Below, in pieces: positions 1-64,000 of a stretch of DNA of 64,000 bases. The stretch comes from Thermoflexus hugenholtzii (GTDB lineage Bacteria; Chloroflexota; Anaerolineae; Thermoflexales; Thermoflexaceae): the NCBI RefSeq assembly GCF_018771565.1, contig NZ_CP076326.1:3107785-3171784 (forward strand), read 5' to 3'. Each line of letters opens with the position of its first letter. The stretch's first letter is position 1. A program made the position numbers and the translations under genes. A model generated the notes under the pieces. The model ran no database searches and was not told the DNA's origin. It was given only the letters and a program-made list of their open reading frames with translations.

Positions 1-2544
1 CCGGAGGCCAAAGTAGGGCAGCTCTTCCTGATCACCCTCCCCGGCCCGGTGGCCCGCCCGGATCATCCGCTGCGATCGCTGCTGGAGACGCAGCGCATCG
101 GCGGGGTGATCCTGAGCCCCGAGCAGGGGAACTTCTCCAACGTGGGAGCCACCGCTTCGGAGCTGTTCTCCATCACCGTTTCCCTGCAACAACAGGCCGC
201 CGGGCTCACCCCATTCATCCCGCTGTTCATCGGCCTGCGCCAGCAGGGAGATGGCCCTCCCGGCTCCGCCTGGACCTCCGGGGCGATGCCGCTTCCCTCC
301 CCCCTGGCCCTCGGCGCCACGTGGAATCCGGACCGGGTGCAGGCGGTGGGGCGGTCCCTGGGGGAGGAGCTCCGGGCGGTCGGCATCAATTTGCTCCTGG
401 GCCCTCCCCTGGAAGTGTTGCTGGAGCCCCGGCCGGACCTCGGGGATGCAGGGGTGCAGACCTTCGGAGGGGATCCCCACTGGGTGAGCCGCATGGCCCG
501 GGCGTATCTGAGCGGCCTCGCGGAAGGAAGCGAGGGCCGGCTTCTCGTCGTCCCGGGCGCGTTCCCCGGCGAGGGGCGCGCCTACGGGCGGGAGGAACGG
601 GTAGCGGTCCTCACCCGGGAGGATCTGGCCGCCTTTGATCTGGTCCCCTTCATCACGCTGATGCGCACGTCCACCGAATCCGGCCGCCCGCTGTTGCGCG
701 CCGTCCAGGTCTCCACGATGCGGGTGCGGGGCTTCGGAGGAAGCGCTCAGGAATGGACCCGTCCCCTAACGGTGGATGGGGCGGCGCTGGGCGCTCTGCT
801 GGCGTTGCCGGAGATCAAGGCCTGGCGGGAAGGCGGAGGCGTCCTCCTCTCCCCGCCTCTGGGACTTCCGGTGATCCGCAACCTGTATGTCGATGAGCGG
901 GGGGAGGTGGATTTCCGGCGTGCGGCGCTGGAGGCCTTCCTGGCCGGGAACGATCTGATCTGGCTGGGGGCGCTCCACCCGGATCCCCAGGAGGCTGCCC
1001 GTCAGGCGGCGGCGATCATCGCCTTTTTCCGGGAGAAATACTCCACCGATCTGGCGTTCCAGAACCTGGTCAACAGCGCCGTGGCCCGCATCCTGCGCCT
1101 GAAGTATGGCCTTTACCCGGGCTTCAGCGCCCCGATGGTGCTCCCCACTTCTGCGAACCTTCCCCAGACCGTCGCGACCCCCGCTCACCTCCAGATCGTG
1201 CGCCAGGCCCTGGAGGAGGCCCTCGTCCGCCTGCACCCCCGCGAAACCGGTCCGGTGCCCATCCCGCAGCCTGGGGAGACCTTCCTGGTGCTGGTGGACG
1301 GGCGGACGGCCCGGGCCTGCGCCGCGTGCCCGGAGCAACGGCTGTTGCCCACAGAGATGCTCACGCGGGCCCTCATGACGGCCAGCGGGGAGGCCCTCGA
1401 CGCGACCCGGATCACGGTGCGCACCTTTGCGGAAGCCCTCGCCTTCCTTTCCCGGGCGCCCGAAGCGCCGGACCTGCAGCCGGAGTTCGAGCGGGCAACG
1501 TGGGTGCTGATCGTCGCCCTGGACGAGCGCCCGGAGGATCCGGCCTCCAGCCTGCCGCATCTCCTGCTCAGCGAGCGGACGGATCTGCTGGCCGGCAAGC
1601 AGGTGGTCTTCTGGAGCCTCGGGCCGCTGTATCCGTTGACCGCCCGGGAGGTGAGCCGGCTGAGCCGCTACGAAGCGCTCTGGACGCACGTGCCTCCCGC
1701 GGTGGAGATCATGGCCCGGGCCCTCTTCGGCGCCTTGAACCCCCGGAGTCGCGCGCCCCTTTCCATCGCGGCCCTTGGCTATAACCTGGCGGACCGCCTG
1801 CGGCCGGATCCCAATCAGGTGATCCCCCTGGGGGCAGGCCCACGGGAAGGGACCGTCTCCGGAACCCCGGCCCCCGTGACCGTCCGGGTTGGGGAGACGT
1901 TACGCGTCTGGGCCGGGCCGATCCGCGACCGGGATGGATACCTGGTTCCGGACGGCACGCCGGTTGCCTTCACCGGCGTTTATTCCGGTCAGGGGAGCAT
2001 CGGGCCCTTCGTCGTGGGAACCCGGGATGGGTTCGCGGAGGTGGACATCCCGCTGGATCGGGAGGGGATGCTGGAGATCCGGGCGGTGAGCGAGCCGGCG
2101 CGCCTCTCCTACCGGTTGCAGCTCCAGATTGCGAAGAACCAGCCGGGCCGCATCGCCACGGTGGTCCCGCCGACGCCCACCGCTCCGCCCGAGCCGACCC
2201 GGACGCCGATCCCCTCGCCCACGCCCACGCCTGCGGCCCCGTCGCGCCCGGGCCGGGGTCTGGGGCCGGGCCTGGCAGGGTGGTCGATCTTCGGATGGAG
2301 CGCGCTGGCCATCCTGGGGGTCAGCGGCCTGTCCTTCCGGCTGGGCCGACGCCGGGATCTGGATCGCGCGTGGCGGGCCGCCCTGCTCGGCTTCATCGCC
2401 GGTTGGTCCGTCTACTCCTTGTTGCTCTTCGGATCCACGACGCTGCCCATCCCGGAGCTCCCCAGGATCCTCCCGCTAACGGCTGGAGCGACGGCCCTCT
2501 TGATCGGAGGGCTTGCGGCCCTCATCCCTTCGGGAGAACGCTGA
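1..2544 (+). CDS. GH3-like (NagZ-type) membrane-anchored protein, 5' end outside window
   Basis: The reading frame is open from base 1, and the first codons read PEAKVGQLFLITLPG, which is already inside a GH3/NagZ-type N-terminal domain, so the true start lies upstream. The alpha/beta-barrel part covers roughly the first 370 codons (RIGGVIL near the start, NDLIWLG near the end). The usual NagZ signature KHFPGHGD is replaced by GAFPGEGRA, and the segment where the aspartate nucleophile is expected reads LLSPPLGLPVI. The catalytic residues therefore look lost. A GH3 C-terminal-like region follows, then a Pro/Thr-rich linker (about bases 2160-2240) and two or three hydrophobic segments that should anchor the protein in the membrane. 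Many Chloroflexota carry extracellular GH3 relatives. Function is unknown; a carbohydrate-binding or scaffolding role would fit the missing catalytic residues. Confidence 0.75.
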   Translation, partial: PEAKVGQLFLITLPGPVARPDHPLRSLLETQRIGGVILSPEQGNFSNVGATASELFSITVSLQQQAAGLTPFIPLFIGLRQQGDGPPGSAWTSGAMPLPSPLALGATWNPDRVQAVGRSLGEELRAVGINLLLGPPLEVLLEPRPDLGDAGVQTFGGDPHWVSRMARAYLSGLAEGSEGRLLVVPGAFPGEGRAYGREERVAVLTREDLAAFDLVPFITLMRTSTESGRPLLRAVQVSTMRVRGFGGSAQEWTRPLTVDGAALGALLALPEIKAWREGGGVLLSPPLGLPVIRNLYVDERGEVDFRRAALEAFLAGNDLIWLGALHPDPQEAARQAAAIIAFFREKYSTDLAFQNLVNSAVARILRLKYGLYPGFSAPMVLPTSANLPQTVATPAHLQIVRQALEEALVRLHPRETGPVPIPQPGETFLVLVDGRTARACAACPEQRLLPTEMLTRALMTASGEALDATRITVRTFAEALAFLSRAPEAPDLQPEFERATWVLIVALDERPEDPASSLPHLLLSERTDLLAGKQVVFWSLGPLYPLTAREVSRLSRYEALWTHVPPAVEIMARALFGALNPRSRAPLSIAALGYNLADRLRPDPNQVIPLGAGPREGTVSGTPAPVTVRVGETLRVWAGPIRDRDGYLVPDGTPVAFTGVYSGQGSIGPFVVGTRDGFAEVDIPLDREGMLEIRAVSEPARLSYRLQLQIAKNQPGRIATVVPPTPTAPPEPTRTPIPSPTPTPAAPSRPGRGLGPGLAGWSIFGWSALAILGVSGLSFRLGRRRDLDRAWRAALLGFIAGWSVYSLLLFGSTTLPIPELPRILPLTAGATALLIGGLAALIPSGER

Positions 2545-2592
2545 GGATCCATCGGGTTCGCCAAGGACAGACCCTGTAGAGGAGGTCGCGCC

Positions 2593-3375
2593 ATGGCCTA
2601 TGAGACGCTGCAGTATGAGGTTCAGGAGGGAATCGCCACCATCACCCTGAACCGACCGGATGTCCTCAACGCTTTCAACGAGCAGATGTTCCGGGAATTG
2701 CAGGACGTCCTGCGGGCGGTGGAGCGGGACGAGGCGGTCCGCGTGGTGATCGTGACCGGGGCCGGCCGGGGGTTCTGCGCCGGGCAGGACTTGGCGGAGA
2801 TGCGGGCGCGCTACGAGCGGCCGGAAGAGGCGATGTCCATCGGCGAGCATCTGCGCAGCCGCTACAATCCCCTGATCCTGCGCATCCGCAACACGGAGAA
2901 GCCCTTCATCGCCGCCATCAACGGGGTGGCGGCGGGCGCGGGCTGCAGCCTGGCCCTGGCCTGCGACCTGCGGGTGATGGCGGAGACGGCCTCCTTCGTC
3001 TTCAACGCCTTCGCCAAGATCGCCCTGATCCCCGATTCGGGCTCCACCTGGTTCCTGCCCCATCTGGCCGGATACGCCCGGGCCTTCGAGGCGGCCACCC
3101 TCATCGATCGGCTGGACGCTTCCCGAGCCCTGGCCTGGGGGCTGGTCAACGCGGTGGTCCCGCCGGACCAGGTGATGCCGACGGCCCAGGAGTGGGCGGC
3201 CCGGCTGCGGGAGCTGCCGGCCCGGGCGGTGGGGTTCCTGAAGCGGGCCCTCAACCGGGCGCTGACCTTCACGCTGGAGCAGTCCCTCGATTATGAGGCC
3301 CATCTCCAGGAGGTGGCCGCCCGCACGCCGGAGCACCGAGAGCGCGTGGAGGCCTTCCTCCGCCGACGGGGATGA
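2593..3375 (+). CDS. Enoyl-CoA hydratase/isomerase, PaaG-like
   Basis: 260 residues, normal length for the crotonase family. The start ATG follows GAGGAGGT with good spacing. The oxyanion-hole region GRGFCAGQDLAEM (about residues 57-69) and the NGVAAGAGCSLALACD block (about 114-129) are clear. The IPDSGSTWFLP stretch resembles PaaG-type 2-(1,2-epoxy-1,2-dihydrophenyl)acetyl-CoA isomerases more than classical FadB/crotonases. It would act in the cytoplasm on an enoyl- or epoxy-acyl-CoA in phenylacetate-type or general beta-oxidation. Two 3-hydroxyacyl-CoA dehydrogenase-like genes lie on the same strand after the repeat array, which supports a catabolic acyl-CoA role. Substrate specificity cannot be read from sequence. 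Confidence 0.9.
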   Translation: MAYETLQYEVQEGIATITLNRPDVLNAFNEQMFRELQDVLRAVERDEAVRVVIVTGAGRGFCAGQDLAEMRARYERPEEAMSIGEHLRSRYNPLILRIRNTEKPFIAAINGVAAGAGCSLALACDLRVMAETASFVFNAFAKIALIPDSGSTWFLPHLAGYARAFEAATLIDRLDASRALAWGLVNAVVPPDQVMPTAQEWAARLRELPARAVGFLKRALNRALTFTLEQSLDYEAHLQEVAARTPEHRERVEAFLRRRG

Positions 3376-3392
3376 CGGGAATGGTGGCGAAT

Positions 3393-4050
3393 GAATTCGA
3401 CCGGGAGGCCTGCGGCCGATGGCCGGCCTGCGCGCCGAATGAATTCGGCCTCCAGAGGCCTTGCGGCCGACGGTCGGCCTGCGCCGACCGGGAGGGTGTC
3501 TTTTGCGTCGGCGGAGGCCGACGCCTGGCGCGAAGCGCCTAAGAAGGCCGATTTCAATCGGCGTGAAAGCCTGCGGCCGACGGTTGGCCTGCGCGCCGAA
3601 TGAATTCGGCCTCGGGAGGCCTTGCGGCCGACGGTCGGCCTGCGCCGACCGGGAGGGTGTCTTTTGCGTCGGCGGAGGCCGACGCCTGGCGCGAAGCGCC
3701 CTGGAAGGCTGATTTCAATCGGCGTGAAAGCCTGCGGCCGACGGTTGGCCTGCGCGCCGAATGAATTCGGCCTCCAGAGGCCTTGTGGCCGACGGTCGGC
3801 CTGCGCCGACCGAAAAGCATCTCTGGCGTCGGCGGAGGCCGACGCTTGGCGCGAAGCGCCTAAGAAGGCCGATTTCAATCGGCGTGAAAGCCTGTGGCCG
3901 GCGGTTGGCCCTGGGTGCCGAATGAATTCGGCCTCGGGAGGCCTTGCGGCCGACGGTCGGCCTGCGCCGACCGAAAGCATCTCTGGCGTCGGCGGAGGCC
4001 GACGCTTGGCGCGAAGCGCCTAAGAAGGCCGATTTCAATCGGCGTGAAAG
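3393..4050. repeat. Tandem array of ~161-bp hairpin-rich repeats
   Basis: About four copies with a 160-161 bp period: GAATTC landmarks at 3441, 3602, 3763 and 3924, plus a short partial copy at 3393, and GCGTCGGC landmarks at 3505, 3666, 3826 and 3986. Each unit is a chain of short perfect or near-perfect palindromes: GCCGAAT-GA-ATTCGGC, GGCCTC-CA-GAGGCC (GGCCTC-GG-GAGGCC in alternate copies), GGCCGA-CGG-TCGGCC, GCGTCGGC-GGAG-GCCGACGC, GGCGC-GAA-GCGCC and GCCGATT-TC-AATCGGC. Almost all arms share a GCCGA/TCGGC core. Long open frames through the region are artefacts of the lack of stop codons. The period is not a multiple of three, so no protein repeat can be maintained. The array ends about 25 bp before the next gene and would be transcribed if the flanking genes form an operon. 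Confidence 0.95.
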
Positions 4051-4074
4051 ATGCCGCATTTGAGGTGGAGAACA

Positions 4075-4932
4075 ATGGAGCGCGTGGGGATCATCGGGGC
4101 GGGGACGATGGGACGAGGGATCGCGTATGTGGCGCTGACCCACGGCGCCGAGGTCGTCCTTTACGATGTCGTGGAGGAAGCCCTGGAACGCGCCCGCGCC
4201 CAGATCGAAGGATGGCTGCAGGAGGCTTTGGCGAAGGGGCGCCTCGCGGAGGCGGAGGCCCGGAACGCCCGGGAGCGCCTGCGCCTCAGCGACCGCTTGG
4301 AGGCTCTCGCGGAGGCCGAGGTCGTCATCGAGGCGGCCCCGGAGGATCTGAACCTCAAGCAGGAGGTCTTCCGCCGGCTCGATGACCTCTGCCCTCCCAC
4401 TGCCATCCTCGCTTCCAACACCTCCTCCCTCTCCATCACGGCCCTGGGGGCCGCCACCCGTCGGCCGGAGCGGGTGGCCGGCATGCACTTCTTCAACCCG
4501 GCCCCGGTCATGCGCCTGGTGGAAGTGGTGCGAGGCCTGGCTACGTCCGAGGAAACCGTGCGGGCGCTGGTCGATCTCGCCCGGCGCTGGGGCAAAACCC
4601 CCGTGGTGGTGAAGGACACGCCGGGGTTCATCGTGAACCGGGTGGCCCGGCCCTTCTACCTGGAGGCCCTGCGCCTGGTGGGAGAGGGCGTCGCCGATCC
4701 ATCCACGGTGGACCGGATCATGCGGACCCTGGGGTTCCGGATGGGGCCCTTCGAGCTGATGGATCTCATCGGTCTGGATGTCAACTTAGCGGTCAGCGAG
4801 AGCGTCTATCGGGCCTTCTTCGAGGAGCCCCGCTTTCGCCCACACCCCTTGCAGCGCCAGATGGTCCAGGCCGGCCGTCTGGGCCGCAAAACCGGGAAAG
4901 GATGGTATGACTACGAGGGCTCACCGGCCTGA
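4075..4932 (+). CDS. 3-hydroxyacyl-CoA dehydrogenase (PaaH/Hbd type)
   Basis: 285 residues, standard for the one-polypeptide 3-hydroxybutyryl-CoA dehydrogenase family. I chose the ATG after GAGGTGGAG rather than an ATG 24 bases upstream, because the Rossmann strand VGIIGAGTMGRG then begins at residue 4 as in relatives. NAD-binding GxGxxG is at residues 8-13. The catalytic region SNTSSLSI, the MHFFNP motif with the active-site His, and the C-terminal block GRKTGKGWYDY are all present. It oxidises (S)-3-hydroxyacyl-CoA to 3-ketoacyl-CoA with NAD. It is preceded by the repeat array and a PaaG-like gene and followed after 41 bases by a divergent paralog. Confidence 0.92.
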   Translation: MERVGIIGAGTMGRGIAYVALTHGAEVVLYDVVEEALERARAQIEGWLQEALAKGRLAEAEARNARERLRLSDRLEALAEAEVVIEAAPEDLNLKQEVFRRLDDLCPPTAILASNTSSLSITALGAATRRPERVAGMHFFNPAPVMRLVEVVRGLATSEETVRALVDLARRWGKTPVVVKDTPGFIVNRVARPFYLEALRLVGEGVADPSTVDRIMRTLGFRMGPFELMDLIGLDVNLAVSESVYRAFFEEPRFRPHPLQRQMVQAGRLGRKTGKGWYDYEGSPA

Positions 4933-4973
4933 GCCCGCGGGATCCCCGGATCACGGTTTGGGAGGAAGGGGGG

Positions 4974-5744
4974 ATGGGAACCCAACCGCTGAAGGAGCGC
5001 GTGCTGATCGTGGGAGCGGGTATCCTCGCGGAGGAGATCGGCGCGTGGTGTCTGGAGAAAGGCTATCCGGCTTCCGTGCTGACTCTGGAGGGGTGGCCCG
5101 CGCCGGAGCTGCGCCCCACCCTGGAGGCGGAGGCGCGGCGGAGCGCCCTGGCAGTGGAGGCCTTGCCCTACCCCCCGGAGGCCAAGCAGGCTCTGGTGGA
5201 GATCCTGGACGCGGCCCTGCCCCCCGAGGCGCTGCTGCTGAGCCTCTGCCTCACCGTCTCCGCGACCCGGGTGGCGGGCTGGACCCATCATCCGGGCCGT
5301 GTGGTGGGGTTCGCCCTCCTGCCGCCCCTGAGCCTCGGTCTCCCGGTGGAGCTGGCCCATCCCCTTCCGGGGGATACCGGAGCGCTGGAGCGGGCGAGGG
5401 CCTGGTGGCAGGCGCTGGGCCTCTCCCCCGTGGTGGTTCAGGACGCGGTGGGGATGGTGCACCCGCGCATCCTGTGCGCCCTGATCAACGAGGCGGCCTT
5501 CGCGGTGATGGAAGGGGTAGCGGCCCCTGAGGACGTCGACACGGCGATGAAGCTGGGCACGAACTACCCTCGGGGACCCCTGGAGTGGGGGGACCTCATC
5601 GGCCTGGACCTGGTGGTGGCCATCCTGGATGCCCTGGAGGCGGAGCATCGAAGCGGTGTCTATCGGGCCGCCCCCTTGCTTCGCCAGATGGTCCGGGCCG
5701 GCCTCCTCGGCCGGAAGACCGGGAGGGGTTTTTATCGCTGGTGA
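4974..5744 (+). CDS. Divergent 3-hydroxyacyl-CoA dehydrogenase paralog, probably non-catalytic
   Basis: 256 residues. The C-terminal half is clearly 3HCDH (ALINEAAFAV, DTAMKLGTNYPRGPLEWGDLIGLD, GLLGRKTGRGFYRW). The N-terminal half keeps a Rossmann-like start, VLIVGAGILAEE, but the third glycine of GxGxxG is alanine (residue 19). The HFFNP motif that supplies the catalytic His in relatives reads GFALLPP, so the His is missing. It follows the canonical paralog by 41 bases and probably shares its transcript. Possible roles are a non-catalytic partner subunit of the neighbouring enzyme or an enzyme of altered chemistry. The start ATG follows GGAAGGGGGG closely. Confidence 0.75.
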   Translation: MGTQPLKERVLIVGAGILAEEIGAWCLEKGYPASVLTLEGWPAPELRPTLEAEARRSALAVEALPYPPEAKQALVEILDAALPPEALLLSLCLTVSATRVAGWTHHPGRVVGFALLPPLSLGLPVELAHPLPGDTGALERARAWWQALGLSPVVVQDAVGMVHPRILCALINEAAFAVMEGVAAPEDVDTAMKLGTNYPRGPLEWGDLIGLDLVVAILDALEAEHRSGVYRAAPLLRQMVRAGLLGRKTGRGFYRW

Positions 5745-5754
5745 GCAGGAAATT

Positions 5755-7026
5755 TCAGGAGGGCATCTCTTCCAGCAGGGGGATCAGGCGCTCCCGGATC
5801 AGGCGATCGGCGTCGAATTGCTGGCGGACGCGGCGGCGCAGCCGGGCCACCGGATCCGTCTCCAGGAAGTGGGCGATGGCAGCGGCGAGGGCCTCCGGGG
5901 GGGCCTCCATGGGAAACAGGAAGACATCCTCTTGGCCCAGCTCCCGCAAGGGGGGGAGCTCCCGGGCGAACACCGGCAGACGCGCCAGGCCCGCCTCCAG
6001 GACCGGCAGCCCAAACCCCTCCTCCTCGCTGGTGAGCAGCACCGCGTCCGCCAACGTGTAGAAATCCGCCACCGTCTCCTCCGGCAAACCCTCTCCCAGA
6101 TGTTCATACAGGAAGTGCGCCGCCCCCTCCAGCCCCCACGCGGCCCGCTGGGCGCGCAGCGCTTCCAGATAGGCCCGGTTGGCCGGCGTGTGGGCGCCCG
6201 GCGGGCCGGTCACCACCAGCCGGGCATCCCATCCGGTCCGGGCCCGCAAATGCCGGAGGACCGCCAGGGCCTCCTCCAGCCGCTTGCGGCGGGTGATGCG
6301 AACCGGCGTCAGGAGGATGGCGTCGGCGGCCATGAGACCCAGATGTTCCACCAGGGATCGCGTGCAGGCGCTCCAGCGGAAGAACGCCCCCAGGTCCACT
6401 CCGTTCGGGATCACGTGGATGCGCGTGGCCGGGATCCCCCAGGCGGCGGCCAGGGCCTGCCGACGGGCCTCGGAGACCGTCACGTGGATCACCGGCCAGG
6501 GCCGAACGAGCAGCTCCCACGGCTCGCCCGGGGAACGCGGGGCCCTCGCCCGCAGGATCACCGCATCGTGGTGCCATCCGATCCAGCGCCGGGGATCTTC
6601 GGTGACCAGATCATAGAGGGCAGCGGAGAGGACGAGGTTCTTATCCATGGTACAGACGTTGTGGAGGATAGCCACGTCGGCCCCGTGCAGGGCCTCCTGG
6701 AGGGCGCGACGCAGCCGCTCCCGCCATTGAGAGAAAGCGCCCGGGAGGCGGCCCTCCATCAGCGCCGCCTGGAGAGGGGCAATGTCCGGATGGGCTCCAT
6801 ACATCGGTGGGATGGCCACCGCCTCCACCCCGGGCGCATCCACGGCCGCCACGCCGGCGATGATCCGCACGGGGTAGCCGGCCGCCGCCAGGGCGCGGGC
6901 CTGGCGGGCGAGCACGGCCTCCACCCCGCCGACCACCGGTGGGGCCGTGTAGTGGATCAGAGCCACGCAAGGCTTCTCCGGCATGCCGGATGCCATCCCG
7001 GGGTGCTCTTTGAGTTCCGGGTTCAT
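5755..7026 (-). CDS. Glycosyltransferase family 4
   Basis: 423 residues with the two-Rossmann GT-B layout. The N-terminal domain starts VALIHYTAPPVVGGVEAVL, and the GT4 nucleotide-sugar part includes VIPNGVDLGAFF, LLTPVRITRRKRLEEAL and the EEEGFGLPVLEAGLARLPV signature near residue 350, with the donor-site ExxxxxLxxLE spacing. It is cytoplasmic, transferring a sugar from an activated donor to an unknown acceptor. It is convergent with the acyl-CoA genes (10 bases between the stop codons) and divergent from the toxin-antitoxin pair. Internal in-frame ATGs 30 and 42 bases into the frame are alternative starts; no ribosome site clearly decides. Confidence 0.85.
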   Translation of the reverse strand: MNPELKEHPGMASGMPEKPCVALIHYTAPPVVGGVEAVLARQARALAAAGYPVRIIAGVAAVDAPGVEAVAIPPMYGAHPDIAPLQAALMEGRLPGAFSQWRERLRRALQEALHGADVAILHNVCTMDKNLVLSAALYDLVTEDPRRWIGWHHDAVILRARAPRSPGEPWELLVRPWPVIHVTVSEARRQALAAAWGIPATRIHVIPNGVDLGAFFRWSACTRSLVEHLGLMAADAILLTPVRITRRKRLEEALAVLRHLRARTGWDARLVVTGPPGAHTPANRAYLEALRAQRAAWGLEGAAHFLYEHLGEGLPEETVADFYTLADAVLLTSEEEGFGLPVLEAGLARLPVFARELPPLRELGQEDVFLFPMEAPPEALAAAIAHFLETDPVARLRRRVRQQFDADRLIRERLIPLLEEMPS

Positions 7027-7084
7027 TTTACCCGGGGGTTCGAGCCCGCCGGCCGCCCGGCCTCCTGCATCCCCGGGCGCCCCC

Positions 7085-7113
7085 TTGGCACGCCGATGCC
7101 TTCCGGTTATGAT
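7085..7113 (+). promoter_or_regulatory. Promoter for vapBC-like pair
   Basis: TTGGCA at 7085-7090 and TATGAT at 7108-7113 are separated by 17 bp. The predicted start is near 7121, about 20 bases before the GTG of the antitoxin gene. Confidence 0.6.
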
Positions 7114-7142
7114 GACCTGGAGCCTTCAAGGGGGAGGCGGCC

Positions 7143-7346
7143 GTGAAGACCCTGGAGGAGATGATCCGGGAGCTGCCCCCGGAGCTGCGGCAGGAGGTGA
7201 AGGATTTAATCCGTTCCCTGCTGCGTCGGAGGCAGGAACCCGCCCCGACCCTCCGTCAGGATTGGGGAGGGGCGTTGAAGGACTATCGCGACCGCTTCAC
7301 CGCGCTGGATCTCGAACAGAAGGCGCTGGAGTGGCGGGGAGACTGA
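7143..7346 (+). CDS. VapB-type antitoxin, DUF2281-like
   Basis: 67 residues, beginning with GTG after GGGGGAGG. The N-terminal MIRELPPELRQEVKDLIRSLL helix is characteristic of DUF2281-like antitoxins paired with PIN-domain toxins. The remainder is charged and probably wraps the toxin. It ends four bases before the toxin gene, the usual coupled arrangement. As the antitoxin it should neutralise the downstream ribonuclease and repress its own promoter. The family assignment rests on the N-terminal motif and the partner gene. Confidence 0.75.
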   Translation: MKTLEEMIRELPPELRQEVKDLIRSLLRRRQEPAPTLRQDWGGALKDYRDRFTALDLEQKALEWRGD

Positions 7347-7350
7347 AGGG

Positions 7351-7770
7351 ATGTATCTGATCGACACCAACGTGTGGCTGGAGCGGCTTCTGGATCAGGA
7401 AAGAGGATCCGACGTCGCGCGCTTCCTGGCTCGAATCCCTTCTGATCGCCTCGCGATCACCGATTTCGCCTTTCATTCCATCGCCCTCGTCCTGATCCGC
7501 CTGAACCGGCTGGAGGTGCTGCGCGCTTTCGTTCAGGATCTCTTCCTTGACGGTGCCGTCCGCCTGATCCGTCTGGAGCCGAACGAGATCCTCGAGGCCC
7601 TTCGGGCGACTGAGGACTTCCGGCTGGATTTCGATGATGCGTATCTATACGTAGCGGCGGAGAAGCATGGGCTTATCCTGGTGAGTTTCGATGCGGACTT
7701 CGACCGCACACCTCGGGGCCGTCGGACCCCCGCTCAGGTCCTGGCCGCCCTCGCCGCGGGCGGCTCCTGA
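7351..7770 (+). CDS. VapC-type PIN-domain toxin ribonuclease
   Basis: 139 residues, the standard VapC length. It starts MYLIDTNVWLERLL with the first PIN acidic residue (D5) followed by TN. The second acidic position falls in the central region, and DFDDAYLYVAAEKHGL followed by LVSFDADFDRTPRG supplies the C-terminal metal-binding aspartates. Family knowledge: Mg-dependent cleavage of RNA, often tRNA or rRNA. The gene is four bases downstream of its antitoxin. Stress response or stabilisation of the locus is the likely role. Confidence 0.88.
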   Translation: MYLIDTNVWLERLLDQERGSDVARFLARIPSDRLAITDFAFHSIALVLIRLNRLEVLRAFVQDLFLDGAVRLIRLEPNEILEALRATEDFRLDFDDAYLYVAAEKHGLILVSFDADFDRTPRGRRTPAQVLAALAAGGS

Positions 7771-7812
7771 GGTCGATGGGGTCGGCTTCCTGTTCCGCGA
7801 AGAGGCAAGGCG

Positions 7813-9522
7813 ATGCCGGCGCGCCGTGCGCTCCTGATTCTTCTTATCCTCCTGACCCTCGGGATGACCGCCCGGGAAGGGGAGACGCCCCTACTCCCTG
7901 CCCGCCCGGCGGCTCCGATGCCGGGCGGAGAGCCCCCCGCGAGCCCTCCGACAACGTTCCGGGTGTATCTGCCCCTGGTCGCCCGTCAGGGGTCGGAGGC
8001 TCCTCCCCGGGTGGATTTCGGGCTGGTCTTCATCACCTCAGCGGAGTGGCCGGCCGACCCGGACCGGTTCGATCGCGCCCGGCGACTGGGCGCCCGGTGG
8101 GACCGCTGGCCGCTCTACTGGAGCGGGGTGGAGATCTCGCCGGGCGTCTATCGGTGGGCTTCCGTCGACACCGCCCTCCGGGACGCTCTGGCCCAGGGCT
8201 TCGAGGTCTCCCTCATCCTCCTCGGCACCCCGGGCTTTTATGCGACCGGAGGCCTCCCCCTGCGACCGCCTGTGGGCGGCTCCATCCTGCGCCGTTCGGA
8301 GGCGCGCACACCCGGGGCGCCCATCGCCATTGCCGCGGCGAGCCCCCCGGCCGGCCTCTACGCTCCCATCTTCACCGACGGCACGGACCGGCCCGGCCCG
8401 GGCAAGACCATCAACCCGGAGAACCGATGGGCCGCCTTTGTCTACCAGGCCGTCGCCCGCTACCGGCCGGGCGGGGCGGCGAGCCGGGAGGTGCCCGGAT
8501 GGCCGGCCGGGCGCGGCGTGCGTGACTGGGAGATCTGGAACGAGCCCGATCTTTCGTTCTTCTGGAGTGGAAGCGCGGCGGATTACGCTCGCCTGCTCCG
8601 GGTGGCCGCCATCGCCGCCCGCCAGGCGGATCCCCAGGCCCGCATCCTGTTCGGCGGGCTGGCGATCTTCGAGAAGCCCGACTGGCTGCGCGAGGTCCTC
8701 ACGGTCCTCCGGAACGATCCCGATCCCCAGCTACGGGACGCCTTCGGCTGGTATTTCGACATCCTGCCGGTCCACAGCTACAGCTACGCCTGGCAAACGT
8801 TCCGGTATCTCAATCAAGTGAAGGGGACCCTCGGGGCCTTCGGCCTCATCAAAGAGCTGTGGGTCAATGAGAGCGGGCTGCCGGTATGGGACGATTACCC
8901 GGGCCCGACGTGGGATCCGAACAGCGGCTACCGGGGGACGAAGGAGGAGGCAGCGGCGTATGTGGTGCAGAGCGCGGCCTACGCGATCTGGAGCGGGGCG
9001 CGGGTGATCTTTCACTTCATGCTGCACGATGACTGCGGAAACGGGCCGGAGGCGCACGACGCCTTCGGCCTGTATCGCAATCCCAATCCGGCGCCGTGTT
9101 ATCCATCGGATGCCGGAGCGCGACCGGCCGCAGCCGCTTACCGGCTGGTGAGCACCCATCTGCGGGACGCAAAGCCCCTCTGGCGCTGGCGCTCCACGAA
9201 CGGTCAGGCCGACTGGGGGGCGTGCACCGGGCAGGTGGAATGGTTCGCCTTCCAGCGGCCGGACGGCGCACGGGTGTTGCTGGCCTGGACCCGGATGGAG
9301 ACCCCGGCAACCATCACGGTGACCGCGGCGGCCCCTCGGGGCGTGGTTTACGACGTCCGGACCGGGGCGGCCACCCCGGTGACGCCGGTGGCTGGGGTTT
9401 ACACCTTCTCGCTGCCGGGCGCCACCAACTACAACACGCCCACCTGGTGCAACCCGGACCGCCGGAAGCAAGGGGAGGCCGCCGTCGGCGGCCTGCCGCT
9501 CTTCCTGGTGGAAGGGCCATAA
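7813..9522 (+). CDS. Secreted glycoside hydrolase, GH-A clan (GH39/GH5-like)
   Basis: 569 residues. An N-terminal signal peptide (MPARRALLILLILLTLGMT) is followed by a Pro-rich stretch with the motif VYLPLVAR (about residues 54-61), which recurs near the ends of Chloroflexota exported proteins. The TIM-barrel domain contains IWNEPDLSFFW with the presumed acid/base Glu244, and LWVNESGLPVW with the presumed nucleophile Glu353; the ~110-residue spacing fits a GH-A clan retaining enzyme. A C-terminal beta domain (about 440-569) follows. Closest resemblance is to GH39-like and other unclassified barrels; substrate unknown. It is followed immediately by a strong terminator. Confidence 0.8.
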   Translation: MPARRALLILLILLTLGMTAREGETPLLPARPAAPMPGGEPPASPPTTFRVYLPLVARQGSEAPPRVDFGLVFITSAEWPADPDRFDRARRLGARWDRWPLYWSGVEISPGVYRWASVDTALRDALAQGFEVSLILLGTPGFYATGGLPLRPPVGGSILRRSEARTPGAPIAIAAASPPAGLYAPIFTDGTDRPGPGKTINPENRWAAFVYQAVARYRPGGAASREVPGWPAGRGVRDWEIWNEPDLSFFWSGSAADYARLLRVAAIAARQADPQARILFGGLAIFEKPDWLREVLTVLRNDPDPQLRDAFGWYFDILPVHSYSYAWQTFRYLNQVKGTLGAFGLIKELWVNESGLPVWDDYPGPTWDPNSGYRGTKEEAAAYVVQSAAYAIWSGARVIFHFMLHDDCGNGPEAHDAFGLYRNPNPAPCYPSDAGARPAAAAYRLVSTHLRDAKPLWRWRSTNGQADWGACTGQVEWFAFQRPDGARVLLAWTRMETPATITVTAAAPRGVVYDVRTGAATPVTPVAGVYTFSLPGATNYNTPTWCNPDRRKQGEAAVGGLPLFLVEGP

Positions 9523-9530
9523 ACAACGAA

Positions 9531-9565
9531 ACGGGAGACGGACCGCTTTGCTGTCCGTCTCCCGT
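9531..9565. terminator. Bidirectional terminator between glycoside hydrolase and etfA
   Basis: The 13-bp perfect stem ACGGGAGACGGAC / GTCCGTCTCCCGT has a 9-base loop. It lies between the convergent stops at 9522 and 9594. Short A/T-containing flanks on both sides allow function in both directions. Confidence 0.8.
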
Positions 9566-9593
9566 CTGAAGAAAGTCGGGATGGATCGACCGC

Positions 9594-10583
9594 TCAGCCC
9601 CGGGCTAACCCGCGGCGACGGAGCTCGGCGGTGAGGGCGGGGACGATCTTGAACAGATCGTCCACCACTCCGTAACGGGCGACCTTGAAGATCGGAGCCT
9701 CCGGGTCCTTGTTGATGGCCACGATGACCTTCACCCCCCGCAGGCCGGAGAGGTGCTGGATGGCCCCGGAGATCCCACAGGCGATGTAGAGATCGGGGCT
9801 GATGGTCTTGCCGGTCTGGCCCACCTGATACTTATAGGGGATCCACCCGGCATCCACCACCGCGCGGGTTGCTCCCAGGGCCGCCCCCAGGGCGCGGGCC
9901 AGCTCCCGCAGCGGCTCGAAGCCTTCCGGGCTGCCCACGCCCCGCCCGCCCCCCACCACGATGCGGGCCTCGTTCAGGCTGATCTCCCCCTCCGCCTCCT
10001 GGATCCACTCCAGGACCTGCGTGGGGAAAGCGGAGGGGTCCAGCGCCACGGCGACCGGCCGGATCTCCCCCTTCCGGTTCGGATCCGGGTCCGGCCGAGG
10101 GAACGCCCGTCCCCGAACCGTGAGGATGGCCGGCGTGCGCTCGACGTAGGTCCGGGCGAACAGCTTGCCCTCATAGATCGGGCGGACCGCTGTGATCCGC
10201 TGGTCTTCCACCGAGACCTCGATCACATCCACCAGGGCGGCGGTGCCCAGCTCCGCGGCCAGCCCTCCCGCCAGTTCTCGCCCCCGGGCGGTGGAGGGGA
10301 GCAAGACCGCCTGGGGAGCCCCTTCCCGGATGTGGGGGACGAGGGCGGCGAGATAAGGCTCCAGGCGGAAGTCCGCCAGGGCGACGTGCTCCATCACCCG
10401 CACTTCATCCGCGCCCATGGCGATGGCTTCCTCCGCCAGGGCGGCGATCCCGTCCCCCATCAACACGGCGGTCACCGCCGTCCCCTGCGCGTCCGCCAGG
10501 CGCCGGGCGACCCCGAGGGCCTCCCAGGCCACCGAGGGGATCTTCCCCTGGAACTGCTCCAGCCAGACCCAGATGCCGCTCAT
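9594..10583 (-). CDS. etfA: Electron transfer flavoprotein alpha subunit
   Basis: 329 residues, normal EtfA length. The C-terminal FAD domain is clear: [39 protein letters not shown] with the GQTGK and SGAIQH motifs, then [26 protein letters not shown]. With EtfB it takes electrons from acyl-CoA dehydrogenases and passes them to a quinone oxidoreductase. The start ATG follows GGGAGG. It lies 57 bases after etfB in the same direction; the acyl-CoA dehydrogenase just upstream is the obvious electron donor. Confidence 0.97.
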
Positions 10584-10640
10584 GCGGATCCTCCCAGCGG
10601 GTTCGTTCCGGAAGCGTGACCTGCCACAGCGCCTGTTCCC

Positions 10641-11435
10641 TTACAGCACCTTCTCCGCGAGCAGGCGATCCACCAGGATCCGGGCGATCTCCTCGGGGGA
10701 CTCGCCCTGGATGAACTCACACTGGATCTCCTGCTTGGGGGGCGCGAAAACGGAGGGCCAGCGGGCGGCGGAGGCGGCCGCGCCGACCTGTTCCGGCGTC
10801 AGCCCCAGATCCGCGGCCGTCCAGACCGGGATCTGCATCCGGGCGGCCTTGCGGATGCCCATAAAGGAAGGATAGCGGGGTTCGTTCATCTGCATCGCGC
10901 TGAGGACGGCCGGGAGGGGCGCCCGCACCACCTGGCGGCCCTCCTCCAGGATCCGCTCCACCACGATGGTCCGCCCGGCGGGATCGATCTCGCGGATCTT
11001 CCCCACGTAGGCCAGCAGCGGCCAGCCGAGGCGGCGGGCGAGGGCGGGCGGGACCTGGGCGGAGTTCCCGTCCACGCTCTCCTTGCCCATGAAGACCAGG
11101 TCCACCGCTCCCAGCTTGCGGATGGCGGCAGCCAGGATGGTGGCCGTGACCACCGCATCCGAACCCTCGAAGGCGGGATCGTGAAGGAGGATGGCTTCAT
11201 CACATCCCATGGCCACCGCTTGCTTGAGGGCCTCCTTGGCGGATTCCGGCCCCATGGTGATCACGGTGACCTTGCCGCCGAACTTCTCCTTCAACCGCAG
11301 GGACTCCTCAATGGCGAACTCGTCCCAGGGGTTCACAATCAGCGGCGCATCCCCCCACGAGATACGCCCGGACGCATCCACCGTGAGGGTCGCGGTGGTA
11401 TCCGGGGTTTGCTTGATCGGGACCACAATGTGCAT
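10641..11435 (-). CDS. etfB: Electron transfer flavoprotein beta subunit
   Basis: 264 residues with the EtfB hallmarks: N-terminal VVPIKQTPD, NPWDEFAIEESLRLKE, AMGCDEAILLHDPAFEGSDA, and LVFMGKESVDGNSAQVPPALARRLGWP. It binds the AMP cofactor and pairs with EtfA. The start follows AGGAGGGCTTCC. The order acyl-CoA dehydrogenase-etfB-etfA on one strand indicates a beta-oxidation operon. Confidence 0.97.
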   Translation of the reverse strand: MHIVVPIKQTPDTTATLTVDASGRISWGDAPLIVNPWDEFAIEESLRLKEKFGGKVTVITMGPESAKEALKQAVAMGCDEAILLHDPAFEGSDAVVTATILAAAIRKLGAVDLVFMGKESVDGNSAQVPPALARRLGWPLLAYVGKIREIDPAGRTIVVERILEEGRQVVRAPLPAVLSAMQMNEPRYPSFMGIRKAARMQIPVWTAADLGLTPEQVGAAASAARWPSVFAPPKQEIQCEFIQGESPEEIARILVDRLLAEKVL

Positions 11436-11554
11436 GGAAGCCCTCCTGTGCGCCGGAGGATGAGAGAGCCTTCCCCGCTTCGCTTCTCAGGGCCTGAGGC
11501 GCTCGAACCCACAGCGCCCCGGGAGAACATGGCATGGATGTGTTCAGAGCGTGT

Positions 11555-12772
11555 TCAGGCCACCGCCGGCTCCGCACGCCAGACCTCGGGGTCGTAGGCG
11601 GGCAGTTCGCAGCGCAGCGGACGGTCCTTTCGGTAGCCCAGGGCGTATTCCGCCTGCAGGATAGTGTGGATCTGGCTGGTGCCCTCGTAGATCACCTCCC
11701 CCTTGGCGTTGCGCAGGTAGCGCTCCACATCGTATTCGTCGCTGTAGCCGTAAGCCCCGTGGATCTGGATGGCGTCCAGGGCGGCCTGGACGGCGGCCTC
11801 GGTGGCGAACCATTTGGCCAGGCTGGTCTCCCGGGTGTTCCGCAGGCCCATGTTCTTCATCCAGCCCGCCCGCAGGTAAAGGAGGCGGGCGATCTCGTAG
11901 TTGGCGGCCATCTTCGCGATCATCTCCTGGACCAGCTGGTGCTCCCCGATGCGCCGGCCGAAGGTCATCCGCTCGTTGGCGTATTTCACCGAGGCCTCCA
12001 GGCAGGCCCGGATCAGGCCGGTGGCCCCCGCCGCCACGGTGTAGCGCCCGTTGTCCAGGGCCGCCATGGCGATGTAGAAGCCCTCCCCCTCCTCCCCCAG
12101 GCGGTTCTCCACGGGCACCGGCGTGTTCTCGAAGACGATCCACCCGGTGTTCCCGGCCCGCACCCCCAGCTTGCCGTGGATCGTCCCGGTCTTCACCCCG
12201 GGGAAGGAGCGCTCCACGATGAAGGCCGACATGCCGCGGTGGCCCTTCTCCGGGTCGGTCTTGGCGATCACCAGGAAGTGATCGGCCAGGTCGGCCAGGC
12301 TGATCCAGGTCTTCTCCCCGTTCAGGATGTAGACATCCCCCTGGCGTTTTGCGGTGGTGCGGATGGCCGCCGCGTCCGAGCCGGCGCCGGGCTCCGTCAG
12401 GGCGTAGGCGGCGATCTTCTCCCCCTTCGCCTGGGGGACCAGATAGCGTTGCTTCTGCTCCTCCGTTCCCCACTGCAAGAGGGAGAGGGAGTTCAGGGCC
12501 ACGTGGACGGACATCACCACGCGCAGGGAGCTGTCGATGCGCTCCAGCTCCTCGCAAGCCAACCCCAGGGAGATGTAGTCCATGCCTGCGCCGCCGTATT
12601 TCACGGGGATGCAGATCCCCAGCAGCCCCAGGGCGGCCATGCGTTCGAAGAGCCAGGGGATGGGCTTCTGGGCGCGGTCATGTTCCTTGATGACGGGGCG
12701 GACCTCCCGCTCGGCGAACTCGCGGACCATCTGCTGGACCATCCGGTGCTCATCGCTCAGACGGAAGTCCAT
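11555..12772 (-). CDS. Acyl-CoA dehydrogenase
   Basis: 405 residues from the ATG that follows GGGAGGAAACCCC; an in-frame ATG 63 bases upstream would add a tail not seen in relatives and has no ribosome site. Conserved blocks: [17 protein letters not shown] (FAD/substrate loop), the middle beta domain with [15 protein letters not shown], and [14 protein letters not shown]. The C-terminal [18 protein letters not shown] plus [12 protein letters not shown] carries the glutamate in the YEGTSQI motif that acts as base in short-chain acyl-CoA dehydrogenases. It oxidises acyl-CoA to enoyl-CoA, passing electrons to the adjacent ETF. Chain-length preference is not certain; the motif resembles short/branched-chain types. 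Confidence 0.95.
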
Positions 12773-12833
12773 GGGGTTTCCTCCCGAAGCGCACTTGAAG
12801 GTTCCCGCGGCTCGGGAAAGCCGCTCCGCGGAC

Positions 12834-12839
12834 ATTATA
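12834..12839 (-). promoter_or_regulatory. -10 element upstream of acyl-CoA dehydrogenase operon
   Basis: A perfect TATAAT on the minus strand lies about 60 bases before the start codon. I see no good -35 at normal spacing, so an activator-dependent or extended promoter is possible. Its position separates this operon from asd upstream. Confidence 0.4.
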
Positions 12840-12992
12840 CGTTACGGAGAGGGAGCGCGCGGAGGAAATTGACCTCCCGCGGTCCGGTGTTCCACCCGGG
12901 CGGCGGAACGAGGAACCATCCGTTGCGGAGCGCCAAGAGATCCGCCGGTTGGGTTGAGGTTTCCGGGACGCCGGTCGGTTCGAGGCCCCGGG

Positions 12993-14048
12993 CTACACCC
13001 GCCCGAGCCAGCGCAGGAGGGCTTCGGCGTTGAAGAGGGCGGCGCCGGCCGCCCCCCGGATGGTGTTGTGGGTCAGGGCGACGAACTTGAGGGTGAAGAC
13101 GGGGCAGGGCTGCACCCGGCCCACGACCACGCTCATCCCCCCGCCCGCCATCCGATCCAGGCGCGGTTGCGGCCGGTCCGGCTCCCGTCGCACCACGATG
13201 GGCATCGGGACCGCGGTGGGGAGATCGGCGACCTCCTCCGGCGGACGGTAGGCGGCCATGGCCGCCATCGCCTGCTCCGGCGAGATCCGCTCCTCCAGCT
13301 CCACCGAGAGGCAGACCAGATGGCCATCCAGGGTCGGGACGCGGTTGGTCTGGGCGCTGAGGCGGATGGGGGCCTCCTCCACCGTCCCGTCCGTCAGCCG
13401 GCCCAGGAGCTTGCGGGGCTCCGTTTCGAGCTTCTCCTCCTCCCCGGGGATATGCGGGAGGATGTTGTCGACGATCTCCATCGCGGAGACCCCGGGGTAG
13501 CCGGCGCCGGAGAGGGCCTGGAGGCTGACCAGATGGACCCGCCGGACGCCGTAGGGCATCAGGGCCTTCAGGGGGAGGACGGCCGCGGTGGTGGTGCAGT
13601 TCGGGTTGGTGAGGAGGGCGCCGGTCCAGCCCCGCTCGTCTCGCTGGCGGGCGAGCAGGGCGAGATGGTCGAAGTTCACATCGGGCATCAACAGGGGGAC
13701 ATCCGGGGCCATGCGGTAGGCGGAGGCGTTGCTCGCCACCAGGTAGCCGGCGGCGGCGAAACGGGGTTCGGCCTCCCGGGCGATCTCCGAGGGGAGGGCG
13801 GAGATCACCAGATCCGCCTCGAAGCCCGGCTCTGTGGGGAGGACGGGCATGCGGGCCGCCCAGTCGGGCATCGGCGCGCCGAGCAGCCAGCGGCACGCCT
13901 CGCCGTAGGGCCGCCCCACCGATCGATCGGACCCGGTGAGGGCCACCACCCGGAACCACGGGTGGCGATCCAGCAGATGGATCAGCCACTGGCCCACCAT
14001 CCCGGTGGCCCCCAGGACGGCAACACGGAACGAAGGCTGGCGGCTCAT
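12993..14048 (-). CDS. asd: Aspartate-semialdehyde dehydrogenase
   Basis: 351 residues of the archaeal/USG-1-like type. The N-terminal NADP site is VAVLGATGMVGQ. The active-site cysteine lies in LLTNPNCTTTAAVLPL, with substrate-binding ALSGAGYPGVSAMEI and NRVPTLDGHLV downstream. It makes aspartate semialdehyde from aspartyl phosphate, feeding Lys, Thr and Met synthesis. It is the last gene of the ilv/leu run, 112 bases after ilvD, so it may belong to the operon or be separately expressed. Confidence 0.95.
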   Translation of the reverse strand: MSRQPSFRVAVLGATGMVGQWLIHLLDRHPWFRVVALTGSDRSVGRPYGEACRWLLGAPMPDWAARMPVLPTEPGFEADLVISALPSEIAREAEPRFAAAGYLVASNASAYRMAPDVPLLMPDVNFDHLALLARQRDERGWTGALLTNPNCTTTAAVLPLKALMPYGVRRVHLVSLQALSGAGYPGVSAMEIVDNILPHIPGEEEKLETEPRKLLGRLTDGTVEEAPIRLSAQTNRVPTLDGHLVCLSVELEERISPEQAMAAMAAYRPPEEVADLPTAVPMPIVVRREPDRPQPRLDRMAGGGMSVVVGRVQPCPVFTLKFVALTHNTIRGAAGAALFNAEALLRWLGRV

Positions 14049-14160
14049 CGGTTCGCACTCCCTTGTTCAGATCGAGAAAGCAGGGCCGGGCTGCTCTCCA
14101 CCCGACCCCGTTTTTGGATCCCCCACGCGCTCACTACTTTTTTAGATTGAGGAAATGCGA

Positions 14161-15846
14161 CTATGGGATGCACACCGCGCCCTGAGCGGCTGAGGAGACC
14201 AGCCGGGCGTATTTGGCGAAGAGGCCGTGGGGATACTTCGGCGGCGGCGGGGTCCAGGCCGCCCGGCGCCGGGCCAGCTCCTCTTCGGAGAGTTCCACGT
14301 CCACGGTCCGGCGATCTACGTCGATCACGACGATATCCCCATCCTGCAACAGGGCCAGGGGTCCGCCGACGGCGGCCTCCGGGGAGATGTGGCCGATCAT
14401 GAGGCCGTGGGTGGCTCCGGAGAAGCGGCCATCCGTCAGCAGGGCCACCTCGTCCTTCAAGCCCTGGCCCACCAGGGCGGCGGTCACCACCAGCATCTCC
14501 CGCATCCCGGGCCCGCCCTTCGGCCCTTCATAGCGCACCACCACCACATCCCCCGGTCGGATCTGCCCGCTGTTGACCGCCTGGAAGGCGTCCTCCTCCC
14601 GGTCGAAGACCCGAGCGGGCCCTCGATGGTAGCGTTTCGTGGTCCCCGTGATCTTCAACACCCCGCCCTCCGGGGCGAGGTTCCCCCGCAGGATCACGTA
14701 GCCGCCGGTGGGATGGAGGGGCTGGCTCACCGGGCGGACCACATCCTGATTCTCCGGGAAGGTCACGCCGGCCAGGCGCTCCGCGATGGTCTCCCCGGTG
14801 ACGGTGCGGCAGTCGCCGTGCAGGAGCCCGGCGTCCAGGAGGGCCTTCATCACCACCGGCACGCCGCCGATGCGGTCGATGTCCGCCATCACATATCGGC
14901 CCACCGGCTTCAGGTCCGCCAGGTGGGGCGTCCGCTCGCTGACGCGCTCGAAGTCGTCCAGGGTGAGGGGGACGCCGGCTTCGTAGGCGATGGCCAGAAG
15001 GTGAAGGATGAGGTTGGTGGAGCCGCCCATGGCGGCCGCCACGGCGATGGCGTTCTCGAAAGCCTCCCGGGTCATGATGTCACGGGGCCGGATCCCAGCC
15101 TCCAGGATGCGGACGATGGCCCGTCCGGTCTCGTAAGCCAGCTCCTCCCGGGCCCGGCTGGGGGCCACGGGGGCGGCGGCGTTGGGGAGCGTCAGCCCCA
15201 TGGCCTCGAAGGCGGAGGCCATGGTGTTGGCGGTGAACATCCCCCCGCAGGCGCCGTAGGTGGGCACGGCGACCTCCTCCAGCTCCCGCAGCTCCTCCAC
15301 GGTCATCCGCCCGCGGGAGACCGCCCCCACCGCCTCAAAGACGTCCTGGATGGTCACCGCCCGTCCGCGCCAGCTCCCGGGGGGGACGCTTCCTCCGTAA
15401 AGGTAGATGGAGGGCAGGTTCAGGCGGGCCATCGCCATCACGCAGGCCGGCTGGGTCTTGTCGCAGCCCCCGATGGTCACCAGGGCGTCCAGCTGGTAAG
15501 CCACCGCGGCCAGCTCGATGGAATCGGCGATCAGCTCCCGGCTGACCAGGGAGGCCTTCATCCCCTCGTGGCCCATGCCGATGGCGTCGTTGGCCGGGAC
15601 GGCGTTGAACTCAATGGGGGTGCCCCCGGCGTCGCGGATCCCCTGTTTGACGAGCTCGGCCAGGCGTTGGAGGTGGTGGTTGCAGGGCTGGGCCTCGAAC
15701 CAGGTGTTCGCCACGCCGATGAAGGGCCGGCGGAGATCCTCATCCCGGAGGCCCACCGCCCGGAACATCGCTCGGTGGGGGGCTCGTTCCACGCCCTCCG
15801 TCACCCGCGCGCTGCGGTGTTTGCGCCCGTTCCCGGAGATGCTCAT
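14161..15846 (-). CDS. ilvD: Dihydroxy-acid dehydratase
   Basis: 561 residues from the ATG preceded by GGAGGAGGCACAGCC; another ATG 21 bases upstream lacks a site. Fe-S ligand motifs are [15 protein letters not shown] and [18 protein letters not shown], with the C-terminal [22 protein letters not shown]. It converts 2,3-dihydroxy-3-methylbutanoate/pentanoate to the 2-oxo acids of valine and isoleucine synthesis. It follows leuB after about 100 bases. Confidence 0.97.
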
Positions 15847-15948
15847 GGCTGTGCCTCCTCCGTTCATGTTCCATTTTCTATGGATCTGAAGGGAAGCCCT
15901 GTGGCCTTCAACGGACTCAAGGATACTTCAGCGGCGCCCATCCTGGGG

Positions 15949-17034
15949 CTATGAGGCGCAGTGAAGGATGCGCTGCGCGATGGCCTCCCCCATCTCCCGG
16001 GTTCCCACGATGCAGGTCTCCCCATCGGCGATGTCCCGGGTGCGGTAGCCGGCCTCGAGGACGGCCTCCACGGCCTGCTCCACGGCCCGGGCTTCCGCCT
16101 CCAGGCCGAAGGCGTAGCGCAGCATGAGCGCCGCGCTCAGGATCGCCCCGATGGGGTTGGCCAGGTTGCGCCCGGCGATGTCGGGGGCTGAGCCGTGCAC
16201 CGGCTCGAAGAGCCCCGGCGGGCTCTCCCCCAGCGAGGCGGAGGGGAGCATCCCCATAGACCCCGCCAGCACCGACGCCTCGTCGGTGAGGATGTCCCCG
16301 AACATGTTCTCCGTCACCACCACATCGAAGGCCGCCGGACGCCGGATGAGATGCATGGCGAAGGCGTCCACCAGCACGTGCTCCAGGGCGAGGTCCGGGA
16401 ACTCCCGGCGGACCACCTCTTCGGTCACCCGGCGCCAGAGGCGGGAGGCGGCCAGCACGTTGGCCTTGTCCACCGAGGTGAGCTGCTTTCGGCGGCCCCG
16501 GGCCAGCCGGGCGGCCAGCCGCACCACCCGCTCGATCTCCCATCGGGTGTAGCGCATCGTGTCGTAGGCCTCCTCGCCCTCGGGACCGGCCTCCTGACGG
16601 GGTCCGAAGTAGAGGCCGCCGGTGAGCTCGCGGACGAACAGGAGGTCCACGCCCCGCACCACCCGCTCCTTGAGCGGCGTCGCGCCCACCAGGGCGGGGA
16701 AGACCCGCACGGGGCGCAGGTTGGCGAAGAGGTCGAAGGCTTTGCGCAGGCCCAGCAACCCCTGCTCCGGACGGACGGGAGCGGTGGGGTCGTCCCATTT
16801 GGGCCCGCCCACCGCCCCCAGCAGGATCGCATCCGAGCGGCGACAACGCTCCAGGGTCTCGGGAGGGAGCGGCGATCCGGTGGCGTCGATGGCTGCTCCC
16901 CCGATGAGGGCCTCGTGGAACTCGAAGGCGTGGCCGAACCGGCGTCCCACCGCCTCCAGGACCCGAACGGCCTCCGCGGTCACCTCCGGTCCGATCCCAT
17001 CTCCGGGCAGCACAGCGATCACGAAGCGTCCCAT
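15949..17034 (-). CDS. leuB: 3-isopropylmalate dehydrogenase
   Basis: 361 residues. [11 protein letters not shown] at the N-terminus, [22 protein letters not shown], the Mg/NAD-binding [15 protein letters not shown], and [12 protein letters not shown] and [17 protein letters not shown] are all intact. It oxidatively decarboxylates 3-isopropylmalate; with CimA present it should also process 3-methylmalate for isoleucine synthesis. The gene begins 31 bases after the cimA stop. Confidence 0.97.
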
Positions 17035-17065
17035 CGTTTTCCTTCCCGGGCAGGGGTTTCGAATT

Positions 17066-18637
17066 TCAGCGATGATCCACCGTGGGATCGATCCCGAACT
17101 CCAGGCTGTCCTCCAGGGCGAGGCGGCTGGCCTCCAGGATGTTGGTGGAGGCCCCGACGGTGCGCCAGACCCGCTGGCCGTCGGTGCTCTCGATCCACAC
17201 CCGCACCCGGGCCGCCGTCCCGGCGTCGCCGTTGAGGATGTGCACCCGATAGTTGGTCAGGTGCACCCGGGAGAGGGCCAGGTAGCGGGGGAGGAGGGCC
17301 TTGCGCAGCGCCGCGTCCAGGGCGTTCACCGGCCCGTTGCCCTCCGCGGCGGTGTGCACGATCTCCCCGTCCAGTCGGACTTTGACGGCGGCCTCGGCCA
17401 CCGGCAGGCGGCCCTCCCGTCGCTCCACCATCACCACGTAATCCAGCACCTGGAAGGGCGGGACGTAGTCGGGGCGGGCGCGCCGGAGCATCAGGATCAC
17501 CGAGGCCTCGGCGTCCTCGAAATAGAACCCTTCGTTCTCCAGCTCCTTGATCCGGCGCACCACCGCCTGCACCGCAGGGTCGTCCGGGTCGAGGCGCAAC
17601 CCGAACTCCATCGCCTTGGCGACGATGTTGCCGCGCCCCGAGAGCTCCGAGATCAGCACGCGCTTGACGTTGCCCACGCGGGCGGGATCGATGTGCTGGT
17701 AGCTTTCCTCAGCCTTCAGGATGGCGGCCACGTGGATGCCGCCCTTGTGGGCGAAGGCGCTGGCCCCCACATAAGGCTGGTGGGAATCGTGGGGGAGGTT
17801 GGCCACCTCGGCCACGAAGCGGGAGACCTCCGTCAGGCGGGCCAGCTGTTCGTCCGTCACGCAATCGATCCCCATCTTGAGCTTCAGGTTGGCGATGATG
17901 GAGATCAGGTTGGCGTTGCCCACCCGCTCCCCGTAGCCGTTGATCGTCCCCTGTACCTGCCGGACACCCCGGCGGACGGCGGCCAGGGAGTTGGCCACCG
18001 CCAGCTCGCAGTCGTTATGGGTGTGGATCCCCAGGGGGACGGAGACCGCTCGCTTCGCGGCCTCCACCCCTTCCTCGATCTCCCATGGCATCGAGCCCCC
18101 GTTGGTGTCGCACAGGACGATCCAGTCGGCTCCGCCTTCCTGAGCGGCCCGGAGGGTGGCCAGGGCATAGTCCGGGTTGCGCTTCCAGCCGTCGAAGAAA
18201 TGCTCGGCGTCGTAGATCACCTCCCGCCCATGGGCCTTGAGGAGGGCCACGCTCTCCCGGATCATGACCAGGTTCTCCTCCAGCGTGGTCTCCAGCACCC
18301 GGTGGACGTGGAGGTCCCAGGACTTGCCCACCACGGTGACGGCCGGCGTCTCCGCCTCCAGCAGCGCCCGCAGGTTCTCATCATCCTCGGCCCGGCGCCC
18401 CGGCCGCCGGGTCATGCCGAAGGCGGCGATGCGGGCGTGGCGGAGGCTCATCCGCCGCACCCGGCGGAAGTATTCCGCGTCCTTGGGGTTGGAGCCCGGC
18501 CATCCTCCTTCGATGTAGTGGATGCCGAGCTGGTCCAGCTTCTCGGTGATGCGCAGCTTGTCCTCAACGGTGAAGGAGATCCCTTCCCGCTGGCTGCCGT
18601 CGCGCAACGTGGTATCGTAAAGCCAGACGCGTTCCAT
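17066..18637 (-). CDS. cimA: (R)-citramalate synthase
   Basis: 523 residues, the CimA rather than LeuA length and sequence class. N-terminal [23 protein letters not shown] has the metal-binding [12 protein letters not shown] is typical of the CimA/NifV-LeuA3 subgroup. The metal-site [34 protein letters not shown] block (in pieces across residues about 205-240) and a C-terminal regulatory domain are present. It condenses pyruvate with acetyl-CoA to citramalate, giving 2-oxobutyrate via LeuCD/LeuB and so threonine-independent isoleucine synthesis. The start follows GAGGAGGTGTGCG. Confidence 0.93.
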
Positions 18638-18810
18638 CGCACACCTCCTCGACCGGTATGGGATGCCATGCGAAGATCATCGGCCGGCCGAAAGCGGCGG
18701 CGATGGCGCGGGTGGCCCCGGCCAGGAACCGACGAACGAGCTCCCGGCCCGGGGCAACCCGGGTCCACCTCCTTTCTCGACGCCCCATCGCTTTCCTCCA
18801 TCGGGTGGAT

Positions 18811-19320
18811 TCAGGCCACAACGGATCCCTGGCGGAGCCGCGCCTTCGTGTAGGGGATGAGCCCTCCGGCGCGGATCAGCTCGAGCATGAACGGCGGATA
18901 GGGCTTGGCCCGGAAGACCTGCCCGGTCCGCCGGTGGAGGATCTCCCCGGTGTCCAGGCGGACCTCCAGTTCATCCCCGGGCTGGATCGCCTCGACGGCC
19001 TCCGGACATTCCAGCACCGGCAGCCCGATGTTGATGGCGTTGCGGAAGAAGATGCGGGCGAAGGATTTGGCGACGACGCAGGAGACCCCGGCCGCCTTCA
19101 GGCTGAGGGGGGCGTGCTCCCGGGAGGAGCCGCTGCCGAAGTTCCGCCCCGCCACCACGATGTCGCCCGGCTGCACCTTGCGGGGGAACTCCGGATCCAC
19201 GCCCTCCATGCAGTGGGCGGCCAGCTCCTGCGGGTCCGTCGTGTTGAGATACCGCCCGGGGATGATCACGTCCGTGTCGATGTTGTCGCCGAACACCCAG
19301 GCGCGCCCCTGGAAACGCAT
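18811..19320 (-). CDS. leuD: 3-isopropylmalate dehydratase small subunit
   Basis: 169 residues, the short archaeal-like LeuD form. Key features: [17 protein letters not shown] near the N-terminus, the aconitase-swivel loop [20 protein letters not shown], and [21 protein letters not shown]. It pairs with LeuC to isomerise 2-isopropylmalate, and likely citramalate. The ATG is only two bases after the stop of a 52-residue ORF, indicating translational coupling. Confidence 0.95.
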
Positions 19321-19322
19321 CG

Positions 19323-19481
19323 TCAGTCCTCCTCCGGCTCGGTGAAGTTGTAGCAGCCCATCATGCAGTCCACGACCCAATCCGCTTCGTGGACGCGTTT
19401 CCCATCGTCCTCGTGGGCGGCCTCCCACGAGGCGATGACCTCCTCCAGGACGTCCTCCCAAGCCCAGCGGCGGTCCTCCAT
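19323..19481 (-). CDS. Small acidic protein of unknown function in the leu operon (52 aa)
   Basis: 52 codons starting at ATG 19481, preceded by GAGGAGGAGAAACC, which is as strong a ribosome site as those of its neighbours. The stop lies two bases before the leuD ATG. It begins [16 protein letters not shown], is strongly acidic, has four Trp and two Cys, and ends [16 protein letters not shown] recognise no family. It sits between the two subunits of an Fe-S isomerase, so a role in LeuCD assembly, stability or translational coupling is possible. The alternative is a non-functional coupling ORF. Confidence 0.6.
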
Positions 19482-19562
19482 GGTTTCTCCTCCTCAGCCG
19501 GTTTCCGTTCGATCCTCCCGAGGCCTCTCCGGCTCTGCCCATCCGGCGGCTTCGGCGCTGCC

Positions 19563-20843
19563 TTATGCCGCCACGGCCATCGCGGGCACTTCCTCCGGGC
19601 TGGCGATGCGCCCCAGGATGGCGCTGGCGGCAGCCACAGCCGGGTTGGCCAGATACACCTCGCTGGTCGGATGCCCCATGCGGCCGACGAAGTTGCGGTT
19701 GGTGGTCGAGACGCAGCGCTCCCCGGGCCCCAGCACGCCCGAGTAGCCCCCCATGCAGGGGCCGCAGGAGGGCAGCCCGACCACCGCCCCGGCCTCCACG
19801 AAGATGTCGATCAGGCCCTCCGCCAGGGCCTGGCGGTAGACGGCCCCGCTGCCCGGGATGATGATGCAGCGGACCTCGGGATGCACCCGCTGGCCCTGGA
19901 GGATGCGGGCCGCCAGGCGCAGGTCCTCGATACGGCCGTTGGTGCAGGAGCCGATGAACACCTGATCGATGCGGATATGGGAGAGCTCGCCCACCGGCCG
20001 CACGTTGGAGGGCAGATGGGGCACGGCCACCGCCGGCTCCCAATCGCTGACGTTGAAATCCAGCTCCGCTTCGTAGCGGGCGTCCGGGTCATCCCGGTAA
20101 ACCGTGAAGGGACGCCGGGCCCGCGGTCGCACGAACTCCAGGGTCTTCTCGTCGACGTCCATCAGCCCCGTCTTCGCCCCGGCCTCGATGGCCATGTTGG
20201 TGATGGTGAAGCGGGCATCCATGCTGAGCTGCGAAATGACGGGGCCGGTGAAATACATCGCCATATAAAGCGCCCCATCCACCCCGATGCGGCCGATGGT
20301 GTGGAGGATGAGGTCCTTGGCCGTCACCCACGGGCGCAGGGTCCCGTGGTAGAACAGCTTCATGGTGGGAGGAACCTTCAGCCACAGCCGCCCCGTCGCC
20401 ATGGCGACGGCGGCGTCGGTGGAGCCTACCCCGGTGGCGAAGGCGCCCAGGGCTCCGTAGGTGCAGGTGTGGGAGTCCGCCCCGATGATGATCTCGCCGG
20501 GCAGCACCAGGCCCTGCTCCGGGAGCACGATGTGCTCGATGCCTCCGTCCCGCCCTCCTTCGAAATAGAGGATCCCCTTCCGGCGGGCCCAGGTGCGCAC
20601 CGCCTGACACTGCTCGGCCGCCTTGATGTTCGGGGGAGGCACGAAGTGATCGGCCACGAAGGCCACCCGCTCCCGGTCGAAGACCCCCTCGACCTCCAGC
20701 TTCTCGAACTCCCGGATGGCCAGGGCCGCCGTGATGTCGTTGGCCATCACGAAGTCCACCCGCACCTCCACCAGCTCCCCAGGCTCCACGCGGTCCACCC
20801 CGGCGTGGGCGGCGATGATCTTCTCGGCCATGGTCATGCCCAT
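19563..20843 (-). CDS. leuC: 3-isopropylmalate dehydratase large subunit
   Basis: 426 residues, matching the LeuC/homoaconitase-like short form. The 4Fe-4S cysteine ligands lie in [13 protein letters not shown] and [38 protein letters not shown] is the substrate region. It is the catalytic partner of LeuD. The start ATG follows GGAGGGGTCACG. It follows leuA by 43 bases. Confidence 0.96.
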
Positions 20844-20886
20844 CGTGACCCCTCCGTTTGTGGAAGTGTGAAGATCGTTGAGGCTC

Positions 20887-22470
20887 TCAGGGCACAGGGA
20901 CGGAGAGCTCCACGCGGGCGCCCTGGGGGGCGCGCGCCAGCCGAAGCAGGGCGTTGAGGTAGGCCTTGGCCGCCGCCACCACGATATCCGTGTCCGCCCC
21001 GAAGCCCCCGGCCAGCTCCCCGCTCTGAGGATCCTCGGCCTGCACGAACACCCGGCCCATGGCGTCGCGCCCGGGGGTCACCGCGTGGACGTTGAACTCC
21101 AGCAACCGGGCCTGCACCCCCAGGGCCGCCTCGATGGCCCGGTAGGCCGCATCCACCGGCCCGTTCCCCGTCCCCGTGCCCAGGCGGACCTCGCCGTCGG
21201 GCCCGATCAGGCGCACGGTAGCGGTGGCGATGGCCGGCGTGCCGCACATCACCTGTAGCGTGTCCAGCCGCCAGGTCTGGCCGCTGCTCTGGGTGAAATC
21301 CGCCATCAGCGCTTCCAGGTCGAAGTCCGTGACGTATTTCTTGCGGTCGCAGAGGGCCTTGAAGCGGCGGAAGGCCTCCTCGAAGGCCTCGGGGGAGAGG
21401 TGATAGCCCATCTGCTCCAGGCGGACCCGGAAGGCGTGCCGGCCGGAGTGCTTGCCCAGGACCAGCCGGGACTCCGGAACACCCACGGTCTCGGGCCGCA
21501 TGATCTCGTAGGTCAGCGGGTTCTTGAGCATCCCGTCCTGGTGGATGCCGGCCTCGTGGGCGAAGGCGTTGGCCCCCACGATGGCCTTGTTGGGCTGGAC
21601 GGGGATGCCGGTGAGGGCGCTCACCAGGCGGCTGGTGCGGTAGATCTGAGTGGTGTCGATATAGGTGCGCACCCCGAAGAGGTCGCGCCGGGTGTGCAGG
21701 GCCATGACCACCTCTTCCAGGGCTGTGTTGCCGGCCCGCTCGCCGATGCCGTTGACGGTGACCTCCACCTGGCGGGCGCCGTTGCGGATGGCGGCCAGGG
21801 TGTTGGCCGTGGCCAGGCCCAGGTCGTTGTGGCAGTGGGCGGAAAGGATCACCCGCTCCACCCCGGGGACCCGCCGGCGGATCTCGGCGAAGAGGCTCCC
21901 GAACTCCTCGGGGGTGGTGTAGCCGACCGTGTCGGGGATGTTCAGGGTGGTGGCCCCCGCCTCCACCGCCGCCGTCAGGGCCTGCATCAGGAAATCGCGG
22001 TCGGTGCGCCCGGCATCCTCCGGGGAGAACTCCACGTCCTCACAGAAGCGGCGGGCGTAAGCGACCATCTCGCGGATCCGGGCCAGGCATTCCTCCCGGG
22101 TCATGCGGAGCTTGTATTGCAGGTGGATGTCGGAGGTGGCCAGGAAGACGTGGATGCGAGGGCGGGGGGCCTCCCGCACCGCCTCCCAGCAGGCGTCGAT
22201 GTCTTCTTTGTTGGCGCGGGCCAGCCCGGCGATCACCGGCGGGCCGTTGGGGCGGTCCTTCCCCAGCGGCCCGATCTCCCGAGCGATGCGGCGCACCGCC
22301 TCGAAGTCCCCCGGCGAGGCGATGGGGAAGCCGGCCTCGATGATGTCCACCCCCAGGCGAACCAGCTGGCGGGCGATCTCCAGCTTCTCCTCCACCGTGA
22401 GGGTGGCGCCGGGGGATTGCTCCCCATCCCGCAGGGTGGTGTCGAAGATCCGAACGACATCCGGCTCCAT
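20887..22470 (-). CDS. leuA: 2-isopropylmalate synthase
   Basis: 527 residues with the catalytic HMGL-like barrel ([56 protein letters not shown]), a linker, and a C-terminal LeuA regulatory domain from about residue 390 ([30 protein letters not shown]). It condenses 2-oxoisovalerate and acetyl-CoA, the first committed leucine step; leucine feedback is normally sensed by the C-terminal domain, which is present here. The start follows AAGGAGGGGCCT. Only 10 bases separate it from ilvC. Confidence 0.96.
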
Positions 22471-22480
22471 AGGCCCCTCC

Positions 22481-23491
<1,011 letters not shown>

Positions 23492-23532
23492 GGAACGCCT
23501 CCTCCTGAATCGGGATCAGGGATCCTGAGACA

Positions 23533-24048
23533 TCAAGCCGCTTCCGCCATGCGAGCGGCGGGTGCGGCCTCCGCCTGGCCCCGGACCATCGCCATCGGGC
23601 CGGCTCGGATCACCTCGACCACACCGAACCGCTGGAGGCGGGCGATGCAGGAATCCACTTTCTCCGTCGATCCGGTGACCTCCACGATGAGGGTCTCGGG
23701 GCCGACGTCCACGATGCGGGCCCGGTAGAACTCGGCGAGCTGGGCGATCTCCACCCAGGTCTCCGTGGGGGCCCGCACCTTGACCAGGGCCATGTCGCGG
23801 ACGACGATGGGGCGTTCCCCCCAATCCTCGATCGCCCGGACGCAAAGCAGCTTCTCCAGGTTGGCGCTCACCCGCTGAGGGTCCACCCGGTCAGGGTCCA
23901 CGGGGATCAGCAGGCGCAACGTCTCCGGGTCCTCGGTGCGGCACACCGAGATGTCGCTCACCGGCAGGTGACGCCGGCGCAGCAGATGGAAGACCCGGTT
24001 CAGGCTCTCCACGGAGTTCTCAACCGTCACCGCCAGCCAGTGGGGCAT
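23533..24048 (-). CDS. ilvN: Acetolactate synthase regulatory (small) subunit, variant valine site
   Basis: 171 residues starting at ATG after AAGGAGGCGGGG. Two-domain small subunit: an N-terminal ACT domain (WLAVTVENSVESLNRVF to about residue 80) and a C-terminal ferredoxin-like activation domain containing ELAEFYRARIVDVGPETLIVEVTG-type sequence (in pieces). It aligns without gaps over the first 35 residues with E. coli IlvH, and at the two positions I remember as essential for valine feedback it differs: Gly14 is Glu and Asn29 is Pro. It follows ilvB by 29 bases. It should activate IlvB; valine inhibition may be lost or altered. Confidence 0.9.
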   Translation of the reverse strand: MPHWLAVTVENSVESLNRVFHLLRRRHLPVSDISVCRTEDPETLRLLIPVDPDRVDPQRVSANLEKLLCVRAIEDWGERPIVVRDMALVKVRAPTETWVEIAQLAEFYRARIVDVGPETLIVEVTGSTEKVDSCIARLQRFGVVEVIRAGPMAMVRGQAEAAPAARMAEAA

Positions 24049-24077
24049 CCCCGCCTCCTTTCGCCGCCAAGGATCGC

Positions 24078-25835
24078 TTATGGCACCGCCTTCACGCCGG
24101 GCTCGATCATCATATCGAACACGGTCATGCCCGAAGGGATCATGGGGAAGCAGTTCTCCTCGGGATCCACCCGGATGTCCACCACGACCGGCCGATCCGT
24201 GACCGCCAGGGCCTGGCGGATGGCGGGCTCCACCTGATCCGGCCGCTCCACGCGGATCCCCGCCGCGCCCACGGCCTCGGCCAGCCGGGCGAAGTCCGGG
24301 TTGGCCAGGTGGACAGCGGAGTAACGCCGGTTGTAGAACAGCTCCTGCCACTGTCGGACCATGCCCAGATACTGGTTGTTGATGATGAAGACTTTGATGG
24401 GCAGGCGCCACTCCACCGCCGTGATCAGCGCCTGGAAGGTCATCTGGAAGGAGCCGTCGCCGTTGATGTTGATCACCAGCCGATCAGGGCGGCCGAATTG
24501 AGCCCCCACGGCCGCCGGCAGGCTGAAGCCCATGGTCCCCAGGCCTCCCGAGGTGATGCAGGTGCGGGGCTCTGTCCAGTTGAAGAACTGGGCCGCCCAC
24601 ATCTGGTGCTGGCCCACGTCCAGGGTGACGATGGGCCGGTGCTCCCGGGTCAGCTCGTAGATCATCTGGATGGCGAACTGAGGCTTGATGACGTCGTCGC
24701 CCTGCCGGTAGCGCAGCGGGTAGCGAGCCTTCCAGTCCTGGATCTGACGCCACCAGGCCTCGGTGTCCGGCGGGCGAACGAAGGGGAGCAGGGCGCGGAG
24801 CACCTGCTTGGCATCCCCGATCAGGGCAAGGTCGGCCTTGCGGTTCTTGTTGATCTCCGCCGGGTCGATGTCGATGTGGATCACCCTGGCGTGGGGGGCG
24901 AAGGCCGAGAGCTTCCCCGTCACCCGATCGTCGAAGCGGGCGCCGACGGCGATGATCAGGTCGGAGAAGTTGATGGCGAAGTTGGCGTAGGCCGTGCCGT
25001 GCATCCCCAGCATCTTCAGGGAATAAGGGTGATCCTCCGGGAAGGCGCCCAGGCCCATCAGGGTGGTGGTCACCGGGATGCGCGCCTTCTCGGCCAGCGC
25101 GCGGATCTCAGGGGCAGCGCCCGAATGGATGGCTCCTCCTCCCACGTAGAGGATCGGCCGCTGGGACTGCGCGATCATATCGGCCGCCTGGCGCAGCAAC
25201 GCCTCGTCCGGGAACGGGCGATGGGAGCGGGCGGGCCGGAAGGCCTCCGGATCTTCGAAGACGAACTCCGCCTCGGTGAGCAGGACGTCGCGGGGGAGGT
25301 CCACCAGGGTCGGGCCGGGGCGGCCCTCGGTCGCCAGCCGGAAGGCGGCGTGGATGGCCTCCAGGGCCTGGGCGGGCTTTTTCACCAGCCAGTTGTGCTT
25401 GGTGATGGACATGGTGAGGCCGATCACATCGGCCTCCTGGAAGGCGTCCCCGCCCATGAAGAACGTGGGGACCTGGCCGGTGATGGCCACCACCGGGGTG
25501 GAGTCCATCATGGCGTCGGTGAGGCCGGTGACCAGGTTGGTGGCGCCGGGGCCGGAGGTGGTGAAGCACACCCCGGGTTTGCCGGTGGCCCGGGCGTAGC
25601 CCTCGGCCATGTGAACGGCGCACTGCTCGTGGCGGACCAGGACGTGGCGGATCTGGGGATTGTCATAGAGCGCGTCGTACAGGGGCAGGGAGGCGCCGCC
25701 GGGGACCCCGAAGATCACCTCGACGCCTTCCCGGCGCAGGGCTTCCATCACCGCCCAGGCCGTCTTCATCCGGCGACGCTCCCGGCGGGCGGTGCGTGGA
25801 GGGGCTTGCGTCTGGATCATCGCTGGCGCGGCCAT
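24078..25835 (-). CDS. ilvB: Acetolactate synthase large subunit
   Basis: 585 residues from the ATG preceded by AAAGGAGGTCGCG. ThDP enzyme: the activating glutamate region GVEVIFGVPGGASLPLYDAL and HEQCAVHMAEGYARATGKPGV lie N-terminally, the central domain resembles a FAD-type transhydrogenase fold, and the C-terminal NGDGSFQMTFQALITAVEW followed by FIINNQYLGMVRQWQE binds ThDP-Mg. It condenses two pyruvates, or pyruvate with 2-oxobutyrate. First structural gene of the ilv/leu operon, headed by an attenuator leader. The frame is open further upstream, but that part is the leader region. Confidence 0.97.
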   Translation of the reverse strand: MAAPAMIQTQAPPRTARRERRRMKTAWAVMEALRREGVEVIFGVPGGASLPLYDALYDNPQIRHVLVRHEQCAVHMAEGYARATGKPGVCFTTSGPGATNLVTGLTDAMMDSTPVVAITGQVPTFFMGGDAFQEADVIGLTMSITKHNWLVKKPAQALEAIHAAFRLATEGRPGPTLVDLPRDVLLTEAEFVFEDPEAFRPARSHRPFPDEALLRQAADMIAQSQRPILYVGGGAIHSGAAPEIRALAEKARIPVTTTLMGLGAFPEDHPYSLKMLGMHGTAYANFAINFSDLIIAVGARFDDRVTGKLSAFAPHARVIHIDIDPAEINKNRKADLALIGDAKQVLRALLPFVRPPDTEAWWRQIQDWKARYPLRYRQGDDVIKPQFAIQMIYELTREHRPIVTLDVGQHQMWAAQFFNWTEPRTCITSGGLGTMGFSLPAAVGAQFGRPDRLVININGDGSFQMTFQALITAVEWRLPIKVFIINNQYLGMVRQWQELFYNRRYSAVHLANPDFARLAEAVGAAGIRVERPDQVEPAIRQALAVTDRPVVVDIRVDPEENCFPMIPSGMTVFDMMIEPGVKAVP

Positions 25836-25860
25836 CGCGACCTCCTTTCGCAGGCTGGGA

Positions 25861-25901
25861 GATAAAACGGGAGGGGGCCTCCCGTTTGGGAAGCCCCCTC
25901 C
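25861..25901 (-). terminator. Attenuator terminator before ilvB
   Basis: On the minus strand, GGAGGGGGC pairs with the later GCCCCCTCC, closing an inner TCCC/GGGA arm, followed by CGTTTTAT. The 5' arm and loop sequence CTTCCCAAACGGG can alternatively pair with CCCCGTTTGGGAGG inside the leader peptide coding region (25953-25966), giving a mutually exclusive antiterminator. Confidence 0.75.
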
Positions 25902-25935
25902 GACCGGTCGGTGCAGATGTAGAAGATGCTCCGGG

Positions 25936-26046
25936 CTACCTGAGGGTGGTTCCCTCCCAAACGGGGTTCGCCCCTCCGAGGCGAAGGAGGCCCCGAAGGA
26001 TAAGGACGATGACGATAAGGGAGAGAACCACCGAACTGAAGGCCAT
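25936..26046 (-). CDS. ilv leader peptide (attenuation), 36 aa
   Basis: 36 codons starting MAFSS and containing VVLSLIVIVLILRGLLRL at residues 6-23, where 14 of 18 residues are Val, Leu or Ile. It then ends RLGGANPVWEGTTLR and stops at 25936. This is the composition expected for ribosome-mediated attenuation by branched-chain aminoacyl-tRNA supply, as known for ilvGMEDA and ilvBN leaders elsewhere. A weak ribosome site (GGTGGAG) precedes it. It lies about 30 bases after the predicted transcription start and about 35 bases before the terminator stem. Its 3' codons form the strand that can disrupt the terminator. Confidence 0.8.
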   Translation of the reverse strand: MAFSSVVLSLIVIVLILRGLLRLGGANPVWEGTTLR

Positions 26047-26082
26047 GCGCGACCGGCTCCACCGATCCGGGATTTGCCGCTT

Positions 26083-26111
26083 TTTATAGCACAGATCCCG
26101 CATTCTGTCAA
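26083..26111 (-). promoter_or_regulatory. Promoter of the ilv/leu operon
   Basis: On the minus strand TTGACA (26106-26111) and TATAAA (26083-26088) are separated by 17 bp, nearly consensus sigma-70 type. Predicted transcription start near 26076, just upstream of the leader peptide. Confidence 0.85.
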
Positions 26112-26127
26112 GTCCCCCTGAGGCCGG

Positions 26128-26207
26128 GGGTGTGTCCCGATTTTGTCGGGCCTGGCCGCCTTGTAGGACAACTGCAAGCAGTTGTCCTACGATTTTGGGA
26201 CACACCC
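26128..26207. repeat. Nested inverted repeat between uvrA and the ilv promoter
   Basis: Outer arms GGGTGTGTCCC (26128-26138) and GGGACACACCC (26197-26207) are perfect complements. They enclose a 13-bp perfect palindrome GTAGGACAACTGC-AA-GCAGTTGTCCTAC (26163-26190) and a small CCCGA-TTTTG-TCGGG hairpin. It lies 17 bp upstream of the ilv -35 box and downstream of uvrA. It could be a uvrA terminator without a clear U-run, a miniature mobile repeat, or an operator. The rest of 26208-26376 shows nothing I recognise. Confidence 0.9.
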
Positions 26208-26376
26208 AGGCCGGAGGTTCTGACCTGGGTGGGGACGGTGGGGAAGAGGAGGACATAGAAGGCGTCCCGCGCCGCGCCCACGATGGCCTGCGACTCCTGC
26301 ATCGAATCGGAATTCACCTTGGCAAGGCTTGACCTTGATTCAGCGTGACTCGAAATCGTCGCTCCCTCCGCGCGGG

Positions 26377-29283
26377 TCAGCGCTTCCGCCGACGCCGCCC
26401 GTTGGGGGAAGCGGCGTTCCCGCGCAGAATGCGGCGCAGGAACTGGCCGGTGTAAGAAGCCTCCACACGGGCCACATCCTCCGGTGTCCCCTCGGCCACA
26501 ATGTAGCCTCCTCCCTCGCCGCCCTCCGGGCCCAGGTCGATGATCCAGTCCGCCACCTTGATGACATCCAGGTGATGCTCGATGACGATGACGGTGTGTC
26601 CCTGGTCGACGAAGCGCTGGAGCACCTCGATGAGCCGGTGCACATCGGCGGCGTGCAGCCCCACCGTGGGCTCGTCCAGGATGTAGAGGGTGTGCCCGGA
26701 GGGGCGACGGGAGAGCTCCTTGGCCAGCTTCACCCGCTGGGCCTCGCCCCCCGAGAGGGTCGGCGCCGGCTGGCCCAGCCGGATATAGCCCAGCCCCACG
26801 TCCCGCAGCGTCTGGAGCTTGCGCTGGATGGCCGGGAAGGCCTCGAAGAACTCATAGGCCTCATCGACGGTCATGTTCAGCACGTCCGCGATGCTCTTCC
26901 CCTTGTAACGGACCTGGAGCGTCTCCTTATTGAAGCGGGCCCCCTTGCAGACCTCACAGGTCACGAAGACGTCCGGGAGGAACTGCATCTCGATCTGGAT
27001 CTGGCCCTGGCCTTCGCACGCCTCGCAGCGGCCGCCCTTCACGTTAAAGGAGAAGCGGCCCGGCCCATACCCGCGCAGCTTGCTCTCGGGCAGGCTGGCG
27101 AAAAGGTCCCGGATATCCGTGAAAACCCCGGTGTAAGTGGCCGGGTTCGAACGGGGCGTCCGACCGATAGGGGATTGATCGATGTGGATGACCTTGTCGA
27201 CGAATTCAACCCCCTCGATGGCCTCGTGGGCGCCCGCCGGCTCGCGGGCCCCGTGGAGGATCTGGGCCAGGCGCTTGTAGAGGATCTCCACCACCAGGGT
27301 GCTCTTGCCCGAGCCCGAGACCCCCGTCACGCAGATGAAGCAGCCCAGGGGGAAGCGGACGTCGATGTTCTTGAGGTTGTGCTCCCGAGCCCCCCGGACG
27401 ACCAGGAAGCGCCCGTTCCCGGGACGCCGGCGGGCCGGGACCGGGATGGTCAGCCGTCCGGCCAGGTAGGCTCCGGTGAGGGAGCGGCGGTTGCGCATGA
27501 TGGCCTCCACCGGACCCTCGGCCACCACGTAGCCCCCGTGCTCCCCCGCCCCCGGGCCCAGGTCGATCACCCAGTCGGCGGCCCGGATCATCGCCTCGTC
27601 GTGCTCCACCACCAGCACCGTGTTCCCCAGATCCCGCAGCCGCTTCAGGGTCCGGATCAGCCGCTCGTTGTCCCGCGGATGCAGGCCGATGCTCGGCTCG
27701 TCCAGGACATACAGCACGCCGGTGAGCTGGCTGCCGATCTGCGTGGCCAGGCGGATGCGCTGGGCTTCTCCTCCCGACAGGGTGGCCGTCGGCCGGTCCA
27801 GGGTCAGGTAGTCCAGGCCCACGTCCACCATGAAGCGCAGCCGGTTGTGTAGCTCCTGCAGGACCTGGGCGACGATGGCCCGCTGCCGTTCGGAGAGCAG
27901 GGGCGGTTGCCCGTCCTCCCCTCGCAGGGCTTCGACCCAGCGCATGGCCTCGGCCACCGACATGCGGGTGACCTCGTAGATGTTTTTACCGGCCACCGTC
28001 ACCGCCAGGGCCTCCGGCCGCAGCCGCGCCCCGCCGCACGCCGGGCACGGCCGCTCGCTCATCCATCCCTCCACCCGCGCCCGGAAGTAGTCCGACGTGC
28101 TCTCCTCGTAGCGGCGGCGCAGGTTGGGGATCACTCCCTCGAAGGGCGCCTCGTAGACCCGCCAGCTTCCATCCCGGGCCTGGTAGCGAACGGGGATCCG
28201 CACGTCCTCCCCGGCCCCGTAGAGGAGCAGATGCAGCTGCTCGGGGGAGAGGGCGCGCACCGGGATGTCGGTGGGGATGCCGAAGGCCCGGCATGCGGCC
28301 TCCAGCAGCTGCCAGTAGTAGCCGCCTTCCTCCGCCCCGCCCCAGGCTATGATAGCCCCCTCGGCCAGGGAGAGGTCCTTGTTCGGGATCAGCAAGTCGG
28401 GGTCCAGCTCCAGCTGCACCCCCAGGCCCTCGCAGGTCGGGCAGGCGCCCTTGGGGCTGTTGAAGGAGAACAGGCGGGGCTCCAGCTCGGGCAGGCTGAT
28501 GCTGCAGTAGGGGCAGGCGAAGTGCTCGCTGAACAGCAGATCCTCCGGCGGCTCCGCCGAGGCGTTGTGCACGATCACCAGGCCGTCCCCCAGCCGCAGG
28601 GCGGTCTCCACCGAATCCTGCAGGCGGGAGCGATCCGCCCCGTCCCGGCGCACGACCAGGCGGTCCACCACCGCCTCGATGTGATGGATCTTGTAGCGAT
28701 CCAGCTCGATGGGCTCGTCCAGATCCCGGATGGCTCCATCCACGCGGGCGCGGACAAAACCCATGCGGCGGAGCTCTTCGAAGACGGGACCGTGATGGCC
28801 CTTGCGGCCCCGCACCACGGGGCCCAGGATCATGATGCGGGAGCCCTCGGGGAGGGAGAGGATGGCCTCGACGATCTGCTCGGGGCTCTGCTTCTGGACC
28901 TCCCGGCCGCAGCGGGGGCAGTGGGGGATCCCGGCGCGGGCGAAGAGCAGGCGGAGATAGTCGTAGACCTCCGTCACCGTTCCCACGGTGGAGCGGGGGT
29001 TGTGGGAGGCCCCCCGCTGGTCGATGGAGATGGCCGGGGAGAGCCCCTCGATCTGGTCCACATCCGGCTTCTCCATCAGCCCCAGGAACTGGCGGGCGTA
29101 GGCGGAGAGGGACTCCACGTAGCGTCGCTGGCCCTCGGCGTAGAGGGTGTCGAAGGCCAGGCTGGATTTGCCGGAGCCGGAGAGGCCGGTGATGACGACG
29201 AGCTTCTCCCGCGGGATCTCCACGGTGATGTTCTTGAGGTTGTGCTCTCGGGCGCCCCGAACGATGATCTTCCCCTTCGCCAT
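26377..29283 (-). CDS. uvrA: Excinuclease ABC subunit A
   Basis: 968 residues. Two ABC ATPase halves: Walker [10 protein letters not shown] at residues 33-41 and a second [14 protein letters not shown]; signature motifs [12 protein letters not shown] and [12 protein letters not shown]. Zinc-binding CxxC pairs are visible at CPRC, CPYC/CPTC and CEAC/CEVC, consistent with an intact UvrA. It recognises helix-distorting DNA damage with UvrB in nucleotide excision repair. It has its own predicted promoter (29323-29351) downstream of the tpx terminator. Length and motifs are complete. Confidence 0.98.
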
Positions 29284-29322
29284 CGCCGTCCATCGCTTCC
29301 TTAGATCTGGAGCCGATTTCTC

Positions 29323-29351
29323 AGCATAGCACGCCCTTCCGGTCCCTTCAA
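29323..29351 (-). promoter_or_regulatory. Promoter of uvrA
   Basis: On the minus strand TTGAAG (29346-29351) and TATGCT (29323-29328) are 17 bp apart, predicted start near 29316, about 30 bases before the uvrA ATG. Confidence 0.5.
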
Positions 29352-29378
29352 TCTCCCATGGGACCGTGGAACGGAAAA

Positions 29379-29404
29379 GGGGGGACGCGCCGGCGCGTCC
29401 CCCC
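29379..29404 (-). terminator. Terminator after the tpx-like gene
   Basis: The 12-bp perfect stem GGGGGGACGCGC / GCGCGTCCCCCC has a 2-base loop, and is followed on the minus strand by CCTTTTCC. It lies 45 bases after the peroxiredoxin stop. Confidence 0.75.
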
Positions 29405-29448
29405 TGGAGGGTAGGGGCCCGGGGTCCCCGAAGGCGCAGGCCTTCCTC

Positions 29449-29985
29449 TCAGCGGGGCTCCGGCTGGCCCAGCAGCGCGCGGACCGCCTCGAGGGCGGCG
29501 TCGTAGTTGGGGTGCTGGGCGATCTCGGGGACATACTCAACGTAGCGGATCGTCCCGTCGCGGTCCAGGACGAAGACCGCGCGCTGCTCCAGGCGGAGCT
29601 CCTTGACCCAGGTCCCGTAGGCCTGGCCGAAGGCCATCTCCCGATGATCGGAGGCCAGGAGGACGTGCTGGGCGTTGGCCTCGGCGGCCCAGCGGCGCTG
29701 GGCGAAGGGGAGATCCGCGCTGACCGTGATGAGGACCACCTCGTCCCCGAAGCGGGCCACCTCCTGATCGAAGCGGCGCGTCTGGGCGTCGCACACCCCG
29801 GTGTCCAGGGAGGGCACCACGCTGAGGATGCGGATCTTGCCATCGGTGCTGCGGATGCGGAAGGGGCTCAGATCGGGGGCCACCAGCTCCACATCGGGGG
29901 CGACGTCGCCCACCCGGAGGGGCTCCCCGATCACCGTCAAGGGCTTGCCGCGGAAAGTCACCGCCCCGAAGCGCTCCACCGTCAT
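29449..29985 (-). CDS. tpx: Thiol peroxidase (Tpx-type peroxiredoxin), single-cysteine form
   Basis: 178 residues. The Tpx signature PSLDTGVCDAQTRRF holds the peroxidatic Cys65, followed by TVSADLPFAQRRW. In two-cysteine Tpx enzymes the resolving cysteine follows directly after the RW; here that position is Ala and there is no other cysteine in the protein, so it must work as a 1-Cys peroxidase reduced by an external thiol. It is cytoplasmic and detoxifies hydroperoxides. The start follows GGAGGTGGTGG. Confidence 0.92.
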   Translation of the reverse strand: MTVERFGAVTFRGKPLTVIGEPLRVGDVAPDVELVAPDLSPFRIRSTDGKIRILSVVPSLDTGVCDAQTRRFDQEVARFGDEVVLITVSADLPFAQRRWAAEANAQHVLLASDHREMAFGQAYGTWVKELRLEQRAVFVLDRDGTIRYVEYVPEIAQHPNYDAALEAVRALLGQPEPR

Positions 29986-30534
29986 CCACCACCTCCTGGA
30001 GGGTTCAGGATGGACCCGGGCGCTCCCGGATGGGTCCGGAACCCGTCACGGGATCCCCGGGTTTCGGATCGCAAGGCTCATTCTAATTCGTGCGGCGAAG
30101 GCGGTCCACTCTTACAGGAGGCGCAGGAAGCCTTCCATGTCGACGGAATGTCCTGTTCGCCCTCCAGACGTTGCGCTCCGGCTTAGATCTGCAAGCCCAA
30201 GGTGCATCGGCGTCGCGCCGATGATCCACCCAAACATAGGACTTGCCCCGAGCATCCCGCGCTTCAGCTGTTAGATGCATCATCGATTCTTGTTTTTCCG
30301 ACAGAATTTTAACTTTCTCCTAACATATTCGTTTTAGCATGAGTTAAATCGTGCCCTCTTCTCCGCTTACCGATCCGCATTTTCGGCCTGAGGATCGTCG
30401 TCTCCGAGGGCAGGGGATGCTCCGGGAGCCGATCCTGACCTGGAGATCTCTCGGCGCTATGGGGGAGAAGCCAGGCGCCTGACCGGTAGGGCCATCCTCA
30501 GCCGATCCTTTGATTGCGAACCTGGAGGGAATCT
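29986..30534. other. Long intergenic region with possible structured leader
   Basis: 549 bases without a convincing gene. A perfect 8-bp hairpin CATCGGCG-TCG-CGCCGATG sits near 30208. An AT-rich stretch at about 30290-30350 is the likely promoter zone for the downstream + strand genes. The following ~185 bases are GC-rich with several complementary segments (GGCCT near 30390 with AGGGCC near 30490; GGCGC/GCGCC near 30455-30480), suggesting a folded 5' leader. I could not match it to a riboswitch class. Confidence 0.45.
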
Positions 30535-31377
30535 ATGGGTCATCCACACCGATGGGCTCGGGCGCTCTGGGGCTTCCGAGGGCCGGCGCGCGGGATCCTC
30601 TCGCTCTTGCTTGCGTTTCTCGCCCTGGGCGGGGGAGCCTTGCAGGCCCGGGCGGACCATGACGGCAATCCCGAGATCCGCGACATCGCTCTGGCGGTCC
30701 CCCAAACCCATGCCCTCTGCCCGAACGGCTCGGATTTCGATACGATCGCTGTGAGCAACGTGGGCAGCCGCTGGCTCCGCGGCTTCGTGCAGCTGGACTT
30801 CGTGATCCCCAACGGCGGGGGCCGCCAGATGGCCCAGCGCTGGGAGGTCCTTCAGGGCGGAGACTATACGCTGCAGGTGATCTACCCGGCCTGGGAAGCC
30901 TGGCCCGCCGGGTTCTTCGAGATGCACGTGGATCTGGCCCTGGAGGTCTACCCCACCGAAGCCGACGCCCGGGCCGGAACGAACCTCCTGGGAGTGATCG
31001 GTCCCGGCCACCCATGGGATATCTTCTGCCTCGCCGGGCAACCCGCTCCCTCCCCCACGCCCACGGCCACCGCAACGCCCATGGCGCCTCCCACCGGAAC
31101 GCCCACATCGACACCCGCCCCGCCCACACCGACGCCTCCGATGCCCTCCATCGGAACCCCGACGCCCACCGCCCCGGTTCCCGCCACGGCCGTCCCTCCC
31201 TTGCCCATGCCGCTTTCCCCCACCCCGCGCCCCACGGAGCCGCTGGATGGGGAGCTGCTGGGACCCACCGGGGGATCCGGGGAGTCTTCCCGCTCGGTTC
31301 CGACGGCCATCGTCCTGGGGATCGCCGGCGGCCTCCTGATCCTTGGGTTGCGCTCCCGCTCGTGGGCCCGGCGATAG
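30535..31377 (+). CDS. Secreted surface protein with sortase-like C-terminal signal
   Basis: 280 residues from the ATG after GGAGGGAATCT. A signal peptide (hydrophobic core SLLLAFLALGGGALQARA) is followed by a globular domain of about 140 residues of unknown fold (HGNPEIRDIALAVPQTHALCP at its start), then a long Pro/Thr-rich linker with many PTPT repeats. The C-terminus reads LLGPTGGSG (residues 241-249), then the hydrophobic segment PTAIVLGIAGGLLILGL and a positively charged tail RSRSWARR. That order, pentapeptide-like motif, membrane span, basic tail, is the cell-wall sorting signal layout, although LGPTG is not a canonical LPxTG. The sortase gene follows after 32 bases. Confidence 0.75.
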   Translation: MGHPHRWARALWGFRGPARGILSLLLAFLALGGGALQARADHDGNPEIRDIALAVPQTHALCPNGSDFDTIAVSNVGSRWLRGFVQLDFVIPNGGGRQMAQRWEVLQGGDYTLQVIYPAWEAWPAGFFEMHVDLALEVYPTEADARAGTNLLGVIGPGHPWDIFCLAGQPAPSPTPTATATPMAPPTGTPTSTPAPPTPTPPMPSIGTPTPTAPVPATAVPPLPMPLSPTPRPTEPLDGELLGPTGGSGESSRSVPTAIVLGIAGGLLILGLRSRSWARR

Positions 31378-31409
31378 GCGCTTCATCCGGCCACCGGGGA
31401 GGATGCCGG

Positions 31410-32147
31410 ATGCCCGGCCGGGAGTGGGGAGCATGGGCCCTGGCGCTGACGCTGATCCTCGGGCCGTTGCCCGGCTCCATCCGGGATCCGTGTTGCTCGG
31501 GGGTGCTGCCGGGGATGGCGAAGGCGAGCCAGGAGGGATCCGCACCGCTTGCCGGCGTGCCGGCGTCGGAGGTCGGGCCCGCTCCATCCCCGATGTCCTT
31601 GTCCTGGTGGACAGCGTGGCCACAAGCACCGACGTTTTCGCCTCCGGAGACGCCGGCCCGTGGAGTTCCCTTGCGGATCACGGTCCCCGCCATCGGCCTG
31701 GACGCGCCCGTGCGGGTTGCGCCGTCGCGGATCGTCCTTATAGCGGGGCGCCGCTACCGGGAATGGCTCGCCCCCGACGCGCCGGCGGCCGGCTGGATCC
31801 CGACCTCGGCCCGGGTCGGGGAGATCGGGAACCTGGTGCTCAACGGGCACCACAATATCGCCGGCGCGGTCTTCCGCCATCTGGTCGATCTTCCCCTCGG
31901 GGCGCGCATCCGGATCGATGCGGTCGGCGGCGCGCGAGAATATGAGATCATCGAACGCCGCATCCTCCCGGAGCGGGACCAGCCGCTCGCGGTCCGGGAG
32001 TCCAACGCCCGCTGGATCCAGGCGACGGCCGAGGAGCGGCTGACCCTCGTCACCTGCTGGCCGCCGTGGAGCAACTCCCACCGCCTGATCCTCATCGCCC
32101 ATCCTCTCCCCTCCTCCGGGCCCCACGGGGTCTGGCTTGCCCCGTAG
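31410..32147 (+). CDS. Sortase (class D/E-like)
   Basis: 245 residues from the ATG after GGGGAGGATGCCGG. An N-terminal signal/anchor and a Pro-rich spacer lead into the sortase beta-barrel (LRITVPAIGLDAPV onward). Catalytic residues are visible: His147 or His148 in NGHHN, Cys216 in TLVTCWPPW, and Arg225 in SHRLILIAH. The compact TLVTC form is typical of the single-domain sortases in Actinobacteria and Chloroflexota. It should cleave and attach, or polymerise, surface proteins outside the membrane. The upstream neighbour with its C-terminal sorting-like signal is the likely substrate. Confidence 0.9.
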   Translation: MPGREWGAWALALTLILGPLPGSIRDPCCSGVLPGMAKASQEGSAPLAGVPASEVGPAPSPMSLSWWTAWPQAPTFSPPETPARGVPLRITVPAIGLDAPVRVAPSRIVLIAGRRYREWLAPDAPAAGWIPTSARVGEIGNLVLNGHHNIAGAVFRHLVDLPLGARIRIDAVGGAREYEIIERRILPERDQPLAVRESNARWIQATAEERLTLVTCWPPWSNSHRLILIAHPLPSSGPHGVWLAP

Positions 32148-32216
32148 CGGTGAACTCCCGGCTCCCCCTTGCGTTACAATGGAAACGGGGATCCATCCCA
32201 TCGGGCGAGGCGGACC

Positions 32217-32654
32217 ATGGGACGCAAGATCCGCGTGTTGATCGCCAAGCCGGGGCTGGACGGGCATGATCGGGGGGCCAAGGTGGTCGCCCGGGCCCTC
32301 CGGGACGCAGGGTTCGAGGTCATTTACACCGGGTTGCGCCAGACCCCCGAGATGATCGCCGAGGCCGCCCTGCAGGAGGACGTGGATGTGGTCGGCCTCT
32401 CGATCCTCTCCGGCGCCCATATGACGTTGCTCCCCCGTGTGGTGGAAGAGCTCCGCAAGCGCGGCCTGGACGATGTGCTGGTCATCGCCGGGGGCATCAT
32501 CCCGGAGGAAGATGTGCCGGCCCTCAAGGCCGCCGGCATCCACGAGGTATTCGGGCCGGGGACCAGCACCGAGGCCATCGTGCGGTTCATCTGCGATCAC
32601 TTCGGCATCCGGCCAGAGGATCTGAAGGCGGCCGGAGAGCCGGTGGCACCCTGA
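32217..32654 (+). CDS. Methylmalonyl-CoA mutase B12-binding subunit
   Basis: 145 residues, only the cobalamin-binding domain. [21 protein letters not shown] contains the DxHxxG motif with His17 as lower axial ligand to cobalt; [19 protein letters not shown] and [28 protein letters not shown] are the remaining B12-fold signatures. In organisms with split mutase this subunit pairs with a separate catalytic chain, which is not in the window. The gene directly precedes meaB, supporting the assignment. The ATG was chosen where homology begins; a TACAAT -10-like box lies about 40 bases upstream. Confidence 0.93.
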
Positions 32655-32672
32655 GCAGGAGCGAAGCCTTCC

Positions 32673-33671
32673 ATGGGAGATCCGATCGCTCTCTTCGAAC
32701 GCGCCCGGGCGGGGGACCGCCGGGCGCTGGCGCGGATGCTCTCCCTGCTGGAGGAAGGCGGGGAGGCGGCGGCCCGGCTGAGCGCCCATCTTTTCCCTTA
32801 CACCGGGAACGCCTATGTGATCGGGATCACCGGCCCCCCTGGCTCCGGGAAGAGCACGCTGGTGAACGCCCTGGCCCGGGCCTATCGGGAACGGGGAGAG
32901 ACGGTGGGGATCATCGCCGTGGACCCCACCAGCCCCTTTACCGGCGGCGCCCTGCTCGGGGACCGCATCCGGATGCAGGATGTGGCGATGGATCCGGGGG
33001 TTTTCATCCGGAGCATGGCCACCCGGGGCAGCCTGGGCGGGCTGGCCCGGGCGACCCAGGAGGTCCTCCGGGCCCTGGACGCCGTGGGCTTTCAGCGGAT
33101 CCTGGTGGAGACGGTAGGGGCAGGCCAGGTGGAAGTGGACATCGCCCGCGCGGCTGACACGGTGATCGTGGTGCAGGCTCCCGGCCTGGGGGATGACATC
33201 CAGGCGATCAAAGCGGGCATCCTGGAGATCGCGGACATCCTGGTGGTCAACAAGGCGGATCGGGAAGGCGCGGCCGCCACCCTGCATATCCTGCGCTCGA
33301 TGCTCTCCCTGGGCCAGCCCGCTGTCATCCGTCACCACGGACAGACGATGGCCATCCAGCGGGTGGAGCCGGCCACGGAGGGCTGGACCCCTCCGATCCT
33401 GCAGACCGTTGCCCTCTCCGGCCAGGGGATCCCCGAGCTGGTGGAGGCGATCGAGCGCCATCGGACGTATCTGGAGCAGAGCGGGGAAGGGGAGGCCCGA
33501 CGCCGGCGGCGGGTGGCGGAGGAGCTGGCCGCCCGAGTCCGCGAACGGTTATGGGCTCGCATCGCCCAGCGGGTGGGCCGCGCCCGCCTGGATGGGCTGG
33601 TGGATCAGCTCATGCGCCGGGAGATCGATTTCTCCACCGCTGTGGAGCAACTTCTGGAAGGCCTGGGATAA
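32673..33671 (+). CDS. meaB: Methylmalonyl-CoA mutase-associated GTPase MeaB
   Basis: 332 residues. Walker A GPPGSGKST at residues 54-62, GIIAVDPTSPFTGGALLGDRIRM, the ETVGAGQVEVDIA switch region and VVNKADREGA (NKxD guanine specificity) are all present. It is a G3E-family GTPase that protects and reloads methylmalonyl-CoA mutase with cofactor. The gene starts 18 bases after the B12 subunit. Confidence 0.96.
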   Translation: MGDPIALFERARAGDRRALARMLSLLEEGGEAAARLSAHLFPYTGNAYVIGITGPPGSGKSTLVNALARAYRERGETVGIIAVDPTSPFTGGALLGDRIRMQDVAMDPGVFIRSMATRGSLGGLARATQEVLRALDAVGFQRILVETVGAGQVEVDIARAADTVIVVQAPGLGDDIQAIKAGILEIADILVVNKADREGAAATLHILRSMLSLGQPAVIRHHGQTMAIQRVEPATEGWTPPILQTVALSGQGIPELVEAIERHRTYLEQSGEGEARRRRRVAEELAARVRERLWARIAQRVGRARLDGLVDQLMRREIDFSTAVEQLLEGLG

Positions 33672-33689
33672 GGGAGGTGGCCTCCAACC

Positions 33690-34757
33690 ATGACCGTGCG
33701 GATCGCGCTGGATGCCATGGGGGGCGATCACGCCCCCCGCGTCCCGGTGGAAGGCGCCCTGCGGGCGCTGCGGGAGATCCCGGATCTCCACATCCTCCTG
33801 GTCGGCCCGGAGGACCGCCTCCGGGCGACGCTGGGCCGCCATGCGGCTGGCCTCCCGCTCTCCATCGTCCACGCCTCCCAGGTTGTGGAGATGCATGAAC
33901 ACACCATCGCCGTGAAAGCGAAACGGGACTCCTCCATGGTGGTGGGGATGCGGCTGGTGCGCGCCGGGGAGGCGGACGCCTTCGTCTCGATGGGGAACAC
34001 GGGGGCGGTGATGGCGGCGGCCCTCTTCCACCTGGGACGGATCCCCGGCATCGACCGGCCGGCGCTGGCCACCCTGTATCCCACCCTCCGGGGGCACTGC
34101 TTGCTGCTCGACATCGGCGCGAACACCGATCCGAAGCCGGAGCACCTGGTGCAGTTCGCCATGATGGGCGTGGTCTACGCCGAGCGGGTGCTGGGGTGGC
34201 CCCGCCCCCGGTTGGGGATCCTCTCCAACGGGGAGGAGCCGGGCAAGGGCTCCATCCTGGTCCGGGAAGCCTACCGCCGTCTGGAGGCCAGCGGGCTGAA
34301 CTTCATCGGCAACGTCGAGGGGAAGGACATCCCCCGGGGAGCGGCCGATGTGGTGGTGACGGACGGCTTCACCGGTAACGTCGTGGTCAAACACACGGAG
34401 GGGTTCGTCACCTTCCTGGTTCGTTTCCTCAAGGCCCAGCTGACCGACGGCGCCCTGGACCGCGCGGGGCTGGCGATGGCGTTGCCGGGGTTGCTTCTGG
34501 CCGCCCCCGGCCTGCTGCTGTTGCTCCCCAGCCTTCGGGCGATCCTCCGCCGCCTGGATTACCGGGAGTATGGCGGGGCGCCCCTCCTGGGCGTGGATGG
34601 GGTGGTGGTGATCGGGCACGGTCGCTCCGACGCCAAAGCCGTCAAAAACGCGATTCACGCTGCCGTCCGGGCTGTGCGCGGCCGGATGCTGGCCGCCATC
34701 CGGGAAGGCCTCACCGCCCTCCAGGCTTCCGCCTCGCTGGAAGCAGCCGTCCGCTGA
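33690..34757 (+). CDS. plsX: Phosphate acyltransferase PlsX
   Basis: 355 residues. N-terminal IALDAMGGDHAP, SMGNTGAVMAAALF, LLDIGANTDPKPEHLVQFA and VVVTDGFTGNVVVKHTEG match PlsX throughout. It converts acyl-ACP to acyl-phosphate for phospholipid synthesis, at the membrane surface. A hydrophobic Leu-rich helix (about residues 260-290) fits a membrane-associating segment. It follows meaB by 18 bases with the ribosome site GGGAGG. Confidence 0.96.
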   Translation: MTVRIALDAMGGDHAPRVPVEGALRALREIPDLHILLVGPEDRLRATLGRHAAGLPLSIVHASQVVEMHEHTIAVKAKRDSSMVVGMRLVRAGEADAFVSMGNTGAVMAAALFHLGRIPGIDRPALATLYPTLRGHCLLLDIGANTDPKPEHLVQFAMMGVVYAERVLGWPRPRLGILSNGEEPGKGSILVREAYRRLEASGLNFIGNVEGKDIPRGAADVVVTDGFTGNVVVKHTEGFVTFLVRFLKAQLTDGALDRAGLAMALPGLLLAAPGLLLLLPSLRAILRRLDYREYGGAPLLGVDGVVVIGHGRSDAKAVKNAIHAAVRAVRGRMLAAIREGLTALQASASLEAAVR

Positions 34758-34782
34758 ACGAAAGGCCGTGGGGTTGTCGTCC

Positions 34783-35778
34783 ATGGCGGTGGTCTCCGTG
34801 ATCGCCACGGTCAAAAACGAGGTCGCTTCCATCCAGGAGCTCCTGGATTCCCTGGCGGCGCAATCCCATCCGCCCGACGAGGTGGTCATCGCCGATGGAG
34901 GGTCCACGGATGGAACTCTGGAGCGCCTGCGGGCGGAGCGGCGGCTGCCCCTGCGGGTGATCGAGGCCCCGGGGGCCAACATCGCCCAGGGGCGCAACCG
35001 GGCGATTGCCGCTGCCCGGGGGGAGATCATCGCCGTGACCGATGCCGGGGTGCGCCTGCATCCGGACTGGCTGCGTCACCTGCTCCGCCCCTTCCGGGAG
35101 CGGCCGGAGACCATGGTCGCGGCTGGCTTCTTCCTGCCGGATCCCCGAACGCCTTTTGAGGTGGCCATGGCGGCCACGGTGCTGCCCGAGCTGCGGGACA
35201 TCCGGCCCGAGCGGTTCTGGCCCTCCAGCCGTTCCGTGGCCTTCCGGAAGTCCGCCTGGGAGGCGGTGGGCGGCTACCCCGAGTGGCTGGATTACTGCGA
35301 GGATCTGATCTTCGACTTCGCCCTCTATGAGCGCTTCGGTCCCTTCGCCTTCGTCCCCGAGGCGGTGGTTTATTTCCGCCCCCGGCCGACCCTGCGGGCC
35401 TTCTTTTTGCAGTATTACCGATATGCGCGGGGGGATGGGAAGGCGGACCTGTGGCGGCTGCGCCATGCCATCCGCTACGGCACCTATCTGGGTCTGGTCC
35501 CGTTGCTGGCCGGGCTCAGCCTGGGGGTGCATCCATTGTTCGCCCTGGGGTATCTCCTCGGGGGCGCGCTGTATCTGCGAACCCCCTACCGGAGGCTTTT
35601 CCGGCTCTGGGAGGGCTACCCTTGGGAGGATCGGATCCGGATGCTGGGGTGGGTGCCGCTGATCCGGGTCTGGGGGGACATCGCGAAGATGTGCGGGTAT
35701 CCGGTGGGGGTCTGGTGGCGCTGGCGTCACCGACGCGGCCTCCGCCGCCTCCGGGGCTCCACCGGCCTTTCCCGGTGA
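34783..35778 (+). CDS. Glycosyltransferase family 2
   Basis: 331 residues from ATG 34783; an in-frame GTG 15 bases upstream is an alternative. The GT-A nucleotide-binding part begins VSVIATVKNEVASIQELLDSL and includes VVIADGGSTDGTLERL (donor-binding Asp residues), NIAQGRNRAIAAARGEIIAVTDAGV, and the DYCEDLIFDFALY acceptor/catalytic region. Two C-terminal hydrophobic segments (GLVPLLAGLSLGVHPLFALGY and beyond) suggest membrane association. Likely makes a surface glycan or glycolipid; it follows plsX closely, so linkage to lipid metabolism is possible. Confidence 0.88.
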   Translation: MAVVSVIATVKNEVASIQELLDSLAAQSHPPDEVVIADGGSTDGTLERLRAERRLPLRVIEAPGANIAQGRNRAIAAARGEIIAVTDAGVRLHPDWLRHLLRPFRERPETMVAAGFFLPDPRTPFEVAMAATVLPELRDIRPERFWPSSRSVAFRKSAWEAVGGYPEWLDYCEDLIFDFALYERFGPFAFVPEAVVYFRPRPTLRAFFLQYYRYARGDGKADLWRLRHAIRYGTYLGLVPLLAGLSLGVHPLFALGYLLGGALYLRTPYRRLFRLWEGYPWEDRIRMLGWVPLIRVWGDIAKMCGYPVGVWWRWRHRRGLRRLRGSTGLSR

Positions 35779-35791
35779 TCCTCCCTTGTCG

Positions 35792-35957
35792 GTAGGAGCG
35801 GCTTCCGCCGCGAACGCTTGCGTCATCGAAGACCGGGGTTCGGGCGAAACCCCTCCTGCGTAAGCCGAAATTCATTTCGGCACCTTTTTGTAGGAGCGGC
35901 TTCCGCCGCGACCCTTACGTCATCAAAGACTGGGGTTCGGGGTGAAAGCCCCTCCCA
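35792..35957. repeat. Two copies of a REP-like palindromic repeat
   Basis: GTAGGAGCGGCTTCCGCCGC occurs at 35792 and again at 35890, 98 bp apart. Each core contains the GCGG-CTTC-CGCC type inverted repeat and is followed by a related ~50-bp tail (CGTCATC.AAGAC.GGGGTTCGGG...). Between them is GCCGAAAT-TC-ATTTCGGC, another hairpin. The unit resembles the REP/BIME-type dispersed repeats of proteobacteria. The remaining 35958-36058 shows nothing else. Confidence 0.85.
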
Positions 35958-36058
35958 CCAGGAGCGACATGTTCCTTCTCGCATCCCGTGAAAGTGGAGC
36001 CCAGGGTTCATAATCCAGGATGCGCGGATTTGGGGGGGCGGTAGGTCTCCGGCTACCA

Positions 36059-36081
36059 TTGAGGATGAGCATTGTCCTCAA
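36059..36081. promoter_or_regulatory. Palindrome upstream of the ctaA-ctaB fusion
   Basis: TTGAGGA-nine bases-TCCTCAA, a perfect 7-bp dyad about 50 bases before the start codon. The size and place suit a repressor operator. No paired -35/-10 is obvious. Confidence 0.4.
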
Positions 36082-36132
36082 CATCCGAACAGATCCCGGC
36101 CCACGCCGGCCGGATGTGTGCGGAGGCCTCGG

Positions 36133-37947
36133 ATGGCGAACGGGAAAAGCGGCAAGGGCTTGCGCGGGCTGCTGGTCCTCACGGCCCTGGTCATCGGCTT
36201 GCTGACGGCTTGGGGCGCCCTGGTGCGCAGCACAGGATCCGGCCTCGGTTGCCCGGACTGGCCGCTGTGCCACGGCCGGCTCTTCCCCCCGATGGAGGAC
36301 CTCGCCGCGTGGTTGGAGTGGATCCACCGGTTGCTGGCCGCCAGCGCCACGCCGCTGCTTTTCCTCTCCGCGCTCCTCGCCTGGCGGCGGGAGCGCCAGC
36401 CGGCCCTGTATCGGCCTCTCTTCTGGGCCCTGGGGCTGGTTTTCGGTCAGGCCCTTCTGGGCGGGCTGACGGTGATCCTGGAGCTTCCCCCCACCATCGT
36501 GGCCGTGCACCTGGCCATGGCCCTCAGCATCCTCGCCCTCACCCTCGTGGCCGCCACTCGCGCCTTCGCCCCCTGGGCGGCGCGTCCTCCCCATCGCGAT
36601 CTCGCGGCGATCCAGCCTGCGGCCGCAGCGGTGCGCGCCATTGGGATGGTCGGACTGGCGTTGTTTGCCCTGACGCTGGTGGGGGCCACGGTGACGGGGA
36701 GCGGTGCCTCCTGGGCGTGTTCCTCCTGGCCCTTCTGTGAAGGCTGGACGATCTGGCCCGGGGATCTGCTCGGCCGGGTCCACATGCTCCACCGGCTGGT
36801 CGCCCTGGGCGTGGGGGTCGCGCTGATATGGCTTGCGGTCCGCCTGGCTGCCTGGCCCGGGATCCCCCGCGGGATCTTCCGCTGGATGATCGCGGCCTGC
36901 GTGCTCTATCTGATTCAGATCGGACTGGGGGCCATCAACCTGTGGATGGGGTTCCCCGCTCTGCTGAACACGCTGCACCTCGGGCTGGCGACAGCGATTT
37001 GGGCGGCGGTCGTCATCGCCTGGGTGTGGGCGCTGGGGGAGGCCCAGTGGGCCGAGCCGGCCCTTCAGGAGGCGGTGCGGTTGCGTCACCTCTGGGAGCC
37101 TTATTTCACCCTCACCAAGCCGGGGATCGTGGCCCTGCTGCTGGTGACCACGGCCGGGGCGATGCTGATCGCCCAGAGCGGATTGCCCCCCATCCTCACC
37201 TTCATCTACACCCTGCTGGGAGGGTTCCTGGTCTCCGGTGGGGCCAACGCCATGAACAATGTGTGGGATGCGGACCTGGACCAGCGGATGCACCGCACCG
37301 CCCGGCGCCCGATCCCGGCCGGGCGCATCGGCCGGCGGGAGGCTGCGGTGGTGGCCTTGCTTTTCTCTGCCCTTGGGTTGCTCCTGTTGTGGACCTTCGT
37401 CAACGCCACGGCGGCGGGGCTGGCCCTGGCCGGCTGGATCTGGTATGTGGGGATCTACACGATGATCCTCAAGCGCTGGAGCCCCCAGAACATCGTGATC
37501 GGCGGGGCGGCGGGAGGGTTCGCGCCGCTGGTGGGCTGGGCCGCGATCACCGGCCGCGTGGATCCCATGGCCCTTTTCCTTTTCGCGTTGATCTTCTTCT
37601 GGACGCCGCCCCATACCTGGGCCTTCGCCATTCTCACCGAGCGGGATTACCGGGAGGCGGGGATCCCGATGCTGCCGGTGGTCACCGGCGCCCGCCCGGC
37701 GGCCCTCCAGGCGCTGATCTACACGGGGATCCTGGCGGCTCTCGGCCTCGCGCCTTTCCTGATGGGGGCCATGGGTCGGCTGTATCTGGCCGGGTCCCTC
37801 CTGTTGAACGCTTGGCTGTTGGGGCTGGCCCTTCGCCTTTGGCGGGATCCCTCCAAGGCCCATGCCCGCCGGCTTTATCACGCTTCCAACGCCTATCTTT
37901 TCATGTTCTTCGTGATGATGGCTGTGGACCGTCTGGTTCGGCTGTGA
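36133..37947 (+). CDS. Fused heme A synthase (CtaA/Cox15) - heme O synthase (CtaB)
   Basis: 604 residues from the ATG after GGAGGCCTCGG. The N-terminal ~310 residues are CtaA/Cox15: eight-helix pattern, STGSGLGCPDWPLCHG and GSGASWACSSWPFCEGW with cysteine pairs, and heme-ligand histidines in EWIHR, MLHR and TLHLG contexts. The rest is CtaB: YFTLTKPGIVALLL, the prenyl-diphosphate site NAMNNVWDADLDQRMHRTARRP, and SPQNIVIGGAAGGFAPLVGWAA. It should farnesylate heme b to heme O and oxidise it to heme A in one membrane protein, for an aa3-type oxidase. Both halves look complete. Confidence 0.93.
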   Translation: MANGKSGKGLRGLLVLTALVIGLLTAWGALVRSTGSGLGCPDWPLCHGRLFPPMEDLAAWLEWIHRLLAASATPLLFLSALLAWRRERQPALYRPLFWALGLVFGQALLGGLTVILELPPTIVAVHLAMALSILALTLVAATRAFAPWAARPPHRDLAAIQPAAAAVRAIGMVGLALFALTLVGATVTGSGASWACSSWPFCEGWTIWPGDLLGRVHMLHRLVALGVGVALIWLAVRLAAWPGIPRGIFRWMIAACVLYLIQIGLGAINLWMGFPALLNTLHLGLATAIWAAVVIAWVWALGEAQWAEPALQEAVRLRHLWEPYFTLTKPGIVALLLVTTAGAMLIAQSGLPPILTFIYTLLGGFLVSGGANAMNNVWDADLDQRMHRTARRPIPAGRIGRREAAVVALLFSALGLLLLWTFVNATAAGLALAGWIWYVGIYTMILKRWSPQNIVIGGAAGGFAPLVGWAAITGRVDPMALFLFALIFFWTPPHTWAFAILTERDYREAGIPMLPVVTGARPAALQALIYTGILAALGLAPFLMGAMGRLYLAGSLLLNAWLLGLALRLWRDPSKAHARRLYHASNAYLFMFFVMMAVDRLVRL

Positions 37948-38028
37948 ACCGGGGCTCCGGGAGATTTTGGAGAGCGCTCGGGTCCCGTGTGATCATGATG
38001 GCATCCGGCGATGGGGAGGGATCCGGCC

Positions 38029-38901
38029 ATGGACGTGCGAGGAGGTCCCGCAGCCGCGCGGCCTCTGCGTTCTCCTGAGAGATCCCCTGCGATCTTCCGG
38101 AAGAGCGTTCTGCTTCTGCTGCTCCTCCTCGGGGCCCGCTGGCCGGAGCCAGCCCCGCCTCCCCGCGGATCCCCCTCGGATGAGGATCCTCAGGCCCTGC
38201 GTCGGTCCCTTCGGGAAGCCCGAAAAGAGGCGCCCAGACCCCGCCGGCGGAGAGGGCCGCCCCCCTGTGCGACGCCCGGCGTGGTCTGCCGGGGATCCGC
38301 CCCGATGGTGGCTTTGACCTTCGATGATTGCTTCCTTCCGGATCTGGTGGAGCCGCTTCTTCAGGATCTGGAGGCGGTGGGCGCTCGGGCCACTTTCTTC
38401 TGTGTGGGCCGGGTGTTCCGGGCTCATCCGGAGCTGGCCCGGCGCCTGGTGGCGGGAGGGCACGAGCTGGGCAACCACACGCTGCATCACCGGATGCTGA
38501 CCCCGCGTCCGGATCGGAGGGTGATCGACGCCGAGATCGACGGCTGGCAGCGGGCGGTGGAGGAGGCCCTGGGCGGGCCGTATCCCACCCGCTGGTTTCG
38601 TCCGCCCGGGATGGCGGGTTTTACGGTGGAGGCCGACCCGGAGATCCTGGAGGCCGTGCGAGGGCGAGGGATGCGGGTGGCCCTCTGGACCCTGGATGTC
38701 TATCGATCGCTGGAGCGGGTGGGGATCCGGGATCCGGAGCGGGTGGCAGCCTTCCTGCGGGAGCGGGTGCGGGGTGGGGAGATCGTCCTGCTGCACATCA
38801 GCACGTCGAACGTGGAGGGAGTCCGCCGGGCGCTGCCGGAGCTGGCGGCCCGCTTCCGGCTGGTCACGTTGAGCGAGATGTTCCCACCGGATTCCCCATA
38901 A
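38029..38901 (+). CDS. Exported polysaccharide deacetylase (NodB domain)
   Basis: 290 residues from the ATG after GGGAGGGATCCGGCC. An N-terminal hydrophobic segment (VLLLLLLLGARW) and a basic/Pro-rich spacer precede the NodB domain starting about residue 90. Motif 1 is ALTFDDCF (TFDDG in most members), motif 2 is GHELGNHTLHHRM with the metal-binding histidines, and motif 3 is RWFRPPGMAG. It probably removes acetyl groups from a cell-envelope glycan outside the membrane. The Gly to Cys change after TFDD is unusual but leaves both aspartates. Confidence 0.88.
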   Translation: MDVRGGPAAARPLRSPERSPAIFRKSVLLLLLLLGARWPEPAPPPRGSPSDEDPQALRRSLREARKEAPRPRRRRGPPPCATPGVVCRGSAPMVALTFDDCFLPDLVEPLLQDLEAVGARATFFCVGRVFRAHPELARRLVAGGHELGNHTLHHRMLTPRPDRRVIDAEIDGWQRAVEEALGGPYPTRWFRPPGMAGFTVEADPEILEAVRGRGMRVALWTLDVYRSLERVGIRDPERVAAFLRERVRGGEIVLLHISTSNVEGVRRALPELAARFRLVTLSEMFPPDSP

Positions 38902-38993
38902 TTAGGCGTGGAGATCCTCTGCGATCCATAGCAGTCCTGCGGCGGCGTGGCGCTCTGCCCGGCCGGGAGGACGCGGATCGCGGCTGGAAGGCT

Positions 38994-41750
38994 CTATCCG
39001 ATCTCTTTACCATGCGTCGCGTTATAACCCCGACCGATCCCCCGGTAAATGAAGCCCAGCTCGCGCATCATCTCCGGCTCGTAGATGTTGCGGCCGTCGA
39101 TGATCACCGGCCGCCGCATGAGCTGCTTGATGCGTGGGAGATCCAGATGCTTGAACTCGTTCCAGTCCGTCACCACCACCAGGGCGTCGGCGCCCGCAGC
39201 CAGCTCATAAGGATCCGCGCACATGATCACCTGGGGCAGGACCCGCGCGGCGTTGGGCATGGCGACCGGATCATAGGCCCGCACGACAGCCCCCTCCTGG
39301 AGGAGCAGCCCCGCGATCTCCAGGGCCGGGGCCTCCCGGATGTCATCGGTGTTCGGCTTGAAGGCCAGCCCCAGCAGCCCGATCACCATGCCCCGCAGAT
39401 CCTCCAGGATCTCCTTCAGCTTCCACACCACTCGCCGCCGCTGATCCCGGTTGATCTCCACCACCGCCTGCAACAGCTGCGGATGACACCCGTGGACAAC
39501 CGCCATGTGAATGAGGGCCTTGACGTCCTTGGGGAAACAGTTATGGATCCAAATACCGGGCCCAGCAATCAGCGTTCCATGTTCAGTTTCCATGCTAAAA
39601 ACAGAATCATTAGTCTCATATTTTTGCACAGAAACGACCTCAACTGTCGCAAATCCTTCATGATTTCGGTATCCTAATGGGGCGATTCGACGCTGATATC
39701 CGGCCAGGATGGCCTCGGCCTCTTGCCATTGAGAGGTGCTGAGCATGTCCCGAATCCGGACGATTTGATCGAACCCGTTCACGCGAATCACATATGCCTT
39801 TACCTTGGACTTGTTCATCATCTTCTCTGCGACTGAGGCCACAATCCCCAAGGATTGAAGCATTAGAAGCACACCGTAGGCAAGTTTAGGGCTAACTGTT
39901 GCAAACTCGAAGTTAACATGTCGTTTTTGATTTAACAACGTGATGCTACCATCTCCGCTAAATAGTCCGCGAAGCAGGGCAATTCGCAACAAACGAGACC
40001 ACCCAAAAGCCTGAGGAGGTATTGATTTGGTGTAAGAATTTGTTCCGCACTGAAGAACATCTCGGATCAAATATGCCAAAATACGAGATGAGATCAAAGT
40101 AACCAAAGCACCTTCCTGCCTTGACGATTTGTATCGAATTCGGTAATAATCGAGCAGATTATGAAGATCTTGAATCAGATCGCTCTCGTGAATTCCAAAA
40201 CTGAACCCTATCCGTTCTCGAGTCGAGTTATACCTTCCAGGCTCCAGGGAAATCCATCCCTCTGCGAGATAATATCCGATAAGCCGGGCAAAATTTTCAT
40301 CCAGCCGGAATGCCCCAGGACAGGTTGTGGAGGATCGCCCGCGATTTGTAAAACAATCAATCTGAGTTGCTGGGGTGCTTATATACTGGTTAATTCGAGC
40401 AAACAATCGCAATGGCATATAATTTTTCCGATAAATTTCGTATAAAAGACGATAATCCTTGCTGGATATTATTTTCTTTATAAAATCGTATTGTTCGGAA
40501 AACTTTCCGCCCAGGGCGCGGACCTTGACCTGAGGGGCGATGGGCGCATCGATAAGGGCTGTTAGGAGATCCATCTCCTCTGATTCGTCGATCGGAAGAG
40601 TCCAATCATAAACCAAGGGCAAGGGAATGCGATCCCCAGGTTGCACTTGCGCCGCGGGAACAACTTCAAAGATCCCTTCGGCTTCACGATATCGGATCAC
40701 CGGATGATCGGCAGTAAGTACAATCCGCCGGCCCATGCGGGCATAGATCTCCACCATCTGCCCTTGGTAAGGCCGGCGGGTGAGCGCTTGAACGCGCGTT
40801 GGAACAATTTGAGCTTGTTCTGGATCGAAAGTCAGTGTCCAGAGCTGCTCGGGATACACCACGATCGCATGGGGCCCTCCCCAGGAGTAGAACAGATCTC
40901 GTATAGAAGTAACGTGGAGTCCTTGTGTAGTCATGGCATAAACGATGGTATCACCGTGGAAACACGACCCACCCCACCCTACCCCCGCGTCCAGGAAGGC
41001 GCGGCCGATGCGCTTGTCGTAGCCCATGCCGGCCGCCACCTCCTTCACATCGGCCCCCAGGGCCTCGCAGATGTTGGCGATCTCATTGATGAAGGAGATC
41101 TTGGTGGCCAGGAAGGCGTTGGAGGCGTATTTGATCATCTCCGCCGTGCGCAGATCGGTGATCATGATGGTGCTGCGCAGGGGCAGATACAGCTGGGCCA
41201 CCTTCTCCGCCGCCTCCCGATCCAGCGAGCCCAGGACGATGCGATCGGGGTTCATGAAGTCGTAAACCGCCGATCCCTCCCGCAGGAACTCGGGGTTGGA
41301 GACCACCCAGAAGGGAATGGGCCGGCGCTGGCGGCTGCGCACGATGTCCGCCACCCAATCTCCGGTCCCCACCGGCACCGTGCTCTTGTTGACGATGATG
41401 AGGGGATGGTCCATCACCTCCCCGATGCGCTCCGCGGCCATGCGCACATACCGGAGATCCGCCTCCCCGTCCACTCCTTCAGGAGTCCCCACGGCGATGA
41501 AGACGAACTCCGCAGGCAGGCCGTTAATGCCTTCCTCATATGAGGTCGTGAAGGAAAGGCGGCCCGCCTTCATATTGCGGCGGACGATCTCCTCAAGCCC
41601 CGGCTCGAAGATGGGGAGCCGGCCTTCCTGCAGCATGGCGATCTTTTCTTCATTGATATCCACGCACGCCACCCGATTGCCCAGGTCCGCCAGGCAAGCC
41701 GCGGTGGTCAATCCCACGTAGCCGGCTCCGATCACGCAGATCCGCTTCAT
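38994..41750 (-). CDS. ugd: UDP-glucose 6-dehydrogenase precursor interrupted by an intein
   Basis: 918 codons. Residues 1-262 and 738-918 together make a normal 443-residue UDP-glucose dehydrogenase: ICVIGAGYVGLTTAACLADLG (NAD), NPEFLREGSAVYDFMNPDRIV, EMIKYASNAFLATKISFINEIANICE and, after splicing, VGWGGS joined to CFPKDVKALI with the catalytic Cys. The intein (residues 263-737) sits exactly before that Cys. The enzyme makes UDP-glucuronate for surface polysaccharide; it can be active only after splicing. The start follows CAGGAGGCGGAG. Confidence 0.95.
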   Translation of the reverse strand: MKRICVIGAGYVGLTTAACLADLGNRVACVDINEEKIAMLQEGRLPIFEPGLEEIVRRNMKAGRLSFTTSYEEGINGLPAEFVFIAVGTPEGVDGEADLRYVRMAAERIGEVMDHPLIIVNKSTVPVGTGDWVADIVRSRQRRPIPFWVVSNPEFLREGSAVYDFMNPDRIVLGSLDREAAEKVAQLYLPLRSTIMITDLRTAEMIKYASNAFLATKISFINEIANICEALGADVKEVAAGMGYDKRIGRAFLDAGVGWGGSCFHGDTIVYAMTTQGLHVTSIRDLFYSWGGPHAIVVYPEQLWTLTFDPEQAQIVPTRVQALTRRPYQGQMVEIYARMGRRIVLTADHPVIRYREAEGIFEVVPAAQVQPGDRIPLPLVYDWTLPIDESEEMDLLTALIDAPIAPQVKVRALGGKFSEQYDFIKKIISSKDYRLLYEIYRKNYMPLRLFARINQYISTPATQIDCFTNRGRSSTTCPGAFRLDENFARLIGYYLAEGWISLEPGRYNSTRERIGFSFGIHESDLIQDLHNLLDYYRIRYKSSRQEGALVTLISSRILAYLIRDVLQCGTNSYTKSIPPQAFGWSRLLRIALLRGLFSGDGSITLLNQKRHVNFEFATVSPKLAYGVLLMLQSLGIVASVAEKMMNKSKVKAYVIRVNGFDQIVRIRDMLSTSQWQEAEAILAGYQRRIAPLGYRNHEGFATVEVVSVQKYETNDSVFSMETEHGTLIAGPGIWIHNCFPKDVKALIHMAVVHGCHPQLLQAVVEINRDQRRRVVWKLKEILEDLRGMVIGLLGLAFKPNTDDIREAPALEIAGLLLQEGAVVRAYDPVAMPNAARVLPQVIMCADPYELAAGADALVVVTDWNEFKHLDLPRIKQLMRRPVIIDGRNIYEPEMMRELGFIYRGIGRGYNATHGKEIG
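39540..40964 (-). mobile_element. Intein with LAGLIDADG homing endonuclease
   Basis: 475 residues, in frame. It begins CFHGDTIVYAMTT (Cys1 nucleophile, block A), has the block B TADHP at residues 84-88, and ends GTLIAGPGIWIHN with penultimate His and terminal Asn475, followed by Cys+1. The two dodecapeptide endonuclease motifs are LIGYYLAEG (acidic residue Glu235) and LLRGLFSGDGS (Asp338), both with their metal-binding acid. The central part is much richer in A+T than the flanking extein DNA (some 60-base lines fall near 30% G+C), a sign of recent acquisition. No stop or frameshift is seen, so both splicing and homing look intact. Confidence 0.95.
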
Positions 41751-41792
41751 CTCCGCCTCCTGCCGGGATCGAACATCGATGCGCGCCCTCGC

Positions 41793-44432
41793 TCATCCGG
41801 CGAGGGTTCGGGCGGCGGGGCGTTCCCCGTCCGTCCGCGCGGGGGCCGGGAGCACCCCGGCCATCAGCAGGCCCACCTGCTGCAGCGTGGCCTCCGCCGC
41901 CTCCAGGACGGCCACGATGCGCCCCCGATACATCACCGCGATCCGATCGGATAGGGAGAAGATCTCGTCCAGCTCCGTGGAGACCAGGAGCACGGCCACC
42001 CCCTGATCCCGCATCTCCACGATCTTGCGATGGATGTATTCGGTGGCCCCCACGTCGAGCCCCCGGGTGGGCTGGTTGGCCACCAGCAGCCGGATGGGCC
42101 GGGACAGCTCCCGGGCAGCGATCACCTTCTGCTGGTTGCCGCCGGAGAGGTTGCGGGCAGGCGTGTAGGGGCTCGGGGTTCGAATGTCATAGAGGGCGAT
42201 GAGACGGCGAGCGTGCTCCAGGATCGCCTGGGGTTGCCGCTGGAGGCCCCGGGCGAAGGGCGGGCGGTCATAAGCGTTCAGAACCAGGTTGTCCGCGACG
42301 GAGTAAGGCAGCACCAGGCCGTGCTTCTGCCGATCCTCCGGGATGTGTGCCATCCCGCGGTCGATCAGGGCCCGGGGCGGACGGCCGGTCACCTCCTCCC
42401 CAAGCAGGAACACCCGACCGCCGGCGACGGGGCGCAACCCCACCAGAGCCTCGATCAGCTCGGTCTGTCCGTTCCCCTGCACCCCCGCGATCCCCAGGAT
42501 CTCGCCGGCGCGCACGGAAAAGCTCACCCCATCCACCGCCAGCGCCCCCCGGTCGTCCCGCACCCGCAGATCCTCCACCCGCAGGACCTCCTCCCCGGGC
42601 CGCGCGGGGGCTTTCTCCACCGTCAGCATCACCTCGCGCCCGACCATCATCGCGGCCAGATGGGCCTCGTCCGCCTCCTCCGGCGTCAGCACGCCCACCA
42701 CCCGCCCGTTCCGGAGCACAGTGATGCGGTCCGCCACCGCCAGCACTTCTTTCAGTTTGTGGGTGATGAAGATGATGGAGACCCCCTGCCGCTGCAGGTG
42801 GCGCATGACCCGGAACAGCTCCTCGGTCTCCTGGGGCGTCAGCACCGCCGTGGGCTCGTCCAGGATCAGGATGTCGGCGTTGCGGTAAAGGGCCTTGAGG
42901 ATCTCCACCCGTTGCTGGACGCCCACCGGCAGGTCCTTCACCAGGGCCTCCGGGTCCACCTCCAGGCCGTAGCGGCGGGAGAGCTCCCGCACCTCCTGAA
43001 CCGCCCGGCGCAGGTCCAGGAAGGGGCCGCGGCGGATCTCCTGGCCCAGGATGATGTTCTCGGCCACGGTGAACACCGGCACCAGCATGAAGTGCTGGTG
43101 GACCATCCCGATCCCCAGGCGGATGGCGTCGTTCGGCCGGCGCAGCTCCACCGGCTGCCCCTTCACGTAGATCTCGCCTTCGTCCGGATGATACAGGCCG
43201 TAGAGGATGTTCATCAGGGTGGTCTTGCCGGCCCCGTTCTCCCCCAGGATGGCGTGGATCTCGCCCCGGCGCAGGGAGAAGTTCACGTGGTCGTTGGCCA
43301 CCACCCCGGGGAACCGCTTGACGATCCCTACCGCCTGAAGGATCTCCCCATCGGCGGAGAAGGGCAGGGCCGCCGGGCGCTGAGTCCGACGGCGAGGCGG
43401 CAGCGCCTCGCGCTCATAGGGCTGTCCGTCCGCCGCCGGCGGGATGGTGCGGCCGACGATGCCGGTGAGCACCAGCATGGTCATCACGTAGGGCACCATC
43501 CCCACGAACTGGGAGGGAGCGGGGAACTCGAACTGCTGGGCGTTGGCCTGCAGGGCCTGGGCCGCCCCGAACAGCAGCGTGGCCGCCCACGCCCCGAAGG
43601 GGGTCCAGTTCCCGAAGATCATCGCCGCCAGGGAGATGAAGCCCCGGCCGTTGGTCATCAACGGCTCGAAGGCCGGCACCGACTCCAGGGTGAAGTAGGC
43701 CCCCGCCAGCCCGGCCATCGCCCCACCCAGAATCACATTGATATAGCGCATGCGGATCACATCGATGCCCAGGGTGTCCGCCCCCCGGGGATGCTCCCCC
43801 ACCGCCCGGGTGCGCAGCCCCCAGACAGTATGGAAAAGCAGGATGTGGACCGCCAGGACCAGGAGGGGGGCCAGCCAGGTGATGGGTTGCTGGCTGAAGA
43901 TGCTCCCCACCAGGGGGAGCTCCGAGAGCACCGGGAGGGAGATACGGGGGAGCACGCCGGGGGAATGGGGCATCTGACCGCCGAAGAACAGCTGGCGGTT
44001 CAGGTAACCGGTGATCCCCACCGCCAGGATGTTGATCACCGTCCCGCTGATGATCTGATCGGTCTTATACGTGATCGAGAGGACGGCATGGAGCAGGCCC
44101 AGGAGCGCCCCGCTCAGGATGGCCACCAGCACGCCCAGGAGCAGCGCCACCATGCCGGGCGCGCCGGCATCGTAGATGTAAAGGGAAGCTGTGAAGCCGG
44201 TGAAGGCCGCGGTGAGCATCATCCCCTCGATGGCGATGTTGACCACCCCGCTGCGCTCGCAGAAGATCCCGGAGAGGGCTCCCAGCACCAAAGGGGTAGA
44301 GACCCGGATGGTGGTGGCCAGCATGCTGACGAGGATCACCGCCGCGGGATACCGTCCGTATCCCAGGGCCACTGCCGCCCCGAAGATCAGGGCGATCACC
44401 CCGATGATGAAGCCGAACCGTCGCGCGTCCAT
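41793..44432 (-). CDS. ABC transporter permease-ATPase fusion (BmpA-type nucleoside/sugar uptake)
   Basis: 879 residues from the internal ATG at 44432, chosen because the upstream part of the frame overlaps a palindrome; an ATG at 44477 is the alternative. Residues 1-330 form a YufQ/BPD_transp_2 permease (STPLVLGALSGIFCERSGVVNIAIEGMML, GLRTRAVGEHPRGADTLGID in pieces). After a charged linker come two ABC domains as in YufO/RbsA-like ATPases: Walker A GENGAGKTT (397-405), LPVGVQQRVEILKAL, ILDEPTAVLTPQE, and the second, weaker GVQGNGQTE with LSGGNQQKVIAARELSR. The three units are separate proteins in the classical systems. No substrate-binding lipoprotein gene is in the window. Confidence 0.9.
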   Translation of the reverse strand: MDARRFGFIIGVIALIFGAAVALGYGRYPAAVILVSMLATTIRVSTPLVLGALSGIFCERSGVVNIAIEGMMLTAAFTGFTASLYIYDAGAPGMVALLLGVLVAILSGALLGLLHAVLSITYKTDQIISGTVINILAVGITGYLNRQLFFGGQMPHSPGVLPRISLPVLSELPLVGSIFSQQPITWLAPLLVLAVHILLFHTVWGLRTRAVGEHPRGADTLGIDVIRMRYINVILGGAMAGLAGAYFTLESVPAFEPLMTNGRGFISLAAMIFGNWTPFGAWAATLLFGAAQALQANAQQFEFPAPSQFVGMVPYVMTMLVLTGIVGRTIPPAADGQPYEREALPPRRRTQRPAALPFSADGEILQAVGIVKRFPGVVANDHVNFSLRRGEIHAILGENGAGKTTLMNILYGLYHPDEGEIYVKGQPVELRRPNDAIRLGIGMVHQHFMLVPVFTVAENIILGQEIRRGPFLDLRRAVQEVRELSRRYGLEVDPEALVKDLPVGVQQRVEILKALYRNADILILDEPTAVLTPQETEELFRVMRHLQRQGVSIIFITHKLKEVLAVADRITVLRNGRVVGVLTPEEADEAHLAAMMVGREVMLTVEKAPARPGEEVLRVEDLRVRDDRGALAVDGVSFSVRAGEILGIAGVQGNGQTELIEALVGLRPVAGGRVFLLGEEVTGRPPRALIDRGMAHIPEDRQKHGLVLPYSVADNLVLNAYDRPPFARGLQRQPQAILEHARRLIALYDIRTPSPYTPARNLSGGNQQKVIAARELSRPIRLLVANQPTRGLDVGATEYIHRKIVEMRDQGVAVLLVSTELDEIFSLSDRIAVMYRGRIVAVLEAAEATLQQVGLLMAGVLPAPARTDGERPAARTLAG

Positions 44433-44460
44433 CCCCTCTTCGCTCCCCGATCGGATCCCC

Positions 44461-44496
44461 TCAGGTGCCCCACGCATCGTTCGTGGGATATCTTGA
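44461..44496. promoter_or_regulatory. Imperfect palindrome before the permease-ATPase fusion gene
   Basis: The 36-bp segment TCAGGTGCCCCACGCATCGT... matches 25 of 36 positions in the element at 45742-45777 upstream of the other permease gene, including an identical TTCGTGGGA. The two dyads sit about 30-50 bases upstream of each ABC gene start. An operator or RNA-level signal is possible. Confidence 0.4.
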
Positions 44497-44507
44497 GGTC
44501 ATCCTCT

Positions 44508-45695
44508 TCACAGCTCTCCCCATCCTCGGGTGAGCACCATCCGCTCCTCCTCCGCCGCGCCCCGGAACAGCGGCCGATACAGCGTGCGCACGATCGCCTC
44601 GGCGGCCACGAACATCAGGATCAGGGCCTGGATCACCGAGATCAGATCCACCGGGACCTGGGTGAGGAACTGCATGCGGCTGGCCCCGTTGCGCAGGGCT
44701 CCGAAGAGGAAGGCGGCCAGCACCACCCCCAGGGGGTGAACCTTCCCCAGCAGGGCGATGGCGATGGCGTCGAAGCCGTAGCCCAGGTTGAAGCTCAGCT
44801 CGTGCCGGTAATTCAGCCCCGTCACCTGCACCGCGCCCGCCATCCCGGCCAGGAAGCCGCTCATGGCCATCGTGAGCACGGTGATCCGGACGATGGGGAT
44901 GCCCGCATAGCGGGCCGCGTGAGGGTTCAGGCCGACCGTCCGGATCTCGAAGCCCAGGGTGGTCCGCCAGAGCAGCCAGGCCACCAGCAGGGCCATCCCC
45001 AGGGCGATCAGGAACCCGGCGTGCAACCGGAGATCCGGATCGGCGAACAGCCGGGGGAGACGGGCGGTCTCCGCGATGCGAGGGGTGCGGGCCACCACAT
45101 TGGTCGGGCTGGGATCCCGCATGGGGCCGTTCAGGAGATAGCTGGCCATCAGCAGGGCGATGTAGTTCATCATGATCGTGTTGATGACCTCGTGCCCGCC
45201 GGTGCGGGCCTTCAGCCAGCCCGGGATGGCGGCCCACAGGGCGCCGGCCAGCGCCCCACCCAGGATGGCCAGCGGCAGATGCAGGAGAGCCGGGATGGTC
45301 CCGCCCACCAGAGGGGGAAGGGCGTAGCCGATCCACGCCGCGACGATGGCCCCCAGGGCCAGCTGGCCTTCCGCCCCGATGTTGAACAATCCTCCGTGGA
45401 AGGCCAGGGCGATGCCCAGCCCGGCGAACACGTAGGGGGTCATCTGCACCAGGGTTTCGCTCAACGCCTTGGGGGAGCCGAAGGCCCCTTCCCACAGCCC
45501 CTGATAAGCCAGGAGGGCCAGCTGAGGCTTGCCGGTGGCGATGAAGACCACTACCCCGCCGATCCCCATCGCAGTCAGGACCGCCAGGATGGGGACCCAG
45601 AGAGCGCCGCTCTGAACGGATTGCCGAAGCGCCCGGGTGAGCTCATCCAGGCGCCCGCCCCACGTCCGCGCCAGCCCGCGAAGGCTCCGCTCCAC
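44508..45695 (-). CDS. ABC transporter permease (BmpA-type, YufP-like)
   Basis: 395 residues with about nine membrane spans. YufP/BPD_transp_2 landmarks: TPYVFAGLGIALAFHGGLFNIGAEGQLALGAI near residue 90, GHEVINTIMMNYIA, TLGFEIRTVGLNPHAARYAGI, and YGFDAIAIALLGKVHPLGVVLAAFLFGAL (in pieces). It forms the transmembrane heterodimer with the permease half of the downstream fusion protein. Substrates of this family are nucleosides or simple sugars. About 75 bases separate it from the fusion gene's chosen start. Confidence 0.93.
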   Translation of the reverse strand: MERSLRGLARTWGGRLDELTRALRQSVQSGALWVPILAVLTAMGIGGVVVFIATGKPQLALLAYQGLWEGAFGSPKALSETLVQMTPYVFAGLGIALAFHGGLFNIGAEGQLALGAIVAAWIGYALPPLVGGTIPALLHLPLAILGGALAGALWAAIPGWLKARTGGHEVINTIMMNYIALLMASYLLNGPMRDPSPTNVVARTPRIAETARLPRLFADPDLRLHAGFLIALGMALLVAWLLWRTTLGFEIRTVGLNPHAARYAGIPIVRITVLTMAMSGFLAGMAGAVQVTGLNYRHELSFNLGYGFDAIAIALLGKVHPLGVVLAAFLFGALRNGASRMQFLTQVPVDLISVIQALILMFVAAEAIVRTLYRPLFRGAAEEERMVLTRGWGEL

Positions 45696-45742
45696 ATCCC
45701 ACCTCCTTGCCCGTCCGCTACCCCGGGTTCAGGTCTCGCTAC

Positions 45743-45781
45743 GCTGAGATGTTCCATCCATCATTCGTGGGACATCTCAGC
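45743..45781. promoter_or_regulatory. Inverted repeat upstream of the ABC permease gene
   Basis: GCTGAGATGT (45743-45752) and ACATCTCAGC (45772-45781) are 10-bp perfect arms around a 19-bp spacer containing CATCATTCGTGGG. Related to the copy at 44461-44496. Lies about 50 bases before the start codon. Confidence 0.5.
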
Positions 45782-45915
45782 GGATGAGACGTCTGATCGC
45801 TTTCAAGGGCCGGATGCCGAACGGCAACCGCCCTCCCCGATCCGATGTGGTTTGAATTTTACGTGGGGAGCCTTTCGCCCGGCAAACGGGATCGGTTCGG
45901 AGGCATCCGAACTTC

Positions 45916-48795
45916 TCACTTCGCCGCAGCGCCCATCAACCAGTCCTTCAGCACCGAACCGATGTCGGACAGAGGACCTCGATGGAGGGTGCACGGGGGA
46001 AGGGCGGTCAGGAACCAGGCTCCATACGTGCGGGTCAGCACCCGCCGATCCAGGATCACCACCACCCCCCGGTCGGAACGGCGGCGGATCAGGCGCCCGA
46101 AGCCCTGGCGGAACCGCAGCACCGCCTCCGGCACCGCGTAATCCAGGAACGGATCGCGGTAGCGGGCGCTCCGGGCGGCGAAGATCGGCTCGTCGGGAAC
46201 CTCGAAGGGCAGCTTGGCGATGATCAGACATGAGAGGGCTTCCCCGGGGATATCCACCCCCTCCCACAGGCTGCGGGTCCCCAGCAGCACCGCCCGCTCC
46301 GCCGAACGGAAGCGTTCCACCAGCTGGCGCCGGGAGCTTCCGTCCCCCTGCTCGTAGACGGAGATGCCGAGCCGGGCGAGGGGATCGGCGAGGGCCCGGG
46401 CGGCCCGCCGCAGGGGCGCGTAAGCCGTGAAGAGCACCATGGTGCGTCCGCCGATGGCCCGGGCCGCCTCCAGCACCGCCTGCTCCACCGCCCGCTGGTA
46501 GCCTGCCTGCCCCGGCTCCGGGATGTCCGTCACCAGATACACCAGGGCGTTCCGCCGGTAATCAAAGGGGGAATCCAGGGCCAGCTCCTCCATCTCCCAG
46601 GCCCCCAACCGCTCTTTCAGAAACGCAAAGGAAGGAGCCTGGCGTTCCCGATCCACCGTCTGCAGGGTGGCCGAGGTCATGATCACGCAGCGCCGGGACC
46701 CCAGCAGGTGCCGCCGCACCAGCGGGCCCACTTCCAGGGGGGCCGCGTGCAGACGGACATGAGGCCAGCTCCCCTCTTCCCCATGGCCTTCCAGCCAGTA
46801 AACGGTGTCCGGGGAGGGATTGCGGATGGCCGCCTCCAGGACCTGACGGGCCCTTTCGAAGTCATGGCTTAAAACCTGGGCCAGGCCCAGCGGCTCCTCC
46901 ACCTCGGCGAAGCCGTGCTCCAGCAGCTCCGTCAGCGCCGTGCGGATGGCGGCCAGCGTCTCCTGGACGGTCCGCCACCGGGCTGAGAGCAGATCCCATG
47001 CCTGCTCCACCGCAGCCCAGGCCGGGCGCTGGCGCTCGGCCCCCTGGAGGAGGACCTTGCGGGCGTGTTCCCCCCGCCCCGGCGCAGCGGCCTCCAGGAA
47101 GGCAACGAGGGCGTCCATCAGGACGTCCACGCCGGTGCGGGCAGCCTCTACGGCCTCGCTCAACCGGCGCGTCAGGCCGGTCAGGGGGCCGCGGAGGGCA
47201 GGGGGCAGGCCCCGGCTCAAGGTGGTCAGCGCGCCGGCCAGCCCCCCGGTCCGGTGATCCCGAGCCCCGCCGGCTTCCTGGAGCAGACGCAGCAGCCCGA
47301 AGCGATCGATCTCCACCGTAAGCTGCCGGGTGGCCGCTTCCTCCAGGTGGTGGGCCTCATCGATGATCAGGTGGCGGTGCTCCGGGAGCACCATGTTCTG
47401 GGTCGTCACATCGGCGAAGAGGAGGGCATGGTTGACGATGATCAGGTGGGCGGCCTCGGCGGCCTTGCGGGCGCGGTGGAGGAAGCAGCCTCCCTCGCCC
47501 CAGGCGGCGCAGACCTCGGCCGTGCAGGCCTCGTTGTCGGCGGAGAGACGGGCCCACAGTGCGCGCTCCGCGGGTGTGGGCAGATACAGCTCGTCCCCAT
47601 CGCCGGTGCGGGTGGTGGGCAGCCACACCAGGATCTTGACCAGCATGCGCAGCTCGTCGATGCTGGAGGGCCCGGCGTGCCGCAGCTGCATCAGCCGCGC
47701 CGGGCAGAGATAATGGGCCCGCCCCTTGAGGAGCGCCACCCGCAGGGCCGATCCATCCGCCATCCCGGACTCCGAGATCAGGCGCTGGAGGACGGGGATG
47801 TCCTTCTGAAGCAGTTGCTCCTGGAGGGGGATCGTGTAAGTGGAGATCACCACTCGCTCGCCGTTGTGCAGGGCCCAGACGGCGGCGGGGATCAGATAGG
47901 CCAGGCTCTTGCCCACCCCGGTCCCCGCCTCGATCATCCGGTGGGTTCCCTCATTGAAGGAGGCGGCCACGGCCCGGAGCATCTCGACCTGCTGGGGACG
48001 GTGTTCATAGTCCGGGAAGATACGGGAGAGGGCGCCTCCCGGCTCCAGCAGCCGGGCCAACGCCTCCTCATCCAGCGGCTGAGGCTCGCGGCGGGGGCGG
48101 AGGGGGCGGGCCCGCACGGGGGGCGGGGCCAGATAGGCCTCGGCGGTGGCCCGGCCCTTCGCCCGCAGCTGGGCCCCGATGCTCTGGTCCGCGAACCGGC
48201 CCCGCTGCACGGCCCGCAGGGCTTCCTCGAAGAAGCGGCGCGGGGGCCATGGGAAGCGGGCCGCGTGCCGGACGATCTCCTCCAGGATGGGCTCGGGGAG
48301 CTGGCAAGCCCGCTCGAACAACGCCTGGAACAGCCGGTGGGTCAGCCGGGCGTCCTCCAGGGCCCGGTGCACCACCTCCACCGGGATCCCCAGGTCGCGG
48401 GCCAGGGTGGAGAGGCTGTGGCCACCGGCGTAAGGGACCAGGATGGCCGCCAGCTCATAGGTGTCCAGGGCTTCGTTCTCCCGGAAGAGACCGTAGCGGC
48501 GCAGAAAGGCCAGGTCCTGATCGATGGAATGCCCCACCAGGACGGCGTCCCCCACCAGCGCCCGGAGGCGAGGGAGCAGGGCCCGCAACGGCGGCGCCTG
48601 CTCGGCCTCCTCCGGACGGATGCCGGTGAGCTCCACAACGGCGGGCGGGATGGGGCGCTCAGGGCGGACCAGCGTTCCCCATTCGTCCAGGACCGTCTCC
48701 CCCCGGAACTTCACCACGCCGATCTCGATGATGGCGTCGGTCTCCGGATCCAGGCCGGTGGTTTCCAGATCGAGGGCCACGAAAACGGAGCGCAT
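45916..48795 (-). CDS. DinG-like helicase with N-terminal DEDD exonuclease domain
   Basis: 959 residues. Residues 1-170 are a PolC-epsilon-like 3'-5' exonuclease: FVALDLETTGLDPETDAIIEIG (DxE), VGHSIDQDLAFL and HRALEDARLTHRLF. The rest is an XPD/DinG helicase: Walker A IEAGTGVGKSLAYLIP, a Fe-S cluster region with LCPARL and CTAEVCAAWGEGGC, DEAHHLEE box, and C-terminal LLGTRSLWEGVDIPGEALSCLII. This is the Gram-positive type of DinG architecture with an exonuclease fused and the cluster cysteines retained. It likely unwinds 5'-3' and processes DNA structures during repair. Confidence 0.93.
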   Translation of the reverse strand: MRSVFVALDLETTGLDPETDAIIEIGVVKFRGETVLDEWGTLVRPERPIPPAVVELTGIRPEEAEQAPPLRALLPRLRALVGDAVLVGHSIDQDLAFLRRYGLFRENEALDTYELAAILVPYAGGHSLSTLARDLGIPVEVVHRALEDARLTHRLFQALFERACQLPEPILEEIVRHAARFPWPPRRFFEEALRAVQRGRFADQSIGAQLRAKGRATAEAYLAPPPVRARPLRPRREPQPLDEEALARLLEPGGALSRIFPDYEHRPQQVEMLRAVAASFNEGTHRMIEAGTGVGKSLAYLIPAAVWALHNGERVVISTYTIPLQEQLLQKDIPVLQRLISESGMADGSALRVALLKGRAHYLCPARLMQLRHAGPSSIDELRMLVKILVWLPTTRTGDGDELYLPTPAERALWARLSADNEACTAEVCAAWGEGGCFLHRARKAAEAAHLIIVNHALLFADVTTQNMVLPEHRHLIIDEAHHLEEAATRQLTVEIDRFGLLRLLQEAGGARDHRTGGLAGALTTLSRGLPPALRGPLTGLTRRLSEAVEAARTGVDVLMDALVAFLEAAAPGRGEHARKVLLQGAERQRPAWAAVEQAWDLLSARWRTVQETLAAIRTALTELLEHGFAEVEEPLGLAQVLSHDFERARQVLEAAIRNPSPDTVYWLEGHGEEGSWPHVRLHAAPLEVGPLVRRHLLGSRRCVIMTSATLQTVDRERQAPSFAFLKERLGAWEMEELALDSPFDYRRNALVYLVTDIPEPGQAGYQRAVEQAVLEAARAIGGRTMVLFTAYAPLRRAARALADPLARLGISVYEQGDGSSRRQLVERFRSAERAVLLGTRSLWEGVDIPGEALSCLIIAKLPFEVPDEPIFAARSARYRDPFLDYAVPEAVLRFRQGFGRLIRRRSDRGVVVILDRRVLTRTYGAWFLTALPPCTLHRGPLSDIGSVLKDWLMGAAAK

Positions 48796-48852
48796 CCCTG
48801 TCGGCCTCTCGCAGAATGCATGACGCAGGGATCATCCCCTCCGGCGGAACAA

Positions 48853-48886
48853 CACGGGGGGCAGGCCGGAACGCCTGCCCCCCGTG
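48853..48886 (-). terminator. Terminator after rpoC
   Basis: The 14-bp perfect stem CACGGGGGGCAGGC / GCCTGCCCCCCGTG has a 6-base loop and is followed on the minus strand by TTGTTCC. Lies 20 bases after the rpoC stop, before dinG. Confidence 0.75.
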
Positions 48887-48905
48887 GTATGGATTTCCAC
48901 GCTCA

Positions 48906-51900
48906 TCACAGGTCGATGGCGGTGGTGACCGCCTCGGCCAGGGTGGGGCCGGTGCCGCCGCGGGACATGTCCTCCATCCCGCGCTTCTCGGCGTAATACT
49001 TGAAGCCGGTCCCGGCGGGGATCAGGCGCCCGATGATCACATTCTCCTTCAGGCCGCGCAGCTCGTCGATCTTGCCCTCCAGGGCCGTCCCGGCCAGCAC
49101 CCGGATGGTGTGCTGGAAGGAGGCCGCCGAGAGGAAGGAGTCCGTGGCCAGGGCGGCCTTGGTGATGCCCAGCAGGACCTGACGGGCGGTGGCCGGGCGC
49201 TTGCCCTCCGCGACCAGGCGCGCGTTGATGTCCTGGAGGATCAGGCGGTCCACCAGGTCGCCGGGCAGGAAGTCCGTGTCGCCCGGGTTGATGATCTGGA
49301 CCTTGCTCAGCATCTTGCGGATGATGATCTCGAAGTGTTTGTCGTTGATGTTCACGCCCTGGGAGCGGTAGACCTTCTGGATCTCGCTGAGCAGGTAGAG
49401 CTGCACGGCCTCCCGCCCGAGCAGGTTGAGGATGCGATGCGGATTCTTGGGCCCCTCGGTGAGGGCGTCGCCGGCCTTCACCTTCTGGCCCTCCTCCACC
49501 AGGAGGCGCGCCGTGGCCGGCACATCGTATTCCCGTTCCTCCCGGACCTCATAGACCACCTTGAGGGGCTCGCCCTTCCGGTAGACCACCCGGCCGCCGT
49601 GCTGGGCGACGATCTGCTGGTCGCCCCGGCTGGCCAGCACCTGGCCCTCGCTGATGGTCTGGCCATCCTCCACCTTGATGGACCAGTTGCCGGGGATCTC
49701 GTAGACGTCCTCGCGGAGCTCGCTCTTCACCAGGCGGATCCGCCGCAGCCCCTCCTCGGTGCGGTAGATATGGACCACGCCGTCGATGTCGGCCATCAGG
49801 CCCTCGCCCTTGGGGTGCTTGCGGGCCTCGAACAGCTCCTCGACCCGCGGCAGGCCCTGGGTGATGTCGGCCACGCCGGCCACGCCGCCGGTGTGGAAGG
49901 TCCGCAGGGTGAGCTGCGTCCCCGGCTCGCCGATGGACTGGGCGGCGATGATCCCCACGGCGGTGCCCACCTCCACCAACCGGCCCGTGCCCAGGTCGCG
50001 CCCGTAGCAGAGGGCGCAGATCCCGTAGCGGAGCTGGCAGGTCATCGGCGAGCGGACGTAGACCTCCTGCACCCCCGCCTTCTCGATGCGCTCGGAGAGC
50101 ACCTCGTCGAGGAGGGTGCCGGTGTCGGCGATGAGGGCTCCGGTCTTCGGATCAAAGACGGGGGCGGCCAGGACGCGGCCGAAGATCCGCTCCTTGAGGG
50201 TCTGCCCGCCTACGTCGTCGCTCGCCCGGATCCAGATGCCGGCGCGGGTGCCGCAGTCGTAGGCGTTGACGATGACGTCCTGGGCCACATCCACCAGGCG
50301 CCGGGTGAGGTAGCCCGCGTCGGCCGTGCGCAGGGCGGTGTCCGCCAGGCCCTTGCGGGCGCCGTGGGTGGAGATGAAATACTCGATGGTGGTGAGGCCC
50401 TCGCGGAAGTTCGAACGGATGGGCAGCTCGATGATCCGCCCCGCCGGGTCCGCCATCAGGCCGCGCATGCCGGCCAGCTGGGCGACCGGCTGGAAGCCAC
50501 CCTTGGTGGCGCCGGAGACGGCCATGATGGTCACGTTGTTGTCCGGGCTCATGACCTGCTTGACGGCCTCGGCGATCTCATTGGTGGCCCGCTGCCAGAG
50601 GTCGACGACGCGGTTGTAGCGCTCCTCATCCGTGAGGAGGCCGCGCCGATACTGGCGCTCCACCTCGGCCACCAGGGCCTCGTAGCGGGCCAGCACCTCC
50701 CGCTTGGTGGGCGGGATCTCCAGGTCGGCCACGGCGATGGTGACGCCCGAGCGGGTGGCATACTGGAAGCCGATGTCCTTCAGCCGATCCACCATCTCCA
50801 CCGTGGCCTCCGGCCCCAGCCACTGGAAGCACTGGGCCACCAGATCCTTCAGCCGGCCCTTGTCCATCGTCTCGTTCACGAAGCGCAGCGCCTCGGGCAG
50901 GGCCAGGTTGAAGAGGACCCGGCCGACGGTGGTCTCGATCAGCCGCGGGCGGGGCTGGCCATCCGGATAGCGCTGCCCGTTCTCGTCATACACCGTCCGG
51001 GTGTAGACCCGAATGGGGGTGTGCAGGGAGATCTTCCCCAGCTGGTAGACCAGCTCCACCTCCTCCAGGCTGGCGAAGACGCGGGTCGGGCCGGCGGCCC
51101 CGTTGGGCGGGCTCATCGTCAGGTAGTAGCAACCCAGCACCATGTCCTTGGTGGGCCCGACCACCGGCTCACCGTTGGCCGGCAGCAGGAGGTTCTTGCT
51201 GGAGAGCATCAGGTTTCGGGCCTCCCAGACGGCCTTCTCGGAGAGGGGGACGTGGACGGCCATCTGGTCCCCATCGAAGTCGGCGTTGAAGGCGGCGCAG
51301 ACCAGGGGGTGGATCTGGATGGCCTTGCCCTCCACCAGCACGGGCTCGAAGGCCTGGATGCCCAGGCGGTGGAGGGTAGGGGCGCGGTTGAGCAGCACGG
51401 GCCGCTCCTTGATGACCTCCTCCAGCACCTCCCAGACCTCGGGCCGCTGGCGCTCGATCAGCCGCTTGGCCCCCTTGATGTTGGTGGCGTAGTTATACTG
51501 GATCAGCCGGGCGATGACGAAGGGCTTATAGAGCTCAAGGGCCATGGTCTTGGGAAGGCCGCACTGGTGGAGCTTCAACTGCGGCCCCACCACGATCACC
51601 GAGCGCCCGGAGTAGTCCACCCGCTTGCCCAACAGGTTGCGGCGGAAGCGCCCCTTCTTCCCCCGCAGCATGTCGCTGAGGGACTTGAGCTCCCGGCGCC
51701 CGCGACGGGACATGGCCTTACCCCGCTGGGAGTTATCGATGAGGGCGTCCACGGCCTCCTGGAGCATGCGCTTCTCGTTGCGGATGATCACGTCCGGCGC
51801 CCCCAGCTCCAGCAGGCGCTTCAGCCGGTTGTTTCGATTGATCACCCGCCGGTAGAGATCGTTCAGGTCCGAGGTCGCGAAGCGCCCGCCGTCCAGCTGG

Positions 51901-53159
51901 ACCATGGGCCGAAGGTCCGGCGGGAGCACCGGCAGGACCCGCAGGATCATCCATTCGGGTCGGTTGCCGCTGCGGAGGAAGGCGCGGACGATCTGGAGGC
52001 GCTTGATAGCCTTCTTGCGGCGCTGCTTGGACTTGGCCTGGCGGATCTCCTGCCACAGCTCCTTGGCCATCTGTTCGAGGTCCAGGCGCTGGAGGATCTC
52101 CAGGAAGGCCTCCGCCCCCATCTCCGCCTTGAAGACCTGACCCCATTTGCTCTTCAGCTCGCGATACTTGTTCTCGCCCAGGAACTGCAGGGGGGCCAGG
52201 CTCACCAGCTCGTCCCGGTCCGCCTGGATGCGCTGGCGCAGCGCCTCGATCTCCCGGGCGGCCTGATCCTTGAGGGCGGCGATCTTCTCCTCCGCCGCCT
52301 CCCGCAGCGCCTTCAGGGTTTCCTCCGTCCGGGCCAGGGCACGGGAGCGCTCCGCCGCTTCCCTCTCCTTGATCCGGTTCAGCTGTTCCTCCAGGATGCG
52401 CTTCAGGGCGGAGAGATGCTCCCGGCCCACCGTCTCCCCGGCGTCGGCGATCACCTCGCCGGTGGGCTCGAAGACGATGGGGACGCGGATGGTCTTCCCC
52501 AGCCGCTCCTCCAGGCGGGCCTGGGTGCGCTGCGCCTCCCGCATCAACGCCTCAACCTCCGCGTCCCACTTCTCCTCGATGCGGGCCTCCCGGTCCGCCA
52601 GCTTCTGGCGCTCCTTCTCTTCCAGCTTCTGGACCTTGGCCAGAAGGGTCTCGATCTCCTTCTGGTATTTGGCCTCGATGGCGCGACGCTCCCGCTCGAA
52701 CTCCTCTTCCAGCCGCTTGAGGGCGCGCTGCCGCGCTTCCTCATCCACCGAGGTGATCACATACTGGGCGAAGTAGAGAACCCGATCCAGGTTGCGGCGG
52801 GAGATATCCAGCAGCAACCCCAGGTAGGAGGGAACTCGACGGGTATACCAGATATGGGCGACCGGGGCGGCCAGGGTGATATGGCCCATGCGCTCCCGGC
52901 GCACGGAGGCGCGGGTGACTTCGACCCCGCACTTTTCACAGACGATGCCTTTGTAACGGGGGCCCTTGTATTTCCCGCAATAGCACTGATAATCCCGGGT
53001 CGGGCCGAAGATGACCTCGCAGAACAGCCCGTCTTTCTCGGGGCGCAGCCGGCGGTAGTTGATGGTCTCCGGCTTGGTCACCTCGCCGTAAGACCACGAC
53101 AGGATCTGTTCCGGCGAGGCCAGCGAGATCCGTAGCGCACGAAACTCCTTGGCCTCCAC
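48906..53159 (-). CDS. rpoC: DNA-directed RNA polymerase subunit beta'
   Basis: 1417 residues from the GTG preceded by AAGGAGGCACCT; upstream in-frame GTG/ATG codons lack such a site. N-terminal zinc site QCYCG...CEKCG, catalytic [18 protein letters not shown] with the Mg-binding aspartates, bridge-helix/trigger-loop [38 protein letters not shown] (in pieces), and a second zinc site CGTR...[14 protein letters not shown] charged coiled-coil-rich insertion lies at about residues 140-330, as in Thermus and Chloroflexota. Unusually, rpoB does not precede it: the upstream DNA is a ~390-base leader and then divergent genes. Confidence 0.98.
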
Positions 53160-53460
53160 AGGTGCCTCCTTCATCACGGCATCACGGACGATTCCGATCG
53201 ATCAGGGATCCCCAGGAAGCTTTCTGCCTCTGGAGCCACCCGAGCAGCCCGGACCATCCAGCCCTTGCCCGGGCGCAGGCAAAAGCACCCCGTCGTTGGC
53301 GCGCTCCGCAAGCGAAGATCGACTCGAATGGGGATGGTCCGCTCTGGACCCCGGCGTCTGCTCCCGTGGACGGGAAGTCCGGATTCATGTCGGGCAGGAT
53401 TCGGGAAAGAGGCGCACCGCGCTCACCTTCTCCCGCCGTCCGCTTCCGCCCATGTTCTGT

Positions 53461-53514
53461 AAAAGACAACAAGAGAACCCACCCTGACCTTCCGGGGCCA
53501 GGGCCGCGGTTCTC
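53461..53514 (-). terminator. Terminator-like hairpin in the rpoC leader
   Basis: On the minus strand GAGAACC (pairing with GGTTCTC) and an inner CCCTG/CAGGG form a long stem, immediately followed by TTGTTGTCTTTT. It lies about 45-95 bases after the predicted rpoC transcription start, with no gene between promoter and hairpin, so it would act as an attenuator. Confidence 0.65.
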
Positions 53515-53561
53515 GTGAACGGTTGGGATGGAGAGATCGGGTCTTCATGAGGCTAAACCTA

Positions 53562-53590
53562 ACTATACGCAGGGGCCCGCATTTTGTCAA
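53562..53590 (-). promoter_or_regulatory. Promoter of rpoC
   Basis: On the minus strand TTGACA (53585-53590) and TATAGT (53562-53567) are 17 bp apart. The predicted start near 53555 gives a 5' leader of about 395 bases before the rpoC GTG. Apart from the hairpin, 53178-53460 shows no gene I can support. Confidence 0.8.
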
Positions 53591-53702
53591 ATCCGGCGCC
53601 CCCGCTGCATGCCCGATGGAGCCGGGGGCCTCCCCACCGACCTTGCCGGGTTCGGGTGGGTCGGAGGCCTGTTCATTCAAGCGGATTCCTGCGTGGATCA
53701 GG

Positions 53703-53708
53703 TATAAT
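53703..53708 (+). promoter_or_regulatory. -10 box for the small envelope gene cluster
   Basis: A perfect TATAAT on the plus strand about 73 bases before the ATG at 53781. No convincing -35 at 16-18 bp. Confidence 0.4.
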
Positions 53709-53780
53709 GAAGCCGGGTGGGAGTCCGGGTGGAGGGGCGGCAGGCTCCTTCCCGAGATCATCCTGGGGCGTGGGGAACCC

Positions 53781-54170
53781 ATGCGTGTGATGCCCCGCTG
53801 GTTCTGGATCCTGATCGGCCTGGCGGTCGCCAGCGCGATGGGAGCCGTTCTCGTTTTCCTTTACACCCATCCGGCGGCCGCCGCCGTCCTCCGGGACATC
53901 TTGATCATCGCCTTGGCGATGCAATTGACGTTGCTCGCTGCGGTGACGACGTTCCTGATCTACCGCCTGATCCGTCTGGTCGACTGGCTGCAGGAGGAGG
54001 TCCGGCCGATCCTGGGCCGCGCACAGGAGACTGTGAACACGGTGCACGGCACCAGCGCCTTCCTGAGCCGGCGTCTGGCCCGGCCGGCCATCGAGGCCGC
54101 CAGCATGGCGGCCGGGGTTGCCTATGCGCTGAGGACCTTCGTCCGTCTGTTGCGAGGCCGGGCCTCCTGA
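53781..54170 (+). CDS. Small membrane protein, DUF948-like
   Basis: 129 residues from ATG 53781 after GTGGGGAACCC. Two hydrophobic segments (WFWILIGLAVASAMGAVLVFLY and ILIIALAMQLTLLAAVTTFLIY) are followed by an amphipathic region LVDWLQEEVRPILGRAQETVNTV and AAGVAYALRTFVRLLRG. The layout resembles DUF948-type proteins that often precede YtxH-domain proteins, as here. Function unknown; perhaps envelope stress. Confidence 0.7.
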   Translation: MRVMPRWFWILIGLAVASAMGAVLVFLYTHPAAAAVLRDILIIALAMQLTLLAAVTTFLIYRLIRLVDWLQEEVRPILGRAQETVNTVHGTSAFLSRRLARPAIEAASMAAGVAYALRTFVRLLRGRAS

Positions 54171-54208
54171 CGCAGGGGTGCCCATCCTGATGAACGAGGA
54201 GGTCTATC

Positions 54209-54589
54209 ATGGCAGCGCGGGAGAGCGGTGGGGAGTTCGGCGCGTTCCTTGCTGGATTTCTGACGGGGGCCCTGGTCGGAGCGGTGGTGGCCTTGCTGTT
54301 CGCCCCCCGCTCGGGTGAGGAGACCCGGCGGCTGCTGCAGGAGCGGGGGATCGAGCTGAAGAGCCAGGCGGAGGAGATGGCGAGCCAGACCCGCTCCCAG
54401 ATTGAAGCGGCCCTCCTGGAGGCCCGGCGCCGGGCTGAGGAGGCCGCTGCGGAGGCCCGCCGGCGAGCGGAGGAGATGCGGAAGTGGCTGGAGGAGAGCC
54501 GGGCGCAGATGGAGCAGATGCTCGCCCAGGCCCGGGGCGCCCCTTCCGCCCCCGCCGGGGGATCCCCCACGGAAGGCCCTTCGGCCTGA
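54209..54589 (+). CDS. YtxH-domain membrane protein
   Basis: 126 residues. The YtxH signature FLAGFLTGALVGAVVALLFAPRSGEETRRLLQERG gives one membrane span near the N-terminus followed by the APxSGxxxR motif (quoted here in overlapping pieces in the family's usual order). Then a long Ala/Glu/Arg-rich coiled coil (about residues 45-108) and a flexible tail. General-stress-like membrane protein; forms a cluster with the previous gene. Confidence 0.85.
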   Translation: MAARESGGEFGAFLAGFLTGALVGAVVALLFAPRSGEETRRLLQERGIELKSQAEEMASQTRSQIEAALLEARRRAEEAAAEARRRAEEMRKWLEESRAQMEQMLAQARGAPSAPAGGSPTEGPSA

Positions 54590-54599
54590 GGAGGGCCGG

Positions 54600-54824
54600 T
54601 TGACGGAGGCCGAGTGGGTCGTCGTCTATGAGGCCGGGAGCCTGATCGAAGCCCAAATGATCCAGACCCGGCTTCAGGGAGAAGGGATCCCGGCGCGGCT
54701 GCGGTATGAAGCCCTCCACGCGGTGATCGCTCCCGTCCTCAGCCCGGTGGAGGTGCAGGTGCCGCCGGCGTGGGCGGAGGCGGCCCGTCGGGTGCTGTCG
54801 GAACCGGAAGGCTTCGAAGGATGA
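54600..54824 (+). CDS. DUF2007-like small protein, TTG start
   Basis: 74 residues starting with TTG after GAGGAGGG. EWVVVYEAGSLIEAQMIQTRL followed by LQGEGIPARLRYEA and a C-terminal VQVPPAWAEAARRVLSE is the DUF2007 (putative signal-transducing) pattern. It begins 10 bases after the YtxH gene stop, so it is in the same unit. Exact role unknown. Confidence 0.75.
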   Translation: MTEAEWVVVYEAGSLIEAQMIQTRLQGEGIPARLRYEALHAVIAPVLSPVEVQVPPAWAEAARRVLSEPEGFEG

Positions 54825-54843
54825 GGCCCGGGTTCGGCCCCGG

Positions 54844-54872
54844 TTGACGTCCGGGCGGCCCCATGTTATCAT
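54844..54872 (+). promoter_or_regulatory. Promoter of infC-rpmI-rplT
   Basis: TTGACG (54844-54849) and TATCAT (54867-54872) separated by 17 bp, predicted start near 54880, about 28 bases before the infC start. Confidence 0.75.
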
Positions 54873-54907
54873 CTTCCCGGCATCCTGTTCCGGGGAAGGA
54901 GGCGCAT

Positions 54908-55498
54908 ATTTCCGCCCGAAAGTATCGCGTGAATGAGGCCATCCGGGCCCGTCAGGTCCGGTTGATCGGCCCGGATGGAAAGCAGATCGGCGTGGTTCCC
55001 CTGGTGGAGGCCCTGGCCCTGGCCCGCCAGCACGGCCTGGACCTGGTGGAGGTGGCCCCCCAGGCGGATCCCCCGGTCTGCCGGATCATGGACTACGGCA
55101 AGTTCATGTATGAGCAGGCCAAGAAGGAACGGGAGGCGCGCAAGGCCCTCAAGCAGATTGTGGTCAAGGAGATCCGCCTGCGGCCGACCACCGATCCCCA
55201 TCACGTGGGGTTCAAGGTGCGGGACGCCCGTCGCTTCCTCACCGACGGCAACAAGGTGAAGGTCCAGGTTCGGATGCGCGGGCGGGAGATGACGCACCTG
55301 CAGTTGGCCACGGATATGTTGCAGCGTTTCGCCGAGCAGGTGGCCGACGTGGGGGTGGTGGAGATCCCCCCGAACATGGAGGGCCAGAGCATGGTGATGG
55401 TGCTGGCCCCCCTGCGTCGGAAGGGGAGCCAGCCGGCGGAGCGGAAGACCGAATCCAGCCCGGAGGTGATGGAAGGTGCCCAAGATTCGAACCCATAA
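54908..55498 (+). CDS. infC: Translation initiation factor IF-3 with AUU start
   Basis: 196 residues beginning at ATT 54908, five bases after AAGGAGG; the nearest in-frame ATG is upstream of that ribosome site and would overlap the promoter. The first residues [24 protein letters not shown] (read in pieces) match the IF-3 N-terminus; the interdomain helix EQAKKEREARKALKQ and C-domain KVQVRMRGREMTH follow. An AUU start is the classical device by which IF-3 represses its own translation. First gene of the conserved infC-rpmI-rplT operon. Confidence 0.93.
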   Translation: MSARKYRVNEAIRARQVRLIGPDGKQIGVVPLVEALALARQHGLDLVEVAPQADPPVCRIMDYGKFMYEQAKKEREARKALKQIVVKEIRLRPTTDPHHVGFKVRDARRFLTDGNKVKVQVRMRGREMTHLQLATDMLQRFAEQVADVGVVEIPPNMEGQSMVMVLAPLRRKGSQPAERKTESSPEVMEGAQDSNP

Positions 55499-55688
55499 GG
55501 CGACCGCTAAGCGGCTGCGTTATACCGGGAGCGGCAAGCTGGTGCGGGCCAAGATCGGCCGCAGCCACTTGCGCCGCAAGCGCGCCAAGCGCACCAAGCG
55601 GCTCTACGATGAGATGCTCACGGTGACCGAGCCCTTCGTCTACAAGACGGTGAAGCGGCTGGCACCCTATCTGGATCGGAAAGATTGA
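55476..55688 (+). CDS. rpmI: 50S ribosomal protein L35
   Basis: 70 residues, GTG start (V/MPKIRTHKATAKRLRYTGSGK), preceded by GGAGGTGATGGAAG, overlapping the end of infC by 23 bases. RSHLRRKRAKRTKR and the KRLAPYL end match L35. Overlap suggests translational coupling with infC. Confidence 0.97.
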   Translation: MPKIRTHKATAKRLRYTGSGKLVRAKIGRSHLRRKRAKRTKRLYDEMLTVTEPFVYKTVKRLAPYLDRKD

Positions 55689-55732
55689 AGGGCGATGCGG
55701 ACATCTTTTGATCGGATCAGGGGGGAGTTCGA

Positions 55733-56095
55733 ATGACCCGGGTTAAGAGCAGCGTCACCAACCGTCGTCGCCACAAGAAAGTGCTCAAGATGGTGGAGGG
55801 CCAGCGGGGATCCCGCAGCCGGCATTACCGGCGGGCCCATGAGGCGATGATCAAGTCCCTGGCTTACGCCTACAAGCATCGGCGGGAGCGCAAGCGGGAT
55901 TTCCGTCGGCTCTGGATCATGCGCATCAACGCTGCCGCCCGCCAGAACGGGCTCTCTTACAGCCGGTTCATCGCCGGCCTGCGGGCGGCTGGGATCTCGC
56001 TCAATCGCAAGGTCCTGGCGGATCTGGCGGTGCGGGACGCGGCGGCCTTTGCCCGCCTGGTGGAGACGGCCCGTCAGGCCCTGGGCCTCGCCTGA
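55733..56095 (+). CDS. rplT: 50S ribosomal protein L20
   Basis: 120 residues. Basic N-terminus [55 protein letters not shown] in pieces, and [17 protein letters not shown] match L20, which binds 23S rRNA early in assembly. Starts after GGGGGGAG. Followed by the operon terminator. Confidence 0.97.
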
Positions 56096-56118
56096 ACGGG
56101 TTTCGGCCTCGCCTCCTT

Positions 56119-56155
56119 CGATGCCGGCGCCGAGAGGGTGCCGGCATCGGTTTTT
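56119..56155 (+). terminator. Terminator of infC-rpmI-rplT
   Basis: CGATGCCGGC / GCCGGCATCG, a perfect 10-bp stem with an 11-base loop followed by GTTTTT. Confidence 0.9.
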
Positions 56156-56183
56156 CCGGAGGAGATGCCCGAGGGCGGCGAGG

Positions 56184-56999
56184 ATGCTTCGGATCACCAG
56201 CCCCGCCAACGAGAAGGTGAAGCGGGTGCGGGCGCTTCTGGAACAGCGGAAGGCCCGCCAGGCTTACCGCCAGATGGTCCTGGAAAGCCCGCGTCTGATC
56301 GACGAGGCCCTTCGCTTCGCCCTTCGGCGCCCGGACTATCGTCTGGCGTTCGCCTTCTACGCTGAGCCCACCCCCCGGGCTCAGGAGACCCTTGCCCGTC
56401 TGCAGGCAGCAGGGGTCCCCTGTTATGAGGTCACCCCGGCCATCCTCCGGATGTGCACGGACGCCGAGACCCCCCAGGGCCTGATCGCAGTGGCCCCCAT
56501 CCCGGAGCTGCCGTGGCCGGCCGCTCCGACCTTCCTCCTGTTGCTGGATCGGGTTCAGGAGCCGGGCAACGTCGGCGCGGTATTGCGAAGCGCCGCGGCC
56601 GCCGGGGCGGAGGGAGTGCTCATCCCCCCGGGGACAGCAGACCCGTGGCATCCGAAGGCGGTGCGGGCGGGAGCGGGAGCCCACTTCGTCCTGCCGGTGC
56701 GTCGGATCTCGTGGCCAGAGCTCCCCCAGCAGGTCGAGGGCACGGCCCTCTGGCTGGCCACCCCGGAGGGGGAGCGCACCTACTGGGAGGTGGACTGGCG
56801 GGAGCCCGTGACCCTGGTCCTGGGCGGCGAGGCCGCCGGCCCCGGCCCGCAGGTCCGGAGCCTTCCCCATCGCACCGTGCGCATCCCCATGGCCCGGGGG
56901 ATGGAGTCCCTGAACGTGGCGGTGGCCGCGGCGCTCCTGCTCTACGAGGTGGCTCGCCAGCGCGGGTGGGGGCGCGCGGCCGGATCCGAAGGGGGCTAA
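56184..56999 (+). CDS. RNA 2'-O-methyltransferase, SpoU/TrmH family
   Basis: 271 residues from the ATG where homology starts (MLRITSPANEKVKRVRALLEQRKAR). An N-terminal substrate-binding domain is followed by the knotted SPOUT domain with the three family motifs: LLDRVQEPGNVGAVLRSAAAAG, LVLGGEAAGP and IPMARGMESLNVAVAAALLLYE. It methylates ribose in rRNA or tRNA with SAM. The gene's stop overlaps the convergent phosphoribosyltransferase stop by four bases. Confidence 0.93.
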   Translation: MLRITSPANEKVKRVRALLEQRKARQAYRQMVLESPRLIDEALRFALRRPDYRLAFAFYAEPTPRAQETLARLQAAGVPCYEVTPAILRMCTDAETPQGLIAVAPIPELPWPAAPTFLLLLDRVQEPGNVGAVLRSAAAAGAEGVLIPPGTADPWHPKAVRAGAGAHFVLPVRRISWPELPQQVEGTALWLATPEGERTYWEVDWREPVTLVLGGEAAGPGPQVRSLPHRTVRIPMARGMESLNVAVAAALLLYEVARQRGWGRAAGSEGG

Positions 57000-57496
57000 C
57001 CGAGAGGCTCCATCGGACGGACCCCCTCGGTGCCGCGGCGCAGCTCCCAGGGATAAATGATGTAGGCATCGGTCACGGCCGCGTAATACGTTGGCCCGTG
57101 GCGGAAGAGGGACTCCCGGGGCTTGTAATGCAGCACAGCGGTCTCCGGATATCCTCCGGCGGCCTCCACGCGGCTGCGGACGGTGTTGATGGTGCGGCCG
57201 CTGGCCCACACATCGTCCACGATGAGCACCCGCCGGCCTCGCAGCAGCTCATCCTCCGGGAACTGCAGGAAGGTCGGCCAGGTGAACAACTTGACCCGAC
57301 TCAGGTCCTGGGCCTCCGGGAAGCGGACCGCCGCGGTCAGGATGTATTTGATGTCCAGGGCCTCGGCGATCATCCCTCCGGGGACGATGCCGCCCCGGGT
57401 GATCATGAGCAGGGCGTCGAAGGGCCCCCGCAGCTGGGGCAGCAGGTGGTCGATCAGCGCTTCGACATCTCCCCATGAGAGGATCTCCCGTCGCAT
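56996..57496 (-). CDS. Phosphoribosyltransferase (xanthine/hypoxanthine type)
   Basis: 166 residues. The PRPP-binding loop RVLIVDDVWASGRTINTV (about residues 88-105) and ALLMITRGGIVPGGMIAEAL near residue 30 are the type I PRTase signatures; the C-terminal hood includes DAYIIYPWELRRG. The YIIYPWE motif is found in Gpt/Hpt-like purine phosphoribosyltransferases. Probably purine salvage. It lies downstream of metG on the same strand, 65 bases after it. Confidence 0.85.
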   Translation of the reverse strand: MRREILSWGDVEALIDHLLPQLRGPFDALLMITRGGIVPGGMIAEALDIKYILTAAVRFPEAQDLSRVKLFTWPTFLQFPEDELLRGRRVLIVDDVWASGRTINTVRSRVEAAGGYPETAVLHYKPRESLFRHGPTYYAAVTDAYIIYPWELRRGTEGVRPMEPLG

Positions 57497-57561
57497 CGAT
57501 TCGCTCCTGCCCTTAAGGTTGAATGGGGGCGCGCCCGACTGGAACCGGCGAGCGAGGGAGC

Positions 57562-59334
57562 CTATGCCGCCGGCTGGCCCAGGCGAGCCCGTTCCTCCTC
57601 GGCGCGTCCCTCATCGATCTTCTCGAACAGCGGGCGGATCTCCCTCAGGCGCTGGCCGGGTGTCAGCCGGCTGGGCTCCCAGCGGATCCGCGGGTCGGCC
57701 TCGTATGTGAGGACGAGGTGCTCCCGGGTCCGCTCGGCCACCGAGCGCACCGCCAGCCGCCCCACCAGGTCTCCCTCGTAGCCGAGCATCTCATGGACGC
57801 GCTGGCTGGAGAAGGGAAGGAAAGGCGCAAACATGATCTTCAAGCTGTCGATGGCCCGCATGGCCACATAGATGGTGGTGGCCGCCCGGGTTCGATCCTC
57901 GCGGATCTCCTTCCAGGGCTCCCGCTCGTTCAGGTAGCGGTTCACCTCGGCGGCCAGTCCCATCACCGTCTCCAGGGCCTGTCGGAAGCGACAGCCCTCG
58001 ATCAGGCGCCCCACGGTCTCGAAGGAGACGTCCACCCGGGCCAGGACCTCCGCGTCGCGCGGCTCCATCCGGCCGGGCATGGGCACCTCGCCGTCGAAAT
58101 GGCGCGCGGCGAAGGTGAGCACCCGGTGGACCAGGTTGCCCCAAATGGAGAGGAGCTCTTCATTGTTGTGGCGGATGAAATCAATCCACCGGAACTCCGA
58201 ATCCTGGGTTTCCGGCATGATCGCCGTCAGGTAATACCGCAGGGCATCCACGGCGTAGCGGGATGCGGCGTCCAGGGCCCACACGGCCCAGTTGCGGCTG
58301 GTGGAGAACTTGTCCCCTTCCAGGTTGAGGAACTCGTTGGCCGGGACGTCATAGGGGAGGGTGAAGCGCCGGGACGGGTCCTCCTCATAGAGGCGGCCGG
58401 TGCCGATCAGCTGGGCTGGCCAGATGATGGTGTGGAAGGGGATGTTGTCCTTTCCGATGAAATAGACGATCTTCGCCGCCGGATCATACCACCAGTCCTT
58501 CCAGGCCTCAGGGCGGCCCTGCAGGGCGGCCCACTCGATGGTGGCGGAGAGGTAGCCGATGACGGCCTCGAACCAGACGTAGAGGACCTTCCCCTCGAAC
58601 CCCTCCAGGGGGACCGGGATGCCCCAGTCCAGGTCGCGGGTGATGGGACGGGGCTGGAGGCCCTGGCGGATGTAGTTCAGGGTGAAGGTGAGGACGTTGG
58701 GGCGCCAGTAGCCTTTGTCCCGGAGGTAGTTCAGGAGCGGCTCGGTGAAGGCCGGCAGGTTGAGGAAGTAATGCTCCGTCTCCCGCAGCACCGGGGTGCT
58801 GCCGTCGATCCGGCTGCGGGGGTGGATGAGCTGGGTGGCCTCCAGCAACGTCCCGCATCGCTCGCACTGGTCCCCCCGGGCCCGCTCGTAGCCGCAGACC
58901 GGGCACGTGCCCTCGATGTAGCGATCGGGGAGGAAGCGGCGGGAGACCTCCGAGTAGAACTGGCGCTGGGTCTGTCGGAACAAATAGCCGTTCTCCAGCA
59001 GGCGCAGGAACATGTCCTGGGAGACCCGGTGATGGTTCTCGGTGTCGGTGTGGGTGAAAAGATCGAAGGAGATGCCGTATTTCTGCCAGGTCTCCAGGAA
59101 GATCCGATGGTAGCGCTCGAACAGCTCCCGGGGGGAGACCCCCTCCCGATCCGCCTGGACGGTGATGGGGGTCCCATGGGAATCCGAACCGGAGACCATG
59201 AGGACCTGGTTTCCTTTCAGGCGGTGGTAGCGGGCGAAGATATCCGCCGGCAGGTAGGCACCGGCGATATGTCCGAGATGCAGGGGGCCGTTGGCGTAGG
59301 GCCAGGCCACGCACACCAGCACCTTCTCCGTCAT
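57562..59334 (-). CDS. metG: Methionyl-tRNA synthetase
   Basis: 590 residues from the ATG after GGAGGTGCTCCG. Class I motifs: the HIGH-type HLGH in PYANGPLHLGHIAGAYLPADI and the KMSKS equivalent KFSTSRN. The zinc knuckle CPVCG...CERCG is intact, as are WFEAVIGYLSATIEW and FIGKDNIPFHTIIWP. An anticodon-binding domain follows; there is no C-terminal tRNA-binding extension. The leader contains a strong terminator (59391-59418), suggesting attenuation. Confidence 0.97.
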   Translation of the reverse strand: MTEKVLVCVAWPYANGPLHLGHIAGAYLPADIFARYHRLKGNQVLMVSGSDSHGTPITVQADREGVSPRELFERYHRIFLETWQKYGISFDLFTHTDTENHHRVSQDMFLRLLENGYLFRQTQRQFYSEVSRRFLPDRYIEGTCPVCGYERARGDQCERCGTLLEATQLIHPRSRIDGSTPVLRETEHYFLNLPAFTEPLLNYLRDKGYWRPNVLTFTLNYIRQGLQPRPITRDLDWGIPVPLEGFEGKVLYVWFEAVIGYLSATIEWAALQGRPEAWKDWWYDPAAKIVYFIGKDNIPFHTIIWPAQLIGTGRLYEEDPSRRFTLPYDVPANEFLNLEGDKFSTSRNWAVWALDAASRYAVDALRYYLTAIMPETQDSEFRWIDFIRHNNEELLSIWGNLVHRVLTFAARHFDGEVPMPGRMEPRDAEVLARVDVSFETVGRLIEGCRFRQALETVMGLAAEVNRYLNEREPWKEIREDRTRAATTIYVAMRAIDSLKIMFAPFLPFSSQRVHEMLGYEGDLVGRLAVRSVAERTREHLVLTYEADPRIRWEPSRLTPGQRLREIRPLFEKIDEGRAEEERARLGQPAA

Positions 59335-59390
59335 CGGAGCACCTCCGGATCGCGTGAAGGGTCTTGGCGTCTCTCGTTCCAGAACCCTGA

Positions 59391-59418
59391 AACAAAAACC
59401 GCCGGCCGAGGCCGGCGG
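59391..59418 (-). terminator. Terminator in the metG leader
   Basis: On the minus strand CCGCCGGCC-TC-GGCCGGCGG is followed by TTTTTGTTT. It lies downstream of the predicted metG promoter and about 60 bases before the ATG. A GTCGGGGGCC-type hairpin (about 59445-59470) and a GGGCGAAACCC hairpin precede it. It could instead terminate the upstream glycosyltransferase transcript. Confidence 0.7.
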
Positions 59419-59541
59419 TCGGCGGGCGAAACCCACCCGGCAGTCGGGGGGGCCTCAGGCCCCCGACCGCGAGGGGTCTCTCCTCATCATCCGCCCCTCT
59501 TCGTGCGAATGCATGTCAGACCCCTTCTGGTCTTTCCCTAA

Positions 59542-59570
59542 ATTTTAACGGGATCTCGACGTTCTAACAA
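59542..59570 (-). promoter_or_regulatory. Promoter of metG
   Basis: On the minus strand TTGTTA (59565-59570) and TAAAAT (59542-59547) are 17 bp apart, directly after the stop of the upstream gene. Predicted leader about 200 bases. Confidence 0.55.
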
Positions 59571-59571
59571 C

Positions 59572-61779
59572 TCAGCGTGGAAAGCGATTCAGGAACACCC
59601 ATCCATAAACCCAGCCCGTGTCAGCCGGGAAAATCCATACAGGGCGCTCTATAATGCGATGGCCTTCGTAGAGAATCTCTAAAACGCTCAAAGCAGGTCG
59701 GGTGCCCGAAAGCGGGGGACTGATCCAGATCTCTGTAAGCCAGCCCGGCGTTACCACTGTGGCATCTGGAATCCGATATGCGCGTTGCAGAGGTGTGGAT
59801 CCATCAGGAGTGCGTAGCATCACTTGCCATCCTGAGATGCGGGCATAGCTCCGAATGCGCCAGCGCATCTGAACTTCCAGCCGCCACCCATCGATACCTT
59901 GGACCATGCGGGCTACAGGGGGTTCTACTTCCACGGGGCCGGCAGAGAGGCTCCCGACACGCGCGGGATCAACGCGCGGGTGGACCTCTATCTCTCCGAT
60001 GATCAGAGAATTGCTGGCGCCTCCCTCCAGAGGAAGCCTGGGAAATCCGGGAGCTCCGGTCGGATACCAGCCAATCTGAAGACGATACCTGCCGGGAGGT
60101 GTGTAAAGAGGGATCAACAGGCTGCGATGCACTTCAATGGTTTGACCGGGAGCCCAGTGCTGAACTCCCGGCTCCGGCTCTGCATCCCAATTTGACCAAA
60201 GCTGGCCATGCTCATCCACCAGGTGCAGAAAGAGCGTCCATCGGCTCGTGAGGGGACGATCTGTGCTCATGCGAAGGGCGATGCGGAGCGGATGACCGGG
60301 TTTGGCGCTTTCATCGATCCGGCCGATCGCTTGGAGCTGTAATCCGTTTTCCCATCTGACAGGGAATGGATCCCAACGGACAGGCTGGGCTTTTCGGGTG
60401 AAGTGAATGACGGTCGCTCGACGCTCGGGGACGAAGTGATCGATCTCCGTGTAAAAGTCAACAGTGTGAGTCCGCTGGAGATCGGTGACCCACCCCTCCC
60501 AATTACCTCGGTAGAGGGTTACCCCGATGAACCAGAAGGATGGGTGTTGTGAAAGGACGATGGCACGCTGACGGGGATCATTCCAGTCGTAAGAGCGGAA
60601 TCTTGGATACTCTGGCCAAAGAGAATGCCACCAGGCCTGGATCAGAATGGGGTCCTCGTCCCCAAGGATTTGCATGGCTGCAATCTCTTTCGTATCCCCG
60701 GCATCCGGGAAGCTCTGGATAAGGGGCATTGCAGGCAAACTGATCAGGCCCGGCACGAGGAAGGTTATGACAAACCACCGCGCTCGAAGCGCAATAGGGG
60801 TGATGACCCATACGAGGAAAGGGATAAGGACCATCGCGAAGTATCTTGCACCGAAGAAGGGCCATCGCAATGCGATTCCGGCTCCCATTGCCAGGGGCAA
60901 CCACGAAACCATCCCGATCAGTTGCCATTGGACGGGGAGAGGGGTCCGTTTCCGAAGCCCTTTACATATCCACACGGCAAGGGCTCCCAGCGCGGTGGCC
61001 AGCCCCGCTGCTCGGGCGAAGTGTCCATCGCTCAGAGGTCCAGTTAGCCAGCTGGCCCAGAAGTGCTCAAGGACCTCCCAGGGCCGAGGTCGCACCGGAA
61101 TCGCCGAAAGGTTGCGCACCGTGTTTTCCATGCTCCCCGCATAAGCCTGAAGGAGCCAGAGCCCGAAGGCGCCCCACAACAGCGTAGAGATCATCAGCCC
61201 AATCTGCCAACCCCGAGGACGATAGAGTCCAAGGATCACGATCTGACAGAGAAGCAATAGAACGCTGTAATAGTGGGTGAAAAGCAGAATCCCCTGAAGG
61301 ATCATCCAGGCCAGCCATCGTCGAGTAGATGGACGTCGTAGCAGAAGCAGCCACACCCATGTTGATGCAGCGCCCAGGGCGATGACGCCTCCATACATCC
61401 GGATTAAGAAAAGCTGGAAAATATAAAACGGGTTTAAGGCGATCAGGATAACTGTCCACATTCCGATGCGAGGTCCCGCTGTTTGTTTGCCAAGTTGGAA
61501 AGCTAAGGGAAGGGCCGTCAGACCCAGCAGAATAGAAAGCACCCGATAGGCATAGGGGCGATCAAAGCCGCCGATCTCCCACCATAAATGGACCAGCCAG
61601 TAATAAAGTGGGGGATGGCTGTCCCGCATCAGATTGCGGGCGATCTCGATCGCTCCATAAGAGGAAGCCTGCCAGAGCACATGCTTCTCATCGATCTGAG
61701 CGAGCTCGGGAGGCATCAAGGCCAGCGTAACCCAGAATGTCAGCGGTATGGTTGCCAGCACTCCCCAGCGCATGCTCAT
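59572..61779 (-). CDS. Membrane glycosyltransferase, ArnT/PMT_2-like, with C-terminal beta domain
   Basis: 735 residues, start ATG after GGAGGGAACGG. About ten membrane spans in the first 400 residues; the acidic luminal-loop residues in IDEKHVLWQ and the DSHPPLYYWLVHLWW motif (residues about 50-67) are typical of GT-C dolichyl/undecaprenyl-phosphate sugar transferases. The C-terminal ~300 residues form one or two predicted beta-sandwich domains (FLHLVDEHGQLWSNWDAEP, YTPPGRYRLQIGWYPTG). A tandem paralog lies upstream, 34 bases away. G+C is visibly lower here than in the paralog. Confidence 0.85.
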   Translation of the reverse strand: MSMRWGVLATIPLTFWVTLALMPPELAQIDEKHVLWQASSYGAIEIARNLMRDSHPPLYYWLVHLWWEIGGFDRPYAYRVLSILLGLTALPLAFQLGKQTAGPRIGMWTVILIALNPFYIFQLFLIRMYGGVIALGAASTWVWLLLLRRPSTRRWLAWMILQGILLFTHYYSVLLLLCQIVILGLYRPRGWQIGLMISTLLWGAFGLWLLQAYAGSMENTVRNLSAIPVRPRPWEVLEHFWASWLTGPLSDGHFARAAGLATALGALAVWICKGLRKRTPLPVQWQLIGMVSWLPLAMGAGIALRWPFFGARYFAMVLIPFLVWVITPIALRARWFVITFLVPGLISLPAMPLIQSFPDAGDTKEIAAMQILGDEDPILIQAWWHSLWPEYPRFRSYDWNDPRQRAIVLSQHPSFWFIGVTLYRGNWEGWVTDLQRTHTVDFYTEIDHFVPERRATVIHFTRKAQPVRWDPFPVRWENGLQLQAIGRIDESAKPGHPLRIALRMSTDRPLTSRWTLFLHLVDEHGQLWSNWDAEPEPGVQHWAPGQTIEVHRSLLIPLYTPPGRYRLQIGWYPTGAPGFPRLPLEGGASNSLIIGEIEVHPRVDPARVGSLSAGPVEVEPPVARMVQGIDGWRLEVQMRWRIRSYARISGWQVMLRTPDGSTPLQRAYRIPDATVVTPGWLTEIWISPPLSGTRPALSVLEILYEGHRIIERPVWIFPADTGWVYGWVFLNRFPR

Positions 61780-61813
61780 AAAACCGTTCCCTCCATAGGA
61801 TGAGCCTTTGTAA

Positions 61814-64000
61814 TTATGGCATTCGATTCCAGAGGATCCAGCTGTAGTTCCAGCGCCAGCGCTGGCGGGACAGGGTGAAGGCGGGGATCTGGGCCTCGCC
61901 GCCGGGGCACCGCACGATCAGCCGGCGCGTGCGAAGATCCGGCGGGATCTCTCCCTCCCAGACTCCGGCAACGGTCTCACCCGCAGCATACCGGATGTCA
62001 ACGGCTGAGGGCGTCTGCCACGCCAGTTGCTGAACGCCTCTGTCGGTCTCCACGATCACCTCCGGCAGCCCCGTCCCCGCGGCTTCCACCTGCCAGGCCG
62101 CCTGAACCCAGAGGCGATCCGGCCGGCCTGGCTCCGGGAAGATATCCGGTCCCTCTTGCCGATAGGACGTCCGGCGCATCCCCGCAAAGCGCTTCAGGAT
62201 CAGATCCCCGCACCGCTGTCCGTCCTGGCTGTCGAGCCAGGTCGGGCGGGGGACGAGGGACACAGTTCCCAGCCGGACCACGTCCTCGCCGGTCTGGGTG
62301 CGCAGGCGGGGCCATCCGTTAGACCCCGTCGGATAGGCTCCGGCGGTCACCGGATAAACCCCTGCCGGCAGCCAGGTGGGGACCTGGAGGGCACGCCAGA
62401 AGGTGACGGAAGCTCCCGGCTGCATCGCCGGGGTAGGGATGGGCGGCTCTGCGTCGCTGCCGGTGATCCACCGGCCGGCGGGATCCAGCAGGTGGACAAA
62501 CAGGGTGTAGGGCTGCGAGATAGGGGCGGTGGCGTGTAGCTGCAGGCCTACCCGCAGGATCCCCGGCGGGCCCTGGAGATCCAGGGCCGCCGCCTCGAGG
62601 ACCAGCCCGCCCTCGAAGGAGACGGAGAGAGGCTGCCACGAAGGGGCCTCCGGCGGAGGGACGTAGCGCACGAGGGCGGCGTCCGCCGGCGCGGGCCATT
62701 CTTTCTCCACTGTTCGGATCCAGCCGGCCAAGGCCCGCTCGAGGACCTCCCAGTTCCCACGATAGGCCGGGACGCCGAGGAGCCAGACGACCGGACGGTC
62801 ACGGAGGGCCTCCCGCCAGCGGGCTTCCTCGTTGAGATCGAAGAGACGCCAGGGGCCGTCGGGCGCGTGCATCAGCAAGGCTTGGTAGTGCCAGGGGGCC
62901 TGGACCACCACGACCTCCCCCGGAGCGACCCGTTCGAGGAGCGCCGTCACGACCTCCGCATACCAGGGATTGTTTTCGGGCAGAGCGGTGTAGGCGAGGA
63001 TGGTCCGGGAGAGGCCGATCAGCCCGAGCAGCCCGGCGCATCCGACGGCGAGGGCCCGGACCCGGCGAGGGGAGCGGGCCAGGATCAGGGCGAGGGCCAG
63101 AAGGAGCGGGGGCAGGGCCATCGCTGCGTAGCGCGCGGCGAAGAAGTTGTAGCGCCAGCCGACCAGAAGGAAGCCGGCCAGCGAGAGGCTTCCCGTCAGG
63201 AGCGGGAAACCCAAAGCGGGGAGCCCGCGGCGGATTGCGAAGATCAGCGCCCAAGCCAGGATGAGGAGCATTGCGCTGCCGGCCGCGATGGCGAAGCGGA
63301 TGTCCGCTGCCCATCCGCTCCAAAGGGTGAGCCAGAGGTTTTCCATCATCTCCAGCGGGCTGGGATGGATGCCGGGGTTCCCTTGATGGCGGATCACGAT
63401 GGCGAGGGCAGGGGCCAGGGCGAAGTAAGCCCATAGCGCGCCGGCCAGCCCGGGCAAGATCACACCGGGCCAGGCCGCCTGCCCGCGTCGACCCGCTCCG
63501 GGCCGTCGCAGGAGCCAGATGAAAGCGGCGGCGATCAGGAAGACCCCGTAGTAGAACGTGAAAAGCAGGGCGAGGCCTGCCAGCCCCCACGCCAGCCCGC
63601 GGGCAAGGGTTGGACGGCGGTCGGCTTTCGCGGCAAGCCAGAGGGTCAGGGCGCTCAGCATCAGCGTGAGGGGGTAAGCGCGCAGGAACATCATCAGGCC
63701 GGCCAGGAAGGGGTTGAAAGCCAGGAGGGCCAGGAGCAACATCCCGGCTCGTTTCCCCCCGAGCGAACAGGCCAGCCGGAACATCACCGGATAGAAGGGG
63801 AAGGCGAGGAGGAGACCGGTGAGGTAAAGCATGGGAACGGAGCGGAGGGAGGGGAGCTGCTGGATCCCCCAGAGGAGAACGGGGTAAAGGGGAGGCTGGC
63901 CGTCCAGGCGTAGCCCGGTGGCGATGAGGCCGGGGAAGTCATGGGTGCGAATGGCCCAGAGGACGTAGGCCTCATCGTTGTGGGCCGGGACAGGCCGCCA
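61814..64000 (-). CDS. Membrane glycosyltransferase, paralog, 5' end beyond window
   Basis: The frame stays open to the window edge (base 64000), adding NDEAYVLWAIRTHDF and LDGQPPLYPVLLWGIQQL upstream of the first in-window ATG; these match the active-site region of the downstream paralog, so the true start is outside. At least 728 codons are visible. Membrane spans are followed by the same C-terminal beta domains (LFVHLLDPAGRWITGSDAEPP, WLPAGVYPVTAGAYPTGSNGWPR). GT-C type transfer of a sugar from a lipid carrier outside the membrane is inferred. Nothing identifies the sugar. Confidence 0.85.
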   Translation of the reverse strand, partial: WRPVPAHNDEAYVLWAIRTHDFPGLIATGLRLDGQPPLYPVLLWGIQQLPSLRSVPMLYLTGLLLAFPFYPVMFRLACSLGGKRAGMLLLALLAFNPFLAGLMMFLRAYPLTLMLSALTLWLAAKADRRPTLARGLAWGLAGLALLFTFYYGVFLIAAAFIWLLRRPGAGRRGQAAWPGVILPGLAGALWAYFALAPALAIVIRHQGNPGIHPSPLEMMENLWLTLWSGWAADIRFAIAAGSAMLLILAWALIFAIRRGLPALGFPLLTGSLSLAGFLLVGWRYNFFAARYAAMALPPLLLALALILARSPRRVRALAVGCAGLLGLIGLSRTILAYTALPENNPWYAEVVTALLERVAPGEVVVVQAPWHYQALLMHAPDGPWRLFDLNEEARWREALRDRPVVWLLGVPAYRGNWEVLERALAGWIRTVEKEWPAPADAALVRYVPPPEAPSWQPLSVSFEGGLVLEAAALDLQGPPGILRVGLQLHATAPISQPYTLFVHLLDPAGRWITGSDAEPPIPTPAMQPGASVTFWRALQVPTWLPAGVYPVTAGAYPTGSNGWPRLRTQTGEDVVRLGTVSLVPRPTWLDSQDGQRCGDLILKRFAGMRRTSYRQEGPDIFPEPGRPDRLWVQAAWQVEAAGTGLPEVIVETDRGVQQLAWQTPSAVDIRYAAGETVAGVWEGEIPPDLRTRRLIVRCPGGEAQIPAFTLSRQRWRWNYSWILWNRMP

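Follow-up and report, generated by a model that had tools for sequence, protein, structure and literature searches.

A probable ribosome-mediated attenuator ahead of the ilv-leu-cimA operon of Thermoflexus hugenholtzii, with counterparts across its class

The leader locus and its operon

The window, a 64,000-nt stretch of the 3.3 Mb, single-contig Thermoflexus hugenholtzii genome (NZ_CP076326.1, positions 3,107,785 to 3,171,784), contained a branched-chain amino acid (BCAA) operon of nine genes on one strand, in the order ilvB-N-C-leuA-C-D-cimA-leuB-ilvD (Table 1). NCBIfam and Pfam assigned all nine, in agreement with a preliminary description of this DNA that had placed leu, ilv, and cimA genes in the operon. 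Upstream of the leader, on the same strand, was uvrA (26377-29283). At the other end, ilvD was followed by a 407-aa minus-strand ORF (12835-14058) and then an acyl-CoA dehydrogenase-like gene. The 407-aa ORF had no NCBIfam or Pfam match and overlaps a second ORF of 351 aa, so its frame may be wrong. The 78 bases at 26128-26205, immediately 5′ of the promoter, include an inverted repeat and belonged to a dispersed repeat with dozens of copies in the genome (52 matches, some nested) at mostly 94–99% identity. Some congeners had many copies and others none, and one copy (G000:C1:2443174-2443251) preceded the trpE T-box by ~70 bases.

The region ahead of ilvB carried the elements that the preliminary description had named. 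Its consensus promoter held on inspection by eye, with 11 of 12 positions on the minus strand equal to consensus. The built-in promoter scan returned no match at the locus because its rule demands a T at position 6 of the -10 hexamer. Transcription would start near 26076. The 36-codon leader ORF was recovered to the base, including the stretch in which 14 of 18 consecutive residues are Val, Leu, or Ile. As in an attenuator, the intrinsic terminator sat between the leader ORF and the first structural gene, with 28 nt from the end of its T-tract to the ilvB start codon.

Three helices could be drawn from this leader. The terminator (3:4) competes with an antiterminator (2:3), in which CCCGTTTGGGAG (25965-25954, inside the ORF) is complementary to CTTCCCAAACGGG (25893-25881) over 12 bp, the pairing of the terminator 5′ arm and loop with the 3′ end of the leader ORF that had been claimed earlier. 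Folding also returned a helix absent from the earlier account, a protector (1:2) of 14 bp between GGTGGTTCTCTCCC (26032-26019) and GGGAGGGAACCACC (25958-25945). Helices 1:2 and 2:3 compete for segment 2 and are mutually exclusive. Helices 1:2, 2:3, and 3:4 together make up the full set of parts of a classical attenuator. None of 200 dinucleotide shuffles folded as well as the whole leader (z -3.9), and within the 64 kb a Val/Leu/Ile leader with a strong terminator occurred only here and at one 110-aa membrane-protein-like ORF.

Table 1 Features of the leader locus and the operon
Feature	Position	Strand	Details
Promoter	26083..26111	-	TTGACA 26111-26106, 17-nt spacer, TATAAA 26088-26083
GGAG, possible Shine-Dalgarno of leader	26057..26060	-	10 nt 5′ of leader ATG, read from sequence
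Leader peptide ORF	25936..26046	-	36 codons, MAFSSVVLSLIVIVLILRGLLRLGGANPVWEGTTLR plus stop; sequence and translation
Control codons	25978..26031	-	Residues 6-23, Val/Leu/Ile at 14/18; sequence
Segment 1	26019..26032	-	GGTGGTTCTCTCCC, codons 5-10; partner 25958-25945; anti-antiterminator
Segment 2	25945..25965	-	CCCGTTTGGGAGGGAACCACC; partner is segment 1 or segment 3
Segment 2, example stretch for pairing disruption			GTTTGGGAGG
Segment 3	25881..25893	-	CTTCCCAAACGGG; terminator 5′ arm, loop, first 3′-arm bases; antiterminator partner
Intrinsic terminator (3:4)	25864..25901	-	14-bp stem 25901-25870, loop AAAC, then CGTTTT; T-tract 25867-25864
ilvB, first structural gene	24078..25835	-	Shine-Dalgarno AAGGAGG 25847-25841
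Remainder of operon	14161..24072	-	NCBIfam and Pfam
ilvN	24072-23533	-	NCBIfam/Pfam
ilvC	23491-22481	-	NCBIfam/Pfam
leuA	22470-20887	-	NCBIfam/Pfam
leuC	20843-19563	-	NCBIfam/Pfam
leuD	(about 19329)-18811	-	NCBIfam/Pfam
cimA	18637-17066	-	NCBIfam/Pfam
leuB	17034-15949	-	NCBIfam/Pfam
ilvD	15867-14161	-	NCBIfam/Pfam

Conservation and covariation across the class

Homologous loci were located by IlvB in 130 same-class genomes, and the upstream DNA of each (up to about 4 kb, less at contig ends) was read for a small ORF dense in Val, Leu, and Ile followed by an intrinsic terminator. All seven same-genus loci had both the Val/Leu/Ile run and the terminator. The promoter was also kept in same-genus loci. 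Across the class, 112 genomes passed the strict filter and eight more did so when the search was extended to DNA beyond the preceding gene, for a total of 120/130. The same filter matched 5/130 on the opposite strand, 0/130 in dinucleotide-shuffled sequence, and 1/80 ahead of trpE or hisG in genomes of this kind; the finder requires a Val/Leu/Ile run, so the richness of the leaders is partly a product of selection, and it is these controls that make it meaningful. The other ten genomes had no match under the final filter, some of them cut by contig ends, and two (G037 and G045) had no leader within 4–6 kb. A -35/-10-like pair was found in the 130 nt preceding the leader at 87 of 113 loci compared to 5 in the control window. 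The leader stood before whichever BCAA gene came first, which was ilvB here, ilvD at L259, and ilvE at L146 (the latter two names read from sequence, without a profile scan).

The peptides diverged freely in all but their Val, Leu, and Ile residues and a short C-terminal segment encoded by terminator-pairing bases. The VGR usual at the C terminus is largely a by-product of encoding GTTGGG(A/C)GG, which is segment 2. Codon use in the 120 class leaders was shifted toward T-ending codons relative to ilvB (CTT 35% vs 5%, ATT 66% vs 19%, GTT 28% vs 10%), a bias that may increase sensitivity or prevent the run from pairing. Immediately before segment 2, many leaders (e.g., L010, L011, L112, and L117) contained an extra hairpin inside the ORF, of the GAGCTCCT...AGGAGC type, which is possibly a pause hairpin.

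Both alternative helices covaried. When terminator arms were swapped between genomes, the median 2:3 duplex went from -18.9 for own partners to -14.2 for exchanged ones (Wilcoxon p about 1e-17). In a permutation test with one genome from each of 38 families and 20,000 permutations of partners, the summed 2:3 energy was -730 kcal/mol for own pairs and -589 (sd 16) for permuted pairs, and the summed 1:2 energy was -1810 kcal/mol vs -1452 (sd 31); none of the 20,000 permutations was as good in either case. Visible compensations included CCTCCC/GGGAGG, CCGCCC/GGGCGG, CCTTCC/GGAAGG, CTCAGCGC/GCGCTGAG, and CTCCTAAAC/GTTTAGGA. At a few loci (L023, L143, and L204) the own segment 2 paired no better than swapped segments. 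The elements and their mutually exclusive complementarity are kept throughout the class by compensating change.

The stop codon lay a median of 11.5 nt past the segment 2 core, and the terminator a median of 30 nt past the stop codon, a geometry that fits a ribosome, with the stop codon placed so that a terminating ribosome would cover segment 2. We folded the RNA made before the terminator 3′ arm in three states (no ribosome, one mid-run, and one at the stop codon), as the equilibrium free energy of fragments, which differs from co-transcriptional folding. The mean fraction of the arm/loop core paired with upstream RNA was 42% with no ribosome, 79% with a ribosome stalled mid-run, and 20% with a ribosome at the stop (120 loci), and the values for the T. 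hugenholtzii window were 31%, 78%, and 1%. In the stalled state the best fold of this window took a shifted register of segment 2. The modeled pattern supports a switch that stalling would open and that full translation, or no translation, would close.

Proposed mechanism and alternatives

The elements, their exclusive pairings, their class-wide conservation, and the controls together argue for ribosome-mediated attenuation sensing Val, Leu, and Ile. The preliminary description had proposed such attenuation, and the retention of the Val/Leu/Ile run, the terminator, and both the 2:3 and 1:2 pairings in relatives supports it. We put the probability at roughly 0.93 that the leader is a classical attenuator of this kind, responding to charged Val-, Leu-, and Ile-tRNA and controlling the ilv-leu-cimA operon; translation of the tiny leader gene would then very probably decide whether the operon is read. 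We infer the transcription start, the stalling, the termination, and the physiological signal from the sequence, as follows. Transcription would start near the predicted site and a ribosome would begin to translate the leader ORF. At low levels of charged Val-, Leu-, or Ile-tRNA, the ribosome would stall within the run and disrupt helix 1:2, and segment 2, once free, would capture the terminator 5′ arm and loop before the 3′ arm was made. With this antiterminator formed, the polymerase would continue into ilvB. If all three charged tRNAs were plentiful, the ribosome would reach the stop codon, about a dozen nucleotides past the segment 2 core, and would cover segment 2, which would allow the terminator to form. 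If the leader were not translated, 1:2 would form and the terminator would again win.

The ribosome might instead stall for another cause, such as nascent-peptide arrest or general slowing, so that the switch would sense translation stress. The hydrophobic peptides and the strong over-use of T-ending codons would suit such a reading, but we found no arrest residue conserved across families, and the enriched residues correspond exactly to the amino acids that the operon produces. Operons for histidine in the same class bear a different leader. In 10 of 20 same-class genomes examined (L346, L347, L348, L350-L354, L357, and L359), a short ORF with HHH and then a terminator, often AGACTAGT...ACTAGTCTTTTTT, lay upstream of hisG. 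These are candidate His leader-peptide attenuators by their sequence, and none was found in the genus of T. hugenholtzii. That His operons carry HHH in place of Val, Leu, and Ile also speaks against a general stress signal, which we regard as very unlikely.

Control by a factor other than the ribosome, such as a T-box, a metabolite riboswitch, or an RNA-binding protein using the same terminator, would be in keeping with the T-boxes that are widespread in the class. The T. hugenholtzii genome alone had seven T-box matches (L329-L335), before trpS, valS, trpE, ileS, pheS, thrS, and, weakly, ilvE. None preceded ilvB, where a search for the T-box family RF00230 gave no match, and at the gathering score there was no match to Rfam of any kind in this leader or in those of L010, L015, L018, and L020. 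A T-box, riboswitch, or known Rfam leader was rejected for this locus on those grounds. The leaders have in common, moreover, a reading frame with three alternative segments at set positions relative to its stop codon, and control without a ribosome therefore seems extremely improbable. This genome thus has T-boxes for Trp and synthetases and a leader peptide for its ilv-leu operon; Trp leader peptides upstream of trpE were not found as a class, and a T-box was there instead.

The ORF could instead specify a small hydrophobic membrane protein with a function of its own, and the hairpin could be merely its terminator or that of uvrA. This reading draws on the strong hydrophobicity of the peptide and on the position of uvrA upstream on the same strand, but we consider it most unlikely given that the peptide diverges freely save for Val/Leu/Ile and the terminator-pairing C-terminal stretch, that a promoter separates uvrA from the leader, that leader and terminator head BCAA operons with different first genes, and that the two alternative helices covary. 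A terminator serving only the upstream gene was rejected on conservation.

Beyond the class, 8 of 72 control loci, mainly from other phyla, matched the filter, mostly weakly. The clearest was that of a Sphaerobacter sp. MAG, also of the Chloroflexota (L097), which had the same kind of leader ahead of ilvB, with peptide MPAAARVFTLRETLVGAFLIIVGLILIIIGHIHTGGAARA, terminator CCTCCCAAATCGGGAGG, and the same CCTCCCAAA arm. Across 40 other families of Chloroflexota the filter fired in 10, and several of these, a 5.8-Mb genome among them, look genuine. A further locus, in Rhizobium sp. BK650 (L074), had an ORF MKIAMVLVVVISRMGRTV and then a terminator 131 nt upstream of ilvB, and by sequence it is a candidate BCAA leader in an alphaproteobacterium.

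Relation to known attenuators and T-boxes

The textbook examples of leader-peptide attenuation are enterobacterial, and most of the later ones come from Actinobacteria and some Firmicutes. The view in the preliminary description that such leaders are little described in this lineage holds for the literature searched, in which, with many subscription journals outside its coverage, we found no earlier report of leader-peptide attenuation in Chloroflexi/Chloroflexota. Together with the lack of an Rfam match, this would make the leaders a new class-wide case of a well-known kind of attenuation. Their presence in 120 of 130 genomes from a class of another phylum, with the logic kept while the sequence turns over, points to a widespread regulation of BCAA synthesis. 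The many divergent copies lend themselves to mapping the rules by which terminator and antiterminator compete, and two sensors of tRNA charge can be compared within one cell because the same genomes also use T-boxes. We think it rather likely that BCAA leader-peptide attenuators form an old family spread through the Chloroflexota lineage as a whole, unrelated in sequence to those of Proteobacteria and Actinobacteria, with T-boxes used for trpE and several synthetases and leader peptides for ilv-leu and, in part of the class, histidine. T-boxes at trpE and ileS were already known in Dehalococcoides (PMC2494555). A suggestion from an Rfam-based survey, whose genomes included five from Chloroflexi, places the origin of amino-acid attenuators in the gamma-proteobacteria, with few transfers (PMC3766115); a lineage-wide Chloroflexota family, if true, would contradict it. 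Enterobacterial ilv/leu attenuators have been cited as precedent in work on the Staphylococcus aureus ilv-leu operon (PMC5794164).

The present leader shares with the enterobacterial ilv/leu leaders a Val/Leu/Ile-rich peptide, 1:2, 2:3, and 3:4 pairings, a terminator with a U-tract, and a BCAA operon downstream. The ilvGMEDA, ilvBN, and leuABCD operons of E. coli and Salmonella have leader-peptide attenuators of this type. The leader described here is set apart from them by its phylum, by a single operon that also holds leuABCD and cimA, and by the lack of an Rfam match.

The Corynebacterium ilvBNC attenuator, or ilvB-II motif (PMC10272879, PMC11857589), likewise has a uORF of BCAA codons ahead of ilvB, a terminator, an antiterminator, and an anti-antiterminator. 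The overlap of antiterminator and terminator is a trinucleotide there (PMC11857589), whereas here it is the whole arm-loop junction. Attenuators have been predicted in Actinobacteria, often without an antiterminator (PMC1262725). The S. aureus ilv-leu operon, with ilvD first, is also headed by a leader peptide and terminator, but its peptide is Leu-rich and its antiterminator pairs with the poly-U tail and leaves the terminator stem intact (PMC5794164), while here the 5′ arm is taken. In T-box leaders, uncharged tRNA picks between terminator and antiterminator and is read directly without translation, in contrast to the reading through translation proposed here. A Leu T-box (RF00230) of that kind controls the ilv-leu operon of B. 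subtilis.
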